This document shows positions 1-64,000 of a DNA stretch of 64,000 nt, piece by piece. Where the stretch lies: assembly GCF_023008405.1 (NCBI RefSeq), contig NZ_CP095376.1:6552501-6616500 (forward strand). Direction: 5' to 3'. The notes below the pieces were generated by a model. That model worked only from the letters and a program-made list of their open reading frames with translations, was not told the origin of the DNA and did not search any database. Position numbers and translations under genes: made by a program. How positions within the stretch are numbered: position 1 is the first letter of the stretch; every line of letters begins with the position of its first letter. The DNA comes from Amycolatopsis sp. FBCC-B4732. GTDB taxonomy: Bacteria > Actinomycetota > Actinomycetes > Mycobacteriales > Pseudonocardiaceae.

Positions 1-298
1 GTGGGGCGATCCCCGCCGAGGCCAGCTTTTCCCGGCCGGCGGCCGAAATCCAGTCCGACGTCCACGCCGGCGCCAGCTGCGTCCGGATCTCGACGTCCGC
101 GAAGCCCGCCGAAAGCAGCGCGTGCTCCAGGTCGTCGCGCATGGTGTCCATCGCCGGGCAGCCGGTGTAGGTCGGCGTGATCGCCACGACCACGCGGCCC
201 TCGTCCTCGGACACCGAGCGCAGCACGCCCAGGTCCGCGAGCGTCAGCATCGGCAGCTCGGGGTCGGTCACCGTGGCCGCGACGGCCGCCGCGGTCAC
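1..298 (-). CDS. paaD: Phenylacetyl-CoA epoxidase subunit PaaD (PaaJ), partial
   Basis: This is the N-terminal ~99 residues of a PaaD/PaaJ protein; the rest lies beyond base 1. The visible part begins VTAAAVAATVTDPELPMLTL and contains the DUF59/MIP18-like stretch ITPTYTGCPAMD, as in Fe-S cluster maturation-type proteins. In known paa systems this subunit is needed for active phenylacetyl-CoA 1,2-epoxidase, probably in metal or cluster assembly. The GTG start overlaps the paaC stop (GTGA, 295-298), which implies translational coupling. A paaE reductase would be expected next, outside the window. Confidence 0.9.
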   Translation of the reverse strand, partial: MTAAAVAATVTDPELPMLTLADLGVLRSVSEDEGRVVVAITPTYTGCPAMDTMRDDLEHALLSAGFADVEIRTQLAPAWTSDWISAAGREKLASAGIAP

Positions 299-1152
299 CA
301 CTTCGCGTCCGGCATCGCGCGGGCGACGCTCTGCAGCTCCGCCAGCAGGAACCCCATCTGCTCGGTGTGGACGCCGTCGCGGCCCGTGCGGCCCGAGACG
401 CCGGCCAGCTCACCGGCGGCAGGCCGGGAAAGCGTTGCCGCCGTGAGGGCCTGGTCCAGCACCGCGTCGAACTCGGGCCGCAGCGAAGCCGCGTCCACCA
501 GCTCGTCCGGGTGCGTGCGGAACAGTTCCCCGACGTACGGCCAGACCGCGTCGAGGCCTTCCTGCATCCGCTCGTGCGACAACGGCGTGCCGTCGCCGAG
601 GCGGACGAGCCACTGCGCCGCGTAGTCGCGGTGGTAGGTCAGCTCCTTGACGCCCTTGTCCGCGATCGCGGCCAGCACCGGGTCCACCGACGTCACCAGC
701 CGCTGCAGCAGCGCCAGCCGCCACGTCGAGAACACGAACAGCCGCGCGATCAGGTGCCCGAAGTGGCCGCCGCCGAGCTCCGCGAGCCGGACGTTGCGGA
801 ACTCGTTTTCCGCGCGCAGGAAAGCGAACGAGTCTTCGGTGCGCGACGAGCCGTCGGCCTTGCCGGCGCGGGCGAGCAGCAGCCGCGCCTGGCCCAGCAG
901 GTCGAGGCCGATGTTGGCGATCGCGACCTCGTCCTCCAGCTCGGGCGCGTTCGTGCACCACTCCTGCAGCCGGTGGGAAAAGATCAGCGCGTCGTCACCG
1001 AGCATCAGGCAGTAGGCGGCCAGCCGCGCACCGTCCACTCCGGACGGCACCGAGGTGTCCACTCCGGACAGCGGGTCCTCGAAGCCGGTGCCGAACGCCC
1101 AGCGGGCGTCGTTCTCCTCGGTCAGCGACTCGTACACGTTGTCGAAACTCAT
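295..1152 (-). CDS. paaC: Phenylacetyl-CoA epoxidase structural subunit PaaC
   Basis: This 285-residue protein is the ferritin-like, non-catalytic partner of PaaA in the 1,2-phenylacetyl-CoA epoxidase (PaaABCE), a bacterial multicomponent monooxygenase of the cytosol. Family features are the helix around DEVAIANIGLDLLGQARLLL and the stretch ELTYHRDYAAQWLVRLGDGT. The length matches the family. Its ATG overlaps the paaB stop (ATGA) and its stop overlaps the paaD start, so it lies in the middle of a tightly coupled operon. Confidence 0.95.
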   Translation of the reverse strand: MSFDNVYESLTEENDARWAFGTGFEDPLSGVDTSVPSGVDGARLAAYCLMLGDDALIFSHRLQEWCTNAPELEDEVAIANIGLDLLGQARLLLARAGKADGSSRTEDSFAFLRAENEFRNVRLAELGGGHFGHLIARLFVFSTWRLALLQRLVTSVDPVLAAIADKGVKELTYHRDYAAQWLVRLGDGTPLSHERMQEGLDAVWPYVGELFRTHPDELVDAASLRPEFDAVLDQALTAATLSRPAAGELAGVSGRTGRDGVHTEQMGFLLAELQSVARAMPDAKW

Positions 1153-1505
1153 ATGTGCGGCACCTCCTCGGGGATGTCGTAGAACGTCGGGTGCCGGTAG
1201 ACCTTGTCGCCGCTGGGCGCGAAGAACGGGTCCTTCTCGTCCGGCGACGACGCCGTGATGTCCGCGGCACGCACGACCCAGATCGACACGCCTTCGTTGC
1301 GCCGCGTGTAGAGGTCACGCGCGTGGTGCAGCGCCATCTCGTCGTCGGCCGCGTGCAGCGAGCCGACGTGCACGTGGTTCAGGCCGCGCTTGCCGCGGAC
1401 GAACACCTCGTACAGCGGCCAGTCGTGCTTCACCGGGCCCGGTGCGGCGGGCACGCCCTCCAGCGGGACGGCGCCGTGGCCGCCTTCGGCCGTCAGGTCG
1501 CTCAC
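1149..1505 (-). CDS. paaB: Phenylacetyl-CoA epoxidase subunit PaaB
   Basis: This is a 118-residue small subunit of the PaaABCE epoxidase. The core [20 protein letters not shown] followed by [19 protein letters not shown] is the diagnostic PaaB signature. I chose the GTG at 1505, which overlaps the TGA of paaA (GTGA). A longer reading frame upstream of it is only the shadow of paaA. The roughly 30-residue N-terminal extension before DWPLYEVF is rich in Gly, Pro and Ala and is probably disordered. PaaB bridges PaaA/PaaC dimers in characterised complexes. Confidence 0.93.
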
Positions 1506-2434
1506 TTGCGCTCCTTCTTCTCCGCGTGCGCCACGGCGGCTTCCCGCACCCACGCACCGTCTTCGTGCGCGCGGCGCCGGTGCGCGATCCGCGACGCGTT
1601 GCACGGGCCGTTGCCCTTCAGCACGTTCTTGAACTCGTCCCAGTCGACCGCACCGAAGTCGTAGTGCCCGCGCTCGACGTTCCACTTCAGGTCGGGGTCC
1701 GGGAAGGTGACCCCCAACGCGGAAGCCTGCGGGACCGACATGTCGACGAAGCGCTGCCGCAGCTCGTCGTTGGTGTGCCGCTTGACCTTCCACGCCATCG
1801 ACTGCGCGGTGTTCGGCGAGTCGGCGTCCGGCGGGCCGAACATCATCAGCGACGGCCACCACCAGCGGTTCACGGCCTCCTGGACCATCTCCCGCTGCTG
1901 GCCGGTGCCCTTCATCATCGTCATCAGCAGCTCGAAACCCTGCCGCTGGTGGAAGGACTCCTCCTTGCAGATCCGGATCATCGCCCGCGCGTAGGGCCCG
2001 TACGACGACCGGCACAGCGGCACCTGGTTGCAGATCGCCGCGCCGTCGACCAGCCAGCCGATCACGCCGACGTCGGCGAAGGTCAGCGTCGGGTAGTTGA
2101 AGATCGACGAGTACTTCTGCCGGCCGGTGATGAGCTTGTCGGTCAGGTCGGCGCGGTCCGCGCCCAGCGTCGCCGCCGCGGAGTACAGGTAGAGGCCGTG
2201 GCCGGCTTCGTCCTGCACCTTCGCCAGCAGGATCGCCTTGCGCCGCAACGACGGCGCCCGCGTGATCCAGTTGCCTTCGGGCTGCATGCCGATGATCTCC
2301 GAGTGCGCGTGCTGCGCGATCTGGCGGATCATCGTCTTGCGGTAGCCCTCGGGCACCCAGTCGCGCGGCTCGATGCGCTGGTCCCGCTCGATGACGGCCT
2401 CGAACTGCTCCTCGAGGGATGCGACAGCTGTCAC
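1502..2434 (-). CDS. paaA: Phenylacetyl-CoA epoxidase catalytic subunit PaaA
   Basis: This 310-residue catalytic subunit carries the di-iron centre that epoxidises the ring of phenylacetyl-CoA using O2 and electrons from PaaE. Both carboxylate/His iron motifs are visible: DEAGHG in the first half (EXXH) and EESFHQRQ in the second (EXXH). The length is typical. The start overlaps the paaZ stop (ATGA, 2431-2434). It is the first of the epoxidase genes after paaZ. Confidence 0.97.
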
Positions 2435-4461
2435 GGCTGCTCCTTCGACACCAGGGTCAGGACGTCGTACTTCGCCACGGACTCGCCCTCGGCGTTGGTC
2501 ACGTCGGCGTCCCAGCGGACCTCGCCGTACTCCTGGTCGATCCGCGGGGTGATCTGCTTGGCGGTGAGCGTCACGGTCAGCGAGTCGCCGACCTTGACCG
2601 GCGTGAGGAAGCGCAGGTTCTCTAGGCCGTAGTTGGCCAGCACCGGGCCGGGCTCGGGCGAGACGAACAACCCCGCGGCGAACGAGACGACCAGGTAGCC
2701 GTGCGCGACGATCCCGCCGAACAGCGGGTTCGCGGCGGCGGCCTCGGGGTCGGTGTGGGCGTAGAACGTGTCGCCGGTGAACTCGGCGAAGTGGTCGACG
2801 TCGGACTGCAGCACCTCACGCGGCCCGGCGGTCACCGAGTCGCCGATGCGCAGCTCGGCCAGGGACTTCCGGAACGGGTGGACGTCGCCTTGCGCGCGCG
2901 GGGCGCCGGTCACCCAGCGGCCGGTCACCGAGCTCAGCACAGCCGGCGAGCCCTGGACCGCCGTGCGCTGCATGTGGTGCAGCACCCCGCGGATGCCGCC
3001 CATCTCCTCGCCGCCGCCCGCGCGGCCGGGGCCGCCGTGGACCAGCTGCGGCATCGGCGAACCGTGGCCGGTGGACTCCTTCGCGTCCTCGGCGTCCAGG
3101 ACGAGCAGGCGGCCGTGGAACGGCGCCGCGCCGAGGACGACCTCGCGCACGAACTCCGGGTCCGCGGAAACGACCGACCCGGCCAGGCTGCCGCCGCCGC
3201 GCGCGGCGAAGTCGACGACCTGCTCGGTGGACGTGTAGGGCATCAGCGTCGAGACCGGGCCGAACGCCTCGACCTCGTGCGGCTCCGAGCGCTCCGGGTC
3301 GGCCTTGAGCAGCACCGGGGAGATGAACGCGCCGCGCTCGGCGTCGGCGTCGACCACGTCGACCTTCTCCGGGTCGCCGAAGACGACGCTGCCGGCGTCC
3401 AGCAGCGCCTTGAGCGAGCGCCGGACCTCCTCGCGCTGCTCCAGGCTGGCCAGCGCGCCCATCCGGACACCCTCGGCCGCCGGGTTGCCGACGGTCACCT
3501 TCGCGAGCCGCGCCGACGCGGCAGCGGCGACGTCGTCGAGCAGCTCCGCGGGCACGAACGCGCGGCGGATCGCGGTGCACTTCTGGCCCGCCTTGACCGT
3601 CATCTCGCTGGTCAGCTGCTTGACGAACAGGTCGAACTCGGTGGTGCCCTCGACCGCGTCCGGGCCGAGGATCGAGCAGTTCAGCGAATCGGCCTCGGCG
3701 TTGAACCGGACGGCGTTGCGGATGATCGCCGGGTGCGCCCGCAGCTTCTGCGCGGTCGAGGCCGAGCCGGTGAAGGACACCAGGTCCTGCGCGGTGACGT
3801 GGTCGAGCAGGTCGCCGACGCTGCCGGCGATGAACTGCAGCGAGCCCTCGGGCAGGATCCCCGACTCGATGATCAGCTCGACCAGCCGCGCGGTCAGGTA
3901 CGCCGTCGAGCTGGCCGGCTTGACCAGGCTCGGGACGCCGGCGAGGAACGCGGGGGCGAACTTCTCCAGCGGGCCCCAGACGGGGAAGTTGAACGCGTTG
4001 ATCTGGACGGCGACGCCCCGCAGCGGGGTCGCGATGTGCTGGGCGACGAACGTGCCGCCGCGCGAAAGCGGCTCGACCGCGCCTTCGACGTAGACGGTGT
4101 CGTTCGGCAGCTCGCGCTTGCCCTTCGAGCCGTAGCTGAACAGGACGCCGATGCCGCCGTCGATGTCGAACTTCGAGTCACCCAGCGTGGCGCCGGTGCG
4201 CGCGGAAAGCGCGTACAGCTCTTCGCGGTGCTCGCGCAGGTGCGAGGCGAGCGCCTTCAGCAGGGCCGCGCGCTGGTGGAACGTCAGCTCCCGCAGCGCC
4301 GGGCCGCCCACGCGGCGGCCGTACTCCAGCGCGCCCGCGAAGTCGACGCCCGCCGACGAGATCCGGGCGACCTCCTCGCCCGTGGCCGCGTCGTGCAGCG
4401 GGACGCCATCGCCGGACGCCGTGTGCCACTCCCCGGAGACGTAACTGCGCAGCAATGCCAT
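2431..4461 (-). CDS. paaZ: Bifunctional oxepin-CoA hydrolase / semialdehyde dehydrogenase PaaZ
   Basis: This 676-residue fusion opens the oxepin-CoA ring and oxidises the resulting semialdehyde with NADP in the phenylacetate pathway. Residues ~1-520 are an aldehyde dehydrogenase domain with catalytic Cys295 (AGQKCTA) and Glu256 (FNAEAD), the same numbering as in E. coli PaaZ. Residues ~540-676 are a MaoC/hot-dog hydratase with DTFYAH (D-x4-H) and FGGIVAHG. Many bacteria split the two activities; here the fusion is intact. I chose the ATG at 4461; a TTG one codon upstream is the alternative. GGGAGAGG lies ~10 bases upstream. It leads the leftward paa operon. Confidence 0.95.
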
Positions 4462-4486
4462 CAAGTCCGACCTCTCCCGCCGAATT

Positions 4487-4504
4487 ACCTACCGGACGTT
4501 CAGT
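4487..4504. promoter_or_regulatory. PaaR-like imperfect palindrome upstream of paaZ
   Basis: The sequence ACCTACCGGACGTTCAGT lies 26 bases before paaZ and is a partly symmetric 18-mer of two ACTNNNCG-type half-sites (read on the other strand ACTGAACG and ACCTACCG). It resembles the half-sites of TetR-type PaaR operators. The role is inferred from position in the divergent paa control region. Confidence 0.4.
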
Positions 4505-4593
4505 AATTGCCATGGTAGCCGCCGGCCCCGGAGATCGGAAGGGGCGGTGCTTGACACGGCCCCGAGCACTGCCTTTACTGAGCGACACCGCGA

Positions 4594-4615
4594 GGTGACC
4601 GTCCATTCGGTCAGT
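4594..4615. promoter_or_regulatory. Putative PaaR operator between the divergent paa operons
   Basis: This is a 22-base palindrome with half-sites GGTGACCG and CGGTCAGT separated by six bases. From memory, it agrees closely with the PaaR consensus described in Corynebacterium (ACTNACCGNNCGNNCGGTNAGT). It sits 16 bases before the chosen paaI start and about 130 bases before paaZ. The TetR gene at the end of the paaIK operon is the natural candidate to bind it, with phenylacetyl-CoA as likely inducer. Confidence 0.55.
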
Positions 4616-4630
4616 CTGGAGAGCGAGCAC

Positions 4631-5047
4631 ATGACCAACGCCGCGCACACCATGTTCGCCGCCGACGAGGCTTCCCGCGCGCTGGGGATCGAACTCGCCG
4701 AAGCGGGCGAAGGCCGGGCCGTGGCGACCATGACGATCACCCGCGAGATGGTCAACGGCCACGACATCGCCCACGGCGGGTACGTCTTCCTGCTCGCCGA
4801 CACCGCGTTCGCCTGCGCCTGCAACACCCACGGCCCGGTGACCGTGGCCGCGGGCGCCGAAATCTCGTTCGTCGCGGCCGGCCGGCTCGGCGACCACCTC
4901 GTCGCCACGGCCACCGAGCGCACCCGCTACGGCCGCAACGGCATCTACGACGTCACCGTGCACCGGGAGACCCCCGGCGGGCCCGAGGTCGTCGCCGAAT
5001 TCCGCGGCCGCAGCCGCGCCATCTCCGCGAAACGGGGCGACGCATGA
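4631..5047 (+). CDS. paaI: Hydroxyphenylacetyl-CoA thioesterase PaaI
   Basis: This 138-residue hot-dog thioesterase hydrolyses phenylacetyl-CoA-type intermediates and protects the CoA pool. The motif NGHDIAHGGYVFLLADTAFA contains the HGG loop and catalytic Asp of the PaaI family. I chose the ATG giving MTNAAHTMFAADEAS because it matches the family length; an in-frame ATG 84 bases upstream would put the operator inside the gene. It is the first gene of the rightward operon, and its stop overlaps the paaK start (ATGA). Confidence 0.92.
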   Translation: MTNAAHTMFAADEASRALGIELAEAGEGRAVATMTITREMVNGHDIAHGGYVFLLADTAFACACNTHGPVTVAAGAEISFVAAGRLGDHLVATATERTRYGRNGIYDVTVHRETPGGPEVVAEFRGRSRAISAKRGDA

Positions 5048-6321
5048 TCGAGGCGAACATCGGCGCGGACGAACTGGCCGCCCTCCAGCTGGAACGTCTG
5101 CAGTGGACGCTCAGGCACGCCTACGCGAACGTGCCCGCCTACACGCGGAAGTTCGACGCCGCCGGCGTGCACCCCGACGACTGCAAGGAGCTCGCCGACC
5201 TGGCGAAGTTCCCGTTCACGACCAAGCAGGACCTGCGCGAGAACTACCCCTTCGGGATGTTCGCGGTGCCGCAGGCCGACGTCCGGCGCATCCACGCCTC
5301 CAGCGGCACCACCGGCAAGGCCACCGTCGTCGGCTACACCGAGCGGGACATCGACACCTGGGCGACGGTGATGGCCCGGTCGATCCACGCCGCGGGCGGG
5401 CGGCCCGGGCACAAGGTGCACGTCGCCTACGGCTATGGCCTGTTCACCGGCGGGCTCGGCGCGCACTACGGCGCGGAGAAGCTGGGCTGCACGGTGATCC
5501 CGGCGTCGGGCGGCATGACCGCGCGGCAGGTGCAGCTGATCACCGACTTCCGGCCCGAGATCATCATGGTCACGCCGTCGTACATGCTGACGCTGCTCGA
5601 CGAGTTCGAGCGCCAGGGCGTCGACCCGCGTTCTTCTTCGCTGAAGGTGGGCATCTTCGGCGCCGAGCCGTGGACCGAGCAGATGCGCGCGGAGATCGAG
5701 GAGCGGTTCGCGCTCGACGCCGTCGACATCTACGGGCTGTCGGAGGTGATGGGGCCGGGCGTCGCGCAGGAGTGCGTCGAGACGAAGGACGGCCTGCACA
5801 TCTGGGAGGACCACTTCTACCCCGAGGTGATCGACCCGTACTCCGAAGAAGTCCTGGGCAGCGGGGAAACCGGCGAGCTGCTGTTCACGTCGCTGACCAA
5901 GCAGGCGCTGCCGATCATCCGCTACCGCACCCGCGACCTCACGGCGTTGCGCCCCGGCACCGCGCGCCCGGCGTTCCGGCGGATGGACAAGGTGACCGGC
6001 CGCACCGACGACCTGATCATCCTGCGCGGGGTCAACGTCTTCCCGACGCAGATCGAGGAGATCGTGCTGCGGACCGAAGGGCTGAGCCCGCACTTCCAGC
6101 TCGTCCGGTCCACGCGCGGACGGCTCGACCACCTGACCGTGCTGGTCGAGGCGCGCCACGACGCTCCGGGCGCCCTGCGGGAAGCGGCGGCTGCCGCGCT
6201 GGTGAGCGGGGTGAAGGACGGCGTCGGGGTGACCGTGTCGGTGGACGTCGTCGACCCGGACACCCTCGAGCGGTCGATGGGCAAGATGCGGCGGATCGTC
6301 GACCAGCGGGAGACGCCGTGA
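5044..6321 (+). CDS. paaK: Phenylacetate-CoA ligase PaaK
   Basis: This 425-residue AMP-forming ligase activates phenylacetate to phenylacetyl-CoA, the entry step of the pathway. The P-loop-like motif ASSGTTGKATVVGYT is at residues 85-99. The C-terminal hinge TDDLIILRGVNVFPTQIEE introduces the mobile domain. The length is typical for PaaK. It is coupled to paaI upstream (ATGA) and to the TetR gene downstream (GTGA). Confidence 0.96.
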   Translation: MIEANIGADELAALQLERLQWTLRHAYANVPAYTRKFDAAGVHPDDCKELADLAKFPFTTKQDLRENYPFGMFAVPQADVRRIHASSGTTGKATVVGYTERDIDTWATVMARSIHAAGGRPGHKVHVAYGYGLFTGGLGAHYGAEKLGCTVIPASGGMTARQVQLITDFRPEIIMVTPSYMLTLLDEFERQGVDPRSSSLKVGIFGAEPWTEQMRAEIEERFALDAVDIYGLSEVMGPGVAQECVETKDGLHIWEDHFYPEVIDPYSEEVLGSGETGELLFTSLTKQALPIIRYRTRDLTALRPGTARPAFRRMDKVTGRTDDLIILRGVNVFPTQIEEIVLRTEGLSPHFQLVRSTRGRLDHLTVLVEARHDAPGALREAAAAALVSGVKDGVGVTVSVDVVDPDTLERSMGKMRRIVDQRETP

Positions 6322-6911
6322 CCGCGCCCCGCCGCGGGCGCCCCGGCTACGACCTCGAATCGCTGCTGCAGGTGGCGGTGAAGCTGTTCAACGAGCGCGG
6401 CTACGACGGCACGAGCATGGAGGACCTCTCCCGCAAGCTCGGCATCACGAAGTCGGCGATCTACCACCACGTGCCCAGCAAGGAAGAACTGCTGCGGCTG
6501 TCGGTGGACCGGGCGCTGGACGGGCTGTTCGAGGTGGCGGCGTCGACCGACCGGCTCGACGGCCCCGCGATCGACCGGCTGGAGCACCTGGTCCGCGGCA
6601 GCGTCCTGGTCCTCGCCGACCGGCTCCCGTTCGTCACGCTGCTGCTGCGCGTGCGCGGCAACACGAAAGTGGAGCGCGCCGCGCTCACCCGCCGGCGCGA
6701 GTTCGACCGCCTGGTGACCGACCTGGTGAAGCAGGCGGCGGCGGAGGGCGACCTCCGCCCGGACGTCGACCCGGCGGTGACCGCGCGGCTGGTCTTCGGC
6801 ATGGTGAACTCGCTGATCGAGTGGTACCGCCCCCGGCGCGGCTCGTCGGCGGAGGAAGTCGCGGACGCGGTCTGCAAGGTGGCGTTCGAGGGCCTGCGCA
6901 CCGGCTCGTGA
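6318..6911 (+). CDS. paaR: TetR-family regulator of phenylacetate catabolism (PaaR-like)
   Basis: This 197-residue TetR repressor has a helix-turn-helix at residues ~30-57 (TSMEDLSRKLGITKSAIYHH) and a C-terminal ligand domain. Its GTG overlaps the paaK stop. In actinobacterial paa clusters without the gamma-proteobacterial PaaX, a TetR protein called PaaR controls the operons in response to phenylacetyl-CoA. Its place here and the palindromes at 4487-4615 support that role by inference. Confidence 0.82.
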   Translation: MTAPRRGRPGYDLESLLQVAVKLFNERGYDGTSMEDLSRKLGITKSAIYHHVPSKEELLRLSVDRALDGLFEVAASTDRLDGPAIDRLEHLVRGSVLVLADRLPFVTLLLRVRGNTKVERAALTRRREFDRLVTDLVKQAAAEGDLRPDVDPAVTARLVFGMVNSLIEWYRPRRGSSAEEVADAVCKVAFEGLRTGS

Positions 6912-6912
6912 G

Positions 6913-7224
6913 TCACTCGCCCGCGGTCCGCGGGGGACGGCCCGACTGCCACAGCAGTGCCTCGCGCAGCTGCTCGATCAGCCGTTCGTCGTCCGCTTCG
7001 GACGGGTCGATGCCGAGCGGGATCCACTGCTCGGAGACTTTCGCACCCTCGTCGTAGCCGGTGATCACGATGCCCGAGTACGAAAGCGATTCCTCGTCCG
7101 CGCAGTCGCCGTCCGGCGGTGGCTCTTCGACCTCGAAGCCCTCGTCGAAGCTGACGTGGCGATGCTGCAGGCGGACACTCACCCAGCGTCCGGCCTGCCG
7201 GATCGGCGCGTCTTCTTCGGTCAT
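6913..7224 (-). CDS. Hypothetical acidic protein
   Basis: This is a 103-residue, strongly acidic protein beginning MTEEDAPIRQAGRWVSVRLQ. It has no membrane segment, signal or recognised motif. I chose the internal ATG at 7224 because codons upstream give low-complexity sequence. It converges on paaR with a gap of one base. The function is unknown. An in-frame start further upstream (up to 7356) cannot be excluded. Confidence 0.55.
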   Translation of the reverse strand: MTEEDAPIRQAGRWVSVRLQHRHVSFDEGFEVEEPPPDGDCADEESLSYSGIVITGYDEGAKVSEQWIPLGIDPSEADDERLIEQLREALLWQSGRPPRTAGE

Positions 7225-7361
7225 CGGCTCCTGCCACCGGTCACGGGTCCCTGCCGTCTCGTCGCATCCGGGTGCCGGGGAGTTACCGGCGGGTTGTTCC
7301 GGTTGCGTAACGGCGGCGGCCGGCGTGAAACATGCCGTGCCCGCCACCGGAGCCACTCCTC

Positions 7362-7388
7362 TTGACGAGGGGTCAACTACTTGTTGAC
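7362..7388. promoter_or_regulatory. Operator-like repeat before a TetR gene
   Basis: Three alternating half-sites, TTGAC, GTCAA(C) and GTTGAC, form two overlapping inverted repeats (7362-7376 with a 5-base centre, and 7372-7388 with arms GTCAAC/GTTGAC). They lie 31-57 bases before the TetR gene. Position and symmetry suggest an autoregulatory site. The two TTGAC boxes could also act as -35 elements. Confidence 0.5.
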
Positions 7389-7418
7389 AGGCTGCCGATC
7401 CCCCGCGAGGCTGAGCGG

Positions 7419-8090
7419 ATGACCAGTGGCACCCGGCCGCGGCGCCGCCGCCTCGAACCGGCCGAGCGGCGGGCGGAGATCCTCGCCGCCGCGCGGCGCC
7501 TGTTCGGGGCGGGCAGCTACGCGTCGGTGTCCACTTCGGACATCGCCGAGGCCGCCGGGGTGGCGCGCCCGCTGATCAACCACTACTTCGGCGGGAAGCG
7601 CGAGCTCTACCTGGAAGTCGTGCGGCAGCTGATGATCGTGCCCGCGCCGGTCACCGAAGCGCTGCCGGACACCACGATGGAGCAGCGGCTGGCGATCGGC
7701 GTCGAGCGCTGGATCGAAGTCGTGGACCGCAACCGCGACGCGTGGCTGACCGTCATCGGGCCCGAGTCGGCCGGGCGCGACCCCGAAATCGAGCGGATCA
7801 TGCTGGAGGCCGACGAAATCGCCGCCGACCGCGTCCTGGAGGCCGCACTGATGACCGGCGTGACCGAAGGCCGCGAAGAGCTGCGCGCGATGATCCGGTC
7901 GTTCGGCGGGATGCTGCGGGCGGCGTCGCGCGAGTGGCTGATCCGCGGCACGCTCGACCGCGCGGCCCTGCGCACCTTCCTCACCGACTCGATCCTGAAC
8001 CTGCTGAAGCTGACCTACCCGGCGGTGCTTGCCGAGCGGCGCGGAAGCGACGGGCGAACGCCGCCGGCGTCATCCCGGTCCAGCGCTTGA
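7419..8090 (+). CDS. TetR-family transcriptional regulator
   Basis: This 223-residue protein has the TetR helix-turn-helix at residues ~28-60 (STSDIAEAAGVARPLINHYFGGKRELY) and an all-helical C-terminal domain. I chose the ATG giving MTSGTRPRRRRLEPAERR; the longer frame upstream runs through the operator-like repeat. Its last 110 bases overlap, tail to tail, the AraC-type gene on the other strand. The target is unknown; autoregulation is likely from the repeat just upstream. Confidence 0.85.
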   Translation: MTSGTRPRRRRLEPAERRAEILAAARRLFGAGSYASVSTSDIAEAAGVARPLINHYFGGKRELYLEVVRQLMIVPAPVTEALPDTTMEQRLAIGVERWIEVVDRNRDAWLTVIGPESAGRDPEIERIMLEADEIAADRVLEAALMTGVTEGREELRAMIRSFGGMLRAASREWLIRGTLDRAALRTFLTDSILNLLKLTYPAVLAERRGSDGRTPPASSRSSA

Positions 8091-9069
8091 ACGCGTAGAT
8101 GAAGCTCGACGCCTCCGCGTACCCGAGCCGGTAGGCGACGTCCTCGACCGACAGCACGCCGGTGTCGAGCAGCTCTTCGGCCAGCGTGTGGCGGACTTCG
8201 TCGACGAGTGCCCGGTAGCTCGTGCCCGCTTCGGTGAGCCGACGGCGCAGCGTGCGCGTGCTGAGGGTGAGCTGGCGGGCGATCTCGTCCATCCCCGCGT
8301 CGACCCCGCCCAGGCGGACCAGCCGTTCCCGGACCTGCTGCGAGATGCCCGAGCGCTGCCGCCGCCGCGTGACGAGCGCTTCGCACTGCGCGGCGCACAG
8401 GGCGACGGTCTGGTCGTTGGCCTGCGGCAGCGGGAGCATCAGCAGCTCGGGGTCGAGCGTCGCGCGGCAAGCGCCGGCGTCGAAGCGGGGACGCAGCCCG
8501 AACGTCGTCAGGTAGGCGTCCGGTACCCCGGGCTGCTCGTGCCGGAAGCTCAGGTCGTCCAGCGCGATCTCCGGCAGCAGGTCGCGCATCACGGTGAAGA
8601 TGGCGGCCAGGTCGCGCAGCACCAGGAACCGGGCGACGTCGGCGGGGACGCGGGTGTCGTCGAGCTCGAGCGTCAGGCGGTCGCTTTCGAGCGTGACGCG
8701 CGGGATGCAGAAGGCGAAGCTGAGGTCGAAGTAGCGCAGCGCGAACAGCATCGCGTCGCGCAGCGTCGGGCTGCTGATGCAGGCGAAGCCGAAGATGCCG
8801 AAGGTGGTGACGCGGTAGCGGCTGCCGAGCTCCAGCGCCGTCGCGTCCGAACCGTCCAGTTCGCTCAGTGCCCGGACGACGGCGAGTTCCTGGCGGGCGT
8901 CGACCTGGACGCCGGCGTCGGTGAGCAGCTCCGGCGACAGCGTCGTGGCGGCGAGCAGCTTTTCGGCGGGCAGGCCGCGTTCGGCGGCGAAGCGGGTCAT
9001 CAGTTCGATGCTCGCGGTGCCGCGCGGGAAGTCCCAGTCCCCGACGGCGGGCGCGGCGAGCTCGGCCAT
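7981..9069 (-). CDS. AraC-family regulator, OruR/arabinose-binding type
   Basis: This 362-residue regulator has an N-terminal ligand domain of the Arabinose_bd type (residues ~20-210: YRVTTFGIFGFACISSPTLRDAM, quoted only as a landmark in part) and a C-terminal AraC DNA-binding domain. The second AraC helix-turn-helix is visible as VEDVAYRLGYAEASSFIYAF and the motif KRWTGMTPAAFARRF. Such proteins often control catabolic or lipid genes. It is divergent from the AlkZ-like gene (70-base gap) and overlaps the TetR gene tail to tail. The target is not evident. Confidence 0.88.
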   Translation of the reverse strand: MAELAAPAVGDWDFPRGTASIELMTRFAAERGLPAEKLLAATTLSPELLTDAGVQVDARQELAVVRALSELDGSDATALELGSRYRVTTFGIFGFACISSPTLRDAMLFALRYFDLSFAFCIPRVTLESDRLTLELDDTRVPADVARFLVLRDLAAIFTVMRDLLPEIALDDLSFRHEQPGVPDAYLTTFGLRPRFDAGACRATLDPELLMLPLPQANDQTVALCAAQCEALVTRRRQRSGISQQVRERLVRLGGVDAGMDEIARQLTLSTRTLRRRLTEAGTSYRALVDEVRHTLAEELLDTGVLSVEDVAYRLGYAEASSFIYAFKRWTGMTPAAFARRFRAARQAPPGRSASAGSGSSR

Positions 9070-9139
9070 GGCCGGAAGTATGGATCACGCGCTATCCGCG
9101 TGCAATCGAGGACCGGAACTGTCCGGGGTGATCGTTAGG

Positions 9140-10243
9140 GTGAGCGCCGTGGAGACCTTGAGCCGACGGGCCCTGAACCGGGCGACGCTGGAGCGCCAGC
9201 TGCTGCTCCGCCGCGCGAAGATGTCCGCTTTCGAGGCGGTGGAGCACCTGGCCGGGCTCCAGGCGCAGGCGCCGTTCCCGCCGTACTACGCGCTGTGGCC
9301 GCGGCTGCACGGTTTCCGGCCGGCGGATCTGGCCTCGCTGCTTGAGAGCAGGCAGGTGGTCCGGATCGCGCTGATGCGCGGCACGGTCCACCTGGTGACG
9401 GCGGCGGACGCGCTGGCGTGGCGCCCGGTGGTCCAGGTGCTGTACGAGCGCGACCTGAAGTCGAACACCCAGCACGCGGCTCCGCTGGCCGGGCTGGACC
9501 ACACCGAGGTCGCCGCGGCAGCGCGTGAACTGCTCGCGCGCTCGCCGCTGTCGAGCACGGCCCTGGGCGCGGAGCTCGCGCGGCGGTGGGACGCGCCCGC
9601 GGCGTCGCTGACCCACCTGGCACGGGGGCGGCTGCCGCTGGTGCAGACCCCGCCGCGCGCGATCTGGGGCAAGGCCGGGCAGACGACGTACGCGTGCTTG
9701 GAGGAGTGGGTGGGCTCGCCGCTCTCACCGCCTTCGCCGGCTTCGCTGATCTCGCGCTACCTGCGCGCGTTCGGCCCGGCGTCGGTGGCGGACGTCCAGA
9801 CGTGGGCGGGCATCACGCGCCTCGGCGAGGTGGCGGCGTCGATGGACCTGCGGCGCTACCGCGATCCGGACGGCCGGGAGCTGCTCGACCTGCCGGAGCT
9901 GTCGGTGCCGGACCCCGACGTGCCGGCGCCGCCGCGGCTGCTGGGGCCGTTCGACCAGACGATCCTGTCGTACGCGGACCGGACGCGGGTGGTTTCGGAC
10001 GACTACCGCAAGCGGGTGATCACGCAGAACGGGCTGGTGAAGGGGACCTTGCTGGTGGGCGGGTACGTCCGCGGGTTCTGGGAGATCAAGACGGCGAAGA
10101 AGGCGGCGGTCGTGGAGCTGACGCCGTTCGAGAAGCTGCCGAAGCGCGACTTGGCGGCGTTGGAGAGCGCGGCCGGGCAGCTGATGAGCTGGGCCGAGCC
10201 GGCCGCGGAGACCCAGGAGGTCAGGGTGCTGGCCGCAGCGTGA
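9140..10243 (+). CDS. Winged-helix protein of the HTH_42/AlkZ family
   Basis: This 367-residue protein has tandem winged-helix architecture with LAGLQAQAPFPPYYALWPRL near the N-terminus and LLGPFDQTILSYADRTRVV in the second half, both typical of HTH_42 (DUF1006) proteins. The QAQ triplet corresponds to the QxQ catalytic motif reported for AlkZ-like DNA glycosylases, which excise bulky or crosslinked alkylpurines, some as self-resistance. Whether this copy is an active glycosylase is inference. I chose the GTG at 9140; GTG at 9149 is equally possible. The stop overlaps the barstar-like gene by 23 bases. Confidence 0.75.
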   Translation: MSAVETLSRRALNRATLERQLLLRRAKMSAFEAVEHLAGLQAQAPFPPYYALWPRLHGFRPADLASLLESRQVVRIALMRGTVHLVTAADALAWRPVVQVLYERDLKSNTQHAAPLAGLDHTEVAAAARELLARSPLSSTALGAELARRWDAPAASLTHLARGRLPLVQTPPRAIWGKAGQTTYACLEEWVGSPLSPPSPASLISRYLRAFGPASVADVQTWAGITRLGEVAASMDLRRYRDPDGRELLDLPELSVPDPDVPAPPRLLGPFDQTILSYADRTRVVSDDYRKRVITQNGLVKGTLLVGGYVRGFWEIKTAKKAAVVELTPFEKLPKRDLAALESAAGQLMSWAEPAAETQEVRVLAAA

Positions 10244-10661
10244 CGCCGGCGGCTTCGAGCACTTCGCGGACCCGCGGCACCTCGGGGCCCACGACGGTGA
10301 ACGGGGCGGTCGCACCGGAACCGCCTCTCAGGCAGTCGGCGAGCGCGTCGAGGTTCCGGCCGAAGTACCCACCGGCCATTCGACCCGGTCGTGCCCGGCC
10401 CCAAGGTTCTTCGCGGCCGGGGTCCAGCCGGCCACAGCCCCCGATCGGCCGCGCGGCCGGCGCGGGCGGGTCGTGGAGCGGCTCGCGCAGCACGAGGTCC
10501 GCGTGGCGGCCACCGCGCGGAAACCACTCGGCGATGTCGAGCCGGAGCAGGCAGCGCACAGCCCCCGCAGCCTGAGCGGCGCTCCCCCGGGGCCGGTGAA
10601 CACGCCTTCGGCCGCCGCGCACGGGATGCGCCGGTCGCCGTCGTCTTCGACCAGCACACAC
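10221..10661 (-). pseudogene. Barstar-family protein, apparently frameshifted
   Basis: The C-terminal half is clearly barstar-like: MAGGYFGRNLDALADCLRGG followed by FTVVGPEVPRVREVL, preceded by LDIAEWFPRGGRHADLVL. The N-terminal part of this frame (MCAGRRRRRPAH...) is Arg-rich and unlike a real protein. A neighbouring frame supplies a sensible N-terminus (VLVEDDGDRRIPCAAAEGVF then TGPGGAPLRLRG). The two frames meet near 10570-10600, so a one-base indel or sequencing error is likely. Barstar proteins inhibit barnase-type RNases; no barnase gene is seen nearby. Confidence 0.55.
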
Positions 10662-10759
10662 CGCGGGAGCCCGTCCCGACCCTGTCGTGGCCGGAAATCT
10701 CGATCTAGTGACCGATCGTGTCCTGTTGTCACAGCTTCCCGATGCGTAACTTCCCCTGC

Positions 10760-12229
10760 ATGAGTAGTTCGGCGAAGGGGCCGTCGGTGCTGATCGTGGG
10801 CACCGGGTTCGGCGGGATCGGGACGGCGATCGAACTGCGGCGCGCCGGGTTCACCGACTTCACGATCCTGGAGAGCGCCGCCGAGGCCGGTGGGGTCTGG
10901 CGCGACAACACCTACCCCGGCGCCGCCTGTGACATCCCGTCGCCGCTGTACTCCTTCTCCTTCGAGCCCAACCCGCGGTGGCCGAAGCGGTTCTCGCACC
11001 AGCCGGACATCCTCGCCTACCTGCGCGGCGTCATCGCCAAGTACGGGCTCGAGCCGCACATCCGGTACCGGACCGAAGTCACCTCCGCCGCCTTCGACGA
11101 AACACGCGGGCTCTGGCGCGTCGAGACCGAAGACGGCGAGACCTACGAAGCGAACGTCTTCGTCCCCGCCGTCGGGCAGCTGTCGCGGCCGGTGCTGCCC
11201 GCCATCCCCAACCGCGAGAACTTCACCGGTGACGCCTTCCACTCGGCGCGGTGGGACCACGACGTCGACCTGACCGGCAAGCGCGTCGCCGTGATCGGGA
11301 CCGGGGCCAGTGCCGTGCAGTTCGTGCCCGAACTGCGCAAGCACGCCCAGCACGTCACCGTCTTCCAGCGGACGCCGCCATACGTCATGGCGAAGTCCGA
11401 TCCGAGCTACCGGCCGTGGCAGCACTGGCTCTTCGAGCACCTGCCGCCCACGCAGCTGCTCGGCCGGCTGCGGATCTTCCTGCTCGCCGAGTACGCGACC
11501 TACGCGATGACGAAACACCCCGTGCTGGCGAAGATGTTCGAGCTGCGGACCGCGCAGCTGCGCCGCCGCCACATCAAGGACCGGGAGCTGCGCGCGAAGC
11601 TGACGCCGTCCTATCCCCTGGGCTGCAAGCGGATCCTCTTCACCAACGACTACCTGCCCGCGCTCGCCCAGCCGAACGTCGACGTCGAGACGCGGCGGAT
11701 CACCGAGATCACCGAGAAGGGCGTGCGGGTCGAGGACGGGACCGAGCTCGAAGCGGACGTCCTGGTCTACGGCACCGGGTTCGCCGCGACGGAGTTCCTC
11801 GGCCGGCTGTCGGTGACCGGCCTCGGCGGGCGAACGCTGCAGGACGAGTGGTCCGGCGGCGCGCGGGCGTACCTCGGCATGGCCGTGCCCGGGTTCCCGA
11901 ACCTGTTCTGCGTCTACGGCCCCAACACCAACCTCGGCGCCGGGTCGATCATCTACATGATCGAGCGCCAGGCCCGGTACATCCGGCAAGCGGTGGAGCA
12001 GCTCGCGCGTCCCGGCGTGTCCTATTTGGACGTCCGGCCCGAAGTCGAGCAGCGCTACGACGACGAAGTGCAGAAGCGCCTGGGCCACAGCGTGTGGAGC
12101 GCCTGCACGAGCTGGTACCGCCAGGCCGACGGCCGCGTCACGACGAACTGGCCCGGCCTGGTCACCGAGTACGACCGCCGGACCCGGCGGCTCGACCCCG
12201 CGGACTACCGCATGGGAGCAGTGGCGTGA
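10760..12229 (+). CDS. Flavin-containing (Baeyer-Villiger-type) monooxygenase
   Basis: This 489-residue flavoprotein has the FAD motif GTGFGG at residues 14-19, the NADPH motif VIGTGASA (residues ~179-186), and the BVMO fingerprint FxGxxxHxxxWD with F155, G157, H161, W165 and D166. Such enzymes insert oxygen into ketones or hydroxylate, using FAD and NADPH. I chose MSSSAKGPSV; ATGs upstream at 10742 are possible. The stop overlaps the GMC oxidoreductase start (GTGA), so the two probably act on the same substrate, perhaps a sterol or terpenoid. Confidence 0.9.
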   Translation: MSSSAKGPSVLIVGTGFGGIGTAIELRRAGFTDFTILESAAEAGGVWRDNTYPGAACDIPSPLYSFSFEPNPRWPKRFSHQPDILAYLRGVIAKYGLEPHIRYRTEVTSAAFDETRGLWRVETEDGETYEANVFVPAVGQLSRPVLPAIPNRENFTGDAFHSARWDHDVDLTGKRVAVIGTGASAVQFVPELRKHAQHVTVFQRTPPYVMAKSDPSYRPWQHWLFEHLPPTQLLGRLRIFLLAEYATYAMTKHPVLAKMFELRTAQLRRRHIKDRELRAKLTPSYPLGCKRILFTNDYLPALAQPNVDVETRRITEITEKGVRVEDGTELEADVLVYGTGFAATEFLGRLSVTGLGGRTLQDEWSGGARAYLGMAVPGFPNLFCVYGPNTNLGAGSIIYMIERQARYIRQAVEQLARPGVSYLDVRPEVEQRYDDEVQKRLGHSVWSACTSWYRQADGRVTTNWPGLVTEYDRRTRRLDPADYRMGAVA

Positions 12230-13887
12230 CGGACTACGACGTCCTCGTGATCGGCTCGGGCTTCGGCGGCAGCGTGACGGCGTTGCGGCTGACCGAGAAG
12301 GGTTACCGCGTCGGCGTGCTGGAGACCGGGCGCCGGTTCGCCGACGACGAATTCGCCAAGACGTCGTGGCGGCTGCGGAAGTACCTGTGGGCGCCCGCGC
12401 TGGGCTGTTTCGGCATCCAGCGGCTGACCCTGCTGAAGAACACCTTCGTGATGAGCGGTTCCGGCGTCGGCGGTGGTTCGCTGGTGTACGCGAACACGCT
12501 GTACGAGCCCCCGGACAAGTTCTACGAAGACCCGCAGTGGGCGCACATCACGGACTGGAAGGCCGAACTGGCGCCGTACTACGACCAGGCGAAGCGGATG
12601 CTCGGCGTGGTCGAGAACCCGGCGACGACGCCCGCGGACCGCGTGCTTCGCGAGGTGGCCGACGACATGGGCATCGGGCACACGTACCGCCGCACGCCGG
12701 TCGGCGTCTACTTCGGACAGTCCGGGGTGGACCCGTTCTTCGGCGGCGCGGGCCCGGCACGCCAGTCGTGCACGCTGTGCGGCGAGTGCATGACCGGCTG
12801 CCGCGTCGGCGCGAAGAACACGACCGTCAAGAACTACCTCTACCTGGCCGAACAGGCGGGCGCGGTGGTCCACCCGCTGACGACGGCGGTGTCGGTCCGG
12901 CCGGTCGACGGCGGGTACGCGGTGGACACGGTCCGCACCGGCCGCCGGTCGCGCCGGACGTTCACCGCGCAGCAGGTGGTGTTCTCCGCGGCCGCGCTGG
13001 GCACGCAACGGCTGCTGCACCGGCTGCGGGACAACGGGACGCTGCCTTCGCTGTCGCCGCGGCTCGGGCTCTTGGCGCGGACGAACTCCGAAGCGGTGCT
13101 GGCGGCGCGGTCGTTGCGCGGCGACACGGACTACACGCGCGGCGTCGCGATCACGTCGTCGATCCACCCGGACGAGGTCACGCACGTGGAGCCGGTACGG
13201 TACGGCCGCGGCAGCAACGTGATGGGCCTGATGGCGACGGTCCTGGTGGACGGCTCGCCCGGGCGTCGTCGCTGGGTGCTGGGGTTGCGCGAGCTGTGGC
13301 GTTCTCGCCGCGACCTGCTGCGGATCCACAACCCGCGCCACTGGTCGGAGCGGATGATCGGGCTGCTGGTGATGCAGACGCTCGACAACTCCGTGACGAC
13401 GTACACGAAACGCGGCCTGTTCGGCCGCCGCATGACGACCCGCCAGGGAGCGGGCTCGCCGTCGCCGGAGTGGATCCCGGCGGGCCACGAGGTGACCCGC
13501 CGGGTGGCGGAGAAGATCGGCGGCCTCCCGCAAGGCGCGTGGACGGACATGGCGAACATCCCGATCACGGGCCACTTCATCGGCGGCTGCACGATCGGCG
13601 ACTCCCCTTCGACGGGCGTCGTCGACCCGTACCAGCGGCTGTACGGGTATCCGGGGTTGCACGTGGTGGACGGTTCGGCGATCACGGCGAACCTGGGTGT
13701 CAATCCGTCGCTGACGATCACGGCGCAGGCGGAGCGGGCGATGGCGTTCTGGCCGAACCGCGGGGAGGCGGACCCCCGTCCCGAGCTGGGCGCGAAGTAC
13801 CGGCGGGTGGCGGCGGTGGCCCCGAAGAACCCGGCGGTGCCGTCGGACGCGCCGGGAGCGCTGCGATTGCCGGTGGTGGAGCGGTGA
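12226..13887 (+). CDS. GMC-family FAD oxidoreductase (cholesterol-oxidase-like)
   Basis: This 553-residue protein has GSGFGG at residues 10-15 and the GMC C-terminal motif HVVDGSAITANLGVNPSLTI. A Cys-rich motif SCTLCGECMTGCRVGAKNT, found in the cholesterol-oxidase-like subgroup, lies near residue 180. There is no signal peptide, so it is cytosolic. The GTG start overlaps the monooxygenase stop. Known relatives oxidise alcohol groups on sterols and similar molecules; the substrate here is not known. It converges on the HEPN-like gene with abutting stops. Confidence 0.9.
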   Translation: MTDYDVLVIGSGFGGSVTALRLTEKGYRVGVLETGRRFADDEFAKTSWRLRKYLWAPALGCFGIQRLTLLKNTFVMSGSGVGGGSLVYANTLYEPPDKFYEDPQWAHITDWKAELAPYYDQAKRMLGVVENPATTPADRVLREVADDMGIGHTYRRTPVGVYFGQSGVDPFFGGAGPARQSCTLCGECMTGCRVGAKNTTVKNYLYLAEQAGAVVHPLTTAVSVRPVDGGYAVDTVRTGRRSRRTFTAQQVVFSAAALGTQRLLHRLRDNGTLPSLSPRLGLLARTNSEAVLAARSLRGDTDYTRGVAITSSIHPDEVTHVEPVRYGRGSNVMGLMATVLVDGSPGRRRWVLGLRELWRSRRDLLRIHNPRHWSERMIGLLVMQTLDNSVTTYTKRGLFGRRMTTRQGAGSPSPEWIPAGHEVTRRVAEKIGGLPQGAWTDMANIPITGHFIGGCTIGDSPSTGVVDPYQRLYGYPGLHVVDGSAITANLGVNPSLTITAQAERAMAFWPNRGEADPRPELGAKYRRVAAVAPKNPAVPSDAPGALRLPVVER

Positions 13888-15246
13888 TCAGCGGCCCCAG
13901 GTGGCGGGGCCGCTCGAGGTGATCAGGACGCGCTGGGCCACGAACCGGATGAGGTCGAGGTCGTAGGTGAGCAGTTTCGATTCCCGCCCGAAGGGACGCA
14001 ACGGCTCTCCTCGGCCGTTTCCGCCTTCCTTGCCGTGGACGATCCGGCAGCGCAGGTCGTAGATCCGGTCGGCGACCTGCTCGACGAGAGACGCGCTGGT
14101 GTCCTTCGGGTTGAGCAGCCGGACGTCGGAGATCCGCTTCTTGTCGGCCATCGCCGCGGCGCCATGGGGATGACCTTCGAGGTAGCCGACGAGCGCACTG
14201 GCGTCAACGCAGCGTGTCACGGTCGCCTTCAACTGCTCCCGCTCGGTCGCCGAGGCACGACCCGTGTCGGTGACCATCTCGATGATCCGGCCGAGCACGA
14301 CATCGTCATCGTGGTCGAAGCGGGGATCTCTGAGCACGTCGCGGAGCTTCTGGATGGCGGCCACTCGCGCGTACTTCGGCATGAAGAATTCGAGCACCTG
14401 GTAGTAGGCGAGGTATTCCAGCAATGGCGCCGACACCAGCGTTCGCGCGTAGAGGTACAACGACGCCGCGTCATAGTTGTGCGCGAGAACGGGAAACCTC
14501 GGCATCTTGGTCGACAAGGCATCCTCGTCGCTCGGTTCGGAAGCCCACTCCACACGGTAGTCCTTCTTCAGCCGGAACGCTAAGCCGTAGCTCAGATCGA
14601 GGTCGATGAAGAACGAGGTGGAGATCTCCTGAAGGAGTCCTAGCGCTTGGTCGTGCCGTTCCGTGGTGACACCGGTGATCGCGACGCCCCACGTGCGCGG
14701 ATTCTCCCGGCAAGCGACTCGTAACGCCCTCGGTGGCGGCCGCTGAATCGTGATCGACAGTCCTTCCACAGATGGGTGTTCGACACGCAATCTGACCGGT
14801 TCACGGAAGGCGGTCTCAGTCAGCGCCTCGCCCTCACGTGGGGCCAGGTCCGGGTCGTCCTCCGGCATCGGCACCAGCCCCGGGATCTTCTTCTGAGCAA
14901 GACCGAACCCGTCGGCCGTGTACCCGAGGGCAGCGACCACCGTGCCGGACGACCGGTCGAGGAAGGCATCGTAGTCACCGAGGAAAACCCAGTGCGCGAA
15001 GTCGGTCGAAGCCCAGTCCGCCGCGTCACGCCGCGATATGCGCACTTCCCGCTGGGCGCGGCCGGCCGGGAATTCGACACGAAGCTCCGGCTCGCCGACG
15101 ATCGCTACGGTCGGGTGAGCGTTCCAGCGCAGGGTCCACACCTTCAGCCCGGCAGCGTGCGCACGATCGGCGATCTCCCGCAACTCCGGGGCCAGCTCGT
15201 CATCCTGCTCCGCGTCCGAAGGAGTCACGGTCGCAGAGCCTGGCAC
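13888..15246 (-). CDS. Uncharacterised protein with a HEPN-like C-terminal region
   Basis: This is a 452-residue protein without signal or membrane segments. The N-terminal ~230 residues show no recognised motif. The C-terminal half resembles ApeA/MauJ-type HEPN proteins: LEYLAYYQVLEFFMPKYARV, then VEQVADRIYDLRCRIVHGKE. RCRIVH fits the RNase motif R-x4-H of active HEPN domains. Base composition looks less GC-extreme than neighbours, which hints at transfer. I chose the GTG at 15246, 40 bases from the divergent PPOX gene; GTG at 15228 is an alternative. A defence or RNA-cleaving role is inference only. Confidence 0.65.
   Translation of the reverse strand: MPGSATVTPSDAEQDDELAPELREIADRAHAAGLKVWTLRWNAHPTVAIVGEPELRVEFPAGRAQREVRISRRDAADWASTDFAHWVFLGDYDAFLDRSSGTVVAALGYTADGFGLAQKKIPGLVPMPEDDPDLAPREGEALTETAFREPVRLRVEHPSVEGLSITIQRPPPRALRVACRENPRTWGVAITGVTTERHDQALGLLQEISTSFFIDLDLSYGLAFRLKKDYRVEWASEPSDEDALSTKMPRFPVLAHNYDAASLYLYARTLVSAPLLEYLAYYQVLEFFMPKYARVAAIQKLRDVLRDPRFDHDDDVVLGRIIEMVTDTGRASATEREQLKATVTRCVDASALVGYLEGHPHGAAAMADKKRISDVRLLNPKDTSASLVEQVADRIYDLRCRIVHGKEGGNGRGEPLRPFGRESKLLTYDLDLIRFVAQRVLITSSGPATWGR
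13890..13914. terminator. Hairpin at the convergent gene ends
   Basis: Nine-base perfect arms (AGCGGCCCC and GGGGCCGCT) with a 7-base loop lie immediately after the GMC stop and inside the last codons of the opposing gene. No T-tract is seen. It could act as a bidirectional terminator. Confidence 0.45.
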
Positions 15247-15286
15247 ATCCAGCCGCCCACGAGCAATTCTCGCTAAGCTCGCCTCC

Positions 15287-15769
15287 GTGCAGCCCAACGA
15301 GGTCATCGACGTCCTGAACCGCCCCGCCAGCCAGGAACTCCTCGCCCGGACCATCGCGCGGCTCGGTTATGTCGCCGGAGACGGGACACCGCGGGTGGTT
15401 CCGATCGGGTTCACCTGGAACGGTGCGGAATTCGTTCTCTGCACGGCCAAAAACGCCGCGAAAGTCCGGTCGCTGCGGAAGAATCCCGCCGTCGCCTTGA
15501 CGATCGACACCGAAGCGCAGCCGCCCAAGATCCTGCTGATCCGCGGGAACAGCACCCAGGAGGCGCTCGATGACCTCCCCGCCGAGTTCCTGCGGCAGGC
15601 CGCCGGAATGCCGCCGGAGCAGGCCGCCGCTTGGGAAGCCGAGGTCCGCGATCTCTACGCCGACGGCATGGTGCGGATCAAGGTGACACCGTCGTGGGCG
15701 AAGCTGATCGACTTCGAAACCACCCTGCCCAGCGCCGTCGAAGAGCTGGTCCGCCGCAAGAACGGCTAG
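15287..15769 (+). CDS. Pyridoxamine-5'-phosphate-oxidase-like flavin/F420 protein
   Basis: This 160-residue split beta-barrel protein begins MQPNEVIDVLNRPASQELLA. The core RLGYVAGDGTPRVVPIGFTWNG (shown for position only) and NPAVALTIDTE match the PPOX class of FMN- or F420-binding proteins. Substrates in this class range from biliverdin to xenobiotics; none can be assigned here. The stop overlaps the stop of the SARP-LysR regulator by four bases, so the two converge. Confidence 0.82.
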   Translation: MQPNEVIDVLNRPASQELLARTIARLGYVAGDGTPRVVPIGFTWNGAEFVLCTAKNAAKVRSLRKNPAVALTIDTEAQPPKILLIRGNSTQEALDDLPAEFLRQAAGMPPEQAAAWEAEVRDLYADGMVRIKVTPSWAKLIDFETTLPSAVEELVRRKNG

Positions 15770-17478
15770 CCCGCCGACAGTTCCGCGGCCACCGAGACGT
15801 ACGCGCGGATCGCTTCGTTCTCCTCCGACGCGCGCCACACCGGGACCGCGAGCATCGGCGGGATGTCCGGCACCGGGATCACCTTCAGCCCCGGGAACGG
15901 GTAGCGCTCCAGCAGCGAGACCACCGAGATGTGCAGGCCGATGCCGCGCGCCACCAGGGAAAGCATGTCCTCCGCGCCGATGCGGGTGCGGCCGATCAGC
16001 TGCGGGACGTCCTCCTCCGTGCGCGGGATCGGACGGCCCGACGGCGTGACCGGCGGGGCCCACAGGTCGCGTGCCACCGGATGGAGGGCCTTGCCCGGGT
16101 CGAGCAGCCGGTGGTCCGCGAGGTCCTCCAGGCTGACCGTCGTGCACGAGGCGAGCGGGTGGTCGTCGCGCAGCAGGAGGCCGCGGGGCACCGTCAGCAG
16201 CGCCGGGCCGGTGCGCAGGTTGGGTTGCGCGAACGAGCGCGTGTCGCCGCCCGGGGACCAGTGCAGCACCAGGTCGAGGTCGCCCTCGGCGAGCAGGTCC
16301 GTTTCGTTCCAGCGCTGGCCGATGCGGGTCGGGGTCAGGGTGACGCGGCACGCCGGGTGGCGGCGTTCGAACTCGGTCGTCACCCGCGTCACCAGGTCGC
16401 CGCCGAGGCTGGCCACGTAGCCCACGCGCAGGCGGCCGCCGATGCGGCGCTCGGCCAGCCGGGTCTCGGTGAAGATCGCCGCCAGCTCGGCCACGCCCGC
16501 GCGAGCGCCCGTGCGCAGCCGCTCCCCCAGCTCCGTCAGCCGGACGCCGCTTTCGCCGGACACCACCAGCGCGCCGCCGATTTCGGCTTCCAGCTCGCCG
16601 ATCTCCTTCTCCAGTACGTCGGCCGTGCTGCGGACCCGCCACGCCGCGGCCTCGAAGTCGCCTTCGCGCGCCACGATCAGCAACGTCGCGACCGCGCGGA
16701 TCGCGGCCAGCTCGATCAAGGACCCGGTCCGGGCGCCGGCCCGCGCGAGCGGCGCGTCCAGTTCGGGGTCACCGGCCAGGATCCGGCGGTGCAGCTCCCG
16801 CAGCGCCGGGCCCGGGTCCGCGCCGAGTGAGCCCGCCAGCCGCCGCCGGACGCGCTCGAAGTGCGCCAGCGCGTCCGCCTGCCGGCCGCTGCGGTAGTAG
16901 GCGAGGATCAGCTGGCCGGCCAGCCGCTCGTCGAACGGGTGGTCCGCGGCGGCCCGGGGCAGCTTCGCCAGCAGCGCCGCGTGCCGCCCGAGCCGCAGCG
17001 AGACGTCGTTGCGGTCCAGCCGGGCCGCGTGCCGCTCGGCTTCCAGGCCCTCCCGGACCTCGGTCAGCCACGGCGAATCCAGCCCGGCGAACGGTTCGCC
17101 CCGCCACAGCGCCAGCGCGTCGTCGAACAGCGCGGCCGCGGTGACGTCGCCCGCCGCGGCGCGCGCGAGCGCCACCTTCTCCCGGAACCGGTGCAGGTCG
17201 AGCGCGTCCAGGTCGACGCGCAGCAGGTAGCCGTGCGCGGTGCGGTCGATCGCGCACCCGGCGGCGCGCAGCCGCGAAAGGTAGCTGCGGACCGTCGCGG
17301 CCGCCCGGTGCGGCGGGCTCGCGCCCCAGACGCGCGTGACGAGCTGGTCGAGCGGCACCGGCCGGTTCGGCTCGGCCAGCAGCGCCGCGAGGACGTAGCG
17401 CCGCCGCGCGTGGCCGACGTCGAGGAGCGTGCCGCCGGACTCGGCTTCGAGGGTGCCGAGCACGCTGTAGCTGACCAC
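15766..17478 (-). CDS. SARP (Trans_reg_C-BTAD) fused to a LysR-type regulator
   Basis: This 570-residue protein joins two regulator types. Residues ~1-90 are an OmpR-like winged helix (VLGTLEAESGG..., LDQLVTRVWG) and ~95-235 a BTAD helical domain (DSPWLTEVREGLEAERHAAR), as in SARPs. Residues ~254-320 look like a LysR helix-turn-helix (IVAREGDFEAAAWRV, then GVRLTELGERL), and ~345-565 form a LysR substrate-binding domain (RVGYVASLGGDLV). I chose the GTG at 17478, which has GGGGAGGGAG just upstream. Two different DNA-binding domains plus an effector domain in one chain is unusual. The target is unknown. Confidence 0.85.
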   Translation of the reverse strand: MVSYSVLGTLEAESGGTLLDVGHARRRYVLAALLAEPNRPVPLDQLVTRVWGASPPHRAAATVRSYLSRLRAAGCAIDRTAHGYLLRVDLDALDLHRFREKVALARAAAGDVTAAALFDDALALWRGEPFAGLDSPWLTEVREGLEAERHAARLDRNDVSLRLGRHAALLAKLPRAAADHPFDERLAGQLILAYYRSGRQADALAHFERVRRRLAGSLGADPGPALRELHRRILAGDPELDAPLARAGARTGSLIELAAIRAVATLLIVAREGDFEAAAWRVRSTADVLEKEIGELEAEIGGALVVSGESGVRLTELGERLRTGARAGVAELAAIFTETRLAERRIGGRLRVGYVASLGGDLVTRVTTEFERRHPACRVTLTPTRIGQRWNETDLLAEGDLDLVLHWSPGGDTRSFAQPNLRTGPALLTVPRGLLLRDDHPLASCTTVSLEDLADHRLLDPGKALHPVARDLWAPPVTPSGRPIPRTEEDVPQLIGRTRIGAEDMLSLVARGIGLHISVVSLLERYPFPGLKVIPVPDIPPMLAVPVWRASEENEAIRAYVSVAAELSAG

Positions 17479-17599
17479 CGCACTCCCTCCCCGACCTGCG
17501 GATTCCACGATTCCGCAACGTTCGCACACGCCGCGTCCGGCAGTGTAAGCGGCGCAGGCGCGGGTGCCGAGGGGACGGCGCGCGCCCGGCTGGGGGTGT

Positions 17600-17644
17600 C
17601 ATGAAGGGGCCCTTCCGGACCTGGTCCGGAAGGGCCCCTTCATG
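17600..17644. terminator. Long perfect hairpin after the chitinase gene
   Basis: Arms of 21 bases (17600-17620 and 17624-17644) enclose a CTG loop; the ends read ATGAAGGGG and CCCCTTCAT. It lies 11 bases past the chitinase stop and has no T-tract. It resembles the other GTGAAGG-type 3'-end hairpins of this window. Confidence 0.75.
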
Positions 17645-17654
17645 GCGAGAACGG

Positions 17655-19148
17655 TTACGGCAGGCCCGCGAGCCCGGCCGAGACCGTGTTGGCGAACGCG
17701 TAGCCGTTCGTCGCGTCCCAGTTGATCGACCACGTCATCGCGCCGCGGATCGCCGGGTAGGTCGCCGACGGCTTGAACGAGCCGCACGACGTGCCCTTGG
17801 CCAGGCAGTTCAGCGCCGAGACCGTGTTGGCCGGTGCCTGGTAGCCGCCGCCCGCCGCCTGCGACGACGCCGGCAGCCCGAGCCCGACCTGGTCGGCGCG
17901 CAGGCCGCCCTGCAGCTGGATGCAGGCCAGCGCGGTCAGGAAGTCGACCGTGCCCTGGGAGTAGACGTTGCCGTTGCAGCCCAGCATCGAGCCGGAGTTG
18001 TAGTACTGCATGTTGACGATCGTGAGGATGTCCTTGATGTTCAGCGCGAGCTGGAAGTAGCCGCCCTGCGTGGACTGCATGTCGATCGTCTGCGGCGCCA
18101 TCGTGATGACCTTGCCGCCGCCGTTGTGGATGCTGCGCAGCGCCTGGCCCATGTAGGTGGCGTTGATGCCGTTCTCGAGGTCGATGTCGACGCCGTCGAA
18201 GCCGTAGTTCGAGATCAGCGACTTGATGCTGTTGGCGAAGTTGTTCGCCGAGGTCGAGTCGCTGACGCTGATCGTGCCGTTCTGGCCACCGACGCTGATG
18301 ATGACCTTCTGGCCGCGCGCCTGGACCGTCTTGACGTCCGCCTTGAACTGCGCGTCGGTGTAGCCGCCGAGCTGCGAAGACAGACCGGAGTCGAGCGTGA
18401 AGCTCACCGCGCCCGGCGAGCCGGTGGCGTCGGCGAACGACACGGCGATGATGTTGTACTTCGTCGGGACGTCCGCCAGCTTCAGCGCCTTCGCGCCGTT
18501 GTAGAAGTTCTGCCAGTAGCCGGTGAGGACGTGCTTCGGCAGGTCACCCTGGGTCGGCGGCGGCGTGGTCGTCGTCGGCGGGGTGGTCGTGGTGGGCGGG
18601 GTCGTCGGCGTCGTCGGCGTCGTCGGCGTCGTGGGGGTGGTCGGGGTCGTCGGCGGCGGGGTGCCCGGGCCGTCGAGGTTGACGTCGTCGGCGTAGTAGG
18701 TCGGCTGGCCGTACCAGCCGTGCAGGTACACCGTCAGCGACGTGCTCGAGCCGGTCGTGAAGTTCAGCGACAGCTGCTGGTAGCCGCTGGTGCCCGGCGT
18801 CCACGTGCTGGTCGTCGCCGACCCGGAAACGCCGAGGTAGACGTAGCTGCCCTGGACCCAGGCCGACAGCTTGTACGCGGTGTTCGCCGAGACGGTGAGC
18901 GTCTGCGAGCACTGCGCGTTGTCCGACGACGACGGCGACGCGCTCAGCGCGCGGCTCCCGCTGTGCACCGGGGTGCTCACCGCGGTCGGCGCGGTGGTGC
19001 AGGTCCAGCCCGAAGTACCGGCTTCGAAGCCGGGGTTGGCCAGGATGTTCGCCGCCGAAGCACTGCCGGCGAGCACGAACGTCACGCCGAGACTCAGCGT
19101 GACCACGGAAAGTAACGAAAGCAGAGCGATGCGAACCTTGGGGACCAC
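17655..19148 (-). CDS. Secreted GH18 chitinase with N-terminal carbohydrate-binding module
   Basis: This 497-residue exported endo-chitinase has a signal peptide at residues 1-33 (cleavage near SASAA-N). Residues ~34-160 form a CBM4/9-like jelly-roll module (ILANPGFEAGTSGWT). A Pro-Thr linker spans ~161-198, and the GH18 catalytic barrel spans ~203-497. The catalytic motif DGVDIDLE is at residues 318-325 with Glu325 as acid. It cleaves chitin outside the cell. GGAGG stands before the GTG start. A DasR-type site and a perfect inverted repeat lie upstream, so control by N-acetylglucosamine is likely. Confidence 0.95.
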   Translation of the reverse strand: MVPKVRIALLSLLSVVTLSLGVTFVLAGSASAANILANPGFEAGTSGWTCTTAPTAVSTPVHSGSRALSASPSSSDNAQCSQTLTVSANTAYKLSAWVQGSYVYLGVSGSATTSTWTPGTSGYQQLSLNFTTGSSTSLTVYLHGWYGQPTYYADDVNLDGPGTPPPTTPTTPTTPTTPTTPTTPPTTTTPPTTTTPPPTQGDLPKHVLTGYWQNFYNGAKALKLADVPTKYNIIAVSFADATGSPGAVSFTLDSGLSSQLGGYTDAQFKADVKTVQARGQKVIISVGGQNGTISVSDSTSANNFANSIKSLISNYGFDGVDIDLENGINATYMGQALRSIHNGGGKVITMAPQTIDMQSTQGGYFQLALNIKDILTIVNMQYYNSGSMLGCNGNVYSQGTVDFLTALACIQLQGGLRADQVGLGLPASSQAAGGGYQAPANTVSALNCLAKGTSCGSFKPSATYPAIRGAMTWSINWDATNGYAFANTVSAGLAGLP

Positions 19149-19161
19149 GGAAGACCTCCGC

Positions 19162-19183
19162 TGTGGTGAGGCAGGTCACCACA
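19162..19183. promoter_or_regulatory. Perfect inverted repeat upstream of the chitinase
   Basis: Arms TGTGGTGA and TCACCACA are separated by six bases and lie 14 bases before the chitinase start, next to the dre site. This is a probable operator or part of the 5' leader. Confidence 0.5.
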
Positions 19184-19186
19184 AAA

Positions 19187-19198
19187 TGGACTAGACCA
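19187..19198 (-). promoter_or_regulatory. DasR-responsive element (dre) of the chitinase promoter
   Basis: On the chitinase strand this reads TGGTCTAGTCCA. It matches the dre core TGGTCTAGACCA known from Streptomyces with one mismatch. DasR is a GntR repressor released by glucosamine-6-phosphate. The site is 39 bases upstream of the start codon, as expected for repression. No dasR gene is in the window. Confidence 0.7.
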
Positions 19199-19290
19199 AT
19201 CTGATTGTCAAGGAGCCCCATCCGAAAGTCGGGGCGGCGGAAACGGCAGAATGTGACGATCGAAGCCAGGCGAAGCGGGAGCGTGTTGGA

Positions 19291-21684
19291 GTGAGCGTGT
19301 CGGTCGAGCAGAAGATCGCCGAAGAACTGGGCGTGCGCGAAGGACAGGTCAAGGCCGCCGTCGACCTGCTCGACGGCGGGTCGACCGTGCCCTTCATCGC
19401 GCGCTACCGCAAGGAAGTCACCGGCATGCTCGACGACGCGCAGCTGCGCACGCTCGAAGAGCGCCTGCGCTACCTGCGGGAACTCGACGAGCGGCGGCTC
19501 GCCGTGCTCGAGTCCATCCGGAGCCAGGGCAAGCTGGACGAGGCCCTCGAGGCCTCGATCCTCGCCGCGGACACGAAGTCGCGGCTGGAGGACATCTACC
19601 TCCCGTACAAGCCGAAGCGCCGCACGAAGGCCATGATCGCGCGCGAAGCGGGTCTCGAGCCGCTGGCCGACGGCCTGCTGAGCGACCCGGCGACCGACCC
19701 GCAGGCCGCGGCCGCGGTGTTCGTCGACGCCGACAAGGGCGTCGCGGACGCGCAGGCCGCCCTCGACGGCGCCCGCGCGATCCTCGTCGAGCGCTTCGCC
19801 GAGGACGCCGACCTGATCGGCGAACTGCGCGAGAAGATGTGGGGCCAGGGCCACCTCGTCGCCAAGGTCCGCGCGGGCAAGGAGGAGGACGGCGCCAAGT
19901 TCTCCGACTACTTCGACTTCTCCGAGCCCTACACCAAGCTCCCCTCGCACCGGATCCTCGCGATGCTGCGCGGCGAGAAGGAGGAGGTCCTCGACCTCAC
20001 CATGTCGCCGGACGAGCCGACCGACGAGCCGCAGGTCGGGCCGACCGACTACGAGGCGCGGATCGCCGCGAAGTTCGGCATCTCGCAGCAGGGCCGCCCG
20101 GGCGACAAGTGGCTCGGCGACACCGTGCGCTGGGCGTGGCGCACCAAGATCCTCCTGCACCTGGGCATCGACCTGCGGATGCGGCTGCGCCAGGCGGCCG
20201 AGGACGACGCCGTGCGCGTGTTCGCGTCCAACCTGCGCGACCTGCTGCTCGCCGCGCCGGCCGGCACCCGCGCCACGATGGGCCTCGACCCGGGCTTCCG
20301 CACCGGCGTCAAGGTGGCCGTCGTGGACGCGACCGGCAAGGTCGTCGACACCCACGTCATCTACCCGCACCAGCCGGCGAACAAGTGGGACCAGTCGATC
20401 GCCGAGCTCGCGGCGCTGTGCGCGCGGCACAAGGTCGACCTGATCTCGATCGGCAACGGCACGGCGTCGCGCGAGACGGACAAGCTCGCGATCGAGCTGA
20501 TCAAGAAGCACCCCGAGCTGAAGCTGACGAAGGCGATCGTGTCCGAGGCGGGCGCGTCGGTGTATTCGGCGTCGGCGTTCGCTTCGGCCGAGCTGCCGAA
20601 CATGGACGTCTCGCTGCGCGGCGCGGTCTCGATCGCCCGGCGGCTGCAGGACCCGCTGGCCGAGCTGGTCAAGATCGACCCGAAGTCGATCGGCGTCGGG
20701 CAGTACCAGCACGACCTGTCCGAAGTTTCGCTGTCGCGCTCGCTGGACGCGGTGGTCGAGGACTGCGTGAACGCGGTCGGCGTGGACGTGAACACGGCTT
20801 CGGCGCCGCTGCTGACCCGCGTCTCGGGCATCACGACGGGGCTGGCGGAGAACATCGTTTCGCACCGCGACACGAACGGGCCGTTCCGCTCGCGGACGGC
20901 GCTGAAGGAGGTCGCGCGCCTCGGCCCGAAGGCGTTCGAGCAGTGCGCGGGCTTCCTGCGCATCCCGGACGGCGACGACCCGCTCGACTCGTCGTCGGTG
21001 CACCCGGAGGCGTACCCGGTGGTCCGGCGGATCCTGTCGACGACCGGCACGGACCTGCGCTCGCTGATCGGCAACACGCGGACGCTGTCGTCGTTGAAGC
21101 CGGCGGACTTCGTCGACGACACGTTCGGCCTCCCGACGGTGACGGACATCCTCGCCGAGCTGGACAAGCCGGGCCGCGACCCGCGCCCGGCGTTCAAGAC
21201 GGCGACGTTCGCGGAGGGGGTCGACAAGATCGGCGACCTCAAGCCGGGCATGCGGCTGGAGGGTGTGGTGACGAACGTGGCGGCGTTCGGCGCGTTCATC
21301 GACGTCGGCGTGCACCAGGACGGCCTGGCGCACGTTTCGGCGCTGTCGAAGAACTTCGTGAAGGATCCGCGCGAGGTCGTGAAGCCCGGCGACATCGTGA
21401 AGGTGAAGGTGCTGGACGTCGACGTGCCGCGCAAGCGCATCTCGCTGACGCTGCGCCTGGACGACGAGCCGGGCGCCCCGTCGGGCAATCGCGGCGGCGG
21501 AGGCGGCGGCCAGCGCGACCGCGGCCAGGGCGGCGGCGGCGGCGGTCAGCGCCGCGGCGGTTCCGGCTCGGGCGGCGGTCAGCGCGGCGGTGGCGGCGGT
21601 GGCGGCAGCCGGGGCGGGAACTCCGGAGGCGGCAGCGGCTCGATGGCGGATGCCCTCCGCCGGGCCGGGTTCGGCAACAAGTAG
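19291..21684 (+). CDS. tex: Tex-family RNA-binding transcription accessory protein
   Basis: This is a 797-residue cytosolic protein. Residues ~1-190 are the Tex N-terminal domain (VPFIARYRKEVTGMLDD), ~325-450 a YqgF/RNase H-like fold (MGLDPGFRTGVKVAVVD), ~490-560 helix-hairpin-helix (GLAENIVSHRDTNGPF), and ~648-724 an S1 RNA-binding domain (VVTNVAAFGAFIDVGVHQDG). The last ~73 residues are a Gly/Arg/Gln-rich tail made of GGGGGQR-like units that most Tex proteins lack; this suggests added RNA binding. It uses a GTG start. A long hairpin follows the stop. Confidence 0.96.
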   Translation: MSVSVEQKIAEELGVREGQVKAAVDLLDGGSTVPFIARYRKEVTGMLDDAQLRTLEERLRYLRELDERRLAVLESIRSQGKLDEALEASILAADTKSRLEDIYLPYKPKRRTKAMIAREAGLEPLADGLLSDPATDPQAAAAVFVDADKGVADAQAALDGARAILVERFAEDADLIGELREKMWGQGHLVAKVRAGKEEDGAKFSDYFDFSEPYTKLPSHRILAMLRGEKEEVLDLTMSPDEPTDEPQVGPTDYEARIAAKFGISQQGRPGDKWLGDTVRWAWRTKILLHLGIDLRMRLRQAAEDDAVRVFASNLRDLLLAAPAGTRATMGLDPGFRTGVKVAVVDATGKVVDTHVIYPHQPANKWDQSIAELAALCARHKVDLISIGNGTASRETDKLAIELIKKHPELKLTKAIVSEAGASVYSASAFASAELPNMDVSLRGAVSIARRLQDPLAELVKIDPKSIGVGQYQHDLSEVSLSRSLDAVVEDCVNAVGVDVNTASAPLLTRVSGITTGLAENIVSHRDTNGPFRSRTALKEVARLGPKAFEQCAGFLRIPDGDDPLDSSSVHPEAYPVVRRILSTTGTDLRSLIGNTRTLSSLKPADFVDDTFGLPTVTDILAELDKPGRDPRPAFKTATFAEGVDKIGDLKPGMRLEGVVTNVAAFGAFIDVGVHQDGLAHVSALSKNFVKDPREVVKPGDIVKVKVLDVDVPRKRISLTLRLDDEPGAPSGNRGGGGGGQRDRGQGGGGGGQRRGGSGSGGGQRGGGGGGGSRGGNSGGGSGSMADALRRAGFGNK

Positions 21685-21693
21685 CGCGAGGTT

Positions 21694-21742
21694 CGTGAAG
21701 GCCGTCTTGAGGAACTCGACGTTCCTCAAGACGGCCTTCACG
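21694..21742. terminator. Long perfect hairpin after tex
   Basis: Two 22-base perfect arms (21694-21715 and 21721-21742) with loop TCGAC begin nine bases after the tex stop. The ends are CGTGAAGG and CCTTCACG. It belongs to the same family as the hairpins at 31939 and 42777. Confidence 0.8.
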
Positions 21743-21898
21743 GCGTTTGGGGAGGGCAATCACCCGGTCGGCGCAACATTGGTGACGGAACGGATACGGT
21801 GGACCGGAGATCGTAACGCTGCGCGACAGCGGGCCGAACTATTCACCGTTCAGCCCCGCACGCCGGGGATTTTCCGCCCGAACCCGGGAGACGCCGCC

Positions 21899-22615
21899 AT
21901 GACCGCTCCGTACTCGCCGCCCCCGGCCGGCTACCCGTACCCGGCCCCGATGCCCGTCAAGAAGCCCGCGAAGTTCGCCGCGCTCGCGTGGACCGCGGTG
22001 ATCCTCGGCATCGTCGGGGTGGTCGGCTCGCCGGTCATCTTCCTCAACAACCTCACCGCCGTCGTCGCCGGCGTCGGGTTCGTGCTCGGCGTGATCGCCC
22101 TCTTCGGCAGCAAAAAGGTGCTCGCCGCCATCGGCGTCGTGCTCAGCGTCCTGGCGATCGTGTTCACCGTCATCGCGCAGAACGCCGCCGTCGAAGACCT
22201 GAAGGACAGGCTCGGGCTGCCCGCCACCGACGACAACGCGAGCGGCCAGACGTACTCGATCGGGCAGACCCACCGCGGCACCGACGTCGACATCACCATC
22301 GCCGACGCCAAGGCCTTCACGACCAGCGACGTCGCCGCGCCGAAGCAGAACGCGCCGGCCACCAGCTTCCAGGTCACCCTCGCGAACCACTCCGCCGAGC
22401 CGTGGTCGGCGGCCATGCTCATCATGCAGGCGACGGCCGGCAGCACCACCGCCGAGCAGGTCTACGACACGGACTTCGAGGGCTCCCCCAGCCAGGACAT
22501 CCTGCCCGGCAAGGAACTCACCTACCGCATCGCCTTCGTGGACGCCCCGGGCGACCTGACCATCCAGGTCGGTTCCGTCGGCGGGGACAAGGTGTACTTC
22601 GTCCACAAGCGCTGA
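21899..22615 (+). CDS. Membrane-anchored protein with DUF4352-like extracellular domain
   Basis: This 238-residue protein has a Pro/Tyr-rich N-terminus (residues 1-22) and two or three hydrophobic helices at ~27-46, 48-66 and 72-95. The C-terminal ~125 residues look like a secreted immunoglobulin-like domain (FQVTLANHSAEPWSAAMLIM), as in DUF4352 proteins. GGGAG precedes the ATG. It stands alone after tex and converges on the DUF1963 gene with a one-base gap. No function is known. Confidence 0.75.
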   Translation: MTAPYSPPPAGYPYPAPMPVKKPAKFAALAWTAVILGIVGVVGSPVIFLNNLTAVVAGVGFVLGVIALFGSKKVLAAIGVVLSVLAIVFTVIAQNAAVEDLKDRLGLPATDDNASGQTYSIGQTHRGTDVDITIADAKAFTTSDVAAPKQNAPATSFQVTLANHSAEPWSAAMLIMQATAGSTTAEQVYDTDFEGSPSQDILPGKELTYRIAFVDAPGDLTIQVGSVGGDKVYFVHKR

Positions 22616-22616
22616 G

Positions 22617-23483
22617 TCACCCGCACTGCAGGGTGCACCTCGCCCGGTCGAAGCGGCCCGCTTCGAGGTCGTCGGACCGGATGACCCAGTACAGCATTCC
22701 GGCGTCGCCCCAGATCATGTCCGCCTCGTCGTCGGTGTCGATCTGGGCGAGCAGCACCCACTGCGCTGCCTCCTCGGCCAGCCCGGGGTCCCGGTAGCCG
22801 CCGAGCACGTGCGCGGCGATCTCGTTCTCCACCGCGCCTTGGACGGGTGCGGCGAACCCGCCGACCTGGTGCTCCGGACCTCGTCCCCGGGCCTGCGCGG
22901 CCAGCTCGCCGAAGACCTCGGAGCCGACGAATTCCCCGGGGATCTGCACCTCCTCGGCCGCTTCGTCCAAGGTTTCCCCGCTCGCGGTCCTGGTCTGGTC
23001 CAGCAGGATGTGCTCCCGCTCCGGAGCCGTGGCCACGACCTCGCCGAACAGGTCCCGCGCCGGGTAGGGGTCAAGGCCATCGGGTGCTGCTCGCTCGGCG
23101 GACGGCCCGCCCGCCGGCACGAAGACCACGCGGGCGGCATCGACGTCTTCGAGCACCGGGATGTCGTCGGAGCCGCGGCGATCGGCGTCGAAGTAGAAGA
23201 ACAGCAGCGTGCCCGCCGCCGGCAGCGGAATGCTCAGGGACTCCCGCGGCAGCGCGGCGCAGTCCACCGATGCCAGGAAGTCGAGCGGCCCGCGCCCCGG
23301 CCACTCGGGCCACTGCGCGTCCGCGGGCAGCACCGGAGCCCCGCCGAGCCGGCCCACGCGGGCGCCTTCGCCGTCGGTCACCAGGCGGATGCCCGGCCGG
23401 AACAGCCCCGTCCACGCGGCGGCCAGTTCGGCGGGCAGGTGTTCGCGGGCCAGGGCGCTGAGTCGATCTCTCCAAGACGTCAC
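22617..23483 (-). CDS. YwqG-family (DUF1963) protein
   Basis: This 288-residue soluble protein has the YwqG/DUF1963 pattern: RVGRLGGAPVLPADAQWPEW, then PLDFLASVDCAALP, AGTLLFFYFDAD and a C-terminal WVLLAQIDTDDEADMIWGDA. The family is of unknown biochemical function. The start is GTG at 23483 without a clear ribosome site. The gene for a small membrane protein lies 36 bases upstream on the same strand and may form an operon with it. Confidence 0.8.
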   Translation of the reverse strand: MTSWRDRLSALAREHLPAELAAAWTGLFRPGIRLVTDGEGARVGRLGGAPVLPADAQWPEWPGRGPLDFLASVDCAALPRESLSIPLPAAGTLLFFYFDADRRGSDDIPVLEDVDAARVVFVPAGGPSAERAAPDGLDPYPARDLFGEVVATAPEREHILLDQTRTASGETLDEAAEEVQIPGEFVGSEVFGELAAQARGRGPEHQVGGFAAPVQGAVENEIAAHVLGGYRDPGLAEEAAQWVLLAQIDTDDEADMIWGDAGMLYWVIRSDDLEAGRFDRARCTLQCG

Positions 23484-23519
23484 GGGAGGATCTTGGCAGG
23501 GGGCACCGACAAAAACGGC

Positions 23520-23933
23520 TCAGCGGAGCGCGAAGAGCCCGATCGCGAACAACGCCACCGGAACGACGGCCGCGGCCGAGCTGATCACCCCGGTCCCGTT
23601 GCGCCAGCCGGCCGGCGAGTCGTCCAGCACCAGCCGCCGGACCAGTGCCGCCTCGATCACCGCCAGCAGCAGGAAACCGAAGCCGACGCTGAAGATCGCC
23701 GCCGCACCGACGAACAGCAGCCCCGATGTCGACGCCGCCCCGAGCGGCGCCGCGACCTCCCACCGGACCACGCCGGCGGCCGCCGCGAGCAACGCCAGCA
23801 ACAGCACGAAGGCGACCAGGAAACCGATCCGCGCGGTGGACTGGTGCTGGCCGCGCGAGAACCACCAGAGTCCGGCGTCGAGCGCCACGACGAGCACAGC
23901 GAGCACCACGAAGCCCGGGCGGAGTGTTTTCAC
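23520..23933 (-). CDS. Small integral membrane protein
   Basis: This 137-residue protein has four predicted membrane helices (about residues 7-25, 35-56, 68-92 and 112-135) and short loops. No motif is recognised. It may be cotranscribed with the downstream DUF1963 gene and is divergent from the NACHT gene, with an 88-base gap that must contain both promoters. Confidence 0.65.
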   Translation of the reverse strand: MKTLRPGFVVLAVLVVALDAGLWWFSRGQHQSTARIGFLVAFVLLLALLAAAAGVVRWEVAAPLGAASTSGLLFVGAAAIFSVGFGFLLLAVIEAALVRRLVLDDSPAGWRNGTGVISSAAAVVPVALFAIGLFALR

Positions 23934-24021
23934 CTGATCACTTTAGCCAGACTGTTGCAAGAAGCCTGGCTGCGGCGACTCAGGAGGACGTCACGTCCCC
24001 GACCCGAGGCAGGCCGCCCCC

Positions 24022-27000
24022 ATGCCGGTATCGCCACGACGGCGCCGCGTGCTCTTCCGGCTGACCGTCGCCGCCGCTGTCGCCATCACCGGCGTCGTGG
24101 CCTTCGTGCTCCTGACGAACTCGCTGGAGAACAACGACGCGTACAGCAGCATCGCCGGGATCCTGCTCAGCCTCGTCACGACGTTCGTCACGCTCGCGCT
24201 TGTGCTTCGGCGCCCCGAACCACCGCTGCAGGTCGACGCGGCGGCCAGTGACCTCGTCGATCGGCTGCGCACGCAGTGGGACCAGGAGATCCGGCACCGG
24301 CGCGAACGCTTCGGCGACGCGAGGACGATCCCGCTGACCTGGGCGGAAGCGCCCGCACTGACCGCGGATCCCGCATCGGTGTTCGGCAGTGCCACCCCGG
24401 TCGGCGAGGTGCGGCTGAAACTGAGCGGCCGGCTGGACGACAACCCGGACAAAGCCGGGAAGCAACTCGCGGAAGCCTTCGAGGAGATCACCAGCAAACG
24501 ACTCGTCGTGCTCGGCGAACCCGGTTCGGGCAAGACGTTCCTCGGCATCACGCTGACCACCGGCCTGCTGCGCGCGTGGACGCCGGGCAAGCCGGTGCCG
24601 GTGTTCCTCTCGCTGTCGTCGTGGGACCCGGTCACCGAACCCCTCGATTCCTGGCTGGTGCAAGAGCTGTCGACCCACTACGGCGGCGAGGAGCGGACGC
24701 CCCGCGCCCTGCTGGCCCACCCGAGGCTCCTCCCGGTGCTCGACGGCCTGGACGAACTTCCCGAACATCTGCGGCGCAGCGCGATCGGCCGGATCAACGA
24801 CCTGCTGGTGGGTGACCAGCCGCTGATCCTGACCTGCCGATCGGCCGAGTACACCGACGAAATCACCGGCGGCGCCCCGAAACTCCTGCGGGCCCCCGTC
24901 GTCGAGATCCGGCCGGTCAGCCGCGCGGACATCGAGGCCCAGCTGGACCAGGACCCAGCTTGGAAAGCGGCGGTGAACCACGTCCGGCAGGCGAAGACCA
25001 GCCCGTTCGTGACAGCGCTCGGCACCCCGCTGATGCTGTCGCTGTTCAAGTCGGCGTACGCGGGCCGCGACCCGGCGGAACTGTTCGACCAGACCCGGTT
25101 CGACACCCGGCACGCGGTGGAGGACCACCTGATCGACACGATGATCAAAACGGCGTACACCGAGGAGGCCACCAATTCACGGCGGCATCGCTGGACCGCC
25201 GACGAGGCCTGGCAGTGGCTCAGTTACTTGGCGAACTACCTGCACAAGCACGGTGAGCGCGATCTGAACTGGTGGCAGCTCGCGTCCCGGACGCTCTCGC
25301 CGTGGGCCGCCGTGGCGGTGGGTTTACCCGTCGGCTTCGCCGCGGTGGTGGTGACCGAAGTGCTCGACGACACCGTCCTGGACTTCTGGTCCACACGCGG
25401 ACTCGTCGAGGAGATCCTCAGCTCCCCTTCCCTGCCCGGCACGATATTCGGGAGCGTGGTGGCCGCCCTCTGGCTGGCCGGCGCCCGTCAGACCACGGTG
25501 CGACGCGGCCGGGTACCCGAGCGCGACCGCAGGCGGCCGGGCCTGGCAGCGCTCACGGGGGCAGCTTTGGTCTTCCTACCCGGTTTCCTACTCTGGTTGA
25601 CGTGGACCAACACGCGAACCGCGTCGGACACCACGGAATCGACCGCACTCCTCGGTGCCCTGCTCGCGCTATCCCTTGTGGCGAGTGCCGCCGTGGGCTG
25701 GCCCGAGCTGCCGACTCGAAAGCTGCGGCGCTCCGCGCCGCCGGATCCGACGGCCCTGTTCCGCCGGGAACGCCGGTCGGCATTGCTTTCCGCCGGGGCC
25801 ACAGCGCTGATCGTCGCGACATCCGCCGTGCTGACCACCACCATCGCCGCGGCGCTCGGCGGGCACCTCGGGCAACGCATCGCGCTGCTTCTGAGCCAGC
25901 CCGCGATCGTCCGCCTGCACCTTCCCCCGGTCGAGACCCACGTGCCGTGGACGCTGGGCTGGAACGGCCTGCCGTCGCTGATCGTCATCAGCGTCCTGCT
26001 GGGCGCGCTGTTCGCCCTCGGGATTCTGACGATCCGCGCGTGGCCCCGGTTCGCCGTAGCCCGACTCCGGCTCGCGGTGCGCGGCGAGCTGCCGTGGCAG
26101 TTGATGGAATTCCTGGCCGACGCGCGTGACCGCGGGCTGCTCCGTGTCGCGGGCAGCTCGTACCAGTTCTGGCACGTGCGGCTGCAGGAGCGGCTGGTCG
26201 CCGTCCCGCACCAGCCCGAGCCCACGAATTCCCGGCGCTGGAACCACCTGCCCGCGCTGATGACGGTGGTCCTCGCGGCTTCAGCCGTCTTGGCGATCGT
26301 CTCGGTGGAACCGAACGACTGCCGGCACGTGGGGATCGGACAGGTCGACGACCGCGCACAACGGGTCGTGATCGGCGACATCTCCGGGTGCTACATCACA
26401 CTGACCGCCGAAGACTGGACGGACCTCGATGTCGGCCCCGCCGACCGCGACGCCCTCACCGAACTTAAGACAGCGAAATCAGGTTCGGTGCAGACCGTGA
26501 TGGTCGTGGGTGAGCTGGACCGTGTCCAAGCACCAGAGTGGAGTCAGATCCTGGCCGGGCTGAGCAAGGCGAACGAAGCCGATGACAACGAACTCATCGT
26601 GAGGCTCGTGCAGAAGGACATCGGTGATCTGAGGGCCGTCGACGCGAACAGGCTGACGTTCGAATACTTCCGTTCGGGGTCGGCTGGTGCACCTCGCCTC
26701 ACCGTACTTGACCTGGACGGCGGGAAGTCGGAACTCAACGACTACGGCAGCCAGGCGATCATCGCCAACACCGATCTGGATTTCCGCGCGTTGACCGACG
26801 CCTACCGTGAGGCATTGGTCGCCTACGCGATCACGTATGCGAGCGCCGGCTCTACCCCGCCTGTCATCGCCGACGGGCTCGACGACCAGGAATGCGCCAC
26901 GATCGGCCGGTTCCGTGCCACCGACCGGGTTTTCACGTTCGACTTGAGGAGAATCGCCCCCACTGTTCAGCTCCTGAACCGGCTCTCTCAATGCGGCGGT

Positions 27001-27222
27001 GGGGAAGCGATCGTCGCCGCCGACCAGGTCCAGTTCCTCAGCTCCGTAGTGCGGAACTTGCCGAAAGTCACCTTGACGCGGATCGATGACGAGTCACCGA
27101 CGATCCTCACCGATTGCGGAGTCACCTCGGTACCCAGCACCTTGGCGGAACGGACCTGCGTGGCGACGCTGGCGGGAGTCACCGACTTCCGGATGTCCAC
27201 GACAGCGGTCAAGGAAGAGTGA
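24022..27222 (+). CDS. Membrane-anchored NACHT-domain NTPase
   Basis: This 1066-residue STAND-type NTPase has two N-terminal membrane helices (residues ~11-31 and 43-62). It then has a cytosolic NACHT domain with Walker A GEPGSGKT at 165-172, Walker B LLPVLDGLDEL at ~236-246, and the sensor-like TCRSAEY at ~271-277. Several membrane helices follow between ~440 and 700, then YQFWHVRLQERLVAVPH, another helix, and a C-terminal ~280-residue soluble part without a known fold. NACHT proteins in bacteria often act as oligomerising sensors, some in phage defence. No effector nuclease or protease domain is seen. It overlaps the convergent hydratase gene by 14 bases. Confidence 0.85.
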   Translation: MPVSPRRRRVLFRLTVAAAVAITGVVAFVLLTNSLENNDAYSSIAGILLSLVTTFVTLALVLRRPEPPLQVDAAASDLVDRLRTQWDQEIRHRRERFGDARTIPLTWAEAPALTADPASVFGSATPVGEVRLKLSGRLDDNPDKAGKQLAEAFEEITSKRLVVLGEPGSGKTFLGITLTTGLLRAWTPGKPVPVFLSLSSWDPVTEPLDSWLVQELSTHYGGEERTPRALLAHPRLLPVLDGLDELPEHLRRSAIGRINDLLVGDQPLILTCRSAEYTDEITGGAPKLLRAPVVEIRPVSRADIEAQLDQDPAWKAAVNHVRQAKTSPFVTALGTPLMLSLFKSAYAGRDPAELFDQTRFDTRHAVEDHLIDTMIKTAYTEEATNSRRHRWTADEAWQWLSYLANYLHKHGERDLNWWQLASRTLSPWAAVAVGLPVGFAAVVVTEVLDDTVLDFWSTRGLVEEILSSPSLPGTIFGSVVAALWLAGARQTTVRRGRVPERDRRRPGLAALTGAALVFLPGFLLWLTWTNTRTASDTTESTALLGALLALSLVASAAVGWPELPTRKLRRSAPPDPTALFRRERRSALLSAGATALIVATSAVLTTTIAAALGGHLGQRIALLLSQPAIVRLHLPPVETHVPWTLGWNGLPSLIVISVLLGALFALGILTIRAWPRFAVARLRLAVRGELPWQLMEFLADARDRGLLRVAGSSYQFWHVRLQERLVAVPHQPEPTNSRRWNHLPALMTVVLAASAVLAIVSVEPNDCRHVGIGQVDDRAQRVVIGDISGCYITLTAEDWTDLDVGPADRDALTELKTAKSGSVQTVMVVGELDRVQAPEWSQILAGLSKANEADDNELIVRLVQKDIGDLRAVDANRLTFEYFRSGSAGAPRLTVLDLDGGKSELNDYGSQAIIANTDLDFRALTDAYREALVAYAITYASAGSTPPVIADGLDDQECATIGRFRATDRVFTFDLRRIAPTVQLLNRLSQCGGGEAIVAADQVQFLSSVVRNLPKVTLTRIDDESPTILTDCGVTSVPSTLAERTCVATLAGVTDFRMSTTAVKEE

Positions 27223-27976
27223 ACCGCACTTCGACGCTGCCCAGCTCGCCGAAGTCCGCCAGCACCCACCCGCCCGCGCGGATGGGGCACGGCGGGGTCG
27301 CCGTTCCCGTCGTCACGATGTCGCCGGGGCGCAACGCGAGGCCGTGGCGAGGGAGCTCCATCGCCAGCCAGTGCAACGCCAGCCTCGGGTCGCCCAGGAC
27401 CAGGCTTCCGCTGCCGCGCGAAAACTCTTCGCCGTTCGCGTGCAGGACCACCGGGCGGCGGGGGAGGTCGAGGTCGCGCCAGCCCGGGACCGGGCGGCCC
27501 TCGACGAAGCGGCCCGCGCACGCCATGTCCGCCAGCAGCTGCGGGCCGCCCGCGTGCTGGTGGTCGGTGTAGCGGCTGTCCGGGAGCTCCACCGCCAGGA
27601 ACATCGTGTCGACCGCGTCGAGCACGCCGGTCAGGGACGGCGACAGGCCCGGGTCGGCCTTCAGGCGGAACGCGAACTCGGGTTCGGCGACGCCCATCGT
27701 CATCGTGTCGGCCGGGACCGCCTCGCCCTCGGTGTGCTGGAAGCGCGCGAACATCGCGCCCGGCAGCGGGCCGGGGACGTCCAGGTACTGCCGGGCGTAC
27801 ACCGTGGTCGCGGCGATTTTCCAGCCCGACACCGGACCGGCCAGCTCGGCGAGCGCCGCCTGGGCCGCCATGCCCTCCGCGGCGTCGCACGGGCGGGCGT
27901 CGGGCGGCAGCCCGTCCAGGCGCTCGCCGGTCTGCCACGCGTCCCAGATCAGCTCCGCCGCCCGCTCTCGGTTCAC
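27209..27976 (-). CDS. 2-keto-4-pentenoate hydratase / FAH-family protein
   Basis: This 255-residue protein of the fumarylacetoacetate hydrolase superfamily contains GWKIAATT and the metal-binding AEPEFAFRLK (Glu-x-Glu pair), with RPGDIVTTGTATPP near the end. These fit hydratases that add water to 2-hydroxypenta-2,4-dienoate-like acids in aromatic meta-cleavage. The GTG start overlaps the stop of the F420-type gene (GTGA), so it is the last gene of a three-gene operon. Confidence 0.85.
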   Translation of the reverse strand: MNRERAAELIWDAWQTGERLDGLPPDARPCDAAEGMAAQAALAELAGPVSGWKIAATTVYARQYLDVPGPLPGAMFARFQHTEGEAVPADTMTMGVAEPEFAFRLKADPGLSPSLTGVLDAVDTMFLAVELPDSRYTDHQHAGGPQLLADMACAGRFVEGRPVPGWRDLDLPRRPVVLHANGEEFSRGSGSLVLGDPRLALHWLAMELPRHGLALRPGDIVTTGTATPPCPIRAGGWVLADFGELGSVEVRFTLP

Positions 27977-28419
27977 GCTCTTGATCTTGCCAAGCGGAAC
28001 ACCGGGTGTCGATCGGCTTCCGCCGCGAAGACGTCCGCCGGGTCGCTGAGCTTCGCGTCGAAGAACGGCGCCGTCACCGGGATCTTGCGGACGTAGGTGC
28101 GCAGCACCGGGCCGGCCGTGGCGGCACCGGCCTCCTCGACCTCCCACGTTTCGCGCCTGCGGCCGCGCCGGAGCCGGGCGGCCGGGTCGGCGCGCAGGTT
28201 GTGCACCCAGCCGACCTGGCCGTACGGCGAGACGAGCCAGCGCTCGCCGTCGACCTCGAGGACGTTGACCGGAGTGGTCCGGTCCACGCCGGTGCGGCGC
28301 CCGCGCGTGGTGAGCAGGAACCCGGTGCCGCCGGTGACCGGGATCCCGAGCGCCAGCAACGCCGTCACGACGACGTTCGCGGCCTTCCGCGTCACGCCCA
28401 GCCGGTACTTCCTCGCCAT
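27973..28419 (-). CDS. Nitroreductase-family deazaflavin(F420)-dependent oxidoreductase
   Basis: This 148-residue protein of the Ddn/FDOR-A type contains TTRGRRTGVDRTTPVNVLEV and WLVSPYGQVGWVHNLRADPAA, which match the F420-binding split barrel of this family. It probably reduces an enone or quinone with F420H2. The ATG shares one base with the stop of the acyl-CoA dehydrogenase, and its own stop overlaps the hydratase start. Confidence 0.85.
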   Translation of the reverse strand: MARKYRLGVTRKAANVVVTALLALGIPVTGGTGFLLTTRGRRTGVDRTTPVNVLEVDGERWLVSPYGQVGWVHNLRADPAARLRRGRRRETWEVEEAGAATAGPVLRTYVRKIPVTAPFFDAKLSDPADVFAAEADRHPVFRLARSRA

Positions 28420-30125
28420 CACGGGGTCATAGCGTAGACCCCGGAGAGCTCCCGCACGCGGGCCCAGACGTTCTCGAACCGCGCGGTGTCCACCACCGGC
28501 TTCCGCACCGCGGCCAGGGCGATCGCCTGCTGGGCTCCGGTCGAGCTCGCCTTGCCGTTGAGGTCCACCGCCGCGGCGCTGAAGTCCTGCACCAGCACCG
28601 CGAAGATCTGGTCGGCGACCTCGTCGTCGAGCCCGGTGATCCGGGCCTGCTCCAGGACCAGCTGGCCGTACACGATCAGCGTGAACAGCTCGGTCAGCGC
28701 GAGCCCGAAGTCGAGGTCGGCCTGCTGCGCCTCGTCCGGCGCCGCCTCGGTGAGCAGCTTGACCAGGTACCCGGCCTGCTCGGTGAACAGCGCGACGTTC
28801 GGGATGTGCGCGGCTTCGGCGTACGCGGTCTTCCAGTCGTGGAAGCGCACCTTCGACAGGCCGCGCGCCGGGCCCTGGCGGAAGAGGAACTCGTCGTCCG
28901 CGGCGTCGGTGCGGGTGCCGACCGGCGCGTACTCCTGCGGGGCGAACAGGTACGCGGGCATGAACTTCGCGATCAGGGCGAGGTTGACGGCGACCGTGCC
29001 TTCGAGCTTCGGGAGCCCGTCGATGTCGTTCTTGGACATCGCCAGGTAGGTGTCGGCTTCGAAGCCCTTGGCCGCCACGACGTCGGCGACCAGGCCGATC
29101 ACCTTCTGCGCCTCGGTCGTCACCTTCATCTTGGTGATCGGGTTGAAGAGCAGGTAGCGGCGGTCGTCCGGGTTCGCGCTGCGGAAGTAGTCGACGGCGC
29201 GGTCGGAGAACAGCTTCATCGCGGTCAGCCGCGCGTACGCCTCGACGAATTCGCGGCGCACGTGCGGGAAGTCGGTGACCGGATTGCCGTAGAGGACGCG
29301 GTTGTGCGCGTGCGTGATGGCCTCGTACAGCGAGTGCGTCGCCATGCCGATGCCGCCGAAGCAGAGGTTGAACTTGCCGATGTTGACCGTGTTCAGCGCG
29401 GCGCTGAACGCTTCGGCGCCGACGTGCAGGATGTCCTCGGCGCGCACCGGGTAGTCCTCGAGCCGGAACTCGGCGACGTACATCTGCGACGGCACCACGT
29501 TCTTGACCACGTGGTAGTTCGGGTGCTCGGAGTCGGCGTAGAAGAAGACGTACTGGTCCGGGCCCTCGACACCGTCGATGCGGCCGAAGACCGACACCGT
29601 GCGCGCGCAGTTGCCGTTGCCGATGTAGTACTTCGAGCCGGTCGCGCGGTAGCCGTCGCCGTCCTCGGTCAGCACCAGGTCCGACGAGTAGATGTCGGCG
29701 CCGTGGTCCTTTTCGGACAGTCCGAACGCGCCGACTCCCCCGGCGTCCAGCGCGTCCGCCGCGCGCTTGCGGGCGACGTCGTTGCCGCTCTGCCACACCG
29801 GGCCGAGGCCGAGGATCGTGACCTGCCACGGGTACCAGTAGTTCAACCCGTAGAACCCCAGGATTTCCGAGAGCGCGGCGACGCGGGCGGTGTCCCAGCG
29901 CTTGTCCGGGTTGCCGCCGGCGTTCGCGGCGGGGGTCAGGAAGGTCGAGAACAGGCCTTCCTTGCCCGCGAACTCGAGGAAGTCCGCGTAGAAGGTGCGG
30001 CTGTGGTAGTCCTCGGTCAGCTTCGCCTTGCCGCGCTGTTCGAACCAGTCGATGGTGGCGCGCAGCAGGCGCCGGGTCTCGGCGTCGAAGTGCGCCGGGT
30101 CGTACTCGCGCGGGTTCAGCAGCAT
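28419..30125 (-). CDS. Acyl-CoA dehydrogenase
   Basis: This 568-residue FAD-dependent dehydrogenase begins MLLNPREYDPAHFD behind a strong AGGAGG. The central domain shows GAFGLSEKDHGADIYSSDL and YRATGSKYYIGNGN, typical of acyl-CoA dehydrogenases, and the helical C-terminal domain follows. It removes hydrogens at C2-C3 of an acyl-CoA. It leads an operon with an F420-type reductase and a hydratase; a TTACC/GGTAA palindrome stands 16 bases upstream. Confidence 0.93.
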   Translation of the reverse strand: MLLNPREYDPAHFDAETRRLLRATIDWFEQRGKAKLTEDYHSRTFYADFLEFAGKEGLFSTFLTPAANAGGNPDKRWDTARVAALSEILGFYGLNYWYPWQVTILGLGPVWQSGNDVARKRAADALDAGGVGAFGLSEKDHGADIYSSDLVLTEDGDGYRATGSKYYIGNGNCARTVSVFGRIDGVEGPDQYVFFYADSEHPNYHVVKNVVPSQMYVAEFRLEDYPVRAEDILHVGAEAFSAALNTVNIGKFNLCFGGIGMATHSLYEAITHAHNRVLYGNPVTDFPHVRREFVEAYARLTAMKLFSDRAVDYFRSANPDDRRYLLFNPITKMKVTTEAQKVIGLVADVVAAKGFEADTYLAMSKNDIDGLPKLEGTVAVNLALIAKFMPAYLFAPQEYAPVGTRTDAADDEFLFRQGPARGLSKVRFHDWKTAYAEAAHIPNVALFTEQAGYLVKLLTEAAPDEAQQADLDFGLALTELFTLIVYGQLVLEQARITGLDDEVADQIFAVLVQDFSAAAVDLNGKASSTGAQQAIALAAVRKPVVDTARFENVWARVRELSGVYAMTP

Positions 30126-30140
30126 GGGGGTCCTCCTCGA

Positions 30141-30154
30141 TTACCGACCGGTAA
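30141..30154. promoter_or_regulatory. Operator-like palindrome upstream of the acyl-CoA dehydrogenase
   Basis: TTACCGACCGGTAA has 5-base arms TTACC and GGTAA around GACC. It lies between the ribosome site and promoter of the leftward operon, a common place for TetR-type operators of fatty-acid genes. No regulator gene adjoins it. Confidence 0.5.
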
Positions 30155-30212
30155 CTTAGCAAGGCGGCGCGAGTGCGGGCAATCTCACTGGGGGTACGTC
30201 ACCCTTCCCCGC

Positions 30213-30218
30213 TATACT
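30213..30218 (+). promoter_or_regulatory. Possible -10 box of the DEAD-box helicase gene
   Basis: TATACT in the 234-base gap is a good -10 match. A convincing -35 is not obvious. It would give a leader of about 135 bases, which is plausible because DEAD-box and cold-shock genes often have long regulated leaders. Nothing else is recognised in the gap apart from the palindrome at 30141. Confidence 0.4.
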
Positions 30219-30359
30219 GATCATGCGGGCCGCTCAGTTCTGCCTCGGCCCGCTGCTGTTGTCGACTACCACGCGCCGCGGCCGCACGCCGGTCTGCGCC
30301 GGGCAGGACAACCCTTCTCATGTTACGGAGACCAGGGCACCCGCGTGCCCGCACGACTT

Positions 30360-31928
30360 ATGAGTACTTTCGCTGAACTCGGCCTGCCCACCCCGCTCGT
30401 GGCGGCGCTGGCCTCCCAGGGCGTCACCGAGCCCTTCCCCATCCAGGCGGCGACTCTGCCGCACACCCTCGCCGGCCGGGACGTCCTCGGCCGCGGCCGC
30501 ACCGGCTCCGGCAAGACGTACGGCTTCGTGCTGCCCGTGCTCACCCGCCTCGCCGCGGGCCCGACGCGGCGCAAGCCCGGGCGCCCCCGCGCGCTGATCC
30601 TCGCGCCGACGCGCGAGCTCGCGACGCAGATCGAGGCGTCGATCCTGCCGCTGGCCAAGCCGCTGGGCCTCCGGACCACCACGATCTTCGGCGGCGTGAG
30701 CGCGAACCCGCAGATCACGAAGCTGCGTGACGGCGTCGACATCGTCGTCGCCTGCCCCGGCCGGCTCGCCGACCACATGCGCTCCGGGCACGTGAAGCTC
30801 GACGCGATCGAGATCACCGTGCTGGACGAGGCCGACCACATGGCCGACCTGGGCTTCCTGCCCGAGGTGCGGCGGATCATGGACCAGACGCCCTCGCGCG
30901 GGCAGCGGATGCTGTTCTCCGCGACGCTGGACAACGGCGTCGACGTGCTGGTCAAGCGCTTCATGAACGACCCGATCACGCACAGCGTCGACTCGGCGCA
31001 GTCGCCGGTGTCGACGATGGAGCACCACGTCCTGCACCTCGAGGAGACCCACCGGCTGCCGGTGCTGGTCGACCTGACCGCGGCGCCGGGCCGCACGCTG
31101 GTGTTCACCCGGACGAAGAGCCGCGCGAAGGCGCTGACGCGCAAGCTCGTGGCTTCGGGCGTGCCGGCGGTCGAACTGCACGGCAACCTGGGCCAGAACG
31201 CGCGGACGCGCAACCTCGAGGCGTTCTCCTCGGGCACGGCGAAGACGCTGGTCGCGACCGACATCGCGGCCCGCGGCATCCACGTCGACGACGTCCGGCT
31301 GGTCATCCACGCCGACCCGCCGGTCGAGCACAAGGCGTACCTGCACCGCTCGGGCCGCACGGCGCGCGCGGGTGCGTCGGGCACGGTGGTCACGCTGATG
31401 ACCGACGCGCAGGTCCGCGACGTGCGCGACCTCACGCGCAAGGCGGGCATCAAGCCGACGACGACCCAGCTCGGACCGGGCCACCCGCTGCTGGCGGAGC
31501 TGGCCCCGGGCGAGCGGACGTTCTCGAAGGCCCCCGCGGTCGACAACCGCCCGAAGAAGGTGACGGCGTCCGGCGCGGCGCCGGGTACCGGTTCCGGACG
31601 CGGGCGTCGCGGCGGAGCGCCGAAGGAGAACCGCGGCGGCCAGCAGGCCCGCGTGCGGCGTGAAGACCAGCCCGGTTCGGGCCGCTCCGGCGGCGATTCG
31701 CGCCGGTCGGGTGGCACTTCGGGCGGCTCGCGCCGCTCGGGTGCGCCGGCTTCGGGCGGCGCCCGCCGGTCGGACGCCCCCGCTTCGGGCGGTGCCCGGC
31801 GCACGGGTGGCGCGGCCACGTCCGGCGGCTCCCGTCGCGCGGGCGCCCCGGCCACGGGCAACCGCACCGGCGGCGCGGCGGCTTTCTCGTCGGGCACCCG
31901 CGCGGGCGCCCGGCGCACCGGCCGCTGA
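30360..31928 (+). CDS. DEAD-box RNA helicase
   Basis: This 522-residue ATP-dependent RNA helicase shows the Q-motif (FPIQAATLPHTLAGRDVLG), motif I GRTGSGKT (~46-53), PTRELA, DEAD as VLDEADHM (~153-160), SAT (LFSATLDN), TDIAARGIHV and HRSGRTARAG. From about residue 395 the chain becomes a low-complexity Arg/Gly/Ser tail with repeated SGGARR and SGGSRR units, likely for RNA binding. I chose the ATG at 30360; GTG at 30345 would add five residues. A long hairpin follows the stop. Confidence 0.95.
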   Translation: MSTFAELGLPTPLVAALASQGVTEPFPIQAATLPHTLAGRDVLGRGRTGSGKTYGFVLPVLTRLAAGPTRRKPGRPRALILAPTRELATQIEASILPLAKPLGLRTTTIFGGVSANPQITKLRDGVDIVVACPGRLADHMRSGHVKLDAIEITVLDEADHMADLGFLPEVRRIMDQTPSRGQRMLFSATLDNGVDVLVKRFMNDPITHSVDSAQSPVSTMEHHVLHLEETHRLPVLVDLTAAPGRTLVFTRTKSRAKALTRKLVASGVPAVELHGNLGQNARTRNLEAFSSGTAKTLVATDIAARGIHVDDVRLVIHADPPVEHKAYLHRSGRTARAGASGTVVTLMTDAQVRDVRDLTRKAGIKPTTTQLGPGHPLLAELAPGERTFSKAPAVDNRPKKVTASGAAPGTGSGRGRRGGAPKENRGGQQARVRREDQPGSGRSGGDSRRSGGTSGGSRRSGAPASGGARRSDAPASGGARRTGGAATSGGSRRAGAPATGNRTGGAAAFSSGTRAGARRTGR

Positions 31929-31938
31929 GCTCAGCGTT

Positions 31939-31987
31939 CGTGAAGGCCCCCTTGCGGAACTCGAAGTTCCGCAAGGGGGCCTTCACG
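31939..31987. terminator. Long perfect hairpin between convergent helicase and desaturase genes
   Basis: Arms of 23 bases (31939-31961 and 31965-31987) enclose a CGA loop; ends CGTGAAGG/CCTTCACG. Both flanking genes end at it, so it could serve both strands. Confidence 0.8.
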
Positions 31988-31991
31988 CATG

Positions 31992-32933
31992 TCAGAGGGC
32001 CGGCAGACCGCGGGCGGCGGCCCGGGCGGCCGCGGCGTCACGACGTTCCTCGAAGCGCGCGGCCTGCGTGTCCAGGGTCTTGATGAACGCGGCGAGCTCT
32101 TCGCGCGCGGTCTCGCCGACCTCGCCGAACCCCTCCCGGTCGAACACCCTCCAGTAGCGCAGCAGCGGCATCACGACGTCGTCGTGGTGGATGCGCAGGT
32201 CGTAGATGCCGGCCTTGGCGATCAGCGCCGCCTTGCGGGCGAAGCTCGGGATGACCGCGCCGGGCATCGCGAAGTCGACGACCTCGTCGGTGATCGCCCG
32301 CATCATGGCGTCCGGCGAGATCTCGAACGCCGCCTTCACCAGGTTCCGGTAGAAGACCATGTGCAGGTTCTCGTCGGTGGAGACACGGGCGAGCAGCTTC
32401 TCGGCCAGCGGGTCCTGGGTGTAGCGGCCGGTGTTGCGGTGCGAAAGGCGCGTCGCGAGCTCCTGGAACGAGACGTAGGCGCAGACGCGCAGCAGCGGCT
32501 TGTCGCCGGTTTCGTAGCCGGCCTGCATGGTCTCCATGCGCATCCGCTCGAGCTCGACCGGGTCGACCGCGCGCGTGACGAGCAGGTAGTCCCGGATGCA
32601 GATGCCGTGCCGGCCCTCCTCGGCCGTCCAGCGGTGCACCCAGGTGCCCCAGGCGCCGTCGCGGCCGAAGGCGCGCTCGATCTCGCGGTGGTAGCTGGGC
32701 AGGTTGTCCTCGGTCAGCAGGTTGACCTCGAGCGCGGTCCGCGCGATCGGCGTGACGCGCGACTGCTCCGGATCCCACGCCTCCCCGCCGAGGTCGGCGA
32801 AGTTCCGCCCCTCACTCCACGGCACGTATTCGTGCGGCATCCATTCCTGCGCTGCGGCGAGGTGGCGGTTGAGGTTCTCCTCGACCGTCCCCTCGAGCTC
32901 GTACATGAGTGCGGTGCTCTCGGGAACGGTCAT
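31992..32933 (-). CDS. Acyl-ACP desaturase (DesA-type)
   Basis: This 313-residue soluble di-iron desaturase of the stearoyl-ACP desaturase/DesA family shows the iron motifs WTAEEGRHGICIRDYL (EExxH) and VSTDENLHMVFYRN (DExxH). It introduces a double bond in an ACP-bound acyl chain, probably supplying unsaturated fatty acids. Two tandem TACGGNNCCGTA palindromes precede it, which points to control by a TetR-type lipid sensor. Confidence 0.93.
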   Translation of the reverse strand: MTVPESTALMYELEGTVEENLNRHLAAAQEWMPHEYVPWSEGRNFADLGGEAWDPEQSRVTPIARTALEVNLLTEDNLPSYHREIERAFGRDGAWGTWVHRWTAEEGRHGICIRDYLLVTRAVDPVELERMRMETMQAGYETGDKPLLRVCAYVSFQELATRLSHRNTGRYTQDPLAEKLLARVSTDENLHMVFYRNLVKAAFEISPDAMMRAITDEVVDFAMPGAVIPSFARKAALIAKAGIYDLRIHHDDVVMPLLRYWRVFDREGFGEVGETAREELAAFIKTLDTQAARFEERRDAAAARAAARGLPAL

Positions 32934-32967
32934 GCGCGCGTCCTTCCGGGGATCGGGGGGCGTGACC

Positions 32968-32994
32968 TACGGAACCGTAACTTACGGAGCCGTA
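32968..32994. promoter_or_regulatory. Tandem TACGGNNCCGTA palindromes before the desaturase gene
   Basis: Two perfect 12-base palindromes (32968-32979 and 32983-32994) start 15 bases apart, 34 bases upstream of the start. This is a clear double operator for a dimeric repressor. Mycobacterial desA genes are controlled by the TetR protein MadR; whether this motif equals the MadR box should be compared. Confidence 0.7.
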
Positions 32995-33039
32995 GGTAAC
33001 GACAACGAACGCGGAACCGGAAGCGTTCCGAGAGCGATG

Positions 33040-33255
33040 TCACCTTCGCCGGCTTTTCACCCACCACCAGGCCCCGGCCCCGGGAACGAGCGCGAGCAGC
33101 CCGGCCGACACCCCGGCGGGCAGCAGCGCGACGGCGGCGCACAGCTCGGCGAGGAGCAGGGCGGCGCCGATGACGACGACCCGCAGGAGGCGGATGGTGT
33201 TGCGGGTCCGCTCGGCCGAGGCGACGACGTGGGTGAAAGCGTCGACCACCTTCAC
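33040..33255 (-). CDS. Small membrane protein
   Basis: This 71-residue protein begins (GTG) MKVVDAFTHVVASAERTRNT, followed by two hydrophobic segments (~24-45 and 48-66) and a basic tail WWWVKSRRR. The start overlaps the stop of the XRE gene (GTGA), so it is the last gene of a three-gene operon. The function is unknown. Confidence 0.6.
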   Translation of the reverse strand: MKVVDAFTHVVASAERTRNTIRLLRVVVIGAALLLAELCAAVALLPAGVSAGLLALVPGAGAWWWVKSRRR

Positions 33256-34145
33256 CGCGCCAGCTCCCGGGCTTTCGAATCGCGAAGGGCGAAGCGGAGG
33301 GCCGGGAGGCGGCTGAAGAGGCGGAGGACGTAGAGCAGCTGAGCTCGGCGAGGGCGGGCCGACTGGGCGAGGTCGTCGAGCTCGCTGAGGTACTCGTCGA
33401 AGTAGCGCTCGCGCTCGACGGCGGGGACGGCCCGCGACGCCCATTCGGCGGCTCGCTGGGACGCGCGAGCCACCGGCCGCCGAGGCACCACGGCCGGAGG
33501 GCCGTCCGGCTCGGGTGTGGCGGCAGTCGACCGCGCTTCCGCCAGCGCTCGGCAAAACGCCTCGAGCTCGATGACCGCTTCGACGAGCCGCGCCTTCACC
33601 GGCGCAGCGGCTCCGGCTTCCAGCAGTTCATCGGCCCAGACAAGCTCCGCCTCGGCCGCCGAGCGGCAGAATTCGCCTCCGTACTGCTGCTCCAAGGTCC
33701 GGAAAGCGCGCGTCGCGGCCTCGACTTGGCGCACTTCGACCATCCCGATCCGCTCGGGCACCGGCCGACGCCACGGGGAGGTGCCCGGCTCCGATCCGAA
33801 GACCGCCGCGCCCATGGTCACCTGGTAGGCGTGCGCGAGAAACTTTCGCCGCTTCGCCGCTTCTTCTTCGTCGACCGGTGCCACCGTGGTTTCGTCGTAG
33901 GCGAGGCCCAGGTAGCCGCGCGGAACGCCGAGACCGTCGGCGATGCGCTCGAGCACGTCGTAGGCCCAGACGCCGCGTCCTTTGACGATCTCCGCCACCT
34001 CGGACTGCCGGTGGCCGGTCATCGCGGCGATCCGGCGCTGCGGGACACCGGACTCCCGCAGCAGGCGGAAGACCTTGCCGATGTCGCGCACCGCGAGCGC
34101 GGCTCGCATCTCGCGCCTTTCCCACATGTCCGCGGGAACGTTCAC
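33252..34145 (-). CDS. XRE-family helix-turn-helix protein
   Basis: This 297-residue protein has an N-terminal XRE helix-turn-helix (~20-65: VPQRRIAAMTGHRQSEVAEI) and a long helical remainder. There is a region ~225-290 with YFDEYLSELDDLAQ and a basic LLYVLRLFSRLPALRF that could contact membranes or partners. Similar actinobacterial XRE proteins carry TPR-like effector regions. It overlaps PadR upstream (ATGA) and the small membrane protein downstream. Confidence 0.75.
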   Translation of the reverse strand: MNVPADMWERREMRAALAVRDIGKVFRLLRESGVPQRRIAAMTGHRQSEVAEIVKGRGVWAYDVLERIADGLGVPRGYLGLAYDETTVAPVDEEEAAKRRKFLAHAYQVTMGAAVFGSEPGTSPWRRPVPERIGMVEVRQVEAATRAFRTLEQQYGGEFCRSAAEAELVWADELLEAGAAAPVKARLVEAVIELEAFCRALAEARSTAATPEPDGPPAVVPRRPVARASQRAAEWASRAVPAVERERYFDEYLSELDDLAQSARPRRAQLLYVLRLFSRLPALRFALRDSKARELAR

Positions 34146-34483
34146 GAGGTTTCCCCCGCCCGCCCCGGACGCAGCCGGCCCAGTGCCTTGGCCGCCGGGG
34201 CCGCCCGGTGCAGGGCGGCCCGGACCGTGGCGAGGTTGTTCGGGTCGAGGCGGTAGTACCGCCGCCGTGGCCGGCCCTCTTCGCGGGCGTCGATCTCCTC
34301 CCAGCGGCTGGTCAGCCAGCCCGCCTTCTCCAGGCGGGCCAGGATCGGGTGGATCGTGCCGCTGGGGAGGCCGGCCGCCTCGCAGAGCTGGAGGCCGTAC
34401 ATCTCGCGGTCCGGGTCGTCGATCAGGACGTGCAGGACGAGCTGCGTGGGCAGCGTCATGCGTGGTCCGCGGTCACCAGCCAT
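34142..34483 (-). CDS. PadR-family transcriptional regulator
   Basis: This 113-residue winged-helix regulator has MYGLQLCEAAGLPSGTIHPI followed by LARLEKAGWLTSRWEE and the wing GRPRRRYYRLDP, the PadR pattern. It is the first gene of the PadR-XRE-membrane protein operon. An imperfect repeat CTAGaactctacCTAG just before the start (34484-34501) may be its operator. Confidence 0.88.
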   Translation of the reverse strand: MAGDRGPRMTLPTQLVLHVLIDDPDREMYGLQLCEAAGLPSGTIHPILARLEKAGWLTSRWEEIDAREEGRPRRRYYRLDPNNLATVRAALHRAAPAAKALGRLRPGRAGETS

Positions 34484-34505
34484 GCTAGAACTCTACCTAG
34501 GGGTC

Positions 34506-35396
34506 CTACAGCGAAGCAGTAAGCCCCCGCGCGCGCAGCACGGCCCGCTCCAGCGGACGGAACACCAGCAGCTCGATCCCCACCCCGACCAGCAGGATCA
34601 GGAAGATCGCCGCGATCACCGTCTCCATGCTGTTGAACGACGAGCCCTGGTTCAGGTACGCCCCCAGCCCGATCCCCAGCTGCGGGGACAGCGCGATCAG
34701 CTCCGCGGCCATCAGCGAGCGCCACGAGAACGCCCAGCCCTGCTTCAGCCCCGCCAAGAAGCCCGGCAGTGCGGCCGGCAGCAGGATGTGGCGGGCCGAG
34801 GACAGGCGGTTCGCGCCCATCACCTGGCCGACGCGGGGCAGGATCGGCGGGATCTGGTCGATGCCGGACACCAGGCCGTTCGCGATGGACGGGACCGAGC
34901 CCAGCAGGACGACGAAGTAGATCGCCGCGTCGTTGATGCCGAACCACAGGATCGCCGCCGGGACCCAGGCCACCGACGGGAGGCTCTGCAGGCCGCTCAG
35001 CAGGGGGCCGATCGCGGCGCGGACCAGGCGGACCTTGGCCACCACCAGGCCCAGCGGGGTACCGATCAGGACGCCGACGAGGAAGCCGAGCGCCGCGCGG
35101 TGGACCGACGTCCAGACGAAGCCGAAGACCTTGCCGTCGGTGACGTTGCTCCAGAACTCGTCCCACACCGCCAGCGGCGCCGGCAGCTGCGACTCGGGCC
35201 AGAACGCCGCCGCCCAGAGGATCTGCCAGACGACGACCAGGAGTACGAGCGCGCCCAGGGGCGGCAGGAACCCCCAGGCGAAGCGCTTCCAGAAGCTGGG
35301 CCGGCGTTCCCCCACCGGGGCGTCGAGGGCGTCGAGGCCGGACCCGACGGCTTCGAGGTCCTCGACCTCCGCACCGGCCCGGTCAAGCTGCGGCAT
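34506..35396 (-). CDS. ABC importer permease, SsuC/TauC type
   Basis: This 296-residue permease has about six membrane helices and the cytoplasmic EAA-type loop (ANRLSSARHILLPAALPGFLAG). It forms the channel of an importer for sulfonates, taurine or related small anions. It overlaps the ATPase gene upstream by 14 bases; the binding protein is two genes upstream. The substrate cannot be fixed from sequence. Confidence 0.9.
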   Translation of the reverse strand: MPQLDRAGAEVEDLEAVGSGLDALDAPVGERRPSFWKRFAWGFLPPLGALVLLVVVWQILWAAAFWPESQLPAPLAVWDEFWSNVTDGKVFGFVWTSVHRAALGFLVGVLIGTPLGLVVAKVRLVRAAIGPLLSGLQSLPSVAWVPAAILWFGINDAAIYFVVLLGSVPSIANGLVSGIDQIPPILPRVGQVMGANRLSSARHILLPAALPGFLAGLKQGWAFSWRSLMAAELIALSPQLGIGLGAYLNQGSSFNSMETVIAAIFLILLVGVGIELLVFRPLERAVLRARGLTASL

Positions 35397-36177
35397 GGGT
35401 GCTGATCACCTCGCGCAGGTGGCCCGTGATTTCCTCGGTCAGCTCCTCGGCGTCGGCCAGCGGCACGTCCGTCCACTCGCGCACGACCCGGCCGGGCCGC
35501 GACGACAGGAGCACGACCCGCTGGCCGAGCCGGACCGCTTCGCGCACGTCGTGCGTCACGAACAGCACCGACGTGTTCGTGCTGCGGTAGACGCGCAGCA
35601 GCTCGCCCTGGAGGCAGTCGCGGGTGATGGCGTCGAGCGCGGCGAACGGCTCGTCCATCAGCAGCAGCGACTGCTCCGGGTCACCGCCGACGCGCAGGGT
35701 CGCCGCCAGCGCCCGGGCCAGCGCGACGCGCTGCCGCATGCCGCCGGACAGCTCGTGCGGGCGCTTGTTCGCCGCGTCCGTCAGCCGGACCAGTTCCAGC
35801 AGCTCGGCGGCCTTTTCGCGGCGCTCGGCCCGGCCGAACCCGGCCAGCCGCAGCGGCAGCTCCACGTTGCGGGACGCGGTCAGCCACGGCATCAGCGCGG
35901 CCTCCTGGAACATGACCGCGGGCCGCGACGTGTTCAGCGTGATCTCCCCCGCCGACGGCGCGTCCAGCCCGGCGACGAGGTTCAGCAGCGTGCTCTTGCC
36001 GCAGCCGGACGCGCCCAGCAGGCAGACGAACTCGCCGGGCGCCACCGTCAGGTCGACGCCGTCGAGGGCGACGACCGCGCGACCGGCCGGGCCGAACGTC
36101 TTGCGCACGCCGTCGAGCCGCACCGCGGTCGCGCCGGTGAACCGGGGCCGGCCGCTCGGGAGGGTCGTGGTGGTCAT
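35383..36177 (-). CDS. ABC importer ATPase, SsuB/TauB type
   Basis: This 264-residue ATPase has Walker A LGASGCGKST (~54-63), the signature LSGGMRQRVALARAL and Walker B SLLLMDEPFAALD. It powers import by the neighbouring permease. The gene lies 19 bases after the binding-protein gene and overlaps the permease gene, so the three form one operon. Confidence 0.93.
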   Translation of the reverse strand: MTTTTLPSGRPRFTGATAVRLDGVRKTFGPAGRAVVALDGVDLTVAPGEFVCLLGASGCGKSTLLNLVAGLDAPSAGEITLNTSRPAVMFQEAALMPWLTASRNVELPLRLAGFGRAERREKAAELLELVRLTDAANKRPHELSGGMRQRVALARALAATLRVGGDPEQSLLLMDEPFAALDAITRDCLQGELLRVYRSTNTSVLFVTHDVREAVRLGQRVVLLSSRPGRVVREWTDVPLADAEELTEEITGHLREVISTHAAA

Positions 36178-36196
36178 CGCTGGCTGCCTCTCCAGA

Positions 36197-37255
36197 TCAC
36201 TTGGTCAGTTCGGGAGCTTCGACGGCGGGCAGGTTCTTGGCCTTCAGCACCTCGTTCAGCGGGCCGAAGTCGGCGAAGCCCTTGAGCGCCACCGCCGTCT
36301 TCACCACGCCTGCCGTCACCGAGTCCTGCGCGAGCTGCGGGAATTCGGCGGCGACGGGGTCGGTGGTCAGCTCGATGCCGGAGAACGCGCGGTCCAGGAC
36401 CGCGGCGCTCAGGGTACTGCCGGCCAGCTCCTTGAGAGCGCCGTTGACCACGGTCTTCGCCTCCGCCGGGTTGGCCTTGGCCCAGTCGATCGCGGCGAGC
36501 TCGCCCTTCAGCAGCGCGCGGACGGTGTCCGGGTGCTGCTGCAGGAACTCGCTGCGCACGATCACGACGGTGGTCGGGAAGCGCCCGCCCGGCCACAGGG
36601 TCTTCTCGTCGACGAGCACCTTCGCGCCGGCGTCGAGGACCAGCCGGGACGCCCACGGCTCGGGCAGCCAGCCGCCGTCGACCTCGCCCTTCTTGAAGGC
36701 GTCCAGCGTCTTCGGGTTGTCGGTGTTGGTGATCTTGACCTGGTCGGTCAGCTTCTTGCCGGCCAGGAACTTCTTGAGCGCGACGTCCTGGGTGTTGGCC
36801 AGCTGCGGCGTCGCGATGTTCTTGCCCTTGAGCTGCTCGACGTCGGTGATGTCGGGCTTGACGACCAGCTGCGCGCCACCGGAGACGGCACCCGAGATCA
36901 GCTGGATGGCACCCTTGGACTTGGTGAAGGCGTTGATCGCCGGGCCGGAGCCGAGGAAGGCGACGTCGAGGGAGCCGCCGAGCAGGGCGTTGACCTCTTC
37001 GGGGCCGGCGTTGAACGTCTGGGTGGTGAGCTTGGTCGAGCCGAGCTCGTTCTTGAAGAAGTCCTTCTTCGCGCCGATGAGCGCGGGAGCGTGGGTGACG
37101 TTCGGGAAGAACCCGACGCGCACCTCGCCGGCGGCGCCCTGGTCGGCGGCCGGCGCGGCGCTGCTGTCCGCGCGTGAACAGCCGGCGAGCACGCCCACGA
37201 CGGTCAGGGCGGCCAGCGCCGAGGCCAGGAAGCGGGTTCTGTGGTGGGTGCGCAC
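36197..37255 (-). CDS. ABC importer substrate-binding lipoprotein, SsuA/TauA-like
   Basis: This 352-residue lipoprotein has a basic N-terminus and the lipobox VLAGC (Cys near residue 25). A periplasmic-binding fold of the NMT1/SsuA type follows (VRVGFFPNVTHAPALIGAKK). It captures the ligand outside the membrane. I chose the GTG at 37255, since codons upstream give a poor N-terminus. It leads the importer operon. No desulfonating monooxygenase is nearby, so aliphatic sulfonate is only one option. Confidence 0.9.
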   Translation of the reverse strand: MRTHHRTRFLASALAALTVVGVLAGCSRADSSAAPAADQGAAGEVRVGFFPNVTHAPALIGAKKDFFKNELGSTKLTTQTFNAGPEEVNALLGGSLDVAFLGSGPAINAFTKSKGAIQLISGAVSGGAQLVVKPDITDVEQLKGKNIATPQLANTQDVALKKFLAGKKLTDQVKITNTDNPKTLDAFKKGEVDGGWLPEPWASRLVLDAGAKVLVDEKTLWPGGRFPTTVVIVRSEFLQQHPDTVRALLKGELAAIDWAKANPAEAKTVVNGALKELAGSTLSAAVLDRAFSGIELTTDPVAAEFPQLAQDSVTAGVVKTAVALKGFADFGPLNEVLKAKNLPAVEAPELTK

Positions 37256-37570
37256 GTCAGCGTCGCCTTTCGGGATCGGTGTTCGGGGCGAGGTTCGCAC
37301 GGTCACCCACTAGGGCGCATAGCCATCCGCATCCCGGGAATTCTCGTGAGATTCCTTGACATCGGCGGCGGGTGTCCCTACTGCGGACCGTTCGACCAGG
37401 TGGAGCGTGGTGCGGCAAGAGCATGCTGGGTCGGCGGGCCGGACGCGAGGGCCCGCGCTTTCTTCCCGGCATCCGGGAAGAAAGGCCGCTTCGGAGAAAT
37501 CCCGTAACGCGGGCAACCGCCGGCGTCACCCGAACGTGGTATCGGTGAGGACCGATCCGGGAGGGAAGAG
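37256..37570. other. 315-base intergenic region with a strong inverted repeat
   Basis: No convincing gene is seen. It contains the promoter of the leftward importer operon, a 12-base perfect inverted repeat with 3-base loop (CTTTCTTCCCGG / CCGGGAAGAAAG, 37458-37484), and a smaller repeat ATCGGT-GAGG-ACCGAT (37541-37556) just before the membrane-protein gene. Confidence 0.5.
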
Positions 37571-37960
37571 ATGACGAGCACCGCACCTCGACGAGGCCAC
37601 GGCGTCGCCGGCGTCCGCGTGGCGCTGGTCGTGCTGTTCATCGGACTGGGCCAGGCGTCCTTCGAGTGGCTCCGGTCACTCGGCATGGACGCGGTGACGA
37701 GCCTGGTCGTCTGGGCGATCCCGGTCGTGACGGGCGCGGCCGTGGCGCTGGTCCTGTGGCTGGCCTCGGATCGCGCGTTCTCGCTGCGGACGTGGCTGCC
37801 GGTGGCGATCTGCATCCCGGTCTACATCGCGGGCGCGTTCGGCCTGGCCACGGCAACGGCGAGCCTGGTGGCCTCGATCGTCAGCGGCGTGGGCCTGGGC
37901 ATCGCGGTGGTGGCGGTGGCCGGCCTCCTCAGGTCCCGCCGGATCGAGGCCGGCCACTAG
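37571..37960 (+). CDS. Small integral membrane protein
   Basis: This 129-residue protein has four predicted helices (about residues 16-33, 43-66, 74-95 and 98-120) and ends SRRIEAGH. GGGAGG stands before the ATG. No motif is recognised. It converges on the QueA-like gene with a four-base gap. Confidence 0.65.
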   Translation: MTSTAPRRGHGVAGVRVALVVLFIGLGQASFEWLRSLGMDAVTSLVVWAIPVVTGAAVALVLWLASDRAFSLRTWLPVAICIPVYIAGAFGLATATASLVASIVSGVGLGIAVVAVAGLLRSRRIEAGH

Positions 37961-37964
37961 CGGG

Positions 37965-38975
37965 TCAGCGGCGCAGCAGCAGCGACACGTCACCGAACTC
38001 GTGCCACAGGTACCGGCGCTCCACCGCCGCGTCGTATGCGTGCTGGACGCGGTCTCGGCCGACCACCGACTCCAGCAGCAGCAAGTGGGACGCCTCCGGG
38101 GCGTGCAGGCCCGTCACGATGCCGTCCACCAGGCGGGCCGGGTGGTCCGGGCCCAGGACCAGGTCCGTCCAGCCCGCCGCCGCGTGCGCCTCGCCGGAAG
38201 CGAACGCCGACTCCAGGGCGCGGGCCGCCGTCGTGCCCACCGCGATCACCCGGCTGCCTCGCGACCGGACCCACGAGACCAGCGCCGCCGTCGTCGGCGG
38301 GACGCGGAAGCGCTCCGGCTGGGGTGGCTCGTCCGCTTCCGGGGACGACACCCCCGTGTGCAGCAGCAGCGGCGCGAACAGCACGCCGTCCGTCACCAGG
38401 CGGGTCACCAGCTCCGTCGTGAACGGGCGGGACGCCGAGGGCATCTCCGCGCTGCCCGGCTCGCGGGCGAACACCGTCTGGTAGTCCGACAACGGCCACG
38501 CGCCCGGGACGTACCCGTAGCGGATCGGACGCCCGGCCGCGGCGAGGAAGCCCGGGACCGGGCCCTCGACCGCCACCGAAGCGCGCCACAGCCGCTCGGT
38601 CACCGGGGATCGCAGTGTCAGCGACGCGCCGCCGGGCAGGTCCAGGACCTCGCCGGGACGGCCGTCGAGCAGCGGGCCGCCGGGGGCGCGCAGCTCCACC
38701 ACCCAGCCGCCGTCGTCGAGCGGCGAGGCGAAGTGGACGACCACCGGGCGCCCGGCCCGCACGGCGTCCACCGCCGCCGGCAGCGTCCCCGACGTGTTCA
38801 CCACCAGCAGGTCACCGGCGGACAGGAACGAGCCCAGCGCCGAAAACACCGTGTGGTGGACGCCCGAGGGCCCGGCCACCAGCAGGCGGACCTCGTCGCG
38901 CGCCAGGCCGCGGGCCTCCGGCGGGGCCGACGCCGAGAGCTCCGCGGGCAGTTCGAACCGGATGTTCATGCTCAT
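37965..38975 (-). CDS. QueA-like protein (tRNA ribosyltransferase-isomerase family), divergent
   Basis: This 336-residue protein aligns by eye with QueA over its length: a N-terminal FELPAELSA, GDLLVVNTSGTLPAAV, YQTVFAREPGSAEMPSASRP, RVIAVGTTAARALESAF and YLWHEFGDVSLLL. QueA transfers a ribosyl unit from S-adenosylmethionine to 7-deazaguanine in tRNA to make epoxyqueuosine. Two usually conserved QueA stretches are changed here: NTRVIPARL-like is NTSGTLPAAV, and the AAPTAGLHF-like loop is EMPSASRPF. The substrate is therefore probably different. The ATG overlaps the SDR stop (ATGA). Confidence 0.8.
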   Translation of the reverse strand: MSMNIRFELPAELSASAPPEARGLARDEVRLLVAGPSGVHHTVFSALGSFLSAGDLLVVNTSGTLPAAVDAVRAGRPVVVHFASPLDDGGWVVELRAPGGPLLDGRPGEVLDLPGGASLTLRSPVTERLWRASVAVEGPVPGFLAAAGRPIRYGYVPGAWPLSDYQTVFAREPGSAEMPSASRPFTTELVTRLVTDGVLFAPLLLHTGVSSPEADEPPQPERFRVPPTTAALVSWVRSRGSRVIAVGTTAARALESAFASGEAHAAAGWTDLVLGPDHPARLVDGIVTGLHAPEASHLLLLESVVGRDRVQHAYDAAVERRYLWHEFGDVSLLLRR

Positions 38976-39691
38976 AAAGCCTCCGGGCGCGAAGCGCCTC
39001 CGTTGAGGGCGGTGGCGGGGGCATGGATGGACGGGAGGTCCGCCGCGCGGTAGCGGCCGCTGGGCGGGCGCTCGTCCAGCAACCTCAGGAACGCCGGGAC
39101 GACCGACGACGGCAGCGGCCGGTCCGAGATGTCCTCGCCGGGGAACGCGCGCTGGTGCATCGCCGTGCGCAGGTCGCCCGGGTCGACCGCGTACACCGCC
39201 AGCTCCGGGTTTTCCGCGCCGAGCACCGCCGTGAGCTGGTCGAGCGCGGCTTTCGCCGAACCGTAGGCGCCCCAGCCTTCGTAGGCTTCGACGGCCGCGT
39301 CCGAGCTGATGTCGAGCACCGTCCCGCGCGCGGCCGTCAGCGCGGGCAGGAGCAGCTGCGTCAGCGCCAGCGGCGCGAACACGTTGACGCGGTAGACGTC
39401 CTCCAGTTCCGCCAAGGGATAACCGGAAAGCGGCGGCAGCGGGCTGACGCCCAGCGAGCTCGCGTTGTTGACGAGCAGGTCGAGCGACGGGCAGGCGGCG
39501 GCCAGCTGAGCGCGGTGGGCCGGGTCGGCGACGTCGCCGGGGACGGCCGTGAAGCCGGTTTCCCGTGCCGCGGCGGACAACGCGGCCGCGTCCCGGCCGT
39601 CGCCGACGACCGTCCACTTGCGACTCACCAGGGCCGCCGCGAGCGCGCGGCCCAGACCGGCGGACGCGCCGGTCACGAGTGCGGTTGGCAT
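38972..39691 (-). CDS. Short-chain dehydrogenase/reductase
   Basis: This 239-residue SDR has the cofactor motif TGASAGLG (~7-14), NNAS, a catalytic Ser in DISSDA, and YxxxK as YGSAK. It should oxidise or reduce an alcohol/ketone with NAD(P). GGAGG precedes the chosen ATG at 39691. Its stop overlaps the start of the QueA-like gene, so the two are coupled. Confidence 0.9.
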   Translation of the reverse strand: MPTALVTGASAGLGRALAAALVSRKWTVVGDGRDAAALSAAARETGFTAVPGDVADPAHRAQLAAACPSLDLLVNNASSLGVSPLPPLSGYPLAELEDVYRVNVFAPLALTQLLLPALTAARGTVLDISSDAAVEAYEGWGAYGSAKAALDQLTAVLGAENPELAVYAVDPGDLRTAMHQRAFPGEDISDRPLPSSVVPAFLRLLDERPPSGRYRAADLPSIHAPATALNGGASRPEAL

Positions 39692-39735
39692 GGTTCCTCC
39701 TCCGAGGGGTACCACACCATCGTGAAACCTCTATA

Positions 39736-41109
39736 TTACTTGAGGTCAACCCGCGACCGGCCGCGCAGCAAAAAGTACGCTGCCAGCGAAACGACGAGCC
39801 CGACGTAGTAAGCCAGATCCGCGCCGTGCAGCGCCGCCGCCACCGGTCCCGTGTACAGGGACGTGTTCATGAACGGCACCGCCGCGCCGAAGCCGAGCAC
39901 GAACGCCACGAGCGCCGCCCACGGCCGCACGGGAACCGAAGCCAGGACGTCCACCCGCTGCCCGCCGCGGGTGCGCGCGAGCCAGTCCGGGACGACCACG
40001 CCGAGGAACGGCGGGATCCAGTAGCTGACGAACAGCAGCACGTTCTGGAACTTGGCCGCCAGCTCACCGCTGTGCATCCAGAGGATCAACGCGAACGCGA
40101 GCACCGTGACGACCACCGCGGAGACCGGGCGCCGCAGCCGGACGCCGACCGTCTGCAGCGCCAGCGAGCCGCTGTAGTCGTTCATCGCGTTCGACGACAC
40201 CGCCGCCAGCGCGATCACCGCCAGCGCCAGCGCGCCCAGGAACCCACCCCCGAGGAGCGCGGCGACCCCGGTGGCCGTCTGGTCGCCGAGCGAGGAACCC
40301 AGCGCGAGCCCGAGGGTTTCGCCGATCGCGTACGAAACGACCAGCCCGAGCAGCGTCGCCCAGAAGACGCGCCGCGACGACGTCGAAGCGGGCAGGTAGC
40401 GGCTGAAGTCCGACGCGTAGGGCGCCCAGGAGATCGCCAGCGACAACGTGATCGTCGTGAACAGGACGACGCCGCCGGCCAGGTCGGCACCCGACGCCGT
40501 GTCCGCCGCCGCGATCGGGTGTCCGGAAAGGACCTTCACGGCGAGCGCGGCGAACGCGAGCACCAGCAGCACGCTCATCACCGCCTGGACGCGGTGGATC
40601 AGCGCGTAGCCGAACACGCCCAGCGCGCACTGCAGCACCAGCACGATCAGCACCGCCGCCCAGAACGGCAGCCCGGTCAGCTCGGCCAGCGCCTCACCGC
40701 CGAACAGCCCGACGAGCGCGTCCCACGCGATCGAGCCGAGCCACTGCACCAGGCCGGGCAGGACGACCCCGCCGCCGAACGGCAGCCGGGCCAGCGGCAG
40801 CTGGCCGGTGCCGGTGCGCGGGCCCCAGGTGGACAGGTACGCGACCGGCAGCGACCCGAGCACGGTCCCCGCGAGCATCGCCGCCAGCCCGGTCCAGAAG
40901 CCGAGGCCGAGCGACGCGGCGAGGGTGCCGGTGAACACCGCCGTCATCGTCAGGTTGGGCGCGAACCACACGCTGAACAGCCGCCACGGCCTGCCGAACC
41001 GGTTGCCCTCCGGGACCGGCGCGATACCGTGGGTTTCGATCGCCAGGTCACCGCCGCCGGTGGGCATCCGCCCGCCGAAGACCTCGGCGTCCAGACCACG
41101 TCCGCTCAT
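39736..41109 (-). CDS. NCS1-family nucleobase permease (cytosine/purine type)
   Basis: This 457-residue transporter has about 12 membrane helices. NCS1 landmarks include FSVWFAPNLTMTAVFTG, SWAPYASDFSRYLP and the Asn-rich VSSNAMNDYSGSL. It should import a nucleobase or related heterocycle with protons or sodium. AGGCAGGAA stands before the chosen ATG. It lies 44 bases upstream of the SDR-QueA-like pair on the same strand, and a small repeat ACCTC-N10-GAGGT separates them. Confidence 0.88.
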   Translation of the reverse strand: MSGRGLDAEVFGGRMPTGGGDLAIETHGIAPVPEGNRFGRPWRLFSVWFAPNLTMTAVFTGTLAASLGLGFWTGLAAMLAGTVLGSLPVAYLSTWGPRTGTGQLPLARLPFGGGVVLPGLVQWLGSIAWDALVGLFGGEALAELTGLPFWAAVLIVLVLQCALGVFGYALIHRVQAVMSVLLVLAFAALAVKVLSGHPIAAADTASGADLAGGVVLFTTITLSLAISWAPYASDFSRYLPASTSSRRVFWATLLGLVVSYAIGETLGLALGSSLGDQTATGVAALLGGGFLGALALAVIALAAVSSNAMNDYSGSLALQTVGVRLRRPVSAVVVTVLAFALILWMHSGELAAKFQNVLLFVSYWIPPFLGVVVPDWLARTRGGQRVDVLASVPVRPWAALVAFVLGFGAAVPFMNTSLYTGPVAAALHGADLAYYVGLVVSLAAYFLLRGRSRVDLK

Positions 41110-41227
41110 TTCCTGCCTCTCGTTCGCCCCGGGCTTCACCCTAAAGCGCCGCCGCCCGGTGTAACGCGAGAGCCCGAACGGGCGAATCACGGTTTGCGTG
41201 GCCGGGAGCACACCGGGAGGGGTGGGC

Positions 41228-42781
41228 GTGGCGCAGCACCCGCGGACGCTCGTGATGACCGGCCTGCTGATCGCCGGTCCGGCCCTCGGCGTCACCGCGC
41301 TGACGCTGAAGGCGGCCGACGGCGACCATTCCGCGCTCGACACCGCGCTCAGCACCGCGACCGGGTTCCTCTTCCTGCTCGCGGGCGCGGTCGCGCACGT
41401 CCGGCGCCCGGCCAACCCGATCGGCGTGCTCATCGCGCTCGCCGGCGTCGCGCTGTTCCTCGAAGACCTCCAGTTCACCCGCGACCCCGTGCTGTACACG
41501 ATCGCCGTGCCGCTGCGCGCCGCGTCCAGCCCGGTGATCGCGCACCTCGTGCTCGCGTTCCCGCACGGCAGGCTGCGCACGCGGGGGGAACGGCTGCTCG
41601 TCGCCGCGGCCTACCTGGTGGTGCTCGGTTCCGGCGTGGTCGGGCTGCTGGCTGGCGACGACCCGCGCGACCTGCTGGCGATCCGGCCCGGCCCGGGCGG
41701 CGGCGCCTTCGCCGACCGCGCTCTCGAGCTCGCCGCGACGGCGATCAGCGCCGGCGTGGTCGTCGTGCTGCTCTACCGCTGGCTGACCGGACGGCTGCCG
41801 CAGCGGCGCCTGCTCTCGCCGGTCGTCGCGATCGCCCTGCTGGGCGCGCTCACGTCGGGGGCGGGCACCGCGCTCGGCGACGGGCACCCGCTGTCCGAGC
41901 CGCTGCTGCAGGCGTACCGGATCCTGTTCTGCCTGTGGCCGCTGGCGTTCCTGGCCGGAGTGCTGCGCGCCCGCGTCGGCAACGCGGAGATGATCCGGCT
42001 GCTGCTGGAGCGCGACGGCAGCGGGCTGGCCGCGCTGGTGCAGGACGACGAGGTCTGGAAGGACAGCCGGTCGATCGACGCGCTCGACGCCGCGGCCGGG
42101 CTGGTGCTCGACAACCAGCGGCTCACGGCGGAGCTGGAGCAGCGGCTGGCCGAGGTGCGGGCGTCGCGGGCGCGGCTGGTGGCGGCCGGCGACGACGAGC
42201 GCCGCCGGCTGGAGCGCGACCTGCACGACGGCGCCCAGCAGCGGCTGGTGAGCGTCGTGCTGCTGCTGCGGATGACCGGCCGCCGCTACGGTGACGACCT
42301 GCCGCCGGAGGTCCGCGCCCTGCTCAGCGGCTCGGTCGACGAGCTGCAGACGGCGATCACCGAGCTGCGGGAGCTGGCCCGCGGCATCCGGCCGGCGATC
42401 CTCACCGAGGCCGGGCTGGTCGCGGCGGTCCGCTCGCTGGCCGACCGCAGCCCGATGGAGGTGGCGCTGTCGGTCGGCACGGTGCCCCGCCTCGACGCGG
42501 CGGTCGAGGCGACGGCGTACTTCGTGGCGTCGGAAGCGCTGACGAACGCGTTGAAGCACGCGGAAACCGACCACGTCGGCGTCCGGATCACCACCGAGGG
42601 CGCCGAGCTGCGGGTCGAGGTGACCGACCGGGGCGTCGGCGGCGCGTCCCTCGACGGCGGCACCGGCCTGGCCGGCCTGCGCGACCGGGTCGAGGCGCTG
42701 GGCGGCGAGCTGACCGTCTCGAGCGGCGACGGCGGCACCGCGGTGCACGCGGTCATCCCCCTGGTCGCCGAAACGCCGTGA
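41228..42781 (+). CDS. Orphan NarL-type sensor histidine kinase
   Basis: This 517-residue membrane kinase has about seven N-terminal helices (residues ~8-245), then a coiled coil. The HisKA_3 phosphoacceptor is ERRRLERDLHDGAQQRL with His333. An ATPase domain has ALTNALKHAETDHVGV and TGLAGLRDRVEALGGEL. I chose the GTG at 41228, seven bases after GGAGG. No response regulator lies next to it, so its partner is elsewhere. The stop codon is inside the hairpin at 42777. Confidence 0.9.
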   Translation: MAQHPRTLVMTGLLIAGPALGVTALTLKAADGDHSALDTALSTATGFLFLLAGAVAHVRRPANPIGVLIALAGVALFLEDLQFTRDPVLYTIAVPLRAASSPVIAHLVLAFPHGRLRTRGERLLVAAAYLVVLGSGVVGLLAGDDPRDLLAIRPGPGGGAFADRALELAATAISAGVVVVLLYRWLTGRLPQRRLLSPVVAIALLGALTSGAGTALGDGHPLSEPLLQAYRILFCLWPLAFLAGVLRARVGNAEMIRLLLERDGSGLAALVQDDEVWKDSRSIDALDAAAGLVLDNQRLTAELEQRLAEVRASRARLVAAGDDERRRLERDLHDGAQQRLVSVVLLLRMTGRRYGDDLPPEVRALLSGSVDELQTAITELRELARGIRPAILTEAGLVAAVRSLADRSPMEVALSVGTVPRLDAAVEATAYFVASEALTNALKHAETDHVGVRITTEGAELRVEVTDRGVGGASLDGGTGLAGLRDRVEALGGELTVSSGDGGTAVHAVIPLVAETP

Positions 42782-42816
42782 AGGCCACCTCGAAGTTCCT
42801 CGAGGTGGCCTTCACG
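42777..42816. terminator. Hairpin of the GTGAAGG family overlapping a stop codon
   Basis: Arms of 17 bases (42777-42793 and 42800-42816) with loop AGTTCC. The kinase TGA is part of the left arm (GTGAAGG). It lies between the convergent kinase and S53 peptidase genes and is a shorter version of the hairpins at 21694 and 31939. Confidence 0.75.
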
Positions 42817-42832
42817 AACTTGGCGCGGTTGC

Positions 42833-44764
42833 CTAGACGAGCAGCAGGAACAGCAGCCCGTTGGGCGTGCCGAGACCCGTCACGTCGTCGTAGCCCGGGG
42901 TCGTGTGGATGGTGAGACCCTGGTAGTCGAGCGTGCGCACCGAGGTGAGCAGGCCGCCCGAAGCGTCGGTCGAGTTGGCGTAGTCGACCCGCTCCACCGC
43001 GGCGTCCACGTGCTTCACGTCGCTGATCGCCGGTGTCCGCGACGTCAGCTTGTAGATCACGGGGTTGATGAAGCCGTGGTGGAAGTGGTCGAAGCTGTCG
43101 GCCACCGCCATGATGCCGGCGAACACCGGCGACGCGAGGCTCGTGCCGCCGATCCGGTACTGGTCGTAGTAGGCGCCGTCCGGGAAGGTCTGCGTCTGGC
43201 CGACCAGGAAGCCGGTGTTCGGGTCGCCGATCGCCGAGATGTCCGGCACGACGCGGCCCTTGTTGTTGCCGGTCTGGTTCTTCTTCGCCAGCGCGTCCGG
43301 CACGACACCCTTCTGGTAGAAGGGCTGCGCGAACAGCCGGCTCGTGCCGCCACCGGAACCGCTGGTGTAGGCCGCGGGGCCGTAGACGCCGTTGGTCAGC
43401 GAGGACTTGCTGGTCTCCCAGCCGGTCTCGAAGATCCGCTTGCCGTCCTTGCCGATCGCGATGGACGTGCCGCCGACCGCGGTGATCCACGGCGCCGAGG
43501 CGGAGAAGTCCGGCGACGGCGTGCCGAGGCGCGCGACCTCGTCGCCGTTGTCACCCGAGGAGAAGTAGACGCCGATGCCCTCGAGCACCGCCTGCAGCGA
43601 GATCTGGTTGAACACCTTGACCTCGTCGGCCGGGATGTCCTCGCCGGTGTCGCCGTAGGAGTTCGACACGATGTCGGCCTTGTGGCCGGCGATCACGTAG
43701 TTCAGCGCCACGTCGAGGGCGTTGTCCTCGCAGGACTCGCCGCCGACGTAGAGGATGTCGGCGCCCGGCGCGAGACCGTGGGCGGCCTCGACGTCGAGGG
43801 TCTCCTCGCCGTACCAGCCCGCCGCGTCGCACTGGTCCGGCGGCTCGAGGACCGGGTTCGCCGGGAAGACGTGCTGCTTGAACTGGCTCTGCTTCAGCGG
43901 GTGCTGCGGGTCGTTCTTCTTGGCGTACGTGCTCGCGTCGGCGTAGATGGTCGGCGAGGCGAACGCGTCCACGATGGCGATCGTGGTGCCCTTGCCGTCC
44001 GCGCCGACCTTGTCGACACCGTAGGCCGAGCGCAGCTGCGCCGGGGTGTAGCCGCAGGGGGCGTAGGGCAGGTTCTTGCCGTTGTAGGCGGGATCGGTGG
44101 TGTCGATCTTCTCGCCGTAGTAGGCACTGCACGGCCGCGCGTTGCGGAAGCCGGGCCCGGGCGCGACGTCGGACGGCGTCCCGGAACCGGTGGCGTGGTC
44201 GGGCTTGAACAGGTTGGTGGCCTGGTCCACGCCGACGACGCCGAGGACGTCGTTCGCCAGGTTCGCCGGCACCGACAGGTTCTTGTCGGCGGCGCGCAGC
44301 GTCTGGCCCTTGACCTTGTACTTGCTCAGCTTGACGTCGAACGCCTGCTGCGTCTGGCCGGCGGTACCGGTGGCCTCGACGTAGGCGCGGTTCGACGGCA
44401 CCTCACCGATGCTGAAGCCGTTGCCGGTCAGCCACGACTTGACGGCGTCGACCGTGGCGTCACTGGCGGCGAACCGGTCGCGCACCTGGTCCGGGCTCAG
44501 GTACTGGCGGTAGGTCTTGCTGTCCGGATCGGACACGGCCTGGGCCAGCGCCTCGGCACCGGCGTTGTCGCGCTGGTTCAGGTAGACCCGGAAGCTCAGC
44601 TTCGCGGCGGGCGCCGTGTCGGCGACCTTCGCCTGCGCGTTCGCCCACAACGGGTGCGACTGCGGAATGTCCTGACGCCCCTGCGCGGACGCCGTCGCCG
44701 GCAGGGCGCCGGTCAGGCCACCCACCACCGCGAGCGAAAGGAGCAGGGTGGAGCTTCTTCGCAC
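42833..44764 (-). CDS. Secreted S53 (sedolisin/kumamolisin-type) serine peptidase
   Basis: This 643-residue pre-pro-enzyme has a signal peptide at residues 1-27, a pro-domain at ~45-190 (FRVYLNQRDNAGAEALAQAV) and a catalytic domain at ~210-643. The sedolisin triad is visible: Glu320 and Asp324 in YGEETLDVEAAH, and Ser542 in GGTSLASP, with oxyanion Asp405 in SSGDNG. The C-terminal DDVTGLGTPNG is the calcium site. These enzymes degrade proteins at acidic pH outside the cell. GGGAG precedes the chosen GTG. Confidence 0.95.
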   Translation of the reverse strand: MRRSSTLLLSLAVVGGLTGALPATASAQGRQDIPQSHPLWANAQAKVADTAPAAKLSFRVYLNQRDNAGAEALAQAVSDPDSKTYRQYLSPDQVRDRFAASDATVDAVKSWLTGNGFSIGEVPSNRAYVEATGTAGQTQQAFDVKLSKYKVKGQTLRAADKNLSVPANLANDVLGVVGVDQATNLFKPDHATGSGTPSDVAPGPGFRNARPCSAYYGEKIDTTDPAYNGKNLPYAPCGYTPAQLRSAYGVDKVGADGKGTTIAIVDAFASPTIYADASTYAKKNDPQHPLKQSQFKQHVFPANPVLEPPDQCDAAGWYGEETLDVEAAHGLAPGADILYVGGESCEDNALDVALNYVIAGHKADIVSNSYGDTGEDIPADEVKVFNQISLQAVLEGIGVYFSSGDNGDEVARLGTPSPDFSASAPWITAVGGTSIAIGKDGKRIFETGWETSKSSLTNGVYGPAAYTSGSGGGTSRLFAQPFYQKGVVPDALAKKNQTGNNKGRVVPDISAIGDPNTGFLVGQTQTFPDGAYYDQYRIGGTSLASPVFAGIMAVADSFDHFHHGFINPVIYKLTSRTPAISDVKHVDAAVERVDYANSTDASGGLLTSVRTLDYQGLTIHTTPGYDDVTGLGTPNGLLFLLLV

Positions 44765-45061
44765 AGAAATCTCCCTCTTCGAAACGGCCCCCGGAAAACG
44801 GGCCTTGCAACACCGGGTGAGACTAGATCGGTGTTCCGCTCGCGGGGAAGTGCTTGCGGAACCGTTATCTCGTCGCGAATTCACGCGATGTGGGGGGTGG
44901 TGCGGAAATCCGATTTGTCGGACGAAAAACGCGAGGAATGCTCCGCGGTGTGCGTTAAGTCCGGTTTCGCGCACCATGGGCGACAGCCGCGCGCCACCTA
45001 CTAAAGTCGGGTGCTCCGTCCACTCGGGACAGTTCACGCCGTGACGGTACTTCGGCCGTGG

Positions 45062-46204
45062 TCAGCGCGGTGCGGCCAGCCTGCGGTCCACTTCGGCCGT
45101 CGAAAAGACCGTGTCGACGACCATCGCCACCGCGCCGCCGAGCGCGTCGCCGCGACCGCCGATTTCGACGCGCAGGTGCTGCGTCGCCCGCGGGAGCGCG
45201 CGCCGGTAAAGCTCTTCGCGGACGCCGGCGACGAAATGCGGTTCGGCGAGATCCCCGGCGACGACCAGCACGCCCGGGTTGACCACGCAAACGAGCGTCG
45301 CGAGCACCTCCCCCACCTGGCGGCCCGCGACTTCGGCGAGCCGGACCGCCGCCGGGTCGCCCGCCAGGAGGCGGTCGCGCACGCCCGAGCCCGACGTCGT
45401 CGGCAGGCCCAGCTCGGTCAGGCGCGCGGCGAGGGCGCCTCCGCTGGCGACGGCCGCGAGGCAACCGAGCGAACCGCACTGACAGCGGGCGCCGGGGTGG
45501 CCCGGCAGGCGGATGTGGCCGATGTCGCCCGCGCCGCCGTCGATGCCGCGGTACACCTCGCCGCCGAGGACGATCCCGGCGCCGATGCCGGTTGACACCT
45601 TGACCACCACGAGCGCGGCCGAGTCCGGGTGGCGGGCGCGGTGCTCGCCCAGCGCCATCAGGTTCGCGTCGTTCTCGACCAGCACTGGGGCGGCAAAGCG
45701 GGCGCCGAGGTGGGTGTCGATCGGGTAGCCGTCCCAGCCCGGCATGATCGGCGGCTGCGTCACGCGGGCGCGGCCGGGTTCGACCGGGCCGGGGACGGAA
45801 ACGCCGACGCCGCACACCGGCCGTCCGGCCTCGGCCAGCAGCTCGTCGAACCACCCCGCGATCCGGTCGAGCACCGGTTCCGGGCCGTCGGCGACGCGCA
45901 GCTCGCCTTCGCGGTGGGCCAGCCGCCGTCCGGCCAGGTCGGTGACCGCGGCCTCGGCGTGCGTGGTGTCGATGCTCGCGGCGAGGACGACGGCGTGCTG
46001 GTCGTCGAAGCGCAGCTGCCGCGCCGGGCGGCCGCCGGTGGAGTCCTCCTGGCCGCCCTCGGCGAGCAGACCGGCCGCCTGGAGGCGGTCCAGGCGCGCG
46101 GTGAGGGTCGACCGGGACAGGCCGCTGCGGGTGAGCAGGGCCTTGCGCGTGGTCGCCTCCCCCGTCTTGACCAGCTGGAACAGCTCGCCGGCACTGGTCG
46201 GCAT
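45062..46204 (-). CDS. ROK-family transcriptional repressor
   Basis: This 380-residue protein has an N-terminal winged helix (~17-55: TTRKALLTRSGLSRSTLTAR) and a ROK sugar-kinase-like domain with the zinc site CQCGSLGCL. Such repressors respond to sugars. It is divergent from the GH63-like gene with a 58-base gap, so it probably controls that gene and perhaps the adjoining fucosidase gene. The region right of the S53 start (44765-45061) shows no gene. Confidence 0.9.
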   Translation of the reverse strand: MPTSAGELFQLVKTGEATTRKALLTRSGLSRSTLTARLDRLQAAGLLAEGGQEDSTGGRPARQLRFDDQHAVVLAASIDTTHAEAAVTDLAGRRLAHREGELRVADGPEPVLDRIAGWFDELLAEAGRPVCGVGVSVPGPVEPGRARVTQPPIMPGWDGYPIDTHLGARFAAPVLVENDANLMALGEHRARHPDSAALVVVKVSTGIGAGIVLGGEVYRGIDGGAGDIGHIRLPGHPGARCQCGSLGCLAAVASGGALAARLTELGLPTTSGSGVRDRLLAGDPAAVRLAEVAGRQVGEVLATLVCVVNPGVLVVAGDLAEPHFVAGVREELYRRALPRATQHLRVEIGGRGDALGGAVAMVVDTVFSTAEVDRRLAAPR

Positions 46205-46228
46205 CCGACGTCTCCCCCCTTTTGTCTA

Positions 46229-46256
46229 TTGACACTACACAAGTCCGAGATAAGTT
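46229..46256 (+). promoter_or_regulatory. Promoter of the GH63-like gene, possibly leaderless
   Basis: TTGACA (46229-46234) and TAAGTT (46251-46256) are 16 bases apart. Transcription would begin about where the ATG lies (46263), and no ribosome site is seen, so a leaderless mRNA is predicted. A GTCC...GGAC repeat overlaps the -10 and could be the ROK operator. Confidence 0.5.
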
Positions 46257-46262
46257 GGACAT

Positions 46263-47480
46263 ATGGATGTAACACGAGCCGCGGCCGTACTGGCGGGCAA
46301 CTGGCTCGGCTCGTCGACCGTGCCCTCGCGATCGCTCTACCCGCACCAGTGGAGCTGGGACTCGGCGTTCATCGCGATCGGCCTGCGCCACCAGGCGCCC
46401 GAGCGCGCACGGCGCGAGCTGCGGACGCTGTTCGCCGCGCAGTGGCCCGACGGCCGCGTCCCGCACATCGTGTTCGACCCGGGCACCCCGCCCGAGGCGT
46501 ACTTCCCCGGCCCGGCCTTCTGGCGCGCCGGGCGGACGTCCGGCATCGTCCAGCCACCGGTGCACGCGCGCGCGGTGCTGGCGGTGCACGAAGCCGCGCC
46601 GGACCGCGGATTCCTCGCGACGCTGTACCCGAAACTGCGCGCCTGGCACGAATACCTGCGAGGATCACGCGACGCGGGCGGGCACGGCCTCGCGGCGATC
46701 GTGCACCCGTGGGAGTCCGGGATGGACAACAGCCCGGCGTGGGACGAGCCGCTGGCGCGGGTCACGCCGTCGAGCGGCTTCGTCCGCCGCGACCTGGCCC
46801 ACGGCACCGAGGCGGACCGGCCGAGCGACGCCGACTACGGCCGGTACGTCCGCCTCGCCGCGGACTACCGCGACAGCGATTACCGGGACTTCGGCGACTT
46901 CGTCGTCGAGGACCCGGGCTTCAACGCCCTGCTGGCCGACGGCGAACTGGCGCTGGCCGAGATCGCCGAGGAGCTCGGCCTGCCGTCGGAGGAACACCGC
47001 GAATCGGCGGCGCGCATCGCGAAGGCGTTGCAGGACACGTTGTGGGACAACGGCTTCTTCTTCGCCCGCGACGTCCGCACCGGGGCGCTGACCCGGCAGC
47101 ACACGTGCGCCGGGCTGCTGCCGCTGCTGCTCCCGGACCTGGCGGTCGCCCCGGCCCTGCTGGCCACGGCAACCGGCCCGCGCTTCGGCCTCGGCCGCGT
47201 CCACGGCATCCCGAGCTACGACCTGACGGCCCCGGACTTCGACCCGGCCCGCTACTGGCGCGGCCCGTCGTGGTCCAACGTCGGCTGGCTCCTCCACCGC
47301 GCCCTGCACCACCACGGCGAACACGCGCTCGCCACCCGGCTGCGCACCGACCTCCTGACGACGGCGGTGGCCACGGACTTCGCGGAATACTGCGACCCGC
47401 TGACCGGAGCGGGCCACGGCACCCGCTCGTTCAGCTGGACCGCGGCGCTGGCCGTGGACCTGCTGGCTCAGCCCGCGTAG
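46263..47480 (+). CDS. GH63-like glycosidase (mannosylglycerate-hydrolase type)
   Basis: This 405-residue alpha/alpha-barrel protein has no signal peptide. The motifs YPHQWSWDSAFIAIG, IVHPWESGMDNSPAWD and YWRGPSWSNVGWLLH match GH63 proteins such as mannosylglycerate hydrolase and YgjK-type glucosidases. It should act in the cytosol on an imported oligosaccharide or glycoside. It is divergent from the ROK repressor, its likely regulator, and its end overlaps the fucosidase gene by 13 bases tail to tail. Confidence 0.82.
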   Translation: MDVTRAAAVLAGNWLGSSTVPSRSLYPHQWSWDSAFIAIGLRHQAPERARRELRTLFAAQWPDGRVPHIVFDPGTPPEAYFPGPAFWRAGRTSGIVQPPVHARAVLAVHEAAPDRGFLATLYPKLRAWHEYLRGSRDAGGHGLAAIVHPWESGMDNSPAWDEPLARVTPSSGFVRRDLAHGTEADRPSDADYGRYVRLAADYRDSDYRDFGDFVVEDPGFNALLADGELALAEIAEELGLPSEEHRESAARIAKALQDTLWDNGFFFARDVRTGALTRQHTCAGLLPLLLPDLAVAPALLATATGPRFGLGRVHGIPSYDLTAPDFDPARYWRGPSWSNVGWLLHRALHHHGEHALATRLRTDLLTTAVATDFAEYCDPLTGAGHGTRSFSWTAALAVDLLAQPA

Positions 47481-49222
47481 GCCGAGCCCAGCCAGGTTTC
47501 GTCGATGCGCAGGCGCTTGTAGCGCGTGCTGTCGCTCGAGGCCGCATACGTGCTCGTCACCCGCAGGCGGACGTACCTCGTCGTCGTCGCCGGCAGGTCG
47601 ATGAACTGGACGCCGCGGTGGCTCGGGAGGGTGCCGGACTTCAGGGCGCTCCCCCAGTTCTTGCCGTCGGCCGAGACGAACACCTGGTAGGCCTTGATGC
47701 GCGCGGACTGCTCGGTGTCCGACCGGGCGTAGCTCACCGAGTCTTCGCGCTGGTTGAGGCCGACGTACCGGACCGGCCGCGCGGCGCCGAGGTCGTAGTC
47801 CAGGTCGACCGGGAGCGTCTTGCCGTTGTCGAAGTACGTCAGGTAGTCGCCGTCGCTCGCGGACTGTCCACTGTGGCCATTGGCGGACGCGCTCGCCTTC
47901 AGCGTCACGGTACGCGGGTCGTACGTTCCCGTGCGGCCCGCCGTTTCGACCTTGAACACCGTGTCGTAGGCGTCCCAGCCCGACAGCCCGGACAGCGTCA
48001 GGGTGCCGCCACCTTGGCCGAACGAGATCGCGGCGCCGGTGCGGAGGTTCGTGACACCCGAGACGCGGTAGCCGTTGTCGCGGATCTTCAAGGTGCTCCC
48101 CGACGGCTTGGTCAGCACGTGCACGTACTGCGTTCCGCCGCGGATCGTGATCACGCCGTGCGCACCGTCGTTCCAGAAGCCCGGTTGCATGCCGCCGTAC
48201 ATGTACCCCGCGCCTTCGGTGCCGTCGAGGGATTCCGCGATCGCGCCGAGGTAGCCGGCCGCGAAGTTGTTGAACGCCTCCTGGTTCGCCGGGAACCGGC
48301 CGTTCACCATCGCCGTCTCGGCCATCAGGGACTTGATCGACGAGCCGGCGTTCGTCACCAGGCGGCCGAGGTTGAGCGCCTGGGTCACCGGCGGGTTCGA
48401 GCCGCCGTACCACCAGGAACCGGTGTCGGGCAGCTTGAAGCACGCTTCCGTGAGCCGGGGCATCGCCGTGTACGTCGCCTGCGGGTAGTCGTACGACGGC
48501 GTCATGCCGGTCTTCTGCTCGTTGCTGATCGTGTCCATGATCGGCGTGTCTTCGTTGTTGTTGCTCAGCAGGTAGTCCGGGCGCTGCTGGTAGATCTGCC
48601 GGTACAGGTCGTGGGACTCCCAGTAGGCGTTGTCGTTGTCGATCCAGAACCCGCCGAGGTCCGGGTAGTTCTTCATGACCTCGAAGAAGTTGTCGTAGCT
48701 GAACTGGCCGAAGCCGTCCTGGCCGTCGAGGTCCACCGTCTTGCCCTTGTACTTCGAGTAGCCGGCCGAGTCGAGCCACTCGTGGCCGCCCTCGTCGTGC
48801 CATTGGGCGTCGTTGGTCATGTAGAGGATGACCTTGAGCCCCTCGGTCTTCGCCGCGGCGACCAGCTCGCCGAGGAAGTCCCGTTTGGTGCTGCAGCTGC
48901 CCGGGATCTTCGACGGCCACGCCCGCGAGTAGCCGAGGCGGCTGTGGAAGGAGGCCAGCACCAGGTAGGAAGCGTGCAGCTTCTTCGCCTCGGTGACCCA
49001 GTAAGCGGGACTCCACCCGCCGTCGGTGATCGCCTTCTCCCAGGCGCTGCAACTGGTGTAGCCGGGCGAGGTGCGCATGCCCCAGTGCAGGAACAGGCCC
49101 GCCTGGCTCTCACGCAGCCACTGCTGGGAGGGTTTCTGCAGATCGGCCGACGCCGGCGCGGCGGTGAGCCCGGCCACCGCCAGCAGAGAAGCGCACACGA
49201 CACCCAAGCGACGCAAGAACAT
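47468..49222 (-). CDS. Secreted GH29-type alpha-L-fucosidase with F5/8C domain
   Basis: This 584-residue exported enzyme has a signal peptide at residues 1-26. A GH29-like barrel shows GLFLHWG (~43-48) and the nucleophile region GGFWIDNDNAYW with Asp195. The C-terminal ~130 residues resemble a discoidin/CBM32 domain (VRYVGLNQRE, then YVRLRVTSTY). It should remove L-fucose from plant or host glycans. A dre-like sequence overlaps the leader just upstream of the ribosome site. Confidence 0.88.
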   Translation of the reverse strand: MFLRRLGVVCASLLAVAGLTAAPASADLQKPSQQWLRESQAGLFLHWGMRTSPGYTSCSAWEKAITDGGWSPAYWVTEAKKLHASYLVLASFHSRLGYSRAWPSKIPGSCSTKRDFLGELVAAAKTEGLKVILYMTNDAQWHDEGGHEWLDSAGYSKYKGKTVDLDGQDGFGQFSYDNFFEVMKNYPDLGGFWIDNDNAYWESHDLYRQIYQQRPDYLLSNNNEDTPIMDTISNEQKTGMTPSYDYPQATYTAMPRLTEACFKLPDTGSWWYGGSNPPVTQALNLGRLVTNAGSSIKSLMAETAMVNGRFPANQEAFNNFAAGYLGAIAESLDGTEGAGYMYGGMQPGFWNDGAHGVITIRGGTQYVHVLTKPSGSTLKIRDNGYRVSGVTNLRTGAAISFGQGGGTLTLSGLSGWDAYDTVFKVETAGRTGTYDPRTVTLKASASANGHSGQSASDGDYLTYFDNGKTLPVDLDYDLGAARPVRYVGLNQREDSVSYARSDTEQSARIKAYQVFVSADGKNWGSALKSGTLPSHRGVQFIDLPATTTRYVRLRVTSTYAASSDSTRYKRLRIDETWLGSAYAG

Positions 49223-49235
49223 CGATGACCTCCAG

Positions 49236-49247
49236 TGGTCTGGTCCA
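49236..49247. promoter_or_regulatory. dre-like site before the fucosidase gene
   Basis: TGGTCTGGTCCA matches the DasR core TGGTCTAGACCA at 10 of 12 positions. It lies 14 bases before the fucosidase start, abutting GGAGG. Confidence 0.35.
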
Positions 49248-49386
49248 CCCGGAGTGGTACTCCTCCGGTTCGCCGTCGGTCAACCCTCTGATCCGACCTT
49301 TGGCACCCGTTTCGCCCATCGGTACACCGAAGTACCCGCCATTCGGGTCAAGTATCTGATATATGACTTAAGAGGTCGGACCTCTA

Positions 49387-49438
49387 TTGACCGGCTCCCG
49401 CGAGGCGAGTACATGTTCTCCGTGGGAAGCGCTTTCGC
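49387..49438 (+). promoter_or_regulatory. Promoter and LacI-type operator of the GH105 gene
   Basis: TTGACC (49387) is followed 17 bases later by TACATG. Just downstream, GGGAAGCGCTTTCGC (49424-49438) has the AAGCGCTT centre of LacI-family operators. An operator just past the start point is a classic repressor position. No LacI gene is in the window. Confidence 0.5.
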
Positions 49439-49579
49439 TCCCCGACCACCGCTCCGGCGAAACGGGTAGCACGCCGCGCCCCAGAGCCGGCCGGGATGCC
49501 GACGGACGGCGGATCGGCATCCCGGCCACCTCTTCGCACCACCCGCGTCGCGGGGGCCAGTGCAGGAAAGGGACGACGC

Positions 49580-50767
49580 ATGTCCGAGCACCCCCTTCGC
49601 CCGACCCGGCGCGCGGTCCTGACCGGCACGCTCGGCGCGCTCGGTGCCCTCGCCGCGGCGGGCCCCCTCGCGCGCGCGGCCGACCGGCTGCCCCCGATCG
49701 GCGGTGCCGCGCCGCCACCGGACTGGTCGCGGGCGGTCATCGACTCGACGATGAAGCGCTACACGCCGGGCACGATCGGCGGCTGGGGCTACACCCTCGG
49801 GCTGTACCTCTACGGTCAGTACCTCTTCTACCAGCGCACCGGCGAACAGAAGTACCTCGACTACATCGTCGCCTGGTACGACCGGTTCATCACCGACAGC
49901 GGGATCTCCAACAGCTTCACGAACCTCGACTCGATGCGCTCGTGCCAGCTGCTGCCGCTGCTCTACGCCGAAACGGGCCGCAAGAAGTACAAGACGGCGG
50001 CCGACCAGCTGCGCAAGCGGTTCCCGGCCTACCCCCGCACGTCCGACGGCGGCATGTTCCACGCCACGAGCAAGGTCGGCCAGCTGTGGGGCGACGGCGT
50101 GTACATGGCCCAGCCGTTCCTCGCGCTCTACGGCGCCGCGTTCGACGACGGCGCGTACTGCTTCGAGGAGGCGGCGAAGAACATCTCGGTGTACTTCAGC
50201 CACCTCCGCGAGCCGGCGAAGGGCCTGCTATACCACGCTTACGACGAGGACGGCTCCGAATCCTGGTCGTCGGGGACCGGGCACCACTCCAAGTACCACT
50301 GGGCCCGCGCGATCGGCTGGTTCGGCATGGCCACGATCGACATCCTCGAGGTGCTCCCGGCGGACCACCCGCGCCGGGCCGCGCTGATCGACGTCGTGCG
50401 GTTCCTGGCCGCGGGCTACCAGCGCTACCAGGACCCGGCCAGCGGCCGCTGGTACCAGGTCGTCGACCGCGGCGGCGAGACGAAGAACTGGCTGGAGACG
50501 TCGGCGTCGTCGATGTACGCGTTCACGATCGCCCGCGGTGTCCAGCGCGGCTACCTGCCCTCGTCCTACCAGGCGGTGGCGGACAAGGGCTACGCCGGCG
50601 TGCTGAAGAAGATCTCCCTCGGCTCCGACGGCCTCACGAACATCACCGACATCTGCGAGGGCACCAACGTCGGCGACCTGTCCTACTACTACGCGCGGGC
50701 CCGCAAGACGAACGACTTCCACGGCCTGGGCGCGTTCCTGATCATGAACGAGCAGTTCCACCACTGA
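49580..50767 (+). CDS. Tat-exported GH105 unsaturated rhamnogalacturonyl hydrolase
   Basis: This 395-residue enzyme has a Tat signal with twin Arg (RPTRRAVLTGTLGALGALAA). The GH105/YteR alpha-barrel shows GYTLGLYLYGQYLFYQRTGE, QLWGDGVYMAQPFLALYG with the catalytic Asp, and HWARAIGWFGMATID. It removes unsaturated galacturonyl residues left by rhamnogalacturonan lyases. AGGAAAGG precedes the chosen ATG. It converges on the GH28 gene across a strong terminator, and both belong to pectin breakdown. Confidence 0.9.
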   Translation: MSEHPLRPTRRAVLTGTLGALGALAAAGPLARAADRLPPIGGAAPPPDWSRAVIDSTMKRYTPGTIGGWGYTLGLYLYGQYLFYQRTGEQKYLDYIVAWYDRFITDSGISNSFTNLDSMRSCQLLPLLYAETGRKKYKTAADQLRKRFPAYPRTSDGGMFHATSKVGQLWGDGVYMAQPFLALYGAAFDDGAYCFEEAAKNISVYFSHLREPAKGLLYHAYDEDGSESWSSGTGHHSKYHWARAIGWFGMATIDILEVLPADHPRRAALIDVVRFLAAGYQRYQDPASGRWYQVVDRGGETKNWLETSASSMYAFTIARGVQRGYLPSSYQAVADKGYAGVLKKISLGSDGLTNITDICEGTNVGDLSYYYARARKTNDFHGLGAFLIMNEQFHH

Positions 50768-50784
50768 CCACGAGGCGCGCCGCA

Positions 50785-50818
50785 GGAGGGGCCCCGGCTT
50801 TCCGGCCGGGGCCCCTCC
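50785..50818. terminator. Rho-independent-type terminator between GH105 and GH28
   Basis: Perfect 14-base arms (GGAGGGGCCCCGGC and its complement, 50785-50798 and 50805-50818) with a 6-base loop, followed by GTTTTCG on the + strand. It suits the GH105 gene and also ends the opposing transcript. Confidence 0.85.
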
Positions 50819-50825
50819 GTTTTCG

Positions 50826-52289
50826 TCAGCAGTCCGAAGTGGACCCCGTCGCGTTCACGCGCAGCGCCGAGTCCCGGACGCAGTAGCCCGCCACCGCCTG
50901 GAAGCCGATGTCGTACGGGCTCTTACTGCCTTTCTCCGCGGTGAAGTGGTCGAACGTGATGTCCGAGCTGTTGTTGACGATGCTCGCCGGGCGGCCGTCG
51001 TCCTTCCCGAAGTCCACCGAGCTGTCCACGAACCGGATGCCGGCCGCGTAGTGCAGGTACCAGCCGTAGGACGGGCGGGTGCCGATGCTCTTCGGGTTGT
51101 AGTCCGTCGCGTCGTTGCTCGGGACGCCGGTGCCCGCGGTCCCGTTGCCACCGGGCACGGTCAGCTCGACACCGGTGAAGGTGACATCGGAGACGCGGTG
51201 ACCGCTGTCCGCGCCCCAGATCGTCGGGCTGAAGTTGCTGCCGGTGTGCGTGCCGGTGACGTTGTCGAACGTGATCCCGCTGATCGAGCCGACGCCGGGG
51301 TTGTTCCCGCACCGTTTCCGCGTGCCGATCTTCATCATCACCGGCGAATACGTGCCCGACATCGTGATGTTGCGGTAGTGCACGTCGGAGATCTTCGCGC
51401 CGTCCATGGAGACGATGCCGAGACCCGATTTGTGCGCACCGGTGATCGCGATGTCCGAGAACCGGTAGCCGGTGAAGTCACCGCAGGTCTCGGACCCGAA
51501 CATCAGCGCGTTGCAGCACACCGCCGAGAGTTTCGCGCCGGTCACCGTGACGTTCCCGTTCGGCAGTTTCGCGCCGAGCGCGTAGTCGCTCTTGAACACG
51601 AGCGCGTCGTCGTTGGCCGCGATGGCGGCGTTGGTGATGGTGACGTTCGTGGTGCTGATGATGTTCCAGCCGTCGCGATCGCCCGCCGTGTCGATGGTGA
51701 GGTGGTCGGAGACGACGTTCTTGCACCCGTTGACCAGCGCCGCGAAGTGCCCGCCGCGGCGCAGCTTGATGCCGGACAACGTCAGCCCGTCGCACCGGGT
51801 GAGCGACAGGATCTTGTCCGCCTCACCGGATTTCGGGTTGCCGGTGATCAGGTTGCCGCCGCCGTCGATCGTGCCCGCGCCGGTGAAGCCGATGTTCGTC
51901 AGCTTGTCGCCGGCGAACATCGCGTTGTGGAAGTGGCTGTGGCCGTAGTCCTGGTAGTCGTCCCAGGGGTTCGATTCGGGCTTGTCGTAGGTGTCCGCAC
52001 CGGACCCGGTGATCGTCGCGCCCGCGTCGAGCTGGATCGTCACGTTGCTCTTGAGGTGCACCGTGTTCGCGGACTTGTACGTACCCGAGGGGAACCGGAC
52101 GGTGCCGCCGCCCGCGGCGTTGGCCGCCGTGATCGCCTTGTCGACCGCGGAAGAGTCGTTGGCGGAACCGTTGCCCTTCGCGCCGTAGTCCTTCACGTCG
52201 TAGACGCCGCCGGGCGCCGCCGCGGAGATTCCGGTACCGGCCACCACCAGCCCGGCCACCGCCCAGCTGATCAGCAAAGATCTTTTCAC
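50826..52289 (-). CDS. Secreted GH28-type polygalacturonase/rhamnogalacturonase
   Basis: This 487-residue right-handed beta-helix protein has a signal peptide (residues 1-25) and the N-terminal VYDVKDYGAKGNGSANDSSA typical of pectin beta-helix enzymes. The paired catalytic Asp are seen as NDDALVFKSD (227-228). The GHG and RIK motifs of classical polygalacturonases are not obvious, so it may belong to a divergent GH28 branch. It should cut pectic backbones outside the cell. AAGGCGG precedes its GTG start, and a near-consensus promoter lies upstream. Confidence 0.85.
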   Translation of the reverse strand: MKRSLLISWAVAGLVVAGTGISAAAPGGVYDVKDYGAKGNGSANDSSAVDKAITAANAAGGGTVRFPSGTYKSANTVHLKSNVTIQLDAGATITGSGADTYDKPESNPWDDYQDYGHSHFHNAMFAGDKLTNIGFTGAGTIDGGGNLITGNPKSGEADKILSLTRCDGLTLSGIKLRRGGHFAALVNGCKNVVSDHLTIDTAGDRDGWNIISTTNVTITNAAIAANDDALVFKSDYALGAKLPNGNVTVTGAKLSAVCCNALMFGSETCGDFTGYRFSDIAITGAHKSGLGIVSMDGAKISDVHYRNITMSGTYSPVMMKIGTRKRCGNNPGVGSISGITFDNVTGTHTGSNFSPTIWGADSGHRVSDVTFTGVELTVPGGNGTAGTGVPSNDATDYNPKSIGTRPSYGWYLHYAAGIRFVDSSVDFGKDDGRPASIVNNSSDITFDHFTAEKGSKSPYDIGFQAVAGYCVRDSALRVNATGSTSDC

Positions 52290-52343
52290 CGTGAGACCGC
52301 CTTGTCATGGAATCGGGAAATTCGGCATGACGGCGGAGAACCC

Positions 52344-52373
52344 AGATTACGAGTGGCGCCAACGGACTGTCAA
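52344..52373 (-). promoter_or_regulatory. Sigma-70-like promoter of the GH28 gene
   Basis: On the minus strand TTGACA (52373-52368) and TAATCT (52349-52344) are 18 bases apart. A palindrome TGGCGCCA (52354-52361) sits inside the spacer, where a repressor would block polymerase. The leader would be about 48 bases. Confidence 0.65.
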
Positions 52374-52383
52374 GATCGACTGG

Positions 52384-52428
52384 CTCGGGGGACCCGCGCC
52401 ACCCCCAGTCGGACGCGGGTCCCCCGAG
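52384..52428. terminator. Hairpin upstream of the GH28 promoter
   Basis: Perfect 15-base arms (52384-52398 and 52414-52428) around a 15-base loop. It lies after the phoD gene and its downstream remnant, and probably ends that transcript before the GH28 promoter. Confidence 0.65.
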
Positions 52429-52513
52429 GTCCTTTCGGGATTTCCGCAGTCTACCGCCGGCGCCCCCGGGGATACCGTGCGAATTTCACGCCCGGACCGA
52501 GAATCCCGCATGA

Positions 52514-52825
52514 TCAGGCGAACTCTAGCCCGGACGACAGCAGTGTGAACGCCCGATCGGCCGCCTCGACGGCCGCGGGAAAGCGCTGTCCCGCCGGGAC
52601 GCCGGGCTCGTCGCACAACCCGGTCACCGGTGCACGCTCGTCCAACCCGCGCAGGAACGCCTCCCGCAGCGCTTCGAGGGGACCCGGCCCGGGCCGGCGG
52701 GCGCGGACGACGGCCGCCGCGCCCGCCACTTCGGCGACCCCGACGGCGTCGGACCCGCGCCCGGGGAAGAGCCGGATCGCCGCCGTCGAGACCGTCGTCC
52801 GCGTGCGGAGCTTCTTGCGTTCCCG
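52514..52825 (-). pseudogene. Possible gene remnant downstream of phoD
   Basis: The C-terminal frame reads PLEALREAFLRGLDERAPVT and ends VEAADRAFTLLSSGLEFA, which looks like real protein. Further upstream, a different frame gives the sensible stretch TVSTAAIRLFPGRGSDAV; the two join only if one base is added near 52739. There is no proper start or N-terminal domain. A decayed or truncated gene, perhaps of a dehydrogenase-like protein, is the best guess. Confidence 0.35.
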
Positions 52826-52834
52826 CGGGCCTGG

Positions 52835-54406
52835 TCAGACCTTCTGCAGGCCAGGCTTGCCCGCTTGCACTACGTAACTGACATCGTTCTTGATCACGAC
52901 CGACGCCGGGTCGTAGACGCTGGTGTCCGACGTGGTCATGAAATCCGCTCGCGTCTGCCCGGGCGTGGTCGTGACGCGGACGTAGCCGCGCTCGCCCTTG
53001 CAGTACTTGACGTGCGGGTTGTTCGCGTACCAGGCCGCGCTCGGCGCGGTCGCGGTGTCGCTGTTGCTCGTCACCGACGTCGTGACCAGCTCCGAGCCGA
53101 TGACCGGGTCGCTGTGGTCGAAGTAGTCCAGCCGCAGGTCGGCGGCCCAGTGCCGGTGGACGTCGCCGGTGAGGACGACGGGGTTGGCGACCTTGCGGTC
53201 CACCCAGCCCTGCTGGATCCGGTTGCGGGAGGCCTCGTAGCCCTGCCAGGAGTCGGGGCTCTCGCAGGTGGCCTTGTTCCCGTCGCCGTCGCGCGTGGCG
53301 AAGAAGACCTGCTGGCCGAGGAAGTCCCACGTCGTCGGGTGCGACTCGAACTGCTTGAGCAGCCAGGCTTCCTCGGCGCTGCCGAGGATGCTGCGCGAGG
53401 TGCTGCGCGTGTCCGTGCACGACGGCCCGGTCGAGCCGGACGGGTCGGCCACCTGGGCGCTGCGGTACTGGCGCGTGTCGAGCATGTGGAAGCGGGCGAG
53501 GTTGCCCCAGACGAACTGGCGGTACAGCTGGATCAACGAGCCGTTCGGCTTGGCCGTGGACCGGATCGGGGTGTTCTCGTAGAACGCCTGGAACCCGGCG
53601 GCCTTGCGCGCGGCCGTCGCGGGCGAGGTGGTGCCGTTCCAGTTGTTCATCACCTCGTGGTCGTCGAAGACCACGATCCACGGCGCGATCGCGTGCGCGG
53701 CCTGCAGGTCGGCGTCGGTCTTGTGCTGCGCGTGGCGGGCACGGTACTGCGCGAGCGTCGTCACGTCCTCGGTGAAGGCCAGGCTGCGCGGGTTGCGTTC
53801 GGCTGCGGCGCGGCCCGACTTCTTCTCGTAGATGTAGTCGCCGAGGAACAGCACCAGGTCCGGGTCGTCGGCCACGATGCCCTTGTACGCGTGGTAGTAG
53901 CCCTCCTCCCAGTGCTGGCAGGAGCTGAAGCAGTACTTGAGCTGGTTGACCGCGGCACCGGCGGCGGGCGCGGTGCGCGTCCGGCCGACCGGCGAAAGGT
54001 AGCCGCCGGTCTTGAAGCGGTAGAAGTACTCCCGCGCGGGCTGCAGGCCGGTCGGTTCGATGTGGACGCTGTGCGCGGCCGCGCGGACGGCGCTCACCTG
54101 GCCGCTCTGCACGATCGAGCTGAACGCCTGGTCGTTCGCGATCTCCCAGTCGACCGCGTAGGTGGCGTCCGGCATGCCGCCGAAGCCGTCCGGGTCGAGC
54201 GGGGCCGGCGCGAGTCTCGTCCACAGGACCACGCTGTCGGGCAGCGGATCGCCGGACGCGACGCCGAGCTGGAAGGGATCGTGGACGGCCGGGGCGGCGG
54301 CCGTGGTGCGGGCGTTCGCCCACGACGGCAGCGCCGCCGAAGCCGCGGTGGCGGTGACCGCGGCGAGGCCGCCGAGGAGCACCTTGCGCCGGTTGACCTG
54401 ACCCAT
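52835..54406 (-). CDS. phoD: Tat-exported PhoD-family alkaline phosphatase
   Basis: This 523-residue phosphodiesterase/phosphomonoesterase has a Tat signal (VNRRKVLLGGLAAVTATAAS). An N-terminal Ig-like PhoD domain (FQLGVASGDPLPDSVVLWTR) precedes the metallophosphatase domain with CFSSCQHWEEGYYHAY, LFLGDYIYE, VFDDHEVMNNW and LTGDVHRHWAADL. It frees phosphate from esters outside the cell using Ca and Fe in known members. It starts 33 bases after the SH3-protein gene on the same strand, so the two may be cotranscribed. Confidence 0.95.
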   Translation of the reverse strand: MGQVNRRKVLLGGLAAVTATAASAALPSWANARTTAAAPAVHDPFQLGVASGDPLPDSVVLWTRLAPAPLDPDGFGGMPDATYAVDWEIANDQAFSSIVQSGQVSAVRAAAHSVHIEPTGLQPAREYFYRFKTGGYLSPVGRTRTAPAAGAAVNQLKYCFSSCQHWEEGYYHAYKGIVADDPDLVLFLGDYIYEKKSGRAAAERNPRSLAFTEDVTTLAQYRARHAQHKTDADLQAAHAIAPWIVVFDDHEVMNNWNGTTSPATAARKAAGFQAFYENTPIRSTAKPNGSLIQLYRQFVWGNLARFHMLDTRQYRSAQVADPSGSTGPSCTDTRSTSRSILGSAEEAWLLKQFESHPTTWDFLGQQVFFATRDGDGNKATCESPDSWQGYEASRNRIQQGWVDRKVANPVVLTGDVHRHWAADLRLDYFDHSDPVIGSELVTTSVTSNSDTATAPSAAWYANNPHVKYCKGERGYVRVTTTPGQTRADFMTTSDTSVYDPASVVIKNDVSYVVQAGKPGLQKV

Positions 54407-54439
54407 GGTGGAAAGCCCTTTCTCTTCGGGTGGACGCGG

Positions 54440-55096
54440 TCAGGCCGCGAAGTCGGTGAGGCCGTCGCTGCAGGACTTCAGGTCCGGCTTGCCGGTGGTG
54501 TAGTCGGCGACGCAGACCTTGTAGAAGACCCAGCCGCCGTGCGGGACGGAGACGGCCTTGTCGGCCTTCGTGCCCTCGCCACCGGAGTTCCAGACGTAGA
54601 ACGGCCCGGCACCGCCCTTGAGCCAGTAGGCGACGACGGCGGAGTAGCCGTCGGCGTTCGTGTCGTAGACCAGGAAGTGCGAGTCGGACGAGCGGTACTG
54701 CCCTTCGCCGGCACAGGCGTCGGCGCACTGGGCGCTGCCCGTGCCGACCCCGCAGTCCGGCGCGATCCGCGTGTCGGAACCGGTGTAGACGTAGGTGTCC
54801 GAGATGTACCCGCCGAGCGCGGGCACGTAGTCCCAGAGCGTGCTGGTGCCGTAGGTGCCGGTCACCGAGGAGCCGGTGAGCTGGCAGTCGATGGCCACGG
54901 TCGCGCCGTTCGCGACGGTCTTGACGGCCGTGGCGCTGGCGGTCGGCGCCCGGCGGACGTTGAGCGGGTCGCCCGCGGTCTTCACGGTGCCGCTCGCCGC
55001 GGCGGACGCCTCGAGCGCGCCGCCGGCCGCGAGCGAGCCGATCGCCGCCACGATCACCCCGAGTCCGGCGATACGCCGGAGGTTCAAACGCTTCAT
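54440..55096 (-). CDS. Secreted SH3-domain protein
   Basis: This 218-residue exported protein has a signal peptide at residues ~1-33. A bacterial SH3 domain follows (TVKTAGDPLNVRRAPTASAT, then GTYGTSTLWDYVPALGGYIS). The C-terminal ~110 residues are Cys-containing and of unknown fold (FLVYDTNADGYSAVVAYWLK). The SH3 domain is closely similar to the one at the C-terminus of the protein at 58235. No ribosome site precedes the ATG. A TGTACG-N5-TGTACG direct repeat ends 22 bases upstream, so the transcript may be leaderless and SARP-controlled. Confidence 0.8.
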   Translation of the reverse strand: MKRLNLRRIAGLGVIVAAIGSLAAGGALEASAAASGTVKTAGDPLNVRRAPTASATAVKTVANGATVAIDCQLTGSSVTGTYGTSTLWDYVPALGGYISDTYVYTGSDTRIAPDCGVGTGSAQCADACAGEGQYRSSDSHFLVYDTNADGYSAVVAYWLKGGAGPFYVWNSGGEGTKADKAVSVPHGGWVFYKVCVADYTTGKPDLKSCSDGLTDFAA

Positions 55097-55117
55097 GGCG
55101 GGAGCGTGACCGCGGCC

Positions 55118-55134
55118 CGTACACGTCTCGTACA
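55118..55134 (-). promoter_or_regulatory. SARP-type direct repeat before the SH3-phoD genes
   Basis: On the minus strand TGTACG-AGACG-TGTACG: two identical hexamers with an 11-base period, the spacing typical for SARP binding. A weaker third unit may start at 55140. It lies between the SH3 gene and the divergent AfsR-like gene. Confidence 0.65.
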
Positions 55135-55217
55135 AAGCCCGTCCTCGCGCGCACGCGCGCGCCCAGACACTCCGAATGGATCTATCGCCCGAGGTCGGGC
55201 GGTCATAGCATCCGCTC

Positions 55218-58139
55218 ATGGGGGAACTCATCGGGCAGGTTGAGACCACCTCGCTGACCATCCGCGTGCTCGGCCCGCTGGAGGTCACCGCCGCCGGGCG
55301 GGTGATCGCGCTGGGCGGGCCGAAGCCCCGGCTGCTGCTGGCCGCGCTGGCGCTGCAGCCGAACGTCGTCGTGTCCACCGACGTCCTGGTCGAAGTGCTG
55401 TGGCCGGAATCGGCGCCGCGGTCGGCCGCGGCGAACATCCGCACGTACGTCCATTCGCTGCGAAGGCGTTTCGCCGAAATCGACCCCGGTCTCGGCGAAC
55501 GGATCAGCAGCCGCGCGTCCGGCTACCTGCTGACCGCGTCCCCGGCGGAGCTGGACCACCTCGCCTTCGCGGCATTGGCGGGCGAAGCGCAGGAAGAGCT
55601 CGATCGCGACCGGGCCGAGAGCGCTCTCAAGCTGCTCGACCGCGCCGACGCGCTGTGGCGCGGCGAAGTCCTCGAAGGACTGCCGCACGACCACAGCTGG
55701 GGCGCGACCGTCGCCCGGCTCGCCGAACTCCGGCTGTCGGTGCAGGAACAGCGCCTGCGCGCGCGGATCGGCCTCGGCCGCTGCGGCGAGGCCGTCGCCG
55801 AGCTGCGGGGGCTGGTCACCGAGCACCCGCTGCGCGAAGAGCTCTGGGCGCAGCTGATCGTCGCGTTGCGCGCCGCGGGCCGGACCGCCGACGCGATCGA
55901 GGCGTACGAGTCGGCCGAGCGCGTCCTGCGCGAAGAGCTCGGCGCCGGACCGGGTGCGCGGCTGCGCGAGCTGCGCGCGACGCTGGTGCCGGAGACCGTC
56001 GCCGCCCCGCGCCCCGCCGACGTCGCCCCGGTCTGCCAGCTGCCGCTCGACCTGCCGGACTTCACCGGCCGTGACGACGTGATCCGCGACGTCGTCGCCC
56101 TGATGCGGGACCGGGCCGGCTCGGGCACGCCCGCCGTCATCGTGCTCACCGGCGCGCCCGGGGTCGGGAAGTCGGCGCTCGCCGTCCGCATCGCGCACGC
56201 GGTCCGCGAGGAGTTCGCCGACGGCCAGCTGCACGTCGACCTGGCCGGCACGTCGTCTTCGCCGCGCGCGCCGATGGGCGTGCTCGCCGAGCTGCTGCAC
56301 GCGCTCGGCGTCCCGGACGCGGGCCTGCCGCGGGAGCCGGCCGAGCGGTCGGCGCTGCTGCGGTCGCGGCTGGCCGGGCGGCGGATGTGCGTCGTGCTCG
56401 ACGACGCCGGGAGCGCCGCCCAGGTGCGGCCGCTGCTGCCCGGGGCCGGCGCGTGCGCGGTGCTGGTGACCAGCCGGATCCGGCTGCCGGGGCTGGCCGG
56501 CGCGAAGGCGGTCGACGTCGACCTGCTGCCCGAGGCCGAGGCCGCGCGGCTGCTGCAGGGCATCGTCGGCGCCGAGCGGGTGGCCGCCGAGCCGGAGAGC
56601 GCGGCGGCGATCCTGCGCCAGTGCGGGCACCTGCCGCTGGCGATCCGGGTGGCCGGCGCGAAGCTGACGCACCGGCCGGGCTGGACGCTGCGGCTGCTGG
56701 CCGACCGGCTGCGCGACGAGCACCGGCGGCTCGACGAACTGCGCGTCGGCGACCTCGCCGTCCGGGCGAGCGTGACGCTGTCCTACGACCTGCTGCCGAT
56801 GTCCGCGGCCACCGCGTTCCGCGGGCTCGGGCTGCTCGGGCCGGTCCAGTTCCCGCCGTGGGCGGTCGCGGCCGTGCTCGGCCGCCGCGACGCCGAAGAC
56901 GTGCTCGACGTGCTGGTCGACGGCCACCTCGTCGAGCTGGTCGGGTCCGATTCGGCGGGGCAGCCGCGGTACCGGCTCCACGACCTGCTGCGCGTGTACG
57001 CGGTCGAGCTGGCTGAACCGACCGACGCGGCGTCGGTGCGCCGGGTGCTGGAGGGCTACCTGGCGCTGGCGCTGGAGGCCGCGCGCCGGATGCCGCTGCA
57101 CTTCTTCGGCATGTACTGCGACGACGAGCTGCCGCGCCCGGCGGTGCCCGCGGACGTCCTGCCCGACGACCCGGCGGCGTGGTTCGCGGCCGAGCGCCAC
57201 ACCAGCGTCGCGGCGGTTTCCCTGGCCGCGGACAACGGCTTCGACGACCTGGCCTGGCAGCTGGCGTCGGCGCTGGCACCGTACTTCGACCTGCGCGGCC
57301 ACCAGGACGACTGGCACAGCACCCACCTCATCGCCCTGGCCGCGGCCCGCCGCACGGGCTCACTGCGCGCGGAGGCGATCGTCCAGCGCAACCTCGGGCA
57401 GTACCTGCTCTACCAGGACGAATACGCGGGTTCGCGGGTGGCGTTCGAGGAGTCCCGGGCGCTGTTCGAGCGGGTCGGCGACGCGCAGGGGGTCGGCATC
57501 GCGCTGACCGGGCTCGCGACGATCCTGCGCATCGAGGGCGAGGACGACCGCGCACTCGACCACTGCCACGAGGCGCTCAAGCTGTTCGCGGAGGCGGACG
57601 ACCCGCACGGCGAAGCGGTGGCGCGCATCGGCGCGGGCGCGGTCTGGATGTCCCGAGGCTGCTACGCGGCGGCGAAGCGCTGGTTCACCGACGCCTTGGA
57701 GCTGTCCGCGGCGATCGGCGACCGGCACCGCGAGGCCCACGCGTTCAAGCGCCTGGGCCTGCTGTTCCAGCACCAGGGCAACCTGGCGGCGGCCCGCGAG
57801 CACGTCGACCGGGCGATCGCGATCTTCACCGACCTCGGTGACGACCATTGTGTGGGGTACGCGAACCAGAACCTCGGTGAGTTGTGCCTGCACAGCGGGG
57901 ACTTCGCGCATGCGCAGCTGTTGCTGGTGAACTCGCTGTCGGTGCACCGCCGGAACGGGGACCGGCGGTCGGAGGCGGAGGTCTCGCAGCTGCTCGGGGA
58001 GCTGCACCGGGCGCTTTCGCAGCCGGAGCGGTCGCGGGACTACTCGGAGCGGGCGCTGGCGATCTGGCGGGAGCTGTCCTCCTCCCGGCCCCCGGCTCCC
58101 GCGGCGCCCGCCGAGCCACCGCACATCGTTTCCGCCTGA
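55218..58139 (+). CDS. AfsR-like SARP-NB-ARC-TPR transcriptional regulator
   Basis: This 973-residue regulator has the same layout as Streptomyces AfsR. Residues ~15-105 are an OmpR-like DNA-binding domain (LTIRVLGPLEVTAAGRVIAL) and ~112-255 a BTAD domain. The NB-ARC ATPase has Walker A GAPGVGKS (312-319) and VVLDDAGSA. The C-terminal ~250 residues are TPR repeats (GEAVARIGAGAVWMSRGCYA, HAFKRLGLLFQHQGNLAAAR). ATP state and a partner or ligand probably gate DNA binding. It sits between two genes for secreted SH3 proteins that share direct repeats in their promoters. Confidence 0.93.
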   Translation: MGELIGQVETTSLTIRVLGPLEVTAAGRVIALGGPKPRLLLAALALQPNVVVSTDVLVEVLWPESAPRSAAANIRTYVHSLRRRFAEIDPGLGERISSRASGYLLTASPAELDHLAFAALAGEAQEELDRDRAESALKLLDRADALWRGEVLEGLPHDHSWGATVARLAELRLSVQEQRLRARIGLGRCGEAVAELRGLVTEHPLREELWAQLIVALRAAGRTADAIEAYESAERVLREELGAGPGARLRELRATLVPETVAAPRPADVAPVCQLPLDLPDFTGRDDVIRDVVALMRDRAGSGTPAVIVLTGAPGVGKSALAVRIAHAVREEFADGQLHVDLAGTSSSPRAPMGVLAELLHALGVPDAGLPREPAERSALLRSRLAGRRMCVVLDDAGSAAQVRPLLPGAGACAVLVTSRIRLPGLAGAKAVDVDLLPEAEAARLLQGIVGAERVAAEPESAAAILRQCGHLPLAIRVAGAKLTHRPGWTLRLLADRLRDEHRRLDELRVGDLAVRASVTLSYDLLPMSAATAFRGLGLLGPVQFPPWAVAAVLGRRDAEDVLDVLVDGHLVELVGSDSAGQPRYRLHDLLRVYAVELAEPTDAASVRRVLEGYLALALEAARRMPLHFFGMYCDDELPRPAVPADVLPDDPAAWFAAERHTSVAAVSLAADNGFDDLAWQLASALAPYFDLRGHQDDWHSTHLIALAAARRTGSLRAEAIVQRNLGQYLLYQDEYAGSRVAFEESRALFERVGDAQGVGIALTGLATILRIEGEDDRALDHCHEALKLFAEADDPHGEAVARIGAGAVWMSRGCYAAAKRWFTDALELSAAIGDRHREAHAFKRLGLLFQHQGNLAAAREHVDRAIAIFTDLGDDHCVGYANQNLGELCLHSGDFAHAQLLLVNSLSVHRRNGDRRSEAEVSQLLGELHRALSQPERSRDYSERALAIWRELSSSRPPAPAAPAEPPHIVSA

Positions 58140-58160
58140 CGCCCGGGTGCACAACCTGCT

Positions 58161-58177
58161 TGTACGGATCATGTACG
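58161..58177 (+). promoter_or_regulatory. SARP-type direct repeat before the second SH3-protein gene
   Basis: TGTACG-GATCA-TGTACG: the same hexamer, orientation relative to the gene, and 11-base period as at 55118-55134. It ends 57 bases before the start codon, leaving room for a -10 box about eight bases downstream. Confidence 0.68.
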
Positions 58178-58234
58178 TCGTCCCGTCAGTCTTTCGCCAC
58201 GTTCGAGTGAACAGGTGCGAAGGGAGAACCGGGG

Positions 58235-59458
58235 ATGATCCGGATCAGGAAGGCCGGCCGCGTGACCGCGGCGGTTCTGGCCGCGGGGGCGGTGACGGCG
58301 CTGGCCGGAGCACCCGCCCAGGCCGCGACGAAGACCGATGGCGCGAGCTGGACCGCCGACGTGTCCACTGTGGACACCGATGACGTCAACGTCGCCGGCA
58401 CCGGCGGAACGCTGACGCTGGCCGACGCCGCGTGGCACAGAACCGCAAGGGTTTTCGCCGGCAGTGAAGGCAGTCTCACCACCGCCGAACACGCGCTCGG
58501 CTCCGCCGCCAACCGCGTCAGCGCGGAACTGGCCGCCGACACGCCGAAGGGGACCTCGGTCGACGTCGACGTCCGCGGCCGGACCGGGGTGAACGACTGG
58601 ACCGAGTGGACGCCCGCGGGCACCACGCTCAAGACCGCCGTCTCCGCCGTGCAGGTGCGCATCAGCCTGCACAGCAGCACCGACGGCGTGCGGCCGACGG
58701 TCAAGGACGTCAAGCTCAGCGCCGACAACGCCCCGCAGGTCAACGCGCTGGCCGCGACCGCCGCGCTGACGTACAAGGTCTACGGCACCCGCGAGGGCCT
58801 GATCGGTGGCACGACCGCGAACGGTCACGTCATCACCAGCCGCGACCACTTCGTCGCGCTGCCGTCCGGAAAAGGCTTGTCCAGTAAGGGATCGGGCACC
58901 TACTCCGTGCGCGTCTGCCGCACCGACGGCAGCAAGTGCGAGTACGCGCCGGTGTGGGACATCGGCCCGTGGAACGAGCAGGACGACTACTGGAACCCGG
59001 CGGCGACCCGGACCAAGTTCAAGGACCTGCCGCAGGGCCAGCCCGAGGCGTACGCCGCTTACTACAACGGGTACAACGGCGGCAAGAGCGGCCTCGGCTA
59101 CAAGGTGGCGAACCCGGCCGGCATCGACCTCGCCGACGGCGTCTTCTGGGACGGGCTCGGCATGTCCGACAACGGCAACGTCAACGTCACCTACCTGTGG
59201 ACCGGCTCCGGCCCGACCGGCGTGGTCAGCACCGCGGGCGACCCGATGAACGTCCGGGCGAGCGCGAGCACGTCGGCCGCCATCAAGGGCCTCGCGGCGA
59301 ACTACGCCAAGGTGACCATCGAGTGCTACGTCGAGGGCGACACCGTCACCGGCAAGTTCGGCACCAGCAACATCTGGGACCGCATCGGCCCCGGCCACTA
59401 CGTGTCGGACACCTACCTGCAGACCGGCTCCGACCTCCCGGTGGCGCCGAAATGCTGA
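58235..59458 (+). CDS. Secreted protein with C-terminal SH3 domain
   Basis: This 407-residue exported protein has a signal peptide at residues ~1-30 and a beta-rich domain (~35-165: VDVDVRGRTGVNDWTEWTPA). A central domain (~175-320) with VWDIGPWNEQDDYWNPAATR follows, and the C-terminal ~80 residues are an SH3 domain (GVVSTAGDPMNVRASASTSA). The SH3 part matches the N-terminal SH3 of the 54440 protein, including the GTS-WD-YVSDTYLQTGSD ending. GGGAG precedes the ATG. It may bind cell-wall or polymeric carbohydrate; the function is unknown. Confidence 0.8.
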   Translation: MIRIRKAGRVTAAVLAAGAVTALAGAPAQAATKTDGASWTADVSTVDTDDVNVAGTGGTLTLADAAWHRTARVFAGSEGSLTTAEHALGSAANRVSAELAADTPKGTSVDVDVRGRTGVNDWTEWTPAGTTLKTAVSAVQVRISLHSSTDGVRPTVKDVKLSADNAPQVNALAATAALTYKVYGTREGLIGGTTANGHVITSRDHFVALPSGKGLSSKGSGTYSVRVCRTDGSKCEYAPVWDIGPWNEQDDYWNPAATRTKFKDLPQGQPEAYAAYYNGYNGGKSGLGYKVANPAGIDLADGVFWDGLGMSDNGNVNVTYLWTGSGPTGVVSTAGDPMNVRASASTSAAIKGLAANYAKVTIECYVEGDTVTGKFGTSNIWDRIGPGHYVSDTYLQTGSDLPVAPKC

Positions 59459-59527
59459 AGCACTGAAGCGCGGCTCGAGTGAGCCTCGATCATCGCGTGG
59501 TTGACTGCCCTCACCCCCGCGATAACA

Positions 59528-59560
59528 GCGAAGGCCCGGTGTCCCCCACCGGGCCTTCGC
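59528..59560 (+). terminator. Rho-independent terminator after the SH3-protein gene
   Basis: Perfect 14-base arms GCGAAGGCCCGGTG / CACCGGGCCTTCGC with loop TCCCC, followed by CCTTTTCT. Confidence 0.88.
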
Positions 59561-59595
59561 CCTTTTCTCCGCCATTCCCGCTCAGCGGGACGTCA

Positions 59596-59611
59596 ATTCA
59601 CAAGCGTGAAT
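59596..59611. promoter_or_regulatory. Operator-like palindrome before the GH88 gene
   Basis: ATTCAC-AAGC-GTGAAT has perfect 6-base arms and lies about 80 bases before the GH88 start. A GntR- or IclR-type regulator could bind it; none is encoded nearby. Confidence 0.45.
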
Positions 59612-59691
59612 GCGAGTTCGCCGGGTGTACAACTCACGGGTGACCGTGCAAAAATTCCGGGCACTTTCCCCGCACGGAATGGCGGTCCCCT

Positions 59692-60921
59692 GTGAGCGTT
59701 TCCCGGAGAACCCTGCTGACCACCGCGGCCGGTGCCGCGGTGGCCGCGAGCAGCCCGACCCCTGCTTTCGCGGCCACCCCCGAACTTCCCGACCAGGCCA
59801 CCGTGACCCGGACGCTCCGCCAAGCGGCCGATTACGCGGTGGCGAAGCTGCGCGCGGTGGCCCCCGGCGTCACCGCGTTCCCGGTCGGCACGAAGTTCGA
59901 GAAATGGACCTATTCGCAGAATGGCGACTGGGTCGGCGGATTCTGGCCCGGCCAGTTGTGGCTGGCCTGGCTGCACAGCGGCGAGGAACAATTCAGGACC
60001 CTCGCACTGGCGTCCGCGGAGAAACTCGCGCCGCGCCGGACCGACACCGGAACGCACGACCTCGGCTTCCTCTTCTACCCCTCGTGGGTGACCGCCTGGC
60101 GGCTCACCGGCGACGAGAAGTGGCGCGCGGGCGCGATCCAGGCCGCGTCATCGCTCATCAAGCGCTACAACCCGGCCGGGAAGTTCATCCGCGCCTGGGG
60201 TGCGCTGAACGACCCGGGCAATGCCGGCCGCGTCATCATGGACACGATGATGAACCTGGACCTGCTGGCGTTCGCGACCGAGCAGACCGGGGACCCGGCG
60301 TACCTGGACATCGCGGTCGCGCACGCCAGGACCGCGCAGAAGAACTTCCCGCGCCCCGACGGGTCGACGCCGCACGTGTTCGACTTCGACCCGGTCACCG
60401 GCGCGCCGGTCGGGCCCAACACCGTGCAGGGCTACAGCCCGGCGTCGTGCTGGTCGCGCGGGCAGGCGTGGGGCGTCTACGGGTTCACCACGATCCACCG
60501 GCGCACCGGCGACCCGGAGTTCCTGACGACGGCGCAGCGCCTCGCGGACTACGCGCTGTCCCGGCTGACCGCCGACCACGTGCCGGTGTGGGACTACCTG
60601 GCGCCGCAGGCCCCCGACGACGTCAAGGACGCCTCCGCCGGCGTGATCATGGCGTGCGGCCTGCTGGACCTGGCCGAGCTCACGCACCGCCCGCAGTACC
60701 GGGACAGCGCGCTGCGCATCCTGACGGCGGTGTCGCGCACGTGCCTGACGACGAAGTCCACCCGCGCCGAAGCGAGCGTCGCCCGCTGCACCCGCAACCG
60801 CCCGGCCGAGGACGGCGTCGAGGTGTCGCTCCCCTACGCCGACTACTACCTGCTGGAAGGCATCCTGCGGGTGCTGGACCGGCGGAAGGTCGACCGCGCG
60901 GTCGACCTGTCGAGCGTGTAG
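59692..60921 (+). CDS. Tat-exported GH88 unsaturated glucuronyl hydrolase
   Basis: This 409-residue enzyme has a Tat signal (VSRRTLLTTAAGAAVAASS) and a GH88 alpha/alpha barrel with WVGGFWPGQLWLAWLHSGEE, GHDLGF-like THDLGFLFYPSW, RVIMDTMMNLDLLAFA with the catalytic Asp, and CWSRGQAWGVYGF. It hydrolyses the unsaturated uronic acid at the end of lyase-cut oligosaccharides. With GH28 and GH105 nearby it fits uronic-acid polymer breakdown. It converges on the DUF4396 gene. Confidence 0.9.
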   Translation: MSVSRRTLLTTAAGAAVAASSPTPAFAATPELPDQATVTRTLRQAADYAVAKLRAVAPGVTAFPVGTKFEKWTYSQNGDWVGGFWPGQLWLAWLHSGEEQFRTLALASAEKLAPRRTDTGTHDLGFLFYPSWVTAWRLTGDEKWRAGAIQAASSLIKRYNPAGKFIRAWGALNDPGNAGRVIMDTMMNLDLLAFATEQTGDPAYLDIAVAHARTAQKNFPRPDGSTPHVFDFDPVTGAPVGPNTVQGYSPASCWSRGQAWGVYGFTTIHRRTGDPEFLTTAQRLADYALSRLTADHVPVWDYLAPQAPDDVKDASAGVIMACGLLDLAELTHRPQYRDSALRILTAVSRTCLTTKSTRAEASVARCTRNRPAEDGVEVSLPYADYYLLEGILRVLDRRKVDRAVDLSSV

Positions 60922-60959
60922 CGGCGTCCGGGGAGGCCGCCACCTTCCCGGACGCGCTT

Positions 60960-61415
60960 TCAGTGCTGGTGGTGCGCGTGCACCTTGGCGTGGCCGAGAC
61001 CGCGCCCGATCATCCACTTGTTGACCGGCACCGTGACGACGAACGCGATCGCCAGCGACAGCGCCAAGGCCAGCCAGAAGAGGAAGCTGGCCAGCCCCGC
61101 GTCCATCGCCCCCGGGATCGCCACGACCACGGTGTTGTCGATCAGCTCCATGACGGCGATCGACACGGTGTCCGCGGCGAGCGCGACCTTGAAGGCGGCC
61201 TGGACGCCCAGGCCCGACTTCAGGACCCCGCGCATGGTCAGGCCGTAGCCGAAGACGAAGGCCAGCGCGATCGAGAGGACCACGGTCGCCGCGTTGTGCA
61301 GGCCGAACGCCGTGCCCAGCACCATGCCGAGCACCTCACCGATGGCGCAGCCGGTCAGGCAGTGGAGGGTCGCCTGGATCGCCGTCGCCCACGAAGCCCC
61401 GTGCTGTTCGTTCAT
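60960..61415 (-). CDS. DUF4396 membrane protein
   Basis: This 151-residue protein has four predicted helices and begins MNEQHGASWATAIQATLHCL followed by TGCAIGEVLGMVLG, the DUF4396 signature. The C-terminus GHAKVHAHHQH is His-rich and could bind metal. A CsoR-like palindrome lies 12 bases before the chosen ATG, which suggests metal control, perhaps copper. Function in the family is unknown. Confidence 0.82.
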   Translation of the reverse strand: MNEQHGASWATAIQATLHCLTGCAIGEVLGMVLGTAFGLHNAATVVLSIALAFVFGYGLTMRGVLKSGLGVQAAFKVALAADTVSIAVMELIDNTVVVAIPGAMDAGLASFLFWLALALSLAIAFVVTVPVNKWMIGRGLGHAKVHAHHQH

Positions 61416-61426
61416 GCCGGCGACTA

Positions 61427-61441
61427 TACCCCTGGGGGGTA
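61427..61441. promoter_or_regulatory. CsoR-like metal-responsive operator
   Basis: TACCCCTGGGGGGTA has TACCCC and GGGGTA arms around a short G-rich centre, the form of copper-sensing CsoR operators. It lies just before the DUF4396 start. No csoR gene is in the window. Confidence 0.55.
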
Positions 61442-61680
61442 CCAAACGCGAGTTCCGCGAGTCACACGCCGAACGACGAGGGGCGCCCGAGAGGGCGTCA
61501 TCGTCACCCTGCGTGGCCGACACCGCCGACCAGGCGATCTTCTTCTCATCCACCCGGAGCAGAACTCACTTCCGTAACCCTTTGCGCACATCCCGTTGAC
61601 CTCCGTTACCCGGGGCCCTACCGTTCGCCCTTGGTCTCCACCGTGCGCAGACCGTCCGCAAGTCATGAGGAATGGGTGGG

Positions 61681-62697
61681 ATGCGAGGGCCGACGAAGAC
61701 CTTCCGGCTGGTCGCGACGCTGCTGCTGGGTGCCGTGCTGACGGTCGGGGGCTGCTCGGACCAGCTGGGCAGCGCGCCCGCGCCGGCTCCCACCCGGGTC
61801 GCCTTCGTGCCGAAGATCGGGGGCATCCCGTACTTCGAGGCCATGGACACCGGCGGGCAGGAAGCCGCGAAGCAGCTGGGCGTGGCGTGGTCCACGAACG
61901 CGCCGGGCAGCGTCGACCCGGCCGCCCAGGTCGCCATCCTGCGTGAGCTGATCGCCAAGAAGGTCGACGTCATCGTCGTGGCGCCCAACGACCCGGCCGC
62001 GCTCGCGCAGGTGATCGGCGAGGCCCGGGCGAAGGGCATCCACGTGCTGACCTCGGACACCGACGCGCCGGGCACGCAGCGTGAGGTGTTCGTCAACCAG
62101 GCCACCGCCAAGGGCATCGGGACCGCGCTCGTCGACGCGCTGATGAAGAAGACCGGCGGCACCGGGCAGTACGCGATCGTCTCCTGCGGCCCGGCCGCGG
62201 CGAACCTCAACACGTGGATCGCGGTCCAGAAGGACTACGCCGCCACGCAGTACCCGAAGGCCCAGCTCGTCGAGACCGTCTACGCGGGCGAGGACCAGGA
62301 CACCGCGACGAACCTCGCCAAGGAGCTGATGGCCCGCCACCCCGGGCTGACCGGGCTGATCGGCGAGTGCACGACGTCGGCGCCCGGCGTCGCGAAGGCC
62401 GTGCGCGACGCGGAAAAGATCGGCCAGGTCTTCACCGTCGGGGTCGGGACGCCGCAGGCGATCAAGCCGTTCCTGCTCGACGGGTCCTGCTCGCAGTCGG
62501 TGCTGTGGAACGTCGAGTCGCTCGGCTACCTCACCGCGTGGACGGCGAAGCAGGTCGCCGACGGCAAGCCGCTCCAGGCCGTCAACAAGGTGAGCCTGGA
62601 GTTGCCGGCGGTGAAGTTCGACGCCCCGTCGAAGACCGTCCTGCTGGGCGATCCGCTGCTCATCACCGCCGACAACGTCGACCAGTTCAAGTACTAG
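61681..62697 (+). CDS. Sugar-type ABC substrate-binding lipoprotein, orphan
   Basis: This 338-residue lipoprotein has the lipobox TVGGC (Cys near residue 25) and a Peripla_BP_4 fold (VAFVPKIGGIPYFEAMDTGG, VDVIVVAPNDPAALAQVIGE), the subgroup of rhamnose, AI-2 and related sugar binders. No permease or ATPase adjoins it. Near pectin enzymes, rhamnose is a plausible but unproven ligand. I chose the ATG at 61681, nine bases after GAGGA; ATG at 61672 is too near that site. Its stop and the next gene's stop share CTAG. Confidence 0.85.
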   Translation: MRGPTKTFRLVATLLLGAVLTVGGCSDQLGSAPAPAPTRVAFVPKIGGIPYFEAMDTGGQEAAKQLGVAWSTNAPGSVDPAAQVAILRELIAKKVDVIVVAPNDPAALAQVIGEARAKGIHVLTSDTDAPGTQREVFVNQATAKGIGTALVDALMKKTGGTGQYAIVSCGPAAANLNTWIAVQKDYAATQYPKAQLVETVYAGEDQDTATNLAKELMARHPGLTGLIGECTTSAPGVAKAVRDAEKIGQVFTVGVGTPQAIKPFLLDGSCSQSVLWNVESLGYLTAWTAKQVADGKPLQAVNKVSLELPAVKFDAPSKTVLLGDPLLITADNVDQFKY

Positions 62698-64000
62698 CGC
62701 ACGTCGATGGTGACCGTCGCGGTGCTCGTCGCCGCCGGGAGCCTCGTGGTGTCGACGGCCAGGTACTCGCCGTCGTCCTGGCGCCCGTCCGGCAGCGTCT
62801 TCGGGTGCAGCGCGTACGGCGGTGCCGCGTTCGTCACGGCGTCGATGCCGAAGTCGTTGTCGTTGCTGATCACGACGGTCCGGCCGCCGTCGGTGGTCGC
62901 GACGCCTTCGACCTTGTCGTGCCCGAAGAAGCCGCCGCTCGGGTCCAGCCCGGTCACCAGGGCACCGAGGTCGAGGTACAGCTTCTTCGAAACCGGCTTG
63001 ATGCCGGCCGCGGCCAGGTCGGCGGTCGCCTGGGCGGTGGTGTCCTTGCCGACGTAGGCGTCGATGCTCTTGCCGCCGACGAGCAGGCCGCCCTTGACGG
63101 CGTCGTACCCCGCGGCGCGCGGGCCGACGTCGGTGGCGCCGCTCAGGTCGATCTCGTACAGCTTTTTGAAAGCACCCGGCTCCGGCTTGCCGTCGCGCTC
63201 GTCCACCAGGAACCGCGTGGCCGACAGCGCCGTGATCTCGCTGACCGCGGTGCCCGTCGTGTCCGGGTCGTCGAGCAGGTAGAGGTACTCGTGCGTGGCG
63301 CGGGTCCGCAGGTCGACGGTGACGATCCGCAGCGTCGTCACGTTGCCCGGCTTCTTCGTCAGGTCCGGCTGCTGCAGCGCCGACTGCATGACGCCGACCA
63401 GCGTCCGGCCGTCCGGGGTGAGCGCGAGGCCTTCCATGCCCTTGTTCGGGACGCGGTACTTCAGCTCGCCCGGCAGCGAGCCGTCGTACGGCGAGAGGCG
63501 CTCGAGCGCGCGGCCGTCGCGGCCGAAGTGCGTGATGAAGGGGCCGTACTCGTCGGACACCCAGAACGTGCCGTCGCGCTGGGCGACCAGGCCTTCGGAG
63601 TCGTAGCCGTTCGCGGACTTCGGGAGGGTGTTCCCGTTCAGGTCGACGATGGTCTCGCCGGTGTCGGCGACCGGGCTGACCTGGCCGTTGTACGGCGTGC
63701 CGTCCGCCGCGCGCAGCGGGACCACCTTCTCCAGCACGGCCTTCCCGTCCCGCAGCCGGAACTTGCCGATCGCCGGGGTGAACGCGGGCAGCGGCTCGAT
63801 CTTGCCGCCACCGGGCGCGTCGACGTTCGGGCCGCGGTCGGTGAGGCCGTAGACCTCGTCACGGGAGCCGGGCACCGGGGTCAGCGCCGAACCGTAGGCG
63901 CCGCCCTTGATCTCGACGCCGCCGACCGTCGCCAGCGGCGGCAGGGCCGTCGGGTAGAGCTTCACCGCGTCGGAAACGGTGTAGGTGAAGGAATCCCGGC
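62694..64000 (-). CDS. Esterase-like phytase-family protein, partial at its N-terminus
   Basis: At least 435 residues are visible, and the frame stays open to the right edge. The edge sequence RDSFTYTVSDAVKLYPTALP shows the gene continues beyond base 64000. The phytase-like beta-propeller domain shows YGLTDRGPNVDAP, GYDSEGLVAQRDGTFWVSDE, NKGMEGLALTPDGRTLVGVM and GHDKVEGVATTDGGRTVVIS. Such proteins are usually exported and may hydrolyse phosphoesters. The signal peptide must lie outside the window. Confidence 0.85.
   Translation of the reverse strand, partial: RDSFTYTVSDAVKLYPTALPPLATVGGVEIKGGAYGSALTPVPGSRDEVYGLTDRGPNVDAPGGGKIEPLPAFTPAIGKFRLRDGKAVLEKVVPLRAADGTPYNGQVSPVADTGETIVDLNGNTLPKSANGYDSEGLVAQRDGTFWVSDEYGPFITHFGRDGRALERLSPYDGSLPGELKYRVPNKGMEGLALTPDGRTLVGVMQSALQQPDLTKKPGNVTTLRIVTVDLRTRATHEYLYLLDDPDTTGTAVSEITALSATRFLVDERDGKPEPGAFKKLYEIDLSGATDVGPRAAGYDAVKGGLLVGGKSIDAYVGKDTTAQATADLAAAGIKPVSKKLYLDLGALVTGLDPSGGFFGHDKVEGVATTDGGRTVVISNDNDFGIDAVTNAAPPYALHPKTLPDGRQDDGEYLAVDTTRLPAATSTATVTIDVR

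Follow-up and report, generated by a model that had tools for sequence, protein, structure and literature searches.

A large regulator gene in Amycolatopsis sp. FBCC-B4732 stands between two genes for exported proteins, and each of these neighbors carries the direct repeat TGTACG-N5-TGTACG in its promoter. What does the regulator control, and through which sites? Regulators of the SARP family are best known for control of antibiotic production. The genus Amycolatopsis includes producers of rifamycin and vancomycin, according to published abstracts. Here, we analyzed a 64,000-nt stretch of DNA (the window), the complete genome and genomes of relatives. The results point strongly to direct activation by this AfsR-type SARP, through predicted binding to TGTACG-N5-TGTACG, of a regulon of exported proteins that is rich in wall-associated types. 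The initial annotation had interpreted the SARP, the repeat and the secreted proteins as a regulatory system, an interpretation supported by the rarity of the repeat, the positions of its sites, the gene order in many relatives and the co-occurrence of repeat and regulator. The features of the locus are listed in Table 1.

Table 1. Genes and predicted regulatory elements of the SARP locus, in window positions.
Feature	Position	Strand	Basis
phoD-like phosphatase gene	52835..54406	-	PF09423, E 7e-99
Left gene: exported protein of 218 aa with an N-terminal SH3-like, putatively wall-binding domain and a C-terminal region of ~100 aa without assigned function	54440..55096	-	sequence
Predicted -10 box CACGCT of the left promoter	55103..55108	-	sequence and position statistics
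Left-promoter direct repeat TGTACG-AGACG-TGTACG, predicted SARP box	55118..55134	-	pattern search
SARP gene, 973 aa: OmpR-type DNA-binding domain, BTAD, NB-ARC ATPase, TPR	55218..58139	+	Pfam
Predicted recognition helix alpha3, residues 75-83 (RTYVHSLRR)	55440..55466	+	alignment to AfsR
Right-promoter direct repeat TGTACG-GATCA-TGTACG, predicted SARP box	58161..58177	+	pattern search
Predicted -10 box CAGTCT of the right promoter	58187..58192	+	sequence and position statistics
Right gene: exported protein of 407 aa with a C-terminal SH3-like, putatively wall-binding domain, the rest without a family	58235..59458	+	sequence

The Pfam domains of the regulator (Trans_reg_C, BTAD, NB-ARC and TPR) stand in the order of a large AfsR-type SARP, with the Walker A motif of the NB-ARC domain at residues 312-319. 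That a SARP-type protein can regulate cell-envelope genes has a precedent in EmbR, which lacks the NOD-TPR part and has arabinosyltransferase genes, not exported hydrolases, as targets. The DBD-BTAD region of the protein matches the SARP-like region of EmbR from Mycobacterium tuberculosis (2fez, E 3e-30); EmbR, as the available part of its description states, has an FHA domain, unlike the SARP studied here. The closest solved structures are those of AfsR (8k60 and 8jke, E ~1e-110), and the SARP-NOD-TPR architecture is common to this protein and AfsR of Streptomyces coelicolor, the regulator that acts at the afs box (PMC10936776; 8k60, 8jke, 8hvr). Against the NCBIfam equivalog for AfsR (NF053617) the protein scores 518 bits, well short of the cut-off of 1430, and it does not belong to that equivalog.

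The left and right proteins share a domain at opposite ends, as had been claimed at the outset: residues 35-115 of the left protein (N-terminal) and 328-407 of the right (C-terminal) are 49% identical over 81 aa. Pfam gave no scoring family in either protein of this genome. Structure matches identify the domain as SH3-like and probably wall-binding (8b2s, E 3e-13, for the left family; 8b2g, E 1e-8, for the right family). The domain of 8b2s, 8b2f, 8b2g and 8b2h matches the left, right and CHAP-like targets described below, where it is attached to regions that have no family or are weakly CHAP-like; among the matches listed, none is to the GH24 or GH184 catalytic parts. The SH3-type regions of the same three proteins also match GsmA, a wall hydrolase of sporangiospore maturation (NF038016), at 39-57 bits against a cut-off of 240, too low for any of them to be GsmA itself. 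The phoD gene starts 33 bp past the stop of the left gene. Among 53 SARP-type loci searched, 30 gave a left-gene match, and phoD adjoins the left gene in 29 of them; in the thirtieth (L293) the match is weak and partial and phoD is nearby. The phoD gene is possibly co-transcribed with the left gene. On the other side, a Glyco_hydro_88-type gene (window 59692-60918, plus strand) adjoins the right gene and has a promoter without the exact repeat.

Within the window the exact repeat occurs only at the two sites of Table 1, where it had been reported, and 100 dinucleotide shuffles of the window yielded no copy. The 10.19-Mb genome (one contig) contains six exact repeats, against none for a reversed-pattern control. 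On these two counts we rejected a chance origin. All six repeats lie 21-57 bp before a signal-peptide-like ORF, in the same orientation relative to that ORF, and two of them flank the SARP gene. A check of rarity and of related positions had been set in advance, and both turned out as the regulatory interpretation predicts. A relaxed scan of the genome that included the -10 box and allowed at most two mismatches gave 20 matches, compared to 3 for controls. Inspection of the 14 non-exact matches identified four with a recognizable exported product: an SH3-like protein (kin of the CHAP-like protein), a GH6 protein, one that weakly resembles PG_binding, and an M23 peptidase, the site of which lacks the A of the -10 box. 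Two others were flagged by our crude signal-peptide rule but look wrong by eye, and eight have no such product. The GH6-type gene with a degenerate box (L242, G000:C1:1504511-1504542, minus strand) has a frame that is apparently broken after about 120 residues. The pectin-type genes of the window were set aside as targets, as they have no exact site and do not appear in the relaxed scan.

The repeat is frequent in the genus. We identified 125 sites in 35 congeneric genomes (1 for the control), and 6 sites in 24 genomes from other families of the order (3 for the controls). These 6 sites have neither a signal-peptide ORF nor a -10 box. Counting triple repeats once, the own genome and the 35 congeneric genomes together hold 127 sites. 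According to a crude, home-made signal-peptide rule, 120 of these precede a signal-peptide ORF within 80 bp, and the products fall into 14 families; of 3000 random window positions, 312 pass the same rule, as do 75 of 580 TGTACG hexamers that occur singly. Four of the seven exceptions have no such ORF and three have a poor candidate further off. A 32-base extended motif was matched 289 times in 80 congeneric genomes, at least once in 69 of them, with no match for the control. In 393 other genomes of the class, a search for the motif only gave 0 matches and 1 for the control.

The geometry of these sites is close to invariant. Offsets were counted from the base after the repeat, and those from +5 to +22 were tested. 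An A at +11 together with a T at +15 (nAnnnT) occurs in 117 of the 120 sites, and in 11.8 of 14 when families are weighted equally; every other offset in the range gives 0-9 of 120. At random positions the same combination is found in 55 of 3000 cases (1.8%). The spacing is fixed in five of the six exact sites of the own genome and is one base longer in the sixth (L003). For SARP targets, the accessible part of PMC10936776 gives a distance of 8 bp from the 3' repeat to the -10 element and a spacing of 11 or 22 bp between repeats. With the 7-mer TGTACGN taken as the unit, the 8-bp rule holds exactly in 117 of the 120 sites, measured to predicted -10 boxes. Likeness to AfsR, as far as that source describes it, thus extends to the two direct repeats at 11 bp, the -10 spacing rule and the nAnnnT form of the -10 element. 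When the -10 hexamer is placed at -12 to -7, which is our own assignment, the two hexamers have their first T at -38 and -27, and their third base at -36 and -25. For the AfsR complex, the available part of its description gives a box from -40 to -19 and the -10 element CACTGT, with contacts from R92 to T-38 and T-27 and from T88 to G-36(t) and A-25(t). By this analogy the TGTACG repeats would coincide with the positions where AfsR contacts DNA.

The same assignment bears on the transcripts. If CACGCT spans -12 to -7 in the left promoter, +1 is the A of the left-gene ATG. An in-frame ATG or GTG lies at the predicted +1 or +2 in 54 of the 120 targets, and therefore these probably have leaderless mRNAs. 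The remaining targets have a leader, in some cases with a stretch that resembles a ribosome site by eye.

The constant distance from repeat to -10 box would also suit an alternative sigma factor that reads the repeat directly as a core promoter element. We consider this most unlikely. A sigma -35 element does not usually take the form of two or three hexamers repeated in tandem every 11 bp, and an activator of a fitting class is encoded next door. Furthermore, nAnnnT resembles the afsS -10 element CACTGT, which is served by the housekeeping sigma factor according to the accessible part of the source. Under direct activation by the SARP, two adjacent protomers would occupy TGTACG-N5-TGTACG, which overlaps the -35 region, and may recruit the housekeeping sigma factor to weak nAnnnT promoters, a mechanism proposed by analogy with AfsR. 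Roughly one in two target mRNAs would lack a leader. The direct targets would be the two neighbors and the four other genes with exact sites and, probably, some four further genes whose sites are degenerate. In 4 of 60 genomes (G002, G018, G022 and G032) the hexamer TGTACG stands three times in tandem at the 11-bp period; triple hexamers (e.g., L111, L114 and L134) precede a BNR/neuraminidase-like gene.

Presence of the repeat follows presence of the regulator. Among 249 genomes of the family, including the own genome, with a SARP orthologue called at E <= 1e-300, the repeat occurs in 29 of 31 genomes with the orthologue and in 39 of 218 without it (Fisher p 7e-17, a value that ignores kinship, although relatives cannot count as independent). 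The exact repeat is missing from two SARP-bearing genomes: G111, which has a one-base variant and a correct -10 box before its left-gene orthologue, and G113, which has no left-gene orthologue next to the SARP. Outside the genus, in genomes with the SARP or part of it (G168 was counted on a partial match, 68%), 12 of 16 sites have both a -10 box and a signal-peptide ORF, 13 have the ORF, and four fail one or both criteria. For genomes scored as SARP-less, a subset of 19 sites was considered, 13 of them in the family and 6 in the order, and only two have a -10 box and a flagged ORF. One of these (L168) is in a genome, G186, that encodes a SARP at 62% identity (E 9e-299); the product of the other (L165) looks cytosolic by eye. 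A further site (L172) has a flagged ORF without a -10 box. Within the genus, the SARP is present in 79 of 80 genomes; a count against the proposed link is that 11 of the 79 have no exact extended motif. The mean number of motif matches declines with SARP identity, from 5.9 at 85% or more (n=28) to 3.3 at 73-84% (n=35) and 0.6 below that (n=16).

It is conceivable that the repeat is bound by a different regulator of the winged-helix type (a second SARP, or a response regulator of the PhoP/OmpR kind) and that the neighboring SARP is merely co-inherited. The genome has 38 other SARP-like matches (some are pieces of one gene), phoD lies downstream of the left gene, and the one congeneric genome from which the SARP is absent (G001) has one match to the extended motif, although no signal-peptide ORF was found behind it. 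We nevertheless regard this explanation as unlikely, given that motif presence tracks the SARP orthologue and that the SARP gene has the repeat beside it even when its neighboring target is a different one: in G170 an M23-like gene takes that place, with the repeat present and no -10 match. PhoP in particular was set aside as the reader on the basis of this distribution and the hexamer itself, as TGTACG is, compared by eye, unlike GTTCACC, the unit of the PHO box of the PhoP regulon. A regulon of comparable design is nonetheless on record. In Actinoplanes missouriensis, TcrA, an orphan response regulator, reads an 11-bp-period repeat and activates genes for secreted hydrolases, a parallel in favor of a response regulator; its box, GCA(A/C)CCG-n4-GCA(A/C)CCG, is unlike the one reported here (PMC12691653, in its accessible part).

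The recognition helix provides a further link between this SARP and the repeat. Residues R75, T76, H79 and S80 align with R87, T88, S91 and R92 of AfsR. Of the AfsR base-contact pair T88 and R92, the threonine is retained as T76 and the arginine is replaced by S80. The helix of the orthologues reads RTY[V/I]H[S/N/G/F]LR in 36 of 36 loci, with T at the variable position in one further locus. H79 is invariant in those 36 loci and is found in none of the best-scoring 29 of the other SARP matches of the own genome, which also argues against a second SARP as the reader. At the R92 position the orthologues have S, T, G, N or F. Because R92 is not conserved, base recognition must differ from that of AfsR. 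The AfsR box is CGTT(T/C)ATCG (PMC10972967, in its accessible part), compared to TGTACG here, and H79 and the loss of R92 fit such a changed preference, although which residue would read which base is deduced from the alignment. A second SARP-type DNA-binding/BTAD region lies in the window at 16783-17481 (minus strand); it is 38% identical and lacks H79. One clade showed a TAG within its SARP; this was dismissed after tblastn gave no stop in the aligned region, the codon having come from reading through past the end.

How widely is the arrangement kept? Conservation of gene order and repeats, the expectation raised by the initial annotation, holds in many relatives but not in all, as a left-gene match is present in 30 of the 53 SARP loci. 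With the strict pattern, the repeat is at the left gene in 25 of these 30. The five misses comprise three degenerate repeats, one exact repeat recovered by separate inspection (L194) and one weak match. At the right gene the strict pattern finds the repeat in 15 of 36 loci; the other 21 include 7 partial matches with the promoter outside the view, 11 drifted repeats (TGTATC-GATCG-TGTACA or close to it) and 3 other remnants. The whole gene order is kept in G235 (L194) and G111 (L201), and in g43, g37 (a one-base variant) and g53, too, the SARP gene has repeats next to it or on both sides. The locus had been described as a compact regulator/secreted-protein system. The local trio is present, but most sites are far from the regulator.

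The six products with exact sites in the own genome all look exported. They are the left and right proteins, an SH3-like protein with weak CHAP/NlpC similarity, a BNR/neuraminidase-like protein, an Amidase_2 protein with a weak TAT-signal match that is a relative of peptidoglycan recognition proteins, and one without a family; SH3-like, CHAP-like or amidase domains thus occur in four of the six. Across the 120 sites, wall types account for 59 sites and 5 of the 14 families (SH3-like left, right, CHAP-like, Amidase_2 and M23), and the SH3-like family is the commonest (30 sites). The other 61 sites precede genes for BNR/neuraminidase-like (24, the second commonest), GH6 (11), propeller-type (11), PLD-like and beta-helix proteins, and proteins of no family. 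These 61 sites, together with the Glyco_hydro_88 gene and phoD nearby, could indicate that the SARP binds as proposed and serves general exoenzyme scavenging rather than the cell wall, a possibility that we take seriously but do not expect to hold. Against it stand the wall-type counts above, as well as the targets seen beyond the genus: SH3 and M23 proteins, others that are CHAP-like or PG-binding-like by eye, and one propeller type. A further point is a C-terminal domain common to the BNR family and the M23 target. This domain of ~100 residues is 64% identical between the two (clusters c1 and c14; e.g., L080, L035; L249) and is perhaps a common anchor. The wall is the largest single theme, and we favor it, although a broader role in lysis or scavenging is also possible. 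For the suggestion that the system is wall- or carbon-source-linked, both alternatives are plausible and the wall is favored, with 59 wall-type sites against 61 for other exported proteins.

A wall-rich regulon under the SARP would be consistent with a role in wall remodeling or lysis, with the ATPase/TPR part presumably controlling the switch. One may speculate that the NOD-TPR part detects fragments of peptidoglycan that come from the cell's own hyphae or from foreign bacteria, in the manner of animal NOD receptors, while the SARP half deploys wall-binding, wall-cutting and other lytic exoenzymes. We consider this rather unlikely; if true, it would make the protein a bacterial STAND sensor-activator that controls hyphal remodeling or lysis of neighbors.

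The class of mechanism is known from AfsR. The target class, the box and the recognition helix are new to us: the predicted targets here are scattered genes for exported proteins, not afsS, and R92 is replaced, with H79 at the S91 position. No report of a TGTACG-box SARP regulon was found in the accessible parts of the open-access literature searched, PMC7852140 included. The analysis ties an AfsR-type SARP, at single-base resolution, to a predicted set of exported proteins of which about half are wall-targeting, and yields a DNA motif, a promoter geometry and a target list. Visible wall or lysis phenotypes may offer a way to ask what AfsR-type NOD-TPR regulators sense. The combination of H79, R92 loss and TGTACG represents a putative natural specificity variant for the SARP recognition code, and many leaderless mRNAs are predicted for exported proteins.

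Some occurrences of the repeat may be of a different kind. At L170, L171 and L173, identical 17-mers recur in several g60 genomes (TGTACGCACACTGTACG), without a -10 box or a flagged ORF, and 17-mers likewise recur in several g55 genomes (TGTACGACTGATGTACG). These recurrent 17-mers are perhaps another element.
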